A model generated the notes under the pieces. That model saw only the letters and a program-made list of their open reading frames with translations. It had not been told where the DNA came from and searched no databases. A program made the translations under genes and the position numbers. Source: an uncultured Dehalococcoidia bacterium (GTDB lineage Bacteria > Chloroflexota > Dehalococcoidia > GIF9 > UBA5629). Taken from it: a stretch of 32,823 nt of DNA. The stretch is from NCBI GenBank assembly GCA_903844685.1, contig CAIMUM010000127.1, positions 1 through 32,823 on the forward strand, in the 5' to 3' direction. Positions 1-32,823 of this stretch are shown piece by piece; the first letter of the stretch is position 1, and the number at the start of each line of letters is the position of its first letter.

Positions 1-506
1 CTCCGACAGTTTGGGATGAGGTGACCTTTGGCCCGCTCCAGTTAGGGATTCCAAAGGAAGAGATAATATCCAGGGGACTGGACGCCCTGCAATTGCTTAA
101 CATAGCGCAGCTTAAAGAGCGTCCGCCTTACCTATTGTCCGGCGGAGAGAAAAAGAAAGTGTCTATTGCTTCCGTTTTATCTCTGCGTCCTCAGGTATTA
201 CTGCTTGACGAACCTACCACCGGGCTGGATCCCAGAAGTCAGGGAAATCTGATCGATTTTCTATTGGAATGGTCGGACGAACATAAGATCCTGATATTCA
301 GCACACAGGACCTGGACATAGTGGAAGAGTTGGCGACCCGCGTGCTTGTAATAGGGTCAGAACATGATGTCATCGCTGATGATAAGCCTGAGGCAGTGCT
401 TTCTGACCGTGATTTTCTTCTTAATGCCAATCTTATTCATGAGCATTCGCACCGGCATAAGGAATTGATACATCGTCATGAGCATGTGCATGACCATCAC
501 CATTGA
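1..506 (+). CDS. ECF/CbiO-type transporter ATP-binding protein (cobalt/nickel-type), 5'-truncated by the window edge
   Basis: Reading frame is open upstream of the listed GTG start (..PTVWDEVTFGPLQLG, Q-loop region). ABC signature LLSGGEKKKVSIASVL, Walker B VLLLDEPTTGLD, His-rich C-terminus. Confidence 0.9.
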   Translation, partial: PTVWDEVTFGPLQLGIPKEEIISRGLDALQLLNIAQLKERPPYLLSGGEKKKVSIASVLSLRPQVLLLDEPTTGLDPRSQGNLIDFLLEWSDEHKILIFSTQDLDIVEELATRVLVIGSEHDVIADDKPEAVLSDRDFLLNANLIHEHSHRHKELIHRHEHVHDHHH

Positions 507-570
507 ATCAGGGAGATATATACGTGTTGGAACCTAGCCCGCATACCGCGGTCACAAATTTACCAACTGG

Positions 571-1428
571 TTAGGTGGCCAGCTTCATGCTGATGTCCAG
601 GGCGCCGGCAGAATGTGTCAGTGCTCCGACAGAAATCCAATCAACACCTGTTTCAGCGATTGCACGTATGGTATTCAGGTTTACTCCACCCGAGGCTTCG
701 ACTATAGCTCTATGATTAATCAATGATACCGCGTGCCGCATTTCCTCCAGGCTCATATTGTCCAGCATAACGACGTCGGCGCCTGCTTCTGCGGCTTCAA
801 GTGCATCCGGTGGATTCGTCGTTTCTATCTCGATTTTAATCCCGCGTGGAGTTTTATCCCGCGCCTGCCGGACGATATCGCCGATGCTGAAGCCCTGCCG
901 GCGCAGAATAGCCAGATGGTTGTCTTTAATAAGTACCATATCTCCCAGGTTCATGCGGTGGTTGGCGCCTCCTCCTACTGATACCGCGTATTTTTCCAGC
1001 ATACGTAGTCCCGGCAGGGTTTTACGGGTATCCAGAACTTTGGCGGGCAGTCCTTCTATCTGCTTAACGTATAAAGACGTTTGCGTGGCTATCCCGCTGA
1101 GGTGCTGAAGAAAATTCAGGGCCGTGCGCTCACCTTTCAATATGCCGGGTATGCTGCCCACCAGCGACGCGACTATCTCTCCCGGTTTGACCCTGCTCCC
1201 ATCCTGGATCAAGATAGAGAATTTCAGGAAAGGATCAATCTTAAAAAAAGCGAGCCTGGCTATATCGATACCTGCCAGTATGCCGTGTGCTTTAACTATA
1301 AAAGCGGCCTTTCCTTTGCTGTGAGGGGGAATTAGAGCGTCGGTAGTAATGTCCCCTCCTGCCAGGTCTTCATCGAGAGCCCTTTCTATGAGGTCTTCCA
1401 GCATGGGTATATAGATGTTTAAATCCAT
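571..1428 (-). CDS. nadC: Nicotinate-nucleotide pyrophosphorylase (carboxylating)
   Basis: 285 aa with QPRTase motifs: EDLAGGDITTDALIP, LNFLQHLSGIAT, DTRKTLPGLRMLEKYAVSVGGGANHRMNLGDMVLIKDNH, EIETT, VMLDNMS, EASGGVNL. Confidence 0.97.
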   Translation of the reverse strand: MDLNIYIPMLEDLIERALDEDLAGGDITTDALIPPHSKGKAAFIVKAHGILAGIDIARLAFFKIDPFLKFSILIQDGSRVKPGEIVASLVGSIPGILKGERTALNFLQHLSGIATQTSLYVKQIEGLPAKVLDTRKTLPGLRMLEKYAVSVGGGANHRMNLGDMVLIKDNHLAILRRQGFSIGDIVRQARDKTPRGIKIEIETTNPPDALEAAEAGADVVMLDNMSLEEMRHAVSLINHRAIVEASGGVNLNTIRAIAETGVDWISVGALTHSAGALDISMKLAT

Positions 1429-1596
1429 AAACAGCTAATTATCCCCGCAGGCTATTCCATGAACAACGATTTTCATGTTATGAACTTTTCTCCAGCAATT
1501 GAATTATAATAGCTGAAACCTGTTATTGAAAGTAGGCAACGCCGTTAACCGTATCAAAAAGATAGCTAAGCAAAGTACCGGTTCAGGAAATAAAAA

Positions 1597-2289
1597 ATGT
1601 TTAAAGGTGGAAAACCGGAGAAAGGTTCATCAAAGTTATATGATAGTCACATAACCGCGACTATCCCATACTATCAGACGTTTAATCTGGAGATAATAAA
1701 CCTTGTCAGGGCAACCGGCAGGGATCCGGTCCTGTGGCTGGATACCGGGTGCGGTACCGGTAATCTCGTCAGCCAGGCTGCAAAGGTGTTTCCGCGTACC
1801 CGGTTTATACTGGCAGACCCATCCGGTGAGATGCTGCAAGAAGCAAAACAGAAGATGCATGACGCCGCCGTGGTAGATTATAAGATTTATGGACCATGTG
1901 GAACGCAGGAGATATCGTTGCCCGGGGGCGAAAGCCCTGATGTCATCTCCGCCGTACTCTGTCATCATTACCTGGACGTGGAGGGCAGGAAAAATGCTAC
2001 CGGGAAGTGTTTCCAACTGCTCAGGGAAGGGGGGCTTTACATTACTTTTGAAAATATCAGGCCGATGACTGCGGCCGGAACAGAAATCGGCCTGGCAAAT
2101 TGGCAACGTTTTCAAATAGAGCAAGGCAAATCAGCCGGGGCCGCAGAAAGTCACATCAGGCGGTTTGGCATCGAGTACTTCCCTGTAACCATACAAGAGC
2201 ACCTCTCACTTTTAAGGGAAACTGGATTTAAAATAGTTGAATTGCTGTGGTTTTCATATCTGCAGGCCGGCTTTTATGCGATTAAGTGA
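1597..2289 (+). CDS. Class I SAM-dependent methyltransferase
   Basis: Motif I VLWLDTGCGTGNLVSQAAKVFP, acidic motif II FILADPSGEML, post-motif SAVLCHHYLD. Confidence 0.85.
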   Translation: MFKGGKPEKGSSKLYDSHITATIPYYQTFNLEIINLVRATGRDPVLWLDTGCGTGNLVSQAAKVFPRTRFILADPSGEMLQEAKQKMHDAAVVDYKIYGPCGTQEISLPGGESPDVISAVLCHHYLDVEGRKNATGKCFQLLREGGLYITFENIRPMTAAGTEIGLANWQRFQIEQGKSAGAAESHIRRFGIEYFPVTIQEHLSLLRETGFKIVELLWFSYLQAGFYAIK

Positions 2290-2377
2290 AAGAAAATAAA
2301 TGGGTGATACCGGTACGGCTGGCCCGGCCGATACGGTAGCCGCCTTTGCGGTCATACTTGCAGGGGTTATACCACGG

Positions 2378-2866
2378 CTACGGATTCAATATATAGATAG
2401 CGAAATTAAGTACAGTCGCGTAGCTTACCCAAATAATATACGGGATCAGGAGGAAGGAAGCGGTTCTGGATACACGGTAGAAGTTGATGATAGTGAGCAA
2501 TATAGCCGTCCATAGCGGTACAATCGCGATGAGTCCGTACAGGGATGATTTCAAGCCGAAGAAAGCATACGACCACAAAATATTCAAAAATAATTGAATC
2601 ACAAATATTATCAGGCTCTCTTTAACCTGGAAATTCCTGATGCCTTTTCGCCAGATAAGAAAGGCTGATATACCCATCAGGATATATAAAAGAAACCACA
2701 CGGGTGCAAATAACCATGGTGGCGGAGTAAAGGAAGGCTTGAGTAAAAGCGTGTACCAACTCCGGACAGAGTCCCCGGTAAAAATGGAACCGATGAAACC
2801 GGCGCTGAAGCAGGCGGCCAGGCTGATAAAGAGGCGCAGCACATCCTGAAGTCTCGAGTCTTTCAT
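2378..2866 (-). CDS. TspO/MBR family protein (ORF is open to 2977; start at ATG 2866 preferred)
   Basis: AGFIGSIFTGDSVRSWYTLLLKPSFTPPPWLFAPVWFLLYILMGISAFLIW is a typical TspO/MBR signature; multiple TM segments. Confidence 0.9.
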   Translation of the reverse strand: MKDSRLQDVLRLFISLAACFSAGFIGSIFTGDSVRSWYTLLLKPSFTPPPWLFAPVWFLLYILMGISAFLIWRKGIRNFQVKESLIIFVIQLFLNILWSYAFFGLKSSLYGLIAIVPLWTAILLTIINFYRVSRTASFLLIPYIIWVSYATVLNFAIYILNP

Positions 2867-2943
2867 TATATTACGCAATCTTAATGGATCCGGCATGATC
2901 TGTGGAAACAAAGCCAAACGCTTTAAAGATGATATATTAATCT

Positions 2944-2973
2944 TTGTTGGCCTGCAAATTGCTGTGCTACAAT
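2944..2973 (+). promoter_or_regulatory. Putative sigma70 promoter for mfd with extended -10
   Basis: TTGTTG (2944-2949), 18-nt spacer, TGC-TACAAT (-10 at 2968-2973). Confidence 0.45.
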
Positions 2974-3010
2974 CCACCCAGGACTGTACCCTCGAAGGGC
3001 AGTCCTGAAT

Positions 3011-6000
3011 GTGTTTGCTATGAACCTGTATTTATTAAACCCGCTAATTCAAAAGCTGCCGGAATTCAGTACGCTGGCCACACAATTAGCCGGAAAATCG
3101 GCAGCCAGAATAAAGTTGAGCTTACCCGAAACGGCCTTCAGTTTCATGGCTGCCGCTATTTATGCCAATTTAGGTAAGCCGGTTCTTTTTATTACAGCGC
3201 ACCCGGAATTGGCACGGAGACACTTTGAGCAAGTTAAACTGTGGTTGCGGGCCGATTCTGATGTCGATTTCTTTCCTGATATAGACCTGTCTGGAAGTCC
3301 GGCATCCTCTGATCCGGTAGTTAATTCTGAGCGGGTCAAAATACTTTCACTGCTGTCCCGGTATAAAGCCGGTGGGAATGCAGATAAACCCGCCCCTTTT
3401 ATACTGACCAGCGCGCTTTCATTATCAGGCAAATGTATAGGTGAAGATGCCTTGCTTGACAGCACCATCGAGATAAAAAACGGCATGAGAATCAAGCAGT
3501 CGCTGCTGCTTGAAAAAATACAGAAACTGGGATACGGATATGAGGAGGTGGTGGAAATTCCCGGGACCTTTGGCAAGAGAGGAGGCATAATCGACATTTT
3601 CCCCGGGGGCCGTGGATTGCCGGTGAGGATAGAGTTTTTCGGTGATGAAATCGAAAGTGTAAGAGAGTTTGATTCGCGGACGCAGCGTTCGGACAGAATG
3701 CTTTTCTCGCTGACAATATTGCCGGCTTTGGAGCAGGCGCCCCTGTTGACAGCCAGCTTACTTGATTACTTGCCGGATGATGCAATCTTGATTATTGATG
3801 ATCTTGGCCAGTTAGAAGCTGAGGTCACCAGGGTTACGGAGGGAGCAGACCGCTCGAAATCAGGGGAAGATAATGCGGACAACGGTTCCAGGTTGGAAGC
3901 CGCGCTTTTTACCTGGAAAGAAGTCCGGGCCGGCATCGACAGCCGGAGTTATGTGATCGAGTTCAGCAACTGGGACACGGATCAAGTTGAACAAATGGCG
4001 AAACGCCAATTGCAGCTTCGGCCTGCTCCAAACTTTGCACAGAGGTTTTCAGCCTTTGTGGAAAGCCTGCCAGAATTGAGAAGTGAAAATAAGAGGGTTT
4101 TAATTGTAAGTCAGCAGGCTGAACGAATAAGGGAATTGCTGTTGGATCACGGGATTGACGTATATCCAACCGCCGCACTCGCTGCTTTACTGGGAGAAGG
4201 TTCCCTGACGTTGATGAAGGGTTCCCTGGACGGCGGATGGCGGCTCAGTGTTGAATTGTTGCTGCTTACCGATGTCGAGCTATTTGGAATAATAAAGCAG
4301 CGCCGTGCTACTAAAGCCAGGCCGGTGCGCCATCACTGGTTACTGAATGATATAAGCGTAGGGGATCTTGTCGTTCATATTGAGCATGGGATCGGGCGTT
4401 TTGCCGGGGTAGCGCGGAAAGCCGTTGACGGCGTAGAAAGAGAGTATCTGGTATTGCAGTACGCGGGGTCCGATACTCTCTACGTTCCAGTTGATCAAGT
4501 GGATCGTGTGAGCCTTTACATAGGTGGTAGTGACAGGGTGCCTTCTTTAAGCCGTCTCGGTTCCCAGGAGTGGCACCGGGCTCAACAGAAAGTAAAGGAA
4601 TCCGTAGCTAAAATAGCCGGGGAGTTAGTTGAGTTGTATGCGAGCCGGGAGGTGGGAAGCGGATTGGCGTTTTCGCCGGATACGCTGTGGCAGCAGGAAC
4701 TGGAAGCCTCGTTCCCCTACATTGAAACACGAGATCAGCTTGATGCCATCGCGGCAGTGAAGTCCGATATGCAGTCGCCGCGGCCTATGGACAGGCTGGT
4801 GTGTGGCGATGTTGGCTACGGGAAGACTGAAATTGCGCTGCGCGCTGCGTTTAAAGCAGTGATGGATGGCAGGCAGGTAGCTGTGCTCGTGCCGACGACG
4901 ATATTGGCCCAGCAGCACCTAAATACTTTCAGTGAGAGGTTAAGGCCTTTCCCTGTAAAAATAACTTCTCTAAGCCGATTCTGCTCTCAAAAAGAGCAGT
5001 CAGATATAATCCATAAACTCGCTGACGGTTACTATGACATCTGCATTGGTACACACAGGATGCTGCAAAAGGATGTGGTATTCAAAGATCTTGGTCTTGT
5101 CATAATAGATGAAGAGCAGCGTTTCGGTGTCGTTCACAAGGAATATTTCAAAAAGATGCGGCAGACTGTTGATGTTCTTACCTTAAGCGCTACGCCTATA
5201 CCACGTACCATGCATATGGCTCTCTCAGGTATCAGGGATATGAGCACGATCGAAACACCGCCGGAAAGCCGCTTGCCTGTAATTACGCATGTCGGCGGAT
5301 TCAATGGCAAGCTGGTGAGAGACGCAGTTTTACGCGAACTTGAGCGGGACGGCCAGGTATTTATTGTGCATAACAGGGTGCACAGCATAAACGAGCTGGC
5401 CTTAAAGGTGGGGGAATTGGTGCCTGAAGCCCGCCTCTCGATCGCCCATGGCCAGATGGATGAAGACAAACTGGAGAAAATTATGGCAGATTTTGTAGCT
5501 GGGGACACCGATGTCCTGTTGACAACTACCATTATCGAGTCCGGGCTGGATATGCCAAATGTTAATACGCTTATCGTGGATGGCGCCGATAGGCTGGGAT
5601 TGACTCAACTGTACCAGTTGCGGGGAAGGGTAGGAAGGGGAGCAAATACAGCCTATGCTTATTTTTTATTCGATTTAGAGAAGAACATGACGGAACAGGC
5701 CAGGGAGAGGTTGAAAACGATTGCGCAGGCAACGGAGTTGGGATCCGGATTTGCCATAGCTATGAAAGATCTGGAAATCCGCGGGGCGGGTAATCTGCTG
5801 GGAGTGGAGCAAAGCGGAAATATTGCGACAGTGGGATTCAATTATTATTGCCGGCTATTAGCGGAAGCAGTCGAGGCAATAAAAGCAAAAATAGATGGTT
5901 GCGTGATAAAAAGCAAAGTCGAAGAGCCGGCTGTATCTATAGATTTGAAAATTCCTGCTTTTATCCCGGAATACTATATTGAAAATACCCGGGCCCGGTT

Positions 6001-6364
6001 CAATATTTATCAGCGTATGGCCAAAATCACTGAGATGAGTGAGGTTAACGATATAGCGTTAGAACTAATTGACCGCTTTGGCGAGACGCCCGAGGAAGTG
6101 GCCAACCTGCTTTATGTGGTTGAATTAAGAAAGCTGGCTCAGGAAGCTGGCGCCGAGTCTATTTTCAGGGACCAGGAAACAATCACAATTTCACTCTACA
6201 ACGCCGATGAAATCAATATGCAGCTATTGAAAGCAGCACGGCAAAAAGCCGTAAGGATAGGCAATAAACAAATAAGACTGGATATTCAACATGCGGGTAA
6301 CGGCTGGAAAATGATGTTGAAAGAATTGATTAGCGAACTGGCTGTCAAGCGCCATCCCGTCTGA
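3011..6364 (+). CDS. mfd: Transcription-repair coupling factor Mfd (GTG 3011 or ATG 3020 start)
   Basis: 1117 aa; CarD-like RNAP interaction domain ([24 protein letters not shown]), helicase motifs [59 protein letters not shown]. Confidence 0.98.
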
Positions 6365-6378
6365 GATTGGTAACGTGC

Positions 6379-6636
6379 TCAATCTTCCACGCCGGCTTCC
6401 TGCAAGTAGTCCACCAGGTCCTGCAACGTGACCAGGTTATCGGCGTCCTTTTCAGGTATCTCAAACTTGTTGCCAGGCTTGCTGAAAGCGTCTTCGATAG
6501 CTGTAAGGAATTCGGCCAGATCATCCGGATCCATGTTAAGGTCATCGATGAAAGAGGCGGATGGCTCGATTGAAGCTGAATCCACGCCCAGTTCATCAAT
6601 AAGTATATTCTTAATCTTTTCGAATAGCCTGGCCAT
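6379..6636 (-). CDS. Acyl carrier protein-like protein lacking the phosphopantetheine-attachment serine
   Basis: ACP-type fold signature (LFEKIKNILIDELGVDSASIEPSASFIDDLNMDPDDLAEFLTAIEDAF...FEIPEKDADNLVTLQDLVDYL); DSL motif replaced by DPD. ATG at 6634-6636 preceded by GGAG. Confidence 0.88.
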   Translation of the reverse strand: MARLFEKIKNILIDELGVDSASIEPSASFIDDLNMDPDDLAEFLTAIEDAFSKPGNKFEIPEKDADNLVTLQDLVDYLQEAGVED

Positions 6637-6652
6637 TAGCAACTCCGGGTAA

Positions 6653-6682
6653 ATTATACGATTTGGCTGCCGTATCTTTCAA
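6653..6682 (-). promoter_or_regulatory. Putative internal sigma70 promoter in front of the acpP-like gene
   Basis: Minus strand TTGAAA (6682-6677), 18-nt spacer, TATAAT (6658-6653), lying between the nusB stop and the acpP-like start. Confidence 0.5.
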
Positions 6683-6687
6683 TCCGA

Positions 6688-7110
6688 TTATTGCGCCGAC
6701 CTGTGTATATCAGTTATCACAGAACCCAGCACACCATTAATGAACTTGGGAGAAGTATCTGCGCCGAACTCCTTGGCAAGTTCGACTGCCTCATTGACGA
6801 CCACTTTGGGGGGAGCTGTTTTGGCGATGAGGATTTCATATAGTGCAAGGCGGAGAATAGTACGGTCCATGGCGAAAAGCTGGTCAACCGGGAATGTGGG
6901 GGCGAAGCGGCGGATAGTATCATCCAGTAATTGCCTGTTAGCGAGAACTCCGTTAACTAACCCGGCGGCAAACGCTGCGGCTTCTCCTGTCAGGGCTTTA
7001 GTTTCAATTGTACGCTCAAGGATAGATTCGGGACTGTTTGCTGCAAACTCCAATTCAAAGAGCGTTTGTAGAGCAACTATCCTGGCTATATGCCTGTGGC
7101 TTATGGGCAT
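6688..7110 (-). CDS. nusB: Transcription antitermination factor NusB
   Basis: 140 aa; RIVALQTLFELEF start, FAMDRTILRLALYEIL, PPKVVVNEAVELAKEFGADTSPKFINGVLGSV. Confidence 0.96.
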   Translation of the reverse strand: MPISHRHIARIVALQTLFELEFAANSPESILERTIETKALTGEAAAFAAGLVNGVLANRQLLDDTIRRFAPTFPVDQLFAMDRTILRLALYEILIAKTAPPKVVVNEAVELAKEFGADTSPKFINGVLGSVITDIHRSAQ

Positions 7111-7153
7111 ACTTTTATCGGCATATCAAGGCAATGCTGGCAGTAGCTTTGAA

Positions 7154-8104
7154 TTAAAATCTGCCGCCCTTGCGCCACTTGACTATCTCGCTGGTGGTTT
7201 CAGCGTTGCTGAGATTAAAGATAAGCGCACCCGGGCTGATAAGTTTAATATACTTGGTTAAGACATCGCCCGGTCCAACTTCAAAGAAGGTTGTTATGCC
7301 GCGCGCGAGCATTGTCTCCACCGACTGCTGCCATTTGATGCAATGTACTACCTGGCTGATCAAATCCTCTTTGATCGCCTCAAGCGAGTGCATGGGTTGC
7401 GCTGTAACGTTGGATACAACGTTGACCGTGGGTGTTTGATATTGAAATTGTGCTACGGCGTTGATCATACCGTCAAGGGCGGGCTCCATCAACGAAGAAT
7501 AAAATGCGCCGCTGACTTTCACAGGAATAATGCGCCGGGCGCCTTTTACCTGTGCCAGCCTTCTGGCTTTGGCAAGCTTATGATCCTCTCCGCTGACAAC
7601 GATAATTTCAGGCGCATTGATATTGGACATCTCAACACCTGTGGTGAGACAAACGCCTTCGACAGTATCCTTATCGATATCCATGGTCAACATTCCGCCC
7701 GGTTTCCGGCGGCCCGCTTCATTCATAAGCCTGCCGCGTTCGCGGATAAGGCGCACCGCGTCAGCGAGTGTCATCACACCCGCGGACACCAGCGCTGCAT
7801 ACTCTCCGCAACCATGGCCGGCTACCAGTGTGGGAGGGGGCAAAGCGCCGCCGCTCATCTCTTCACCGGCTTTCAGGCAGGCCATGCTGACGGTCATAAT
7901 AGCAGCCTGGGCGTTCATGGTTTGAGAGAGGTCCTCCGCCGGACCTTCAAAGCATAATCTCGACAGGGGAAATCCAAGGGCCTTATCGACTTCCTCAAAT
8001 ACTTCCCGCGCGGAAGTATAATGGACGTAAAAGTCTAGCCCCATCCCGACCTTGATCGACTCCTGCCCCGGAAATACATAGGCCACTTTTACATCTTCGA
8101 CCAT
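7154..8104 (-). CDS. Malonyl-CoA:ACP transacylase (FabD)-family protein with substituted catalytic residues
   Basis: Full-length FabD-like architecture (VAYVFPGQE.., FEGPAEDLSQTMNAQAAIMTVS, AGHGCGEYAALVSAGVMTLADAVRLIRERGRLMNEA, VSGAFYSSLMEP, FFEVGPGDVLTKYIK) but Ser->Gly98 and His->Tyr202. SD GGAGGG upstream of ATG. Confidence 0.92.
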   Translation of the reverse strand: MVEDVKVAYVFPGQESIKVGMGLDFYVHYTSAREVFEEVDKALGFPLSRLCFEGPAEDLSQTMNAQAAIMTVSMACLKAGEEMSGGALPPPTLVAGHGCGEYAALVSAGVMTLADAVRLIRERGRLMNEAGRRKPGGMLTMDIDKDTVEGVCLTTGVEMSNINAPEIIVVSGEDHKLAKARRLAQVKGARRIIPVKVSGAFYSSLMEPALDGMINAVAQFQYQTPTVNVVSNVTAQPMHSLEAIKEDLISQVVHCIKWQQSVETMLARGITTFFEVGPGDVLTKYIKLISPGALIFNLSNAETTSEIVKWRKGGRF

Positions 8105-8150
8105 TTATTTCCCTCCTTGCTTTACCAAATCAGCACACATCGCAGAATAA

Positions 8151-8351
8151 TTATTTACGCTTTTTCTTCGGGCCTTTAACTTCAATTACTTCCCTGCCGT
8201 CATAAGTTCCACATGCCGGGCAAACCTGGTGGGACAATTTCGTAGCATGGCAACGCGAGCATTCAATAAATGATGCCGGGGTCTTAGCAAGATGACTGCG
8301 CCTTTTGCCCTGACGCGCTTTTGGATATTTTTTCTTAGGAAGTGGTGCCAT
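8151..8351 (-). CDS. rpmF: 50S ribosomal protein L32
   Basis: MAPLPKKKYPKARQGKRRSHL...ECSRCHATKLSHQVCPACGTYDGREV; Zn-ribbon L32. Confidence 0.97.
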   Translation of the reverse strand: MAPLPKKKYPKARQGKRRSHLAKTPASFIECSRCHATKLSHQVCPACGTYDGREVIEVKGPKKKRK

Positions 8352-8861
8352 TTATACTTTGCTCTCCTTTTTCAATTGTTCTAACTTATCCCACCGGTGA
8401 TCACTGGACCCGCTGGTATGGCTGCAATTGCCCCTGGCTAACTCATGGCCGCATACAGGGCATATACCCGGGCAATCCGGCCGGCACAATAACTTGGTAG
8501 GTGTTGACATAATAATATATTGTCTGATCGCTTCATTCAAGTCAAGTACATGAGAATTATCTATAATAAAATCCTCAGGCGCGGGGTGAAGGTGGACACC
8601 CGAAATAATATCTATAAGGGGGAAATACTCATCCTCCATATGGAACGTAATTCGCTTATAAGCTTCTCCAAGGCAGCGTGAGCATATTCCTTTTATATCT
8701 GCGTCAAGCTTGCCTGTCACAAGTATTCCGCGATTGGTGCGTATAAGACTTACTTCGCCTGATACGCGGTTGTCATTATTTTCGCCGGCAAGTTCATCTA
8801 TTTTATAATTTCGCTCGGCTCCAACCGGCTCTTTCCGGAGCTGTGCGGTATTAATTTGCAT
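8352..8861 (-). CDS. DUF177/YceD family protein
   Basis: ICSRCLGEAYKRI, DLNEAIRQYIIMSTPTKLLCRPDCPGICPVCG; immediately upstream of rpmF as is typical for the family. Confidence 0.93.
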   Translation of the reverse strand: MQINTAQLRKEPVGAERNYKIDELAGENNDNRVSGEVSLIRTNRGILVTGKLDADIKGICSRCLGEAYKRITFHMEDEYFPLIDIISGVHLHPAPEDFIIDNSHVLDLNEAIRQYIIMSTPTKLLCRPDCPGICPVCGHELARGNCSHTSGSSDHRWDKLEQLKKESKV

Positions 8862-8890
8862 TTCAGCAGAATCGATTACGTATTTGGCTC

Positions 8891-8919
8891 ATTATATGTT
8901 GCCATACGTTTAATGTCAA
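8891..8919 (-). promoter_or_regulatory. Sigma70 promoter of the DUF177-rpmF-fabD-nusB-acpP operon
   Basis: Minus strand TTGACA (8919-8914), exactly 17 nt, TATAAT (8896-8891): both hexamers are perfect consensus. Confidence 0.85.
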
Positions 8920-8934
8920 GAAATTGAACGTATG
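8903..8934. repeat. Inverted repeat (candidate operator) over the operon promoter
   Basis: CATACGTTTAAT (8903-8914) / ATTGAACGTATG (8923-8934): 12-nt arms with one mismatch, 8-nt centre. Confidence 0.7.
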
Positions 8935-9194
8935 CTGGCACGTTGACGGGACCTATCTCGGTTACAACTGTCTGTGCTTACTACAAATTGAATAATACAG
9001 CCGGACACCGCGGAGCCAAATAGATTTGTCCTTGACTGCAATGATTAAAAGGATTTAAACTGTTTTCCGGTGAGGGTGATGTATCCGGCAACCGCGGTGT
9101 TGAACCTATTTCATATGGATCAATACCTTAATGCCCGGCCAGGTAAATATTCCTCAACGACAATTATTTAAGCTTAGTTCAGTACCTTATGGAG

Positions 9195-9222
9195 TTGTCC
9201 TTAGCGGAGGTGAACGTATAAT
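9195..9222 (+). promoter_or_regulatory. Putative promoter for rplI-dnaB
   Basis: TTGTCC (9195-9200), 16-nt spacer, TATAAT (9217-9222). Confidence 0.5.
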
Positions 9223-9284
9223 TTTCAATGTAATTATTCTGTATAATAATAGTTAAACAGCTATTGATAATGACGAAAGGAGTT

Positions 9285-9749
9285 ATGTTAACCAGTATGA
9301 AAGTAGTTTTTTTAGAGGATGTTTCAGCTAAAGAAAAGAAGGGTGATATTAAAGAGGTTTCCGATGGATATGCAAGGCACTATCTTTTACCCAAAGGGCT
9401 GGCTTTACCGGCGACTGCGGCTGCGGTAAAGACAGCGGAAAAGTTAGTCGGTGACAGGGAGAGGAAGCGGGCGCGTCTGCACGATGAGTACGTAGAACTT
9501 GCGGGGCAAATTAATGGCAAGGAATTGCGCTTCAAAGGTAAATCCAGTGCGAGAGGTACCCTGCACGGTTCAATCACCTCTGCTGATATAGCAGACAGGT
9601 TATCTGATCTCATTAACGTGGACATAGACAAGAAGAAAATAGCTTTAAAGAATTCTTTGCACAAAGTGGGGGAATATGAAGTCGAGGTTGTTTTTGCCAG
9701 GGATGCTGTGGCTAAAATTAAGGTTATAGTTGAAGGATTGACAGACTGA
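9285..9749 (+). CDS. rplI: 50S ribosomal protein L9 (start 9285 or 9297)
   Basis: MKVVFLEDVSAKEKKGDIKEVSDGYARHYLLPKGLALPAT is the canonical L9 N-terminus; AAAGGAG just upstream. Confidence 0.96.
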   Translation: MLTSMKVVFLEDVSAKEKKGDIKEVSDGYARHYLLPKGLALPATAAAVKTAEKLVGDRERKRARLHDEYVELAGQINGKELRFKGKSSARGTLHGSITSADIADRLSDLINVDIDKKKIALKNSLHKVGEYEVEVVFARDAVAKIKVIVEGLTD

Positions 9750-9753
9750 AGCA

Positions 9754-11157
9754 ATGAAAGAAGCTTTGCCTCCTTATGACCTGGATGCTGAAGAAGCGGT
9801 GATTGGCTCACTACTAATTGATAGTGAATCGATCAGCGACATAGATACAATTGTGGGCGCGGAGGATTTCTTCAGCGAGCAGAATCAGCTTGTATACAGC
9901 GCTTGCCGCGGCCTTTACCAGCGCGATGAATCGATAAACCAGATTACTGTAGCCCAGGAACTGGTAAGGCTGGGGAAGCTGGATGAAACCGGCGGCGCAG
10001 CTTACTTGAGCCACCTTGTATCCATGGTGCCGACATCCCTGCATGTCAGGCACTACGCCCAAATAGTTTACCGCCTATCCACCATGCGGCGACTGATAAG
10101 CGCCGCCGGTCAGATCGAGTCCATAGGTTATAAAGCTGACCCTGATGTGGATCTGTCGCTTAACAGAGCTGAGGATATAATCTTCAAACTGCGCACCAAG
10201 CAGGGGCGTGGTGAGTTCGTACCCATTCAAGATGCGTTGAACAGGTATTTTGAAGAAGCAGCGGAGAAAACGGTATCTGCCCGGGATATCCAGAGCATCA
10301 AGACCGGCTTCAAAGCAATTGACGAGGCCACGGGAGGTTTGCAGCGGTCTGAACTGGTGATCCTGGCGGCCAGGACCAGCATCGGTAAGACCAGCCTTGC
10401 GCTGAATATAGCACGCAATGCCGCGGTCAATCAGAAAGCCTGTGTTGCCATATTCAGCCTGGAGATGTCGCGCCGGGAGATCATTCAAAGATTATTGTCC
10501 AGTGAAGCTAATATCGAGTCACAGCATTTCCGCAAAGGACGTTTTTCAGACCTGGAGGAAAAGCTGCTGCACAGAGAGATAATTCCCAGACTGGCAGAAA
10601 CGTCGATATATATTGACGATACACCGAATATGCGCATAAGCGAGGTGCGCAGTAAAGCGAAACGGCTTCACCTGAAGCACAGCGTTGATATGATAGTGAT
10701 TGACTATATACAACTGCTGCGCGGTGATTCCAGGAACGATAACCGTGTGCAGGAGATCACAGAAATAACGCAATCTCTGAAAGCTCTTGCCAGGGAGGTT
10801 GACACGCCGGTGCTGGCGCTGTCGCAGTTAAGCCGCAACATTGAGCACCGGCAGGAAGGCAGGAGGCTGAAGCAGCAGGTTAAACCTCAGCTTTCCGACC
10901 TGCGGGACAGCGGCAGCATTGAACAGGATGCGGATGTAGTAATGTTTATACACCGCTGGGACAAGATTTATCCTACCGAAGAGGACTGGTTGCGCGAGAT
11001 TGGAGAGGATACACCCTATCCCAAGGGAATCGCCCAGATAATAATAGCCAAAAACCGTAACGGCCCAACCGGAGAGGTACAATTGAGGTTTATCCAGGAA
11101 ACCACCAAGTTCGATAATATTGACAGCAATGTTGTCGAAGTCAGCTCCATATATTAA
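9754..11157 (+). CDS. dnaB: Replicative DNA helicase DnaB
   Basis: 467 aa; PPYDLDAEEAVIGSLLID, ARTSIGKTSLALNIA, IFSLEMSRREIIQRLLS, MIVIDYIQLL, LALSQLSRNIE, LSDLRDSGSIEQDADVVMFIHR. Confidence 0.98.
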   Translation: MKEALPPYDLDAEEAVIGSLLIDSESISDIDTIVGAEDFFSEQNQLVYSACRGLYQRDESINQITVAQELVRLGKLDETGGAAYLSHLVSMVPTSLHVRHYAQIVYRLSTMRRLISAAGQIESIGYKADPDVDLSLNRAEDIIFKLRTKQGRGEFVPIQDALNRYFEEAAEKTVSARDIQSIKTGFKAIDEATGGLQRSELVILAARTSIGKTSLALNIARNAAVNQKACVAIFSLEMSRREIIQRLLSSEANIESQHFRKGRFSDLEEKLLHREIIPRLAETSIYIDDTPNMRISEVRSKAKRLHLKHSVDMIVIDYIQLLRGDSRNDNRVQEITEITQSLKALAREVDTPVLALSQLSRNIEHRQEGRRLKQQVKPQLSDLRDSGSIEQDADVVMFIHRWDKIYPTEEDWLREIGEDTPYPKGIAQIIIAKNRNGPTGEVQLRFIQETTKFDNIDSNVVEVSSIY

Positions 11158-11171
11158 GGTATAGGTAAACC

Positions 11172-11891
11172 ATGGATAGCAGTTTCAAGGGTTTTCCATC
11201 AAGGGCGGAGGTTACTCCTTTGCCCAATGTATTTTTCAGTGAAGTCTTGCCTTTGATGGAGGATGTTGTTGAGGTGAAAGTTGTAATGCAGATCTTTTTT
11301 TTATTGAGCAGGAGAAAGGGTTACCCGCGGTTTGCCAGCTTTAGCGAACTGATACATGATCCTGTGATTATAAAAGGTTTGCGTGAAGTTCCGGGAAATC
11401 CGGAAATTATGCTCAAAAAAGCGCTGGACAGCGCCGTTCAAGCAGGCATATTGATGCATATCCCTGTAGATGTTCAACAGCTGTCCGACGACGCATATTT
11501 TATAAATAACCAGGCGGAGCATGAGACTATCCGCAAAATACTCGCAGGCACGCTGAAGATCCCCAGTGTAAAGATCAGGAAGGTTGAGGAGCAGGCCCAG
11601 GTAGAAGCAAGCGATATCTATAACCTTTATGAACAGAATATAGGCATGCTTACACCTATCCTTGCGGAGGAACTGCAAGAGGCTGAACACCGGTATCCTG
11701 CGGAATGGATCCAGGACGCTTTCCGCGAAGCGCTAAGGGCAAATGTACGGAGCTGGAAATATATACACAGCATTTTAAAACGTTGGGAAAGAGAAGGAAG
11801 AAAAGATGGAAAACCTGTCGGAGATTCTCGGCAAGAAAGAGATCCCGATAAATACATCCGGGGAAAATACGGACACATGGTACGGCGGTAA
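11172..11891 (+). CDS. DnaD-like replication initiation protein
   Basis: C-terminal DnaD/DnaB_2-type helical domain (IYNLYEQNIGMLTPILAEELQEAEHRYPAEWIQDAFREALRANVRSWKYIHSILKRWEREG); N-terminal winged-helix-like region. Confidence 0.85.
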   Translation: MDSSFKGFPSRAEVTPLPNVFFSEVLPLMEDVVEVKVVMQIFFLLSRRKGYPRFASFSELIHDPVIIKGLREVPGNPEIMLKKALDSAVQAGILMHIPVDVQQLSDDAYFINNQAEHETIRKILAGTLKIPSVKIRKVEEQAQVEASDIYNLYEQNIGMLTPILAEELQEAEHRYPAEWIQDAFREALRANVRSWKYIHSILKRWEREGRKDGKPVGDSRQERDPDKYIRGKYGHMVRR

Positions 11892-13218
11892 GCCGGAAGT
11901 GTTCGTTGCCGGTGTACAGTCGGTCAATGACTGTACCGTATGCCACGGGACAAAATTCATACATCCTTTGCTGGCATCGGGCGAGCCCGATTACAGCCGT
12001 CTGGAACCGTGTGGTTGTACCAGGAAAGATATTGATAACAGGAAGGCAGCGCGTTTACAGGCTATCAGCAATTTGGGCAGCCTCTCCAAGCTAACTTTCG
12101 ACAACCTGTTGCCTTCAGGACGTAATGATGACGCTGTTTCCCAGAAGCTTTTTCAATTGGCTTTAGACGAAATCCGTAAATTCGCCGAAAATCCGCAGGG
12201 CTGGATAATTTTGGCGGGACCCGTCGGTAGCGGGAAAACGCATTTAGCCTCTGCTGTGGCGAATTACCGCATAAGCCTGGGACACCCCGCATTTTATATC
12301 ACCGCCGGTGAACTATTAGATCACCTGCGGTCAGCTTTCAGCCCAAATAGCGAAGTTGGATATGATGAGTTATTTGAGCAGATCAAGGAAAGCCCGTTGC
12401 TACTGTTGGATAACCTGAATTATTCCGCCACCACCGCCTGGTCAAAAGGCAAGCTTGACCAGATCTTAGAGCACCGTTTCAACGGCAGGCTTCCGACGCT
12501 GATAACCACGAGCATGGCAATTGAGGAGTTTGGCAATGACTATGCCGGGCATATTTATGATACTGAAGTCAGCAAGGTGCTCATATTGAAAAAGGAGTCA
12601 TCCAGCCTGCAGAGCTTAGATAGCCTTGATCTCGAGTTACTGAAAAACATGAAATTTGCCAATTTTGATGCCAAGCGGCTGAGCCTTCCCGACGAGGTCC
12701 GAAAAAATCTCGAGCAGGCCTTCAATATAGCCCGCGATTTTGCCAGGGTTCCGCAGGGCTGGCTGATATTTGAGGGCTTGAACGGCTGCGGCAAGACACA
12801 CCTGGCTGCGGCTATTGCGAACCAGTTGAGGGAGACGGGCAAAGAAGTCCTTTTCATCGTGGTTCCGGATTTGCTCGATCATCTGCGTTCCTCTTTTGCC
12901 CCTGAAAGCAGGATTTCCTATGACGCATTATTCGAGAAGATAAAAAAAATGCCGATCCTGGTACTGGATGATTTTGGAGAGCATGCTGCTACGCCATGGG
13001 CGCAGGAAAAGCTCTACCAGTTGATGAACTACCGTTATAACGCCCGCCTGGCTACTGTAATGACCACCTGCCTTAATCTGGAAGAAATAGAAAACAGGGT
13101 CAGTTCACGTATGGTGGACCCCAGTATCAGCCTCGTGTTCAACATCATTGCGCCTGATTACCGGGGGGATATCAAGACGTCACGTGTTGTAAGGTCCCGT
13201 CCGAGACCAAAAAATTAG
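11806..13218 (+). CDS. DnaC/IstB-like helicase loader with two tandem AAA+ modules and an N-terminal Cys cluster
   Basis: Two related blocks: module 1 GWIILAGPVGSGKTHLASAVANY..LLLLDNLN, module 2 GWLIFEGLNGCGKTHLAAAIANQ..ILVLDDFG..RVSSRMVDP. N-terminal CTVCHGTKF...EPCGC. SD GAAGGAAG before ATG. Confidence 0.88.
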   Translation: MENLSEILGKKEIPINTSGENTDTWYGGKPEVFVAGVQSVNDCTVCHGTKFIHPLLASGEPDYSRLEPCGCTRKDIDNRKAARLQAISNLGSLSKLTFDNLLPSGRNDDAVSQKLFQLALDEIRKFAENPQGWIILAGPVGSGKTHLASAVANYRISLGHPAFYITAGELLDHLRSAFSPNSEVGYDELFEQIKESPLLLLDNLNYSATTAWSKGKLDQILEHRFNGRLPTLITTSMAIEEFGNDYAGHIYDTEVSKVLILKKESSSLQSLDSLDLELLKNMKFANFDAKRLSLPDEVRKNLEQAFNIARDFARVPQGWLIFEGLNGCGKTHLAAAIANQLRETGKEVLFIVVPDLLDHLRSSFAPESRISYDALFEKIKKMPILVLDDFGEHAATPWAQEKLYQLMNYRYNARLATVMTTCLNLEEIENRVSSRMVDPSISLVFNIIAPDYRGDIKTSRVVRSRPRPKN

Positions 13219-13292
13219 CCGGTGTCTGAGCCTTATTGAGGCTATACGGTTTTCCTGATAGAATAACTTTTAATATAAAAGCGGACGATAGT

Positions 13293-13802
13293 ATGGTAAA
13301 TCAGCCTGTACTGGTATTGAACGAAAATTACCTGCCCCTTAATATCTGCCGTGTGCGCAGGGCAGTGGTGTTGGTGCTGGTGGGCAAAGCGGAGGTGGTG
13401 GAAAACGGGCGCGGATATTTTTCGGCCACTTCCGGTAAATACGAGATACCGTCGGTGATAAGATTGGTCTATTTAATACGCAGGCATGCCCATCCCAGGA
13501 AAATGACCAAGCTGGAGATTTTTAACCGGGACAAATACATCTGCCAGTATTGCGGAAAAGAGGGCAAAGAGCTCACACTGGATCATGTCATGCCGCGCCG
13601 CAACAATGGCCAGCACACGTGGGAAAATATCGTCGCCGCCTGTATCCCGTGTAACAGGCGGAAGGCCGGGCGGACGCCTGCTGAGGCCGGTATGCCCCTG
13701 TTACGTCAACCCCGTGCCCCGGGAAACGTGGGGTTCTACATACCTTTCCAGTATTTGAAGCTCCGTGCTGAGTGGGAGAAATATCTTCCACATACGAAAT
13801 AG
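13293..13802 (+). CDS. HNH endonuclease family protein (ORF open to 13236)
   Basis: VLVLNENYLPLNICRVRRAVVLVLVGKAEVV..., FNRDKYICQYCGKEGKELTLDHVMPRRNNGQHTWENIVAACIPCNRRKAGRTPAEAGM. Confidence 0.94.
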   Translation: MVNQPVLVLNENYLPLNICRVRRAVVLVLVGKAEVVENGRGYFSATSGKYEIPSVIRLVYLIRRHAHPRKMTKLEIFNRDKYICQYCGKEGKELTLDHVMPRRNNGQHTWENIVAACIPCNRRKAGRTPAEAGMPLLRQPRAPGNVGFYIPFQYLKLRAEWEKYLPHTK

Positions 13803-13811
13803 AAGTTTTTA

Positions 13812-14627
13812 CTATTGGGGCTTTCTGGGATTTACGATAACCGCGTCACGGGTAGGGACCTCTATGGTAACGCCGGTTTCCAGTTCGGCCATTACCGTAT
13901 CTTTGATAACGTTCCTCCCGACTATCTTGGCCTTGCCCATCCTGGTGATTATCTCCTGGCCTACGTCGGGCAATTTGCCTTTCATTTCGTGATATTGATC
14001 ATATTCATAGCCCAGGCAGCAGAGCAACCGTCCGCAAAGGCCGGATGTTTTCATCGGGTTAAGCGCGATGTCCTGTTCCTTGGCCATTTTAATAGAGACG
14101 GGCATGAATTCGCTGAGAAAAGCAACGCAGCAAAGCTGACAGCCGCATTTGCCCACGCCGCCTATCAGCTTGGCTTCATCCCTCGCCCCAACCTGGCGCA
14201 GTTCCACATGCGTCCTCAATTCGTGGCTGAGTTTACGCACAAGTTCGCGGAAGTCGACGCGCTTTTCAGAGTAGAAGAATACGATGAGGTGGGACCCGTC
14301 CAGGTTATACTGGGCGTAAATGACTTTCATCGGTAAATCCAGGCTGTCTTTGAGCTCTTTACCTTTAAGGAGGGCTTTCTTGGCGCGTTCCCTCTGGTGT
14401 TGGGCCTGGGCTATATCCTCAGGGGTGGCAAGCCGTATCACCGGTTTAAAAGGTTCAGCGTTTTCCGCAGGTGTCACCTCCCTGGCGGCTGCTACGACCT
14501 TTCCCATTTCAATACCGCGGTTGGTTTCAACTATTACCTGGTCATTAAGCTTCAGGTCGAAGCCGGCAGTGTCGAAACTGTAAATCTTGCCGGCCTGCAT
14601 GAAACGGACCCCGATGATATTAGCCAT
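13812..14627 (-). CDS. ricT: PSP1 domain / RicT-like protein
   Basis: GVRFMQAGKIYSFD, VIVETNRGIEMGKVV, RVDFRELVRKLSHELRTHVELRQVGARDEAKLIGGVGKCGCQLCC, SGLCGRLLCCLGYE. Confidence 0.92.
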   Translation of the reverse strand: MANIIGVRFMQAGKIYSFDTAGFDLKLNDQVIVETNRGIEMGKVVAAAREVTPAENAEPFKPVIRLATPEDIAQAQHQRERAKKALLKGKELKDSLDLPMKVIYAQYNLDGSHLIVFFYSEKRVDFRELVRKLSHELRTHVELRQVGARDEAKLIGGVGKCGCQLCCVAFLSEFMPVSIKMAKEQDIALNPMKTSGLCGRLLCCLGYEYDQYHEMKGKLPDVGQEIITRMGKAKIVGRNVIKDTVMAELETGVTIEVPTRDAVIVNPRKPQ

Positions 14628-15673
14628 TATCTATCCGTAGCGGCGGAGTTAAGTGCGTAGTCCGCCCGCCGCTCCTTTCTTGGCATATCCAGCATAAGTA
14701 CCTCGAATAACAGATGCAGATTTGCGTTGAATGATATATAAACAAGCATTTTGTTCAGGCTATCGATAAAATCCTTTATTTCCAGTACGGTCAACATATT
14801 TGCCCATGTCCTGGTCTCATTGAGCTTGTCCAGGTGGGTGACAGCATCGTCACAATTATATTTCAGCAGCATCACATCGCGGCACCATGAAAGCCAGAGC
14901 TTGATGGTTTGCTCTGCGCCACCTCTGTCGGATGGAAGTTGCGCAATATAGGATAACCTGTCGTCCCAATTTTTTGTCAGCAGTGAACTAAATTCGCATA
15001 GCCGCTGCTCGCGGCTTTGCAGGTATCCCGTATCGTTTACGGCGGTTAATGCCCAACCCAGGCATCCGCCTGAGAGCCTGGCCAGCAGTTTTACCGTTCC
15101 CTGGTCCAACCCTTCTACCTGCGTTAACCGTTTTTCTATTTCCCCCGTGGGAACCGGTTTCAATTCAAACCGCTGACATCTTGAAACTATGGTCTGCAGC
15201 AAAGCTTTTTCCTCTGATGTCAGCAGCAGGATAACGATATGTTGCGGAGGCTCCTCTAAAGTTTTTAGCAGGCAATTTGACGCTTCATTTGACATCAGCT
15301 CTGCATTGTCGATGATAAATACCTTATATCTGCCTTCATAGGGAGGCAGGCTTGCACCCCTCTGCAACATCTCCTTTATAGTATCAATGCCAATCTCAGT
15401 AGCCTTCTTTCTGTCTTTAGCATCCCTGCCGCTATTTTTATCGATAACAATTACATCCGGGTGTTTGCCCTCCTCTATGCGCTGGCATACCCGGCATAGC
15501 TTGCAGGGCGGGCTTGCTTGCTCACAGTTCAGCGCGCTGGCCAATTCAAGTGCCAGAGTCATCTTGCCGATATGCTCCGGTCCGACGAAGAGGTAGGCGT
15601 GTGCCAAGGTGCCACGCTCCATGGCATCCCTTAGATAGTTAATTAGCTGTTCTTGTCCTGCCGTTTGCCACAT
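14627..15673 (-). CDS. holB: DNA polymerase III delta' subunit
   Basis: AHAYLFVGPEHIGKMTLALELA, Cys4 zinc module CEQASPPCKLCRVC, VFIIDNAELMSNEASNCLLKTLEEPP, IVSRCQRFEL. Confidence 0.93.
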   Translation of the reverse strand: MWQTAGQEQLINYLRDAMERGTLAHAYLFVGPEHIGKMTLALELASALNCEQASPPCKLCRVCQRIEEGKHPDVIVIDKNSGRDAKDRKKATEIGIDTIKEMLQRGASLPPYEGRYKVFIIDNAELMSNEASNCLLKTLEEPPQHIVILLLTSEEKALLQTIVSRCQRFELKPVPTGEIEKRLTQVEGLDQGTVKLLARLSGGCLGWALTAVNDTGYLQSREQRLCEFSSLLTKNWDDRLSYIAQLPSDRGGAEQTIKLWLSWCRDVMLLKYNCDDAVTHLDKLNETRTWANMLTVLEIKDFIDSLNKMLVYISFNANLHLLFEVLMLDMPRKERRADYALNSAATDR

Positions 15674-15738
15674 GTAATTTTTATTGACAATACCTTTTAA
15701 TCTAAGACGTATTATACAACATATGAAGCAACGCTCGT

Positions 15739-15757
15739 CCCCGTATTAATACCGGGG
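15739..15757. repeat. Near-palindrome in the holB/rpoB divergent intergenic region
   Basis: CCCCGTATTAATACCGGGG; arms CCCCGTATT/AATACCGGGG with a single bulged base. Confidence 0.6.
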
Positions 15758-15784
15758 CAGGTTACCCGCATAAACAGCCCATAT

Positions 15785-15813
15785 TTGACATGGATGAGAA
15801 TTATTGCTATATT
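15785..15813 (+). promoter_or_regulatory. rpoBC promoter, extended -10
   Basis: TTGACA (15785-15790), 17-nt spacer ending TGC, TATATT (15808-15813). Confidence 0.75.
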
Positions 15814-15952
15814 ATAAATTTGCTATTATGTCATTCCGACCTATGACTCTGACATTTGGTTTCACTGCATAGATTTTTCCGATATGTCACTCTATTATTA
15901 ATTTGGCCAGCCAATTCGTAACCGATCTGAAATTAACAGGACAGGAGAAAAT

Positions 15953-18900
15953 ATGTCTATTTCTGTAACCACGGAAAATTATAACTTGCCTGTTGTTAAA
16001 ACTAAAAACTACGCACGCTTGCCCCAGGTGCTGGAGATACCCAACCTGATCCAGGTGCAGCTCGATTCTTTCAGGTGGTTTATGGAGGAGGGAGTCAGGG
16101 ACCTGTTGCAGGAGGTTTCCCCAATCAAGGACTTTACCGGGCAAAAGATGGAACTGTCCTTCGCCGGGTATGAGTTCCGTCCTCCTGCAGACGACGTTGC
16201 TCAGTGTCGCCAGAGGGACAGGAGCTATCAGTCCAACCTGTACGTCCGTGCCAGCCTGCTGATAAAAGAGACCGGTGAAATTAAGGAGCAGGAAGTATTT
16301 TTAGGTGAGATCCCGTTGATGACTGAAAATGGCACATTTATCATCAGCGGCGCGGAAAGGGTAGTGGTCAACCAGTTGATTCGTTCGCCGGGTGTGTATT
16401 TTACGCTGACCACCGAAGACAGCGGACGCAGGTTATGCAATGCCAAGTTGATACCGGAACACGGCGCCTGGCTCGAGTTTGAAACATCCAATAAGGGTGT
16501 AATCTGGGCCAAGATTGACGGCAGGCGCAAGATCGCTGTGACCACGCTTTTACGCGCTATCAGCGCTGAAGGGGAACCGGAAGACGCTTTGCAATGCAAT
16601 TCCGATGATGATTTAACCGCCCTTTTCCAGGCTGATGACAATAATAGTGAGCATCAATATATACGGTCAACCCTGGAAAAGGAACCTGAAACCATCAGGA
16701 CCAAAAAAGAATCGCTGATCGATATTTATAAGAAGTTACGGCCGGGCGAACCGCCTAACGAGGAAAGCGCTAAAGGCCTGATCATCAATATGTTTTTTAA
16801 CCCCAGGCGTTACGACCTTGGCAGGATAGGCCGCTTCAAGCTGAACAAGCGGCTTGAGTACGAGGAGCAGGGATACCACGTAACGTCGCGCGCGCTGAAA
16901 CCGCGCGATCTTGTTGAAATCATCCGCAAGATTATCCAGATAAACAATGAAGCAGTATTGCCTGATGATATCGACCATCTTGGCAACCGCAGGGTTAGGA
17001 CAACCGGACATCTTATTCAGAATCAGTTCAGGGTAGGATTGATCCGGCTGGAGCGGACGATCAAAGAGCGGATGAGCTTTCAGAACGATGATCCAACGCC
17101 CACCAATCTCATCAATAACCGCCCCATAATTGCGGCGATGCGCGAGTTTTTCGGCGGGTCGCAGCTGTCCCAATTTATGGACCAGACGAACCCGCTGGCT
17201 GAGCTGACACACAAACGCAGGCTTTCGGCGATGGGGCCGGGCGGCCTTTCCCGTGAGCGCGCCGGATTTGAAGTGCGTGATGTCCATCATTCCCATTACG
17301 GTAAGATATGTCCCATCGAAACCCCGGAAGGCCCCAATATCGGCCTGATCGGCTCCCTGGCTACGTATGCCAGGATTGATGATCTTGGTTTTATCGAAAC
17401 ACCTTACCGCAAGGTTTACCGTGAAATCAGCAATAAGTCTGTAAAATTGGCAGGCAGGACTCTCAGGCAGAACGTGCTGGACAGCAAAAAAAAGCTGGTA
17501 GCACCCGCCGATTCGCTTGTAGACGAGGCTGTTGCTAGGAAGATCTCTGCTTTAGCAGAATGTAGTATCAAGATTGTCCCGTACGTATCGGGTGAAATCG
17601 AGTACTTTACTGCCGACAAGGAAACCAATAAATGTATTGCCCAGGCCAATGCGCCACTTAACGCCCGTGATGAATTTCAGGAAGAGCGGGTCGGCGCTAT
17701 CCGCACCGGCAAGTACGTAACAGAGCCGCCCGAGAAAATCGACTACATGGATGTTTCACCCAAGCAAGTTTTCAGCGTTACAACCGCGTTGATACCTTTC
17801 CTTGAGCATGATGATGCCAACCGGGCGCTGATGGGCTCAAATATGCAGAGGCAGGGAGTTCCGCTGGTCAGGCCTGAAGCTCCGTTGATAGGGACAGGTA
17901 TGGAGAGAGAAGTAGCGAAATACAGCGGGCAGGTTGTTTACGCCGCGGAAGACGGTGAAGTGACCGAAGTGGACAGTCAGCGGGTAGTTATCAAGAGCGA
18001 TGGCAGGAAACATGAATATCCCCTGACCAAGTTCTACCGCACCAACCAGGGTACGTGTATTAATCAGCGTCCCGTAGTATCACATGGAGACAAGGTCAAA
18101 CAGGGCGATGTGCTAGCGGATGGCGCAGCCACACAGAATGGTGAACTTGCCCTGGGTCAGAATGTACTTTGTGCTTTTATGACATGGAGGGGTTACAACT
18201 TCGAGGATGCCATAATCATCAGCGAACGCCTGGTCAAACAGGACAAATTCACCTCCATCCATATTGAAAGGTATGAAACTGACGCGCGTGAAACCAAGCT
18301 TGGCAAAGAGGAAATCACCAGGGATATCCCCAACGTGGGTGAGGAAAACCTGAGGGACCTGGATGAGAAGGGAGTTATCAGGGTTGGCGCCGAGGTGCAT
18401 CCCCAGGATATCCTGGTAGGAAAAATCACACCCAAGGGCGAGACGGAGTTGACGGCCGAGGAGAAACTGCTGCGCGCTATTTTCGGCGAAAAGGCCAGGG
18501 AGGTAAAAGATACCTCGCTGACGGTTCCTCACGGTGAGGGCGGCAAGGTGATTGCCGTTAAAGAATTCATAGCCGAAAGAGGTGACGATCTGCCGGCCAA
18601 CGTGCTCCGGTTGGTCAGGGTGTGGATAGCGCAACGCCGTAAAATTTCCGTCGGCGATAAAATGGCGGGACGCCATGGTAATAAGGGTGTTATCTCGATT
18701 ATTTTGCCTGAGGAAGATATGCCTTTCCTGCCGGACGGTAGGCCCGTAGATATAGTGCTCAATCCCATCGGCGTGCCATCGCGCATGAATATTGGCCAGA
18801 TACTTGAAACACACCTCGGGTTGGCGGCTGATATTTTCGGCGAGAAAGTTATCAATCCCATCTTTGACGGCGCGGATACGGTTGCCGTTGAGGATGCCCT

Positions 18901-19675
18901 GGGTAAGGCCTGGATCGTACTGAAAGCCAAGCAGGAGGGTGTCATCAACCAGGACAGGTTGGACAGCGGGGGCCTGGCGAAGGTAAAGGAATGGCTTCGC
19001 GAGCATGTTATCAATGCGGAGAAAGTATTCGATGAGAGCGGCAAATACCGTGGCGAAGCGCGCAGGGCCAGCCTTATACTGTGGCTGGAGAAAGAAAAAG
19101 CCATTGGTATGCAGGCTGTCGACCGCAATATAAGCAACGAGGACCTCGATGCAATAGTTGAGAAGGTTTACCTTGAGAAAAAGGTTGTTCCACCGGTATT
19201 CGGCAAGATACAGTTGCGCGACGGCAGGACCGGCGAGCTTTTCGACCAGCCGGTTACCGTCGGTGTCATCTATATGATGAAGCTCATCCACCTTGTTGAC
19301 GATAAGGTACACGCCAGGTCGACAGGGCCTTATTCTTTAATTACACAACAGCCGCTGGGTGGTAAGGCACAGTTCGGCGGTCAGCGTTTCGGTGAGATGG
19401 AAGTTTGGGCGCTTGAGGCTTACGGCGCCAGCCACACGCTGCAGGAACTGCTTACGGTCAAGTCGGACGATGTCCAGGGCAGGGCCAAGGCCTATGAGGC
19501 GCTGGTAAAAGGCGAAGATGTGCTGCAGTCGGGCGTACCTGAATCGTTCAAGGTGCTCTTCATGGAGTTGCGCAGCCTCGGATTGGCCGTGGAGCTTCTC
19601 AATGAAGAGGATCAGAGCATAAACCTGTTTGAAGATAAAAGGAAAACGGGTGGCATACCCAAAGCTTTAAGATAG
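15953..19675 (+). CDS. rpoB: DNA-directed RNA polymerase subunit beta
   Basis: 1240 aa; [81 protein letters not shown]. Confidence 0.99.
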
Positions 19676-19685
19676 GGGATAAAAA

Positions 19686-22600
19686 GTGTTCGAAATAAAT
19701 GATTTTAACGCTATCCGCATCACCCTGGCTTCACCGACTCAGATCGAAGAATGGTCCTACGGCGAGGTTACCGAGCCGGAAACTATTAACTACAGGACGC
19801 TGAAGCCGGAGAAGGACGGCCTTTTTTGTGAGCGGATCTTCGGCCCGGTAAAGAATTACGAATGTTATTGCGGCAAGTACAAGAAAATCCGCTACAAAGG
19901 TATCACCTGTGAAAGGTGCGGCGTTACGGTCGAGCATTCCAAGGTCAGGCGTGAGAGGATGGGACATATCACGTTGGCTGCCCCGGTAGCGCATATCTGG
20001 TTTGCCCGGGGTGTACCCAGCCGGCTGGCCCTTCTGCTCGATATTTCCCCGCGCAACCTTGAGCGCGTGCTTTATTTTGCCCAGTATGTGATAACCTCCG
20101 TCAATGCCGATGCCTGCAAACAGAAGCTGGATGACTATTCCTCACGCAAGAAGCAGGAGTTGCTAACTGCCCTGGCCGAACTGGAAGCAGAAGCAGAGAA
20201 GAGGGATTCAAACCCCGAAAAACTGGCTGAAAGGAAGCTCGAAATTGAGGATAAATTAGGCGATCTGGATAACGATGCCAGGATCGATAATTCCGAGATA
20301 AATAAACTGCATTTGCAGGTGCTGAGTGAAAGCGAGTACCAGCAGCACCGTGAGAGGTACGGTGACGCCTTTGAGGTGGGTATGGGCGCTGAGGCCATAC
20401 TCAATATACTGAAGGCAATGAACCTGGAAGACCTGCGCCAGAAATTAGTCAAGGAAATTCGTGGGAGCGAGGGGCAAAAGCACAAGAAATTGAGCAAGCG
20501 TCTTCGCATAGTCGAGGCTTTTTGGCGGAGCAGCAATAAACCGGAATGGATGGTGTTCACCGTATTGCCGGTGCTGCCCCCGGAACTCCGTCCCATCGTT
20601 CAGCTTGACGGAGGCAGGTTTGCCACGAGCGACCTTAACGACCTGTACCGGAGGGTCATCAACCGCAACAACCGGTTGAAGAAATTGATGGAACTGGGTG
20701 CGCCTGAGATCATAGTCCGGAATGAGAAGCGGATGTTGCAGGAGGCGGTGGATGCCCTCATCGACAATGGCAGGAGGGGCCGGCTGCCCAGCGCTGCCAG
20801 CACGCACAAGCTTAAATCGCTATCAGACATGCTGCGCGGCAAGCAGGGGCGGTTCCGCCAGAACCTGCTGGGAAAGCGCGTTGATTACAGCGGACGCTCG
20901 GTGATCGTCGTCGGTCCTGAATTGAAATTGCACCAGTGCGGGTTGCCCAAGCATATGGCGCTTGAGCTTTTCAAGCCTTTTGTCATGCGCAGGCTCATTG
21001 AGCAGGGCTTCGCCCACAACATTAAAAGCGCCCGCCGGCAGGTTGAACGCGCGCGGCCGGAAGTTTGGGACATACTCTCTGAAGTTATCAAGGAGCGCCC
21101 GGTTATGCTGAACCGCGCCCCGACTCTTCACAGGTTGAGCATCCAGGCCTTTGAGCCGACGCTGATCGAGGGTAGTGCCATCCAGTTGCATCCCCTGGTA
21201 TGTTCCGCCTTCAATGCCGACTTTGATGGCGACCAGATGGCGGTACATGTACCGCTTTCAAGGTCTGCGGTGCGCGAGGCGCGTGACCAGATGCTGAGCA
21301 TACATAACATGCTGCTGCCGAGTTCCGGCGAACCTGTTATGACACCCACGCTGGATATGGTTCTTGGCTGTTATTACCTGACCAATATGAAAACACACCC
21401 CGGCGAGAGGCTCAAGGAGTTTGGAAGCCCCGGAGAGGCCGTGCTTGCTTATGAGATGTTCAATATAACCGGCGAAAGCCGGTATCCGGACTTGCACGAA
21501 GAGATACTGGTAAGAATAAGGGGTAGTGAAGAAAAACCGGATTCCGTAGAAAATGAAGCGCCGAGTGAAATCCCTGAATCCGTTACCAAATATGAGGAAA
21601 TGAGGATGGTGGGGAAGGATAGCAGCAATATCAAGACAAGCGTCGGCCGCATCATTTTCAACCAGATGCTGCCAGCGGATCTGCGGCAGCATGATCCCTA
21701 CAAGGGTTTCTGTAATTTTGCTACCAGCAAAGGTGACTTGCGCCGGTTGGTATCGGAATGCTTTCGATGGTGTGGCAGCGAAAAGACAGTAAGCATGCTG
21801 GATGAATTAAAAAGTATTGGTTTCGAATATACAACTAAATCGGGGACCAGTATATCAGCCCGTGATATTGAGGTACCCAAAATCAAGCCGAGACTTATGA
21901 GCAGGGGCGATGAAGATATCGCTATCCTGCAGAGTCAGTTCAACAAGGGTTTGATAACTGATGAAGAGTTTGAAAGCCAGGCCATAGATGTATGGACGCG
22001 CACTACAAACCAGATTGAAGACGAGATTAAGAAATCGCTTGACAGGTATGGTGGCGTGTACATGATGTCGCAGTCAGGCGCCAAGGGTAATATCTCCCAG
22101 ATAAGGCAGATGGCCGGTATACGCGGCCTGATGACTGACCCTTCCGGGCGCATTATACCGTTCCCCATCAAGGCCAGTTTCCGTGAAGGCCTTTCGGTGA
22201 TGGAATATTTCATGTCCACCCACGGAGCACGCAAGGGGCTTGCGGATACCGCTCTAAGGACGTCCGATGCCGGTTACCTTACCCGCCGCCTCATAGATGT
22301 GGCGCAGGATTTGATTATCCTTGAAGAAGACTGCGGTTATTCAGGAGATGGGCTGCAATTTTCCAACGTGTACAGCGAAAAGGAAAAGGGACTGTTACCA
22401 TCGTTTGAGGAGCGTATCAAAGGACGCCTGGCCGCCAGGGATATCGTTGACTCAAAGACCGGGGAGATCATAGTAAGCAAGAATGAGATGATCGGCGAGG
22501 AAAAGATTGAGCAGATTGCGCGGGCGGAAATAAAAGAAGTGAGCGTCAGGTCGCCGCTGATGTGCAATTCCAAGCGTGGCGTCTGCCGGAATTGCTACGG

Positions 22601-23786
22601 GCGCGATCTTTCATCGACAGCGCTGGTCAAGATAGGGACAGCCGTAGGTATTATCGCTGCCCAGAGTATCGGCGAACCAGGCACACAGCTTACACTACGC
22701 ACCTTTCATACCGGCGGCGTAGCGGGAGGTAGGGATATCACTACCGGTCTGCCGCGCGTTGAGGAGCTTTTCGAGGCTCGGGTCCCCAAGGGCAAGGCCG
22801 TGCTTACCGAGATAGACGGGACCGTGAACTTGAACGAGGTAGTTGAGGAGGACGTCCTCAAACGCCGCGAGATAATCATCACCCATATTGAAGCATACCC
22901 TATTGAATATGAGATCCCTGCCGGCTATAAAATACTGGTAGAAGGCAATGCGCGTGTTAGGGGAGGCGAAGTAATGGCCGAGCCTGACACCGCCCTGGTT
23001 AAATCCGGGGATGATGGGCTCAAGCCCCTGGTTGCGCGCGTTGACGGGCTGGTCAGGGTAGAAAAAGGTAAGATAATACTGACCTACGAGGAAAAGGACG
23101 AAAGGAAGTATGACGATATACCTGTGACCAGCCATATACTGGTCAAACAGGGCGAATATGTGCGTGCCGGGGACAAGCTTATCGATGGTGTTAAGGACCC
23201 GCAGGATATATTGCATATCAATGGCCGCCAGGACGTGCTGCGTTACCTGATCAACGAGGTGCAGATGGTTTACCGATCGCAGGGTGTGAGTATCAATGAC
23301 AAGCATATCGAGACCATCGTCAAGCAGATGTTAAAGAGGGTGAGGGTCGAGTTCTCGGGTGATACCGATCTCCTGGTGGGCGACCTGGTTGACAGGCTGG
23401 ATTTCGAAAACATCAATGCCAAAATGGAAGCAGAGGGTGGTGACCAGTCTGTTGCCCGCCCTGTACTGCTGGGCATAACCCGTGCATCACTGAATACCGA
23501 TAGCTGGCTTGCGGCAGCATCGTTCCAGGAAACCACCAGGGTGCTGGCGGAAGCGGCGATCTGGGGAAAGACGGACAGGCTGCATGGACTCAAAGAGAAT
23601 GTCATTATCGGTAAGTTAATACCTTCTGCTGTCACACTGACACAGAAGCTGGGCAAGCCGGTTAACAGACTGCTCGACGACAGCGCCGAAGTTTTCACTG
23701 AACCGGTTTCCGATTTCATTAACCCGCTCACTGTTGACGATATTGAGACTGAAGAAACGGTTGAAAACCAGGTAGAACAGGAATAG
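19686..23786 (+). CDS. rpoC: DNA-directed RNA polymerase subunit beta'
   Basis: 1366 aa; [23 protein letters not shown] zinc site, [17 protein letters not shown] catalytic motif, [17 protein letters not shown]. Confidence 0.99.
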
Positions 23787-23805
23787 CCGTCCCTGAAATC
23801 GATTA

Positions 23806-23840
23806 AAAGGTCCCCGCAGAATGCGGGGACCTTTCGTTTT
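23806..23840 (+). terminator. Rho-independent terminator of rpoBC
   Basis: AAAGGTCCCCGCA-GAA-TGCGGGGACCTTT (13-bp perfect stem) followed by CGTTTT. Confidence 0.93.
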
Positions 23841-23913
23841 GGGGGTGCTGACGCATCTGTGTTTTCAAAACCGTGTGCTATAATGCTATCAAAATTTAGT
23901 TACCTATCTAAGT

Positions 23914-24948
23914 ATGCAGGAAGCTGAATCTACGCGTGTAGTATCCGGCAAGCCCGGACCGGAAGACGGTTCGCTGGACGCCAACCTGAGGCCCAGGCGG
24001 CTGGGTGACTTTATCGGGCAGCAGAAGGTCAAAGATAACTTAGATATCGGCATCCGGGCTGCGCAGAAGCGTGGCGAGGCGATTGACCACATACTGCTTT
24101 ACGGCCCGCCGGGGTTGGGTAAAACTACACTGGCATTCATTATTGCCGGCGAAATGGGCGTTAATATCAAAGTCAGTTCCGGCCCTGCCATTGAGCGTCC
24201 GGGAGACCTGGCCGCCATCCTGACGAACCTGCAAAAGGGAGACGTCCTTTTCATAGATGAAGTCCACCGCCTGAGCAGGATAGTGGAGGAGATACTCTAC
24301 CCTGCCATGGAAGACTTCGCACTTGATATTATATTAGGCAAGGGGCCAGGCGCCCGCAGCCTGCGCCTGAACCTGCCCCGATTTACGCTGATAGGCGCCA
24401 CTACCCGCTTTGCTTCCATGAGTTCTCCGCTGCGGGATAGGTTCGGCTCGGTACACCGCCTGGATTTCTACGATGCCGTCTCCATCGGCTCGATCGTAAA
24501 GCGCTCGGCCCAGATATTCAAGTTAAAGATTGATGACGAGAGCATTGATTTGATCGCCTGCCGCGCCAGGGGCACACCCCGCGTGGCCAACCGCCTTCTG
24601 AAGCGCATCAGGGACTATGCCCAGGTCAAGGCCGACGGTGCAGTAAACCGTGAAGTGACTATTGAGGCCATGGGCAAACTCGAGGTCGATGAACTCGGGC
24701 TGGATGAGATAGACAGGAAAGTGCTCAGGACGATAATACAGAAATTTGACGGGGGACCTGTTGGCCTGGATACCATTGCCGCTTCCATAAGCGAAGAAGC
24801 TGATACAATTGAAGGAGTGTATGAGCCATATTTATTGCAATTAGGATTCCTCGAGAGGACCCCCAGGGGACGTCAGGCCACCCGCTCGGCCTACAAACAT
24901 CTCGGCATAGCCTACAAGAAAGGCCCTCCGCAGGGAAGCCTGTGGTAA
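23914..24948 (+). CDS. ruvB: Holliday junction branch migration helicase RuvB
   Basis: [94 protein letters not shown]. Confidence 0.98.
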
Positions 24949-24959
24949 AGTCATGCTAT

Positions 24960-24988
24960 TTGACAGCGCCTTTTTATTTCGGTATAGT
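24960..24988 (+). promoter_or_regulatory. Promoter of the 5S rRNA gene
   Basis: TTGACA (24960-24965), 17-nt spacer, TATAGT (24983-24988), about 15 nt upstream of the 5S gene. Confidence 0.8.
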
Positions 24989-25002
24989 ATATTCCATTAA
25001 AA

Positions 25003-25125
25003 GTCCTCTGGTGGTCAGAGCGAGGCGGCACCACCCGTTCCCATCCCGAACACGGAAGTGAAACGCTTCAGCGCAGACGATACTGAGGGAGGAATTCCTT
25101 GGGAAAATATGCCACTGCCAGGGAC
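25003..25125 (+). rRNA. rrf: 5S ribosomal RNA
   Basis: Contains 5S core CACCCGTTCCCATCCCGAACACGGAAGTGAAAC; terminal helix GTCCTCTGGTGG...CCACTGCCAGGGAC; followed by a T7 run. Confidence 0.93.
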
Positions 25126-25190
25126 TTTTTTTATTGCCTTTTTTCAACCGCAAATATTCATCTAATCCTTTCCCCTGAAGCTGGTACTCT

Positions 25191-25219
25191 TTGACTTGCA
25201 CTATTGTTCAACTTATAAT
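25191..25219 (+). promoter_or_regulatory. Promoter of clpC
   Basis: TTGACT (25191-25196), 17-nt spacer, TATAAT (25214-25219). Confidence 0.8.
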
Positions 25220-25274
25220 TCATAGTACGTAGCATCTTTTAAGCATTAGCTAAATCCAAATTTTTGAGGTTACT

Positions 25275-27791
25275 ATGGCCAGTAGATTTGAGAAATTTTC
25301 CGAACGTGCCCGCAGGGCCCTGACCCGGGCCCAGGAGGAAGCGCAACACTTCGGGCACAACTATATAGATACGGAACACATACTGCTGGGATTAATCGCA
25401 GAGGATGACAGCGTGGCCAGCCAGGTGCTCAATAACCTGGGAGTGGCAACCAGTAAGGTCAGGTCTGCGGTGGAATTCATAGTGGGAAGGGGCGGCCGGC
25501 CCAATACCAACGAGGTGGGGCTCACGCCGCGGGCCAAGAAGGTTATCGAACTGGCCGTGGACGAGGCCCGGCGCTTGAATCACAGCTATATCGGCACCGA
25601 ACACCTTTTGCTTGGCCTGCTCAAGGAACGCGAAGGGTCAGCGGCCGGCGTACTGGAGAGCCTGGGGATTACATTCGATAAGGTACAGGCTGAAGTGGGG
25701 AAGCTTTTGAATACAGGCAGCGGGCAGGCCAGGGCAGTGACCAAGGAAGGGGCAAGGACGCCGATATTGGATCAACTCGGTGTTGACCTGACCAACCTGG
25801 CCCGCAACGGCAAGTTGGACGTTATCGTCGGAAGGGAGAAGGAATGCGAGCGCATTATTCAGATACTCAGCCGGCGCACCAAGAATAATCCCGCCCTCAT
25901 CGGCGAACCCGGTGTAGGGAAATCGGCCATCGTAGCGAAATTGGCGCAGCAGATAGTGACAGGAGATATACCTGAGCCTTTGAGGAACAAGCGCCTGGTG
26001 ACGCTGGATATCGGTTCGCTGGTGGCGGGCACCAAATACCGGGGGGAATTTGAAGAAAGGTTAAAAAAGGTATTAGACGAGATAAAAGGCGCAGGCAATT
26101 GCATAGTCTTTATTGACGAGCTGCATACCATCGTTGGAGCCGGGGCTGCCGAAGGTGCGGTGGATGCTTCCAACATTCTCAAGCCGTCATTGTCCAGGGG
26201 TGAGATACAGTTCATCGGGGCGACCACGCTGGATGAATACCGTAAATATATCGAGAAGGATGCCGGGCTTGAAAGGCGGTTTCAACCTGTAACAGTGACG
26301 GAACCCACCTACGAGCAGACTATTGAGATATTGAAAGGCATCAAGCACCATTATGAGGACTATCATAAATTGATTATAAATGATGAGGCCTTGAGCGCAG
26401 CGGCCTCAATGGCATCACGCTATATATCGGACCGTTTTCTGCCGGATAAGGCTATCGACATCATGGATGAGGCTTCATCCCGCGTACGTATAAAGAAGGG
26501 CGTAGTGCCGATCAGCATAGGCGAAGCGCAGAAGGCGCTGGAGAGCCTGCGGCGCGATAAAGATAATGCCATAGGTTCCCAGCAGTACGAGATGGCGGCC
26601 GAGCTACGTGACAGGGAAGTGCAGCTCCAGGCCAAGATTAAGAATATGGAACAGGAATGGCAGGACACCCAGAAAAAGGAAACTCCCATTGTTACCAAGG
26701 AAGATATAGCTGAAGTGGTTAGCATGTGGACAGGCATTCCCGTAGTCAGCCTCACAACAGACGAAACGGAACGACTGCTTAAGATGGAAGAGGCTATACA
26801 CCAGGATATTGTTGGCCAGGATGAGGCAGTCGCCACTATTGCAAGGGCTGTAAGGCGCTCACGGGCGGGGCTCAAGGAGACCAGGCGGCCGATGGGATGT
26901 TTTATCTTCCTGGGCCCGACCGGCGTGGGAAAGACAGCGCTGGTCAAGGCTTTGGCCAAGTTTATGTTCAACAAGGAAGACGCTATGGTCAGGCTGGATA
27001 TGTCCGAATTTATGGAGCAGCATAACGTGGCCAGGCTGGTCGGCGCACCCCCTGGATACATCGGCTATGAAGAGGGTGGTCAGTTGACCGAGGCAGTGAG
27101 GCGTAACCCTTATACCGTGATCCTGCTGGATGAGATAGAGAAAGCACATTCGAATGTTTACGATATCCTCCTGCAGATAATGGACGATGGACATTTGACG
27201 GATGCTAAGGGTAGAAGGGTGGATTTTCGGAATACTATCATAGTTATGACGAGCAACGTCGGCGCCGAGGAAATAAAGCGTGCCAGCATAGGTTTCAATG
27301 TTAGGGGCACTGAAGAACAGAATCGCCAGGTTGCCTATGAAAAGATGAAAGAAAGCGTAATGGGCGTTCTGAAGAAGAAATTCAGGCCGGAATTCCTCAA
27401 CCGTATTGATGCTTCGGTGGTATTTCATGCGCTCACCCCGGATCATATTCGCCAGATTGTTAATCTCATGCTTCGCGAGGCGGTGGCTTCCATGAAGGAA
27501 AAGCAGATAACCCTTGAGATATCCGAGGCCGCCAGGGATTACCTCGGGGAAAAAGGTTATGACCCCAATTACGGCGCCAGGCCTTTGCGCCGTGTTATCC
27601 AGCAGGACGTGGAAGATAAACTGTCTGAAAATGTGCTGCGCGGCGAGTACGAAATCGGGAACACTGTGCTGGTTGATTACAATGGCAGCGAGATAGTTAT
27701 CCGCAAACTGGAGAAGGTGTCCGCTTCCGCGGTAGAGAGCAAGTTGCTGCCGGGCGAGAGCAACCACATGCTCAGCGACAGCAATACCTGA
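25275..27791 (+). CDS. clpC: ATP-dependent Clp protease ATP-binding subunit ClpC
   Basis: 838 aa; N-terminal Clp_N repeats, GEPGVGKSAIV and GPTGVGKTALV Walker A motifs, UVR-like segment (DNAIGSQQYEMAAELRDREVQL), VGAPPGYIGYEEGGQLTEAVRRNPY. Confidence 0.97.
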   Translation: MASRFEKFSERARRALTRAQEEAQHFGHNYIDTEHILLGLIAEDDSVASQVLNNLGVATSKVRSAVEFIVGRGGRPNTNEVGLTPRAKKVIELAVDEARRLNHSYIGTEHLLLGLLKEREGSAAGVLESLGITFDKVQAEVGKLLNTGSGQARAVTKEGARTPILDQLGVDLTNLARNGKLDVIVGREKECERIIQILSRRTKNNPALIGEPGVGKSAIVAKLAQQIVTGDIPEPLRNKRLVTLDIGSLVAGTKYRGEFEERLKKVLDEIKGAGNCIVFIDELHTIVGAGAAEGAVDASNILKPSLSRGEIQFIGATTLDEYRKYIEKDAGLERRFQPVTVTEPTYEQTIEILKGIKHHYEDYHKLIINDEALSAAASMASRYISDRFLPDKAIDIMDEASSRVRIKKGVVPISIGEAQKALESLRRDKDNAIGSQQYEMAAELRDREVQLQAKIKNMEQEWQDTQKKETPIVTKEDIAEVVSMWTGIPVVSLTTDETERLLKMEEAIHQDIVGQDEAVATIARAVRRSRAGLKETRRPMGCFIFLGPTGVGKTALVKALAKFMFNKEDAMVRLDMSEFMEQHNVARLVGAPPGYIGYEEGGQLTEAVRRNPYTVILLDEIEKAHSNVYDILLQIMDDGHLTDAKGRRVDFRNTIIVMTSNVGAEEIKRASIGFNVRGTEEQNRQVAYEKMKESVMGVLKKKFRPEFLNRIDASVVFHALTPDHIRQIVNLMLREAVASMKEKQITLEISEAARDYLGEKGYDPNYGARPLRRVIQQDVEDKLSENVLRGEYEIGNTVLVDYNGSEIVIRKLEKVSASAVESKLLPGESNHMLSDSNT

Positions 27792-27939
27792 ATTACCCGG
27801 GAACGTCCTTAACCTGAAGGCGGGAACGCTGTTAAATCCGCCGTCCTGCGCCTGTTTATCCGGGTCAATAGCTGAGAAAGTTATGGCTATTTTTGTTATG
27901 ATTTGCCGGCTGAAAGTTTGATGTAAGGGTAAGAGAGAA

Positions 27940-29343
27940 TTGGAGAAATCGAAAACCAGGACGGTCTTCATTTGCCAGAATTGCGGCCGGGAAAGTACCA
28001 AGTGGGAGGGGAAGTGCTCAGGTTGCCAGGAATGGAACTGCCTGGTGGAAAACACAGTTACCGTGAGCAAGCGCACGGTTGCACCGCGTCCTGATTCCGC
28101 AGGCCTGCTGCTGGAACTGGCAAAAGTGCAGAAGGATGTTTATGCGCGTGTCACCTTTCCCATCGAAGAATTGAACCGCGTGCTGGGAGGAGGACTGGTG
28201 GCCGGGTCGGTGATACTGATAAGCGGCGACCCGGGGATCGGCAAATCCACGCTGCTCCTGCAGATATCAGATGCCATCAGCAAGAGGAAGGACGGGCAGG
28301 CGGTATATATCTCGGGCGAGGAATCTTCGCAGCAGCTCAAGATGCGCGCGGAGAGGCTGGGTGTCAGCGGCGACGGGCTGTATATCTACCCCGAAACTAA
28401 TATGGAAAATGTCATGGCCCGGCTGGAAACGATGCAACCTGACCTGGTAGTAGTGGACTCGGTTCAGACCGTTTACCTTGAGGATATCAACGGGGCGCCG
28501 GGCAGCATCAACCAGATACGTGAATGCACCCTGCGCCTGCTGCGTTGGGCCAAGAAGTCGGGGGTGCCCGTTTTTATCTCGGGCCATGTAACCAAGGACG
28601 GGGCGATCGCCGGGCCCAAGACACTGGAGCATATCGTGGACGTGGTGCTTTACCTTGAAGGGGAGTCGTTCAACAGCTACCGCATCCTGCGCAGCGCCAA
28701 GAACAGGTTCGGCTCCACCAACGAAGTGGGAGTTTTCGAGATGTGCGGCACTGGATTGATGGAGGTCAGCAATCCATCCCAGATGTTCCTTGAATCGTAT
28801 GTAAATGGGGCTATAGGCGCAGCGGTTGTCCCTACCCTTGAAGGCAGCCGGCCGCTGCTGGTGGAGGTACAGGCGCTGACCAGCATCGCGGCATATGGTC
28901 CCCCGCGGCGTGTCAGCAACGGCGTTGATTTCAACCGGCTACTGCTGATATCGGCCGTGCTGTCCCGGCGCGCCGGTGTAGGCCTGTACAACCAGGATAT
29001 TATCGTGAATGTAACCGGCGGGCTTAAGATAGCTGAGCCGGCCGCCGACCTCGGCATCGCCCTGGCCATAGCGTCCAGCTTCAGGGACGCCCGTGCCATA
29101 CCCGGTACGGTCGCTGTGGGCGAGATCGGCCTGAGCGGGGAATTGAGGCCGGTGCCGCAGATGGAAAGAAGGATATCCGAGGCGGCGAGGTTGGGTTTTA
29201 CCAGGTGCATAATCCCTGCTTCCTTTAATAAAACTGCGCCACGGGTGAAAGGTATTGAGTTAATCAGGGCCGGCAATATCGCCGAGGCGCTGCGGCTTGG
29301 CCTGGAAAAGACCGTGAAGGCCAGGGAGCAGGTTGAGGACTGA
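27940..29343 (+). CDS. radA: DNA repair protein RadA (TTG start)
   Basis: C4 zinc finger CQNCGRESTKWEGKCSGCQEWN, GGGLVAGSVILISGDPGIGKSTLLLQ, KNRFGSTNEVGVFEM, C-terminal Lon-like domain. Confidence 0.97.
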   Translation: MEKSKTRTVFICQNCGRESTKWEGKCSGCQEWNCLVENTVTVSKRTVAPRPDSAGLLLELAKVQKDVYARVTFPIEELNRVLGGGLVAGSVILISGDPGIGKSTLLLQISDAISKRKDGQAVYISGEESSQQLKMRAERLGVSGDGLYIYPETNMENVMARLETMQPDLVVVDSVQTVYLEDINGAPGSINQIRECTLRLLRWAKKSGVPVFISGHVTKDGAIAGPKTLEHIVDVVLYLEGESFNSYRILRSAKNRFGSTNEVGVFEMCGTGLMEVSNPSQMFLESYVNGAIGAAVVPTLEGSRPLLVEVQALTSIAAYGPPRRVSNGVDFNRLLLISAVLSRRAGVGLYNQDIIVNVTGGLKIAEPAADLGIALAIASSFRDARAIPGTVAVGEIGLSGELRPVPQMERRISEAARLGFTRCIIPASFNKTAPRVKGIELIRAGNIAEALRLGLEKTVKAREQVED

Positions 29344-29344
29344 T

Positions 29345-30013
29345 GTGGACAGGGTAGCAGCCATAGTGGTCGGCGCGGGAAGCGCTGAAAGGATGGGGAC
29401 CGACAAAATATTTGCGGGGTTGGCGGGCAAACCATGCATAGCCTGGCCGCTGGACGTCCTGCAGGGCTGCCGGGCGATAAATGAAATCATCCTGGTTTTA
29501 CATAAAGATAAGATGGAAACCGGTAAAAAGATGGTTGCTGAAAGAGGGTTAACCAAGGTATCGGCGATCTGTGAGGGCGGGAGATTGCGCCAGGATTCGG
29601 TGAAGAAAGGATTGGAAAAGGTGCAGGGCTGCCAGTGGGTATTGGTGCATGATGGCGCGCGCCCGTTTCTGACCGGTAAACTGATTGACGACGGTATTGA
29701 AGCTGCCAGGCAGACCGGCGCAGCGGTAGCGGCAGTGCCGGTAAAGGATACCGTTAAAGAGGTTGATGGGGAGGGGTTGGTTAGCAGGACTCTGGAACGC
29801 GGCCTTCTCAGGGTGGTACAGACGCCGCAGGTTTTCCGGGCCGATGTATTAAAGCAAGCCTACCTGGCGATCAATGGTGAATTTACCGATGACGCTGCTG
29901 TCGTGGAGCGGGCGGGCTATAAGGTAAAATTATATCCCGGCGATTACAGGAATATTAAAATTACCACGCCGGAGGACCTTTTGCTGGCGGAAATAAGTGC
30001 AAGGAGCAGGTGA
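29345..30013 (+). CDS. ispD: 2-C-methyl-D-erythritol 4-phosphate cytidylyltransferase (GTG start; ORF open to 29333)
   Basis: AAIVVGAGSAERMGTDKIFAGLAGKP, EGGRLRQDSVKKGLE, VLVHDGARPFL, TPQVFRADVL, NIKITTPEDLLLAE. Confidence 0.96.
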   Translation: MDRVAAIVVGAGSAERMGTDKIFAGLAGKPCIAWPLDVLQGCRAINEIILVLHKDKMETGKKMVAERGLTKVSAICEGGRLRQDSVKKGLEKVQGCQWVLVHDGARPFLTGKLIDDGIEAARQTGAAVAAVPVKDTVKEVDGEGLVSRTLERGLLRVVQTPQVFRADVLKQAYLAINGEFTDDAAVVERAGYKVKLYPGDYRNIKITTPEDLLLAEISARSR

Positions 30014-30017
30014 TAAA

Positions 30018-30488
30018 ATGAGAGCAGGAATCGGCTATGACGCGCATCCCCTGGTACCCGGCAGGCAGCTTATTCTGGGCGGCGTCAGGGTACCTTTCGA
30101 GAACGGGTTGGAAGGCTACAGCGACGCGGATGTCCTTGTCCATGCCATCATGGATGCCCTGCTGGGGGCCGCCGGGTTAAAGGATATCGGCCATCAGTTC
30201 CCGGCAGGTGACCCGCAGCATAAAGACGCCTCAAGCATACACATGCTTGAGCATGTCGGGCGCAAGGTTTCATCGCAGGGTTATGTTATCCGGAACGTGG
30301 ATAGCACCCTAATTGCCCAGCAACCCAAGATCGCGCCCTATATAGATCAAATGCGGCACAACATAGCTGAGGCGCTGCGCATTGAAGATGACCATGTCAT
30401 GGTCAAGGCGACCACCACCGACAGGCTGGGCTTTGAAGGCAAGGGAGAGGGGATGGCAGCTATGGCCGTTGCCATGCTGTCTGAATGA
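30018..30488 (+). CDS. ispF: 2-C-methyl-D-erythritol 2,4-cyclodiphosphate synthase
   Basis: MRAGIGYDAHPLVPGRQLILGGVRVP, GYSDADVLVHAIMDALLGAAGLKDIG, VKATTTDRLGFEGKGEGMAAMAVAML. Confidence 0.97.
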   Translation: MRAGIGYDAHPLVPGRQLILGGVRVPFENGLEGYSDADVLVHAIMDALLGAAGLKDIGHQFPAGDPQHKDASSIHMLEHVGRKVSSQGYVIRNVDSTLIAQQPKIAPYIDQMRHNIAEALRIEDDHVMVKATTTDRLGFEGKGEGMAAMAVAMLSE

Positions 30489-30513
30489 GGTTGGTTATTT
30501 AGCGAGGTACTGG

Positions 30514-31875
30514 ATGAGAATTTTTAACACGTTATCCGGCCAGAAAGAGGAATTCGTTCCCCTGAGCAAAGACGAAGTGAAGATGTATGTATGCGGCGTT
30601 ACCGTTTATGACGTCTGCCATTTCGGCCATGCCCTGTGTTACGTTTCCTTCGATGTAATCAGGCGTTACCTTGAATACCGCGGGTACAGGGTCAAGTACG
30701 TACAAAATTTCACGGACATCGATGATAAGATAATCAACCGCGCCAATGAGCGCGGCATAGCCTGGCAGGACCTGGTAGAGAAGTATATAGCAGAATATTT
30801 CAGCGACATGGATGCGCTCAATATCAAGCGGGCCACCGTGTATCCGCGCGCCACCACGGAGATACCCCGGATAATCGAAGTGGTGAAAACCCTGCTGGAA
30901 AAGGGACATGCCTACCAGTCTGAAGGCAGCGTGTATTTCAGGGTGAAGAGCTTCCCGGGATACGGCAAGCTCACACACCAGAACGCCGATGATATGCGGG
31001 TCACAGCCACATCTGAATCGGAGAAAAAGGATGACCCGCTGGACTTTGCGCTCTGGAAGGCGGTCAAGCCCGGGGAGCCTTCGTGGCCCAGTCCCTGGGG
31101 TGACGGCAGGCCGGGATGGCATATCGAGTGCACCGCCATGTCCACAGGGCACCTCGGCAACAGCCTTGATATACATGGAGGCGGCCAGGACCTTATCTTC
31201 CCTCACCATGAAAATGAGATGGCGCAGTCGGAATGCTATACCGGGGTGACGCCCTTTGTGCATACCTGGATGCACAACGGCTTCCTTCAGTTAGGCGCTG
31301 ACAAGATGAGCAAATCGCTGGGCAACCTGGTGACCGTGAAGCAGGCGCTGGAGCGCAACAGCGCCGACGCTATCAGGCTTTTTATCATAAGCTCGTATTA
31401 CAGGATGCCGCTGCGCTATAGCCTGGAGGCCCTGGACGCCGCGGAAACTGGTATCGAGAGGATGCGGCAGGCGTTGAAAACGGAGGGCAAACGGGGTGGA
31501 GAGATGCTGGATGCTGAAGTTTTTAAAGCCAGGTTTATCGAAGCGATGGACGATGATTTCAATGCGCCCCAGGCGGTGGCTGCCATGTTCGACCTGGTCC
31601 GCGAAATCAACCGTGGCCATGAGAAGGGCATGGATACCGGCAGGGCTAAGGATATGCTCAGGGAGTTGGCCGCTGTCATTGGTTTTACGCTCCAGGAAAC
31701 CAAAAAGCTGCCTGATGATGAGGTAGCCAGGATAGAGGATTTGATTGCCAGGCGTAATGAATACAGGCGGTCAAAAGAATGGAAGCTGGCTGACGAAGTA
31801 CGCAACCAGTTGATCTCCATGGGAGTTACTATCGAGGATACAGCGAAGGGCACGACCTGGAAGGTTTCACGCTAA
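30514..31875 (+). CDS. cysS: Cysteinyl-tRNA synthetase (ATG 30514; the longer ORF overlaps ispF)
   Basis: MRIFNTLSGQKEEFVPL..MYVCGVTVYDVCHFGHA, GWHIECTAMS, HGGGQDLIFPHHENEMAQSE, KMSKSLGN. Confidence 0.97.
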   Translation: MRIFNTLSGQKEEFVPLSKDEVKMYVCGVTVYDVCHFGHALCYVSFDVIRRYLEYRGYRVKYVQNFTDIDDKIINRANERGIAWQDLVEKYIAEYFSDMDALNIKRATVYPRATTEIPRIIEVVKTLLEKGHAYQSEGSVYFRVKSFPGYGKLTHQNADDMRVTATSESEKKDDPLDFALWKAVKPGEPSWPSPWGDGRPGWHIECTAMSTGHLGNSLDIHGGGQDLIFPHHENEMAQSECYTGVTPFVHTWMHNGFLQLGADKMSKSLGNLVTVKQALERNSADAIRLFIISSYYRMPLRYSLEALDAAETGIERMRQALKTEGKRGGEMLDAEVFKARFIEAMDDDFNAPQAVAAMFDLVREINRGHEKGMDTGRAKDMLRELAAVIGFTLQETKKLPDDEVARIEDLIARRNEYRRSKEWKLADEVRNQLISMGVTIEDTAKGTTWKVSR

Positions 31876-32723
31876 CGCGAAACAGGATTAAAGATTTTCA
31901 ACGTGTCGCCTATCCGCGCGCCGAGTACCGCGGCGGCGCTGCCATCCCTGATCGAGAGCTCGAGGTAATCGTTGCTGCCGATGACGGCCATCAACCCGCT
32001 GCCCTGGGCATAGTAGCGGCTGGTGCTGTCGATACGTTGGTTGCTTATCTCCACAGCGGCGCCTCCCGCCGGTATATCACGGCTGCGCAGGTTGGTAATG
32101 AGGTTGCCGAACCTGTCGATGTGAATGATATGCCCTACCATATGTCCGGCGGGGTCTTTGAAGGGTACCGGGATAGGGAAAGCGTAAAGGCTGTCGATCT
32201 TTTCCCCGAACTCGCTGATGGGTATATCCAGAGAGAGGTAGGCGGCGACCGGCGCGAAAATGTCCCGTCCGTGGAAGGTCGGGCTGACCGGGTGCCTCCA
32301 GAATTCCTGCCTGGTGATCGAAATTGCCTGGCAATCCGCGGGGATGTTGTGCAGGGTGACCTGCTGGGAGCCCGGGGATCCGTGCGAGCCGTGTAGCTTA
32401 GCCTGTTCGTAGAGTATATAGCTGAGCGTCCCGTTGTCCGGAGCTATAAAGCAGGCTGAAGGCGTTTTGAGAATGACCCCTCTGCGGTGGCTGCCCACAC
32501 CGGGATCGACGACCGCCACGTGTATCGTTCCTTCGGGGAAATAACGCCAGGACGTATGCAGGATAAAAGAAGCCTGGCGCACGGACTGGGGCTCTATGGC
32601 ATGCGAGATATCAACCACGGCGGCCTGCGGGTTGATGCCCAGCATGACCCCTTTCATTACTGCTACGTAACCATCACTGGTGCCGAAATCGGTCGTCAGC
32701 GTGATGACCCGCGACATTACCAC
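31872..32723 (-). CDS. SAM hydrolase / SAM hydroxide adenosyltransferase family (DUF62)
   Basis: VITLTTDFGTSDGYVAVMKGV, VVDPGVGSHRRG, IAPDNGTLSYIL, FHGRDIFAPVAAYL, HIDRFGNLITNLR. Confidence 0.94.
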   Translation of the reverse strand: MVMSRVITLTTDFGTSDGYVAVMKGVMLGINPQAAVVDISHAIEPQSVRQASFILHTSWRYFPEGTIHVAVVDPGVGSHRRGVILKTPSACFIAPDNGTLSYILYEQAKLHGSHGSPGSQQVTLHNIPADCQAISITRQEFWRHPVSPTFHGRDIFAPVAAYLSLDIPISEFGEKIDSLYAFPIPVPFKDPAGHMVGHIIHIDRFGNLITNLRSRDIPAGGAAVEISNQRIDSTSRYYAQGSGLMAVIGSNDYLELSIRDGSAAAVLGARIGDTLKIFNPVSR

Positions 32724-32731
32724 CCCCGCTT

Positions 32732-32823
32732 TTAAGCTGAGCTGACCCTGACAATGACTATGGAAAGTATAATGAACAGGACCGCGAGCACGATGGTAAC
32801 CTGGAAGAGCGTTTTCTCCACGC
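32732..32823 (-). CDS. C-terminal part (or all) of a small hydrophobic membrane protein, possibly truncated at the window edge
   Basis: Minus-strand frame VEKTLFQVTIVLAVLFIILSIVIVRVSSA*, a single TM-like segment; too short to assign. Confidence 0.45.
   Translation of the reverse strand, partial: VEKTLFQVTIVLAVLFIILSIVIVRVSSA

Follow-up and report, generated by a model that had tools for sequence, protein, structure and literature searches.

A serine-less acyl carrier protein and a catalytically dead FabD homologue, very probably retained as a non-catalytic pair in a family of uncultured Dehalococcoidia

Introduction

What keeps an acyl carrier protein (ACP) in a genome once the serine that would receive 4'-phosphopantetheine is gone? 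The question is raised by a short gene in a contig of an uncultured Dehalococcoidia bacterium (CAIMUM010000127.1; the whole stretch analysed, 32,823 nucleotides, is called the window). An earlier note on this DNA had described the gene product as ACP-like with Pro in place of the attachment Ser, unable to carry the prosthetic group at that site and perhaps an obligate-apo binding module. We call this product ACP1; FabD1 is the product of a fabD gene that lies two genes upstream and is read in the same direction. The window's genome, G000, is a 2.05 Mb assembly that is 78% complete.

Human MCAT (structures 8csp-8css) is a FabD homologue and still an active enzyme. It also acts as a bona fide factor in assembling the small mitoribosomal subunit, where it separates h31 and h42 until late steps (PMC9892005). 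The mitochondrial ACP, mtACP, is located on the precursor of the large subunit (pre-mtLSU) together with MALSU1-L0R8F8 (PMC10693566). Plasmodium falciparum no longer has mitochondrial FASII, yet it retains a Ser-less mACP, which is essential through Isd11-Nfs1 binding; the glutamates 5 and 11 residues past its Ser site contact Isd11, an LYR protein (PMC8547962). Each half of such a pair is already known separately from mitochondria: an ACP that is always apo, and a FabD homologue that moonlights. A literature search of incomplete coverage, and so weak as evidence, returned nothing direct on a bacterial Ser-less ACP, a ribosomal role of FabD or FASII-less Dehalococcoidia. It also returned no bacterial pair of dead FabD and apo-only ACP that is fixed in a family and outlasts the loss of FASII.

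Table 1. Location of the features discussed (numbers refer to the window unless a locus of another genome is named)
Feature	Position	Strand	Basis
ACP1, Ser-less acyl carrier protein, 85 aa, ATG start	6379..6636	-	PF00550, AF2 model, Foldseek
Pro codon CCG at the phosphopantetheine-serine position	6526..6528	-	sequence and alignments
nusB, between FabD1 and ACP1	6688..7110	-	PF01029 / TIGR01951
FabD1, catalytically dead malonyl-CoA:ACP transacylase homologue, 316 aa	7154..8104	-	TIGR00128, alignments, AF2
rpmF, ribosomal protein L32	8151..8351	-	PF01783
yceD, large rRNA subunit accumulation protein	8352..8861	-	PF02620
Gene of about 400 aa between fabD1 and nusB in other genera	L063:6763-7983, L067:5059-6288, L107:6604-7743, L109:5958-7193

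Results

An acyl carrier protein with proline at the serine site

The ACP1 reading frame (Table 1) starts with ATG at 6636-6634, with a GGAG motif 6 bases upstream, and stops with TGA at 6381-6379. An alternative frame of 87 aa is listed from TTG at 6642, and the residue in question is Pro37 counted from the ATG and Pro39 from the TTG. ACP1 matches the PP-binding family PF00550 over the whole profile with 35 bits, above the gathering threshold of 20.8. The best match to the NCBIfam ACP models has an E-value of 5.7e-18, yet it remains under the ACP equivalog cut-offs. AlphaFold2, given 24 relatives, predicts a four-helix ACP fold (pLDDT 89), and the best Foldseek matches of the model are ACPs with TM-scores of about 0.8-0.9, and up to 0.93. 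ACP1 thus resembles bacterial AcpP in fold, length, helix II acids, acidity and its fabD-linked locus. It differs in lacking the attachment serine, and its loop is five residues longer, a trait common to the order. Profile alignment and modelling bear out the ACP-like character that the earlier note had read from the sequence, and the alignment puts Pro, encoded by CCG, exactly at the attachment position.

With Pro at this site, and without an AcpS match in the window's genome, the claim that 4'-phosphopantetheine cannot be attached there holds. No AcpS (PF01648) match was found in G000 (78% complete), G001-G005, G018 or G026. Nor does any PF00550 match other than ACP1, or any canonical second ACP, occur in this 78%-complete assembly; a canonical second ACP is equally missing from the 93-98% complete relatives G003, G004 and G018 (contamination about 5% in G003, 1-2% in the other two).

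Age of the serine loss

The window belongs to a family of uncultured Dehalococcoidia, f1, represented by 30 genomes in 16 genera; ACP1 is readable in 26. The closest named record is a Lake Pavin MAG, whose FabD1 is 98% identical. Ser is missing from 24 of the 26 readable proteins, with Pro in 22, Ala in one (G021) and Gly in one (G020), and it is retained only in G014 and G025, members of a divergent genus. Outgroup families of the order have a normal DSL motif in ACP, as do named Dehalococcoidia records generally where an acp is present. Because these keep DSL, the loss of Ser is old and shared within one family. A recent point mutation or sequencing error is rejected by the 22 orthologues with Pro: the loss spans more than 10 genera, and for that reason the refuting case named in the earlier note, DSL orthologues pointing to a recent mutation, fails inside the family.

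Modification at a neighbouring serine can also be rejected. The residue following the Pro is D, S, E or P depending on the orthologue, so a Ser there is unconserved, and no conserved serine takes over the role of the lost one. In helix II, the glutamates 5 and 11 residues past the Ser site are invariant. The evidence favours the reading of ACP1 as an obligate-apo binding module, which we regard as supported.

A FabD homologue without its catalytic residues

The genes of the locus are ordered yceD-rpmF-fabD1-nusB-acp1 and converge with mfd. FabD1 scores 269.3 bits against TIGR00128, above the cut-off of 260.9, with homology over the whole length. Its AlphaFold2 model agrees with FabD structures, and human MCAT (8csp) is a match in both sequence and fold. 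However, the nucleophile motif GHSxGE has become GHGCGE, with Gly98 in place of Ser, and the catalytic His is replaced by Tyr202 (GAFYS instead of GAFHS). The oxyanion loop is altered from GQGSQ to GQES(K/R/I/H): the first Gln, Gln14 in the window protein, is retained in all orthologues but one, and the second is gone. The Arg that binds the malonyl carboxylate (Arg123) is invariant.

In other families of the order the same locus encodes a normal FabD, and an ACP with DSL wherever an acp occurs; named Dehalococcoidia records generally also have a normal FabD there. For Dehalococcoidia, the ancestral state is this gene order together with catalytically normal proteins.

Between fabD1 and nusB, other genera, though not that of the window, have an additional gene that encodes about 400 aa (Table 1). 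By eye, its Cys motifs look radical-SAM-like.

Loss of fatty acid synthesis

Thirteen genomes have neither AcpS nor a full-length ketosynthase (KS): G000-G005, G008, G009, G013, G018, G024, G026 and G028. Their KS matches are short, weak stretches of at most about 30 bits, compared with 124-213 bits for live members, and are read here as thiolases. PlsX is missing in 11 of the 13, and FabZ is absent throughout f1. In G018 (98% complete, 1% contamination) and in G026, none of AcpS, KS, PlsX and PlsC is found, whereas a CDP-alcohol phosphotransferase is present. FabD1 and ACP1 both persist in these two genomes. Near-complete bacterial genomes without a recognisable fatty acid synthase are hereby brought to light.

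AcpS, ketosynthase, PlsX and FabZ are likewise missing from G004 and other genomes of the family, with a CDP-alcohol phosphotransferase present; G004 also lacks PlsC. Archaeal-type ether lipids were considered as an explanation of the loss of FASII and rejected, the PF01884 matches being weak and partial.

Where FabD1 is dead and where it is intact

Of the f1 genomes, 23 lack the nucleophile Ser of FabD1, as does G032, which belongs to another family. The replacements vary by genus, with G or D at the nucleophile and Y, N, S or H at the His position. In G006, G007, G016, G017, G020, G021, G022, G027, G029 and G032, dead FabD1 occurs together with a second, normal FabD (FabD2), whose FASII-type cluster also encodes a KS and a DSL ACP; AcpS is usually present too. 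In the 13 genomes listed above, dead FabD1 is present in all but G002, whose FabD1 was not found. G012 (76% complete) also has dead FabD1 and neither AcpS nor a full-length KS. Where FabD1 is the sole FabD of a FASII genome, Ser and His are kept in 11 of the 11 genomes examined (G011, G014, G025, G030 and seven f3 genomes). FabD1 is dead only where the enzyme role is covered elsewhere or gone. The one unclear case is G023 (77% complete), in which dead FabD1 and AcpS are present and no true KS or second FabD was found. The dead and intact genomes are non-independent points, the dead state needing one or two origins on the tree.

The order of events differed between lineages. In G011, ACP1 has lost its Ser, FabD1 is still intact and FASII is present. 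In G032, outside f1 (L066:6022-6966), FabD1 has GHG and AFY with the ACP1 Ser still there, and these changes are possibly of independent origin.

Constraint on the dead protein

Dead FabD1 has a dN/dS of about 0.03-0.08, below nusB and yceD in nearly all pairs. The following values come from pairs with unsaturated synonymous sites. In the pair G018/G026 the ratios are 0.05 for FabD1, 0.13 for nusB, 0.14 for yceD and 0.13 for ACP1, and in G005/G006 they are 0.05, 0.15, 0.17 and 0.12 in the same order. In G000/G004, FabD1 is at 0.08, nusB at 0.28 and yceD at 0.11, the changes in ACP1 being too few to use. Nine genomes carry both copies, and in 33 of the 36 pairs that they form the dead FabD1 sequences resemble each other more than the live FabD2 sequences do; mean identity is 70% for the former and 59% for the latter. 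Dead FabD1 is under strong purifying selection, and this degree of constraint argues that the protein is not jobless.

The possibility of pseudogenes is rejected by the dN/dS values and by intact reading frames, apart from one in-frame TAG soon after the Ser-site Pro in ACP1 of G022 (L102:8518-8768), a genome with FASII elsewhere. There, ACP1 may be dispensable or really lost, or the TAG may be an assembly error.

Discussion

A retained pair and its likely job

ACP and FabD act together in a single reaction, and here neither keeps its reactive residues, yet the pair is intact, constrained and kept without FASII, which argues for a non-catalytic job. That the two have been retained together for a non-catalytic function based on binding is, in our view, highly probable. 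Two features that the earlier note does not describe, a dead FabD at this locus and a lost FASII, change what the proline means, from a single odd protein to such a pair. It would be the first combination of obligate-apo ACP and dead FabD in bacteria known to us. The family offers a natural separation-of-function experiment, in which the catalytic residues of FabD vanish and the protein is still tightly held.

The two proteins would be remnants of type II fatty acid synthesis, and their second job would need shapes and binding surfaces alone. Ribosome assembly is the single most likely such job, although we give it somewhat less than an even chance. It is favoured because yceD, rpmF and nusB, which all concern the ribosome or rRNA, are neighbours and because MCAT and mtACP have roles in mitoribosome assembly. 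The picture would resemble that in mitochondria, where MCAT and the mtACP-L0R8F8-MALSU1 module play such a part: FabD1, alone or capped by apo-ACP1, would engage the precursor of a ribosomal subunit, with YceD, L32 and NusB as its companions. The link comes from gene neighbourhood and homology. The gene order being ancestral, the neighbourhood may simply be inherited and uninformative on function, and the gene-context argument is weak taken alone. RNA binding is not visible from composition either, since dead FabD1 lacks strong positive charge: its net charge averages -3.3, vs -4.7 for FabD2, with no overall RNA-binding signature and a few basic positions specific to the dead protein, such as G284 to K/R, R118, R133, R268 and R311. 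Taken as a whole, the statement that this is a conserved FASII-derived non-catalytic pair with a ribosome-assembly or rRNA-chaperone job is put forward tentatively.

Like human MCAT, which is used on the pre-ribosome independently of fatty acid metabolism, FabD1 is a FabD homologue; MCAT, however, is active, whereas FabD1 is dead and has a proposed ribosomal role. Like the P. falciparum mACP, ACP1 is a Ser-less ACP retained after FASII loss, with Glu at +5 and +11. The differences are the eukaryotic organelle, a bulky hydrophobic Phe at the site instead of Pro, and a known partner, Isd11; a paired dead FabD is not reported in the text consulted (PMC8547962).

Other explanations

To our knowledge LYR proteins are eukaryotic, and this counts against the view that ACP1 is an obligate-apo stabiliser of some other complex (Fe-S assembly, SMC/Muk-like or SpoT-like), with a separate role for FabD1. 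Such a view draws on the invariant partner-binding acids of ACP1 helix II and on the essential Ser-less ACP of P. falciparum after FASII loss (PMC8547962). It leaves unexplained why the locus also retains FabD1, which is constrained more tightly still, and we judge it unlikely. Somewhat more doubtful is that FabD1 senses malonyl-CoA or another acyl-CoA, binding it through Arg123 and Gln14 without transfer and signalling to a partner, with apo-ACP1 docking on it. The invariant Arg and the nearly invariant Gln are what a sensor would keep, but the second Gln of the oxyanion loop is lost, a malonyl signal would seem of little use to FASII-less genomes, and the Arg lies within RERGRLM, a motif conserved as a block, so that its role may be structural.

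The two remaining explanations are much less probable. ACP1 and FabD1 could be relics drifting to loss, still intact because FASII was lost recently or because the operon must be expressed, and the TAG of G022 speaks for this. Against it stand the loss of Ser and His at family depth, in more than 10 genera, dN/dS far under 1 and the better conservation of FabD1 than of its live paralogue; G011 and G032 moreover argue against any single decay event. Least probable of all is that FabD1 has kept or regained some other activity through its altered site (GHG/GHD, AFY/AFN), for instance as an acyl-CoA hydrolase or decarboxylase. The change of S to G with H to Y is seen twice in the tree, in the f1 clade and in G032, which could mean selected states, though the pattern may have a single origin. 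But the residues vary among genera (G/D; Y/N/S/H), unlike those of a conserved new active site.

Returning to ribosome assembly, an extended form of the proposal would trace mitochondrial MCAT and mtACP, as surviving descendants, to an ancient role of FabD and ACP in bacterial ribosome assembly that needs no catalysis. Enzyme function would have passed first to paralogues and then been lost with FASII, exposing the role. We think this improbable at present. The family gives an opening to examine whether the additional functions of ACP and MCAT in mitochondria, in Fe-S assembly and ribosome assembly, are older than mitochondria themselves.

Other observations in the window

Adjoining dnaB in the window is an ORF of 470 aa (11806-13218), which apparently contains two tandem DnaC-like ATPase modules, with the motifs GPVGSGKTHL and GLNGCGKTHL.

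Follow-up and report, generated by a model that had tools for sequence, protein, structure and literature searches.

The window, the whole stretch of 32,823 nucleotides analysed here, encodes on its minus strand (7154..8104) a homologue of FabD, the malonyl-CoA:ACP transacylase (MCAT), that is catalytically dead as judged by sequence (S98->G, H202->Y, PGQESI), together with a homologue of acyl carrier protein (ACP) that lacks the phosphopantetheinylated serine. The usual view of FabD and ACP is that they serve fatty-acid metabolism, and FabD is considered a drug target. We propose that the FabD-fold protein stopped transferring malonyl groups and that, together with the ACP-fold protein of its operon, it would have been kept on in a scaffolding or regulatory role that needs no catalysis, our best guess for its field of action being ribosome or rRNA biogenesis; the probability of this reading as a whole is put at about 0.45. 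Its parts differ in strength. That the dead FabD is a pseudoenzyme maintained by selection seems very probable, that it works together with the serine-less ACP is rated as an even chance, and a role of the pair in ribosome or rRNA biogenesis, our leading hypothesis, is put forward tentatively. The observations that bear most on the possible role of the gene are the loss of the ACP serine, the presence of a live paralogue in sister genomes and, in several genomes, the apparent loss of type II fatty-acid synthesis (FAS-II).

Identity and catalytic motifs of the FabD homologue

The 316-residue product of 7154-8104 (minus strand) exceeds the cut-off of the NCBI FabD equivalog model TIGR00128 (269.3 bits against 260.9), also matches the Pfam profile PF00698 and aligns over nearly its full length with solved MCATs, the best relatives being 3qat, 3ezo and 1mla. 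In the alignment with 3qat and 3ezo, the nucleophilic Ser of GHS(L)GEY is matched by G98 and the catalytic His of (A/P)FHS by Y202. Both substitutions had been called in an earlier sequence-only reading of this DNA, and they are borne out by the codons GGT (7811..7813, minus strand) and TAT (7499..7501, minus strand). The change of the oxyanion loop from PGQGSQ to PGQESI, which that reading also described, is confirmed by codon 15, GAG for Glu (8060..8062, minus strand), at a position where live FabDs have Gly, and the RERGRLM and FFEVGPG motifs are retained as it had stated.

The window protein therefore resembles FabD in its full-length homology and in Arg123, Gln14, His97 and FFEVGPG, and differs from a working FabD in having neither the Ser of GHSxGE nor the His of GAFHS, in the Glu of its PGQGSQ loop and in the fact that several host genomes have no detectable FAS-II. 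The carboxylate-binding R123 is invariant in dead and live copies alike. By homology the protein is a member of the family, which it leaves, on present sequence evidence, at the definition of a working malonyltransferase by two catalytic residues, and we predict that it does not catalyse. AlphaFold runs on alignments of 7 and 6 sequences gave no confident model (pLDDT 30.5 for FabD and 54.7 for ACP), these alignments being too shallow.

A clade of FabD homologues without nucleophile

FabD homologues and their motifs were compared across 60 related genomes, the family of the window's own genome being referred to as f1; all the dead-clade genomes whose records were seen are MAGs, some of them incomplete. 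Position 98 is Gly or Asp in 23 of the 23 members of the nusB-linked clade (22 full-length proteins, including that of the window, and one partial), Asp98 being the residue of one dead sub-clade. Because this replacement recurs throughout the clade, chance and sequencing error, the latter allowed for by the earlier reading, were rejected as its source. The second member of the Gly/Tyr pair is less uniform: position 202 is Tyr in 55% of the dead clade and otherwise Asn, Ser or the retained His. Glu15 occurs in 91% of the dead clade, and the oxyanion loop of the f1 dead copies reads mainly PGQES, with PGQDS and PGQEA also found. Position 99 is Cys in the window's genus alone and S, A, V, I or M in relatives. 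Cys99, which had been named as a potential stand-in, was therefore rejected as a general substitute nucleophile, since a residue limited to one genus is no conserved replacement.

In a maximum-likelihood tree, the dead copies of f1 form a single clade (support 96/94) nested in the nusB-linked clade (99/96), and the live FabDs located elsewhere in f1 genomes form a separate clade (97/91). We read this topology as a duplication, after which catalysis would have been lost in one of the two copies. At this locus, family f3 and a few f1 and f2 genomes have a canonical copy (GHSLGEY, GAFHS). The homologue of G032 (family f4) carries GHGLGEY and takes no firm place in the tree; an independent loss of the nucleophile in this genome is possible.

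The serine-less ACP and the apparent loss of fatty-acid synthesis

The ACP homologue is encoded by the small ORF after nusB (6379..6642, minus strand), whose product matches PF00550 (PP-binding) at 34.6 bits against 20.8. The DSL motif that holds the 4'-phosphopantetheine Ser of an ACP reads here D-P-D, with a CCG codon for Pro at the serine position (6526..6528, minus strand), which by sequence places this protein outside the carrier-protein definition. In the f1 genomes with a dead FabD, this position of the locus ACP is mainly Pro and otherwise Gly or Ala, and it is Ser in f3. Serine is missing from 21 of the 22 readable dead-FabD genomes; the full count is 21 dead FabDs with a serine-less ACP, one dead with Ser, one live with a serine-less ACP and 13 live with Ser (Fisher p ~8e-8, for genomes that are phylogenetically non-independent). 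The coupling is imperfect, a point against our reading: in G011 the FabD is live and the ACP serine-less, and G032 pairs a Gly-FabD with a Ser-bearing ACP. On our reading, FabD and ACP would form a physical complex. When 245 genomes of the class were searched for the serine-less ACP with a strict DNA pattern, all four matches lay in its own family; the strictness of the pattern leaves absence elsewhere unproved. In G022 the serine-less ACP (L009:2959-3258) has an in-frame TAG about halfway, beyond which the ACP frame reopens; the cause is either a nonsense mutation or a fault in the assembly.

The presence of FAS-II was scored by profile search (PF00698 for FabD, PF00550 for ACP, PF02801 for ketoacyl synthase and PF01648 for AcpS) in genomes that are not closed. 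In some f1 genomes a second locus, a fab operon, encodes a live FabD, a Ser-bearing ACP, AcpS and ketoacyl synthase. By contrast, G018 (completeness 98%, contamination 1%), G004 (93/2), G026 (92/1), G009 (96/2) and G003 (96/5) each contain one PF00698 protein, the dead FabD, and one PF00550 protein, the serine-less ACP, and the profile searches found neither PF02801 nor PF01648 in them. The window's own genome (G000) has the same pattern, with the dead pair only and no ketoacyl synthase or AcpS, which at 78% completeness is weak if taken alone. Ketoacyl synthase and AcpS are present in the sister genomes G016, G020, G022 and others, and FAS-II persists in some congeners (G022 beside G008; G029 beside G009 and G028). 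FAS-II was thus apparently lost, and the dead FabD/ACP pair kept, in several near-complete genomes. Since the searches of these genomes found no second FabD or ACP and neither ketoacyl synthase nor AcpS, the pair is apparently left without a FAS-II pathway and probably has another job. Where the pathway is seemingly gone, strong selection on a dead FabD and on a carrier-less ACP would mean a second job separated from the first, so that a non-metabolic role of FabD and ACP becomes directly testable in bacteria. Automatic annotation, the FabD cut-off being passed, would record a malonyltransferase and a step of FAS-II, both of which, judging by these genomes, are probably missing there. Searches of open-licence PMC papers found no report of FabD pseudoenzymes or of FAS-II loss in Dehalococcoidia.

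PlsX is absent from most of the genomes without FAS-II (the exceptions are G009 and G028). PlsY (PF02660; 2-11 matches per genome, mostly 4-7) and DegV/FakB-like proteins (1-15 per genome) are unusually numerous in f1 and its relatives, including those without FAS-II, and these multiple copies would fit the use of external fatty acids. For AccA (PF03255, malonyl-CoA supply) there were partial matches only, which could be other carboxyltransferases, and the FabH matches (PF08541) seen in most genomes lie mainly in frames of ~480 aa that are probably not FabH.

Operon context and proposed function

The locus has the conserved order yceD-rpmF-fabD-nusB-acp and is convergent with mfd. In the window, the minus strand carries yceD (DUF177, 23S rRNA accumulation protein family, PF02620) at 8352..8861, rpmF (ribosomal protein L32, 66 aa, read from the translation) upstream of fabD at 8151..8351, and nusB (transcription antitermination factor, identified by profiles) between fabD and acp at 6688..7110. 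L32 belongs to the ribosome, and NusB acts in the antitermination of rRNA transcription. YceD is required for normal 23S rRNA levels (PMC5049393). Our guess of ribosome biogenesis is made because these three neighbours do ribosome or rRNA work, a job in which the pair would also act. However, linkage of yceD, rpmF and fab genes is old and common (PMC5049393), so that the ribosomal neighbours may be a legacy without functional meaning. Moreover, net positive charge does not rise in the dead FabDs over the live ones, and this equality gives no hint of a new RNA-binding surface.

There are precedents in mitochondria. Human mitochondrial MCAT is reported to be a bona fide assembly factor of the small ribosomal subunit, which sequesters h31 and blocks the docking of h42 (PMC9892005). 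The window protein shares the FabD fold with MCAT (8csp chain 8), whose role outside fatty acids is ribosome assembly; unlike MCAT, which is also assigned to mitochondrial fatty-acid metabolism, it is dead by sequence, and its ribosome role is suggested by operon context. The mitochondrial ACP of Plasmodium, in which Ser is replaced by Phe, remains indispensable to the assembly of Fe-S clusters although FAS-II has been lost (PMC8547962). The window ACP likewise keeps the fold without the phosphopantetheine Ser after an apparent loss of FAS-II, and differs from this eukaryotic, Isd11-Nfs1-bound protein in being bacterial and in standing beside a dead FabD. If true, our reading would provide a bacterial parallel to the moonlighting of MCAT and ACP in mitochondria, surviving FAS-II loss. 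Its most specific form, in which the dead FabD and the serine-less ACP are a dedicated ribosome/rRNA-biogenesis complex that outlived FAS-II, as the bacterial counterpart of mitochondrial MCAT/ACP moonlighting, must be regarded as doubtful.

The pair could also be a scaffold or regulator outside the ribosome, with, for instance, an Fe-S cluster protein or a protein of the stress response as its binding partner. Ordinary ACPs have such partners, SpoT (PMC3340395) and Isd11-Nfs1 (PMC8547962) being documented cases of moonlighting. We consider this possible rather than probable, as it leaves unexplained the conserved linkage with nusB, rpmF and yceD, although that linkage may itself be ancestral.

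The fabD and nusB genes of sister genera are separated by a gene for a radical-SAM protein of 378-407 aa (L133:5104-6237, L138:3958-5133 and L142:5763-6983), which speaks against our reading; the window's own genus has no such gene at this place. L134:4059-5192 resembles these genes by look, not by profile scan. In G011 (L133:4374-10971), a FabK/nitronate-monooxygenase-like gene, AcpS, FabF and a live ACP lie between rpmF and the live fabD, and a serine-less ACP follows nusB, an arrangement that is possibly the state before the fab operon moved away.

Selection and site conservation

Pairwise dN/dS was calculated with our own NG86 implementation on the same species pairs for FabD, NusB and YceD. 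Saturated pairs aside, the dead FabD gave 0.02-0.08, compared with 0.09-0.28 in NusB and 0.10-0.24 in YceD, which indicates strong purifying selection on the dead FabD. The values are approximate, because some of the synonymous distances approach or exceed saturation, and their ranking is consistent. In the nine genomes holding both copies, mean identity is 70% among the dead FabDs and 59% among the live ones, the dead copies are more alike than the live ones in 33 of the 36 pairs, and 136 sites are invariant in the dead set against 95 in the live set. This matched comparison is the one to trust, because the dead copies span less phylogenetic breadth than all live copies together. Sites invariant in live copies and variable in dead ones include 17, 67, 98, 99, 140, 161, 163, 167, 200, 202 and 255, so that the nucleophile and the catalytic His are among those released. 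Judging by established MCAT structures, several of the released sites presumably sit near the pocket.

The conservation pattern bears on whether the dead FabD is a metabolite sensor, which would bind malonyl-CoA or another acyl-CoA via Arg123 and Gln14/Gln66 and signal through a partner such as the serine-less ACP. Arg123, Gln66, His97 and Phe201 are indeed invariant in the dead clade and Gln14 is kept in 95%, but positions 17, 67, 140, 161, 163, 167 and 200 vary there and the gene is kept in genomes without FAS-II, and we judge a sensor unlikely. Part of the substrate pocket thus seems, from the sequences, to be decaying as well, and this weakens the earlier suggestion that ligand binding is perhaps retained: Arg123, Gln66, Phe201 and mostly Gln14 stand, whereas Q17, P67, A140, N161, N163, Q167 and A200 drift.

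A cryptic or altered acyltransferase or hydrolase, relying on another nucleophile (Cys99 or Asp98) or on general-base chemistry alone, could draw on Cys99 in the window's genus, on Asp98 in one sub-clade and on the retained ligand-binding Arg. It is rather improbable, given that position 99 varies (C, S, A, V, I, M), that H202 is lost in most copies and that the two catalytic positions rank with the most variable of an otherwise highly conserved protein. A decaying post-duplication relict heading for loss, to which the TAG in the ACP of G022 and the relaxed active-site positions might point, is rejected as scarcely credible in view of the low dN/dS (0.02-0.08) across large synonymous distances, the open frames of the full-length copies and a conservation above that of the live paralogue. 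The designation of the window protein as a FabD-family pseudoenzyme, already proposed in the earlier reading, is consequently well supported at the sequence level by clade-wide substitutions, by strong selection and by a live FabD that is either located elsewhere or absent with its pathway.

Elsewhere in the window, translation reading of a 470-aa ORF (11806-13218) points to apparently tandem DnaC/IstB-like ATPase domains with two GKTHLA P-loops; this ORF adjoins dnaB-like and L9-like ORFs.
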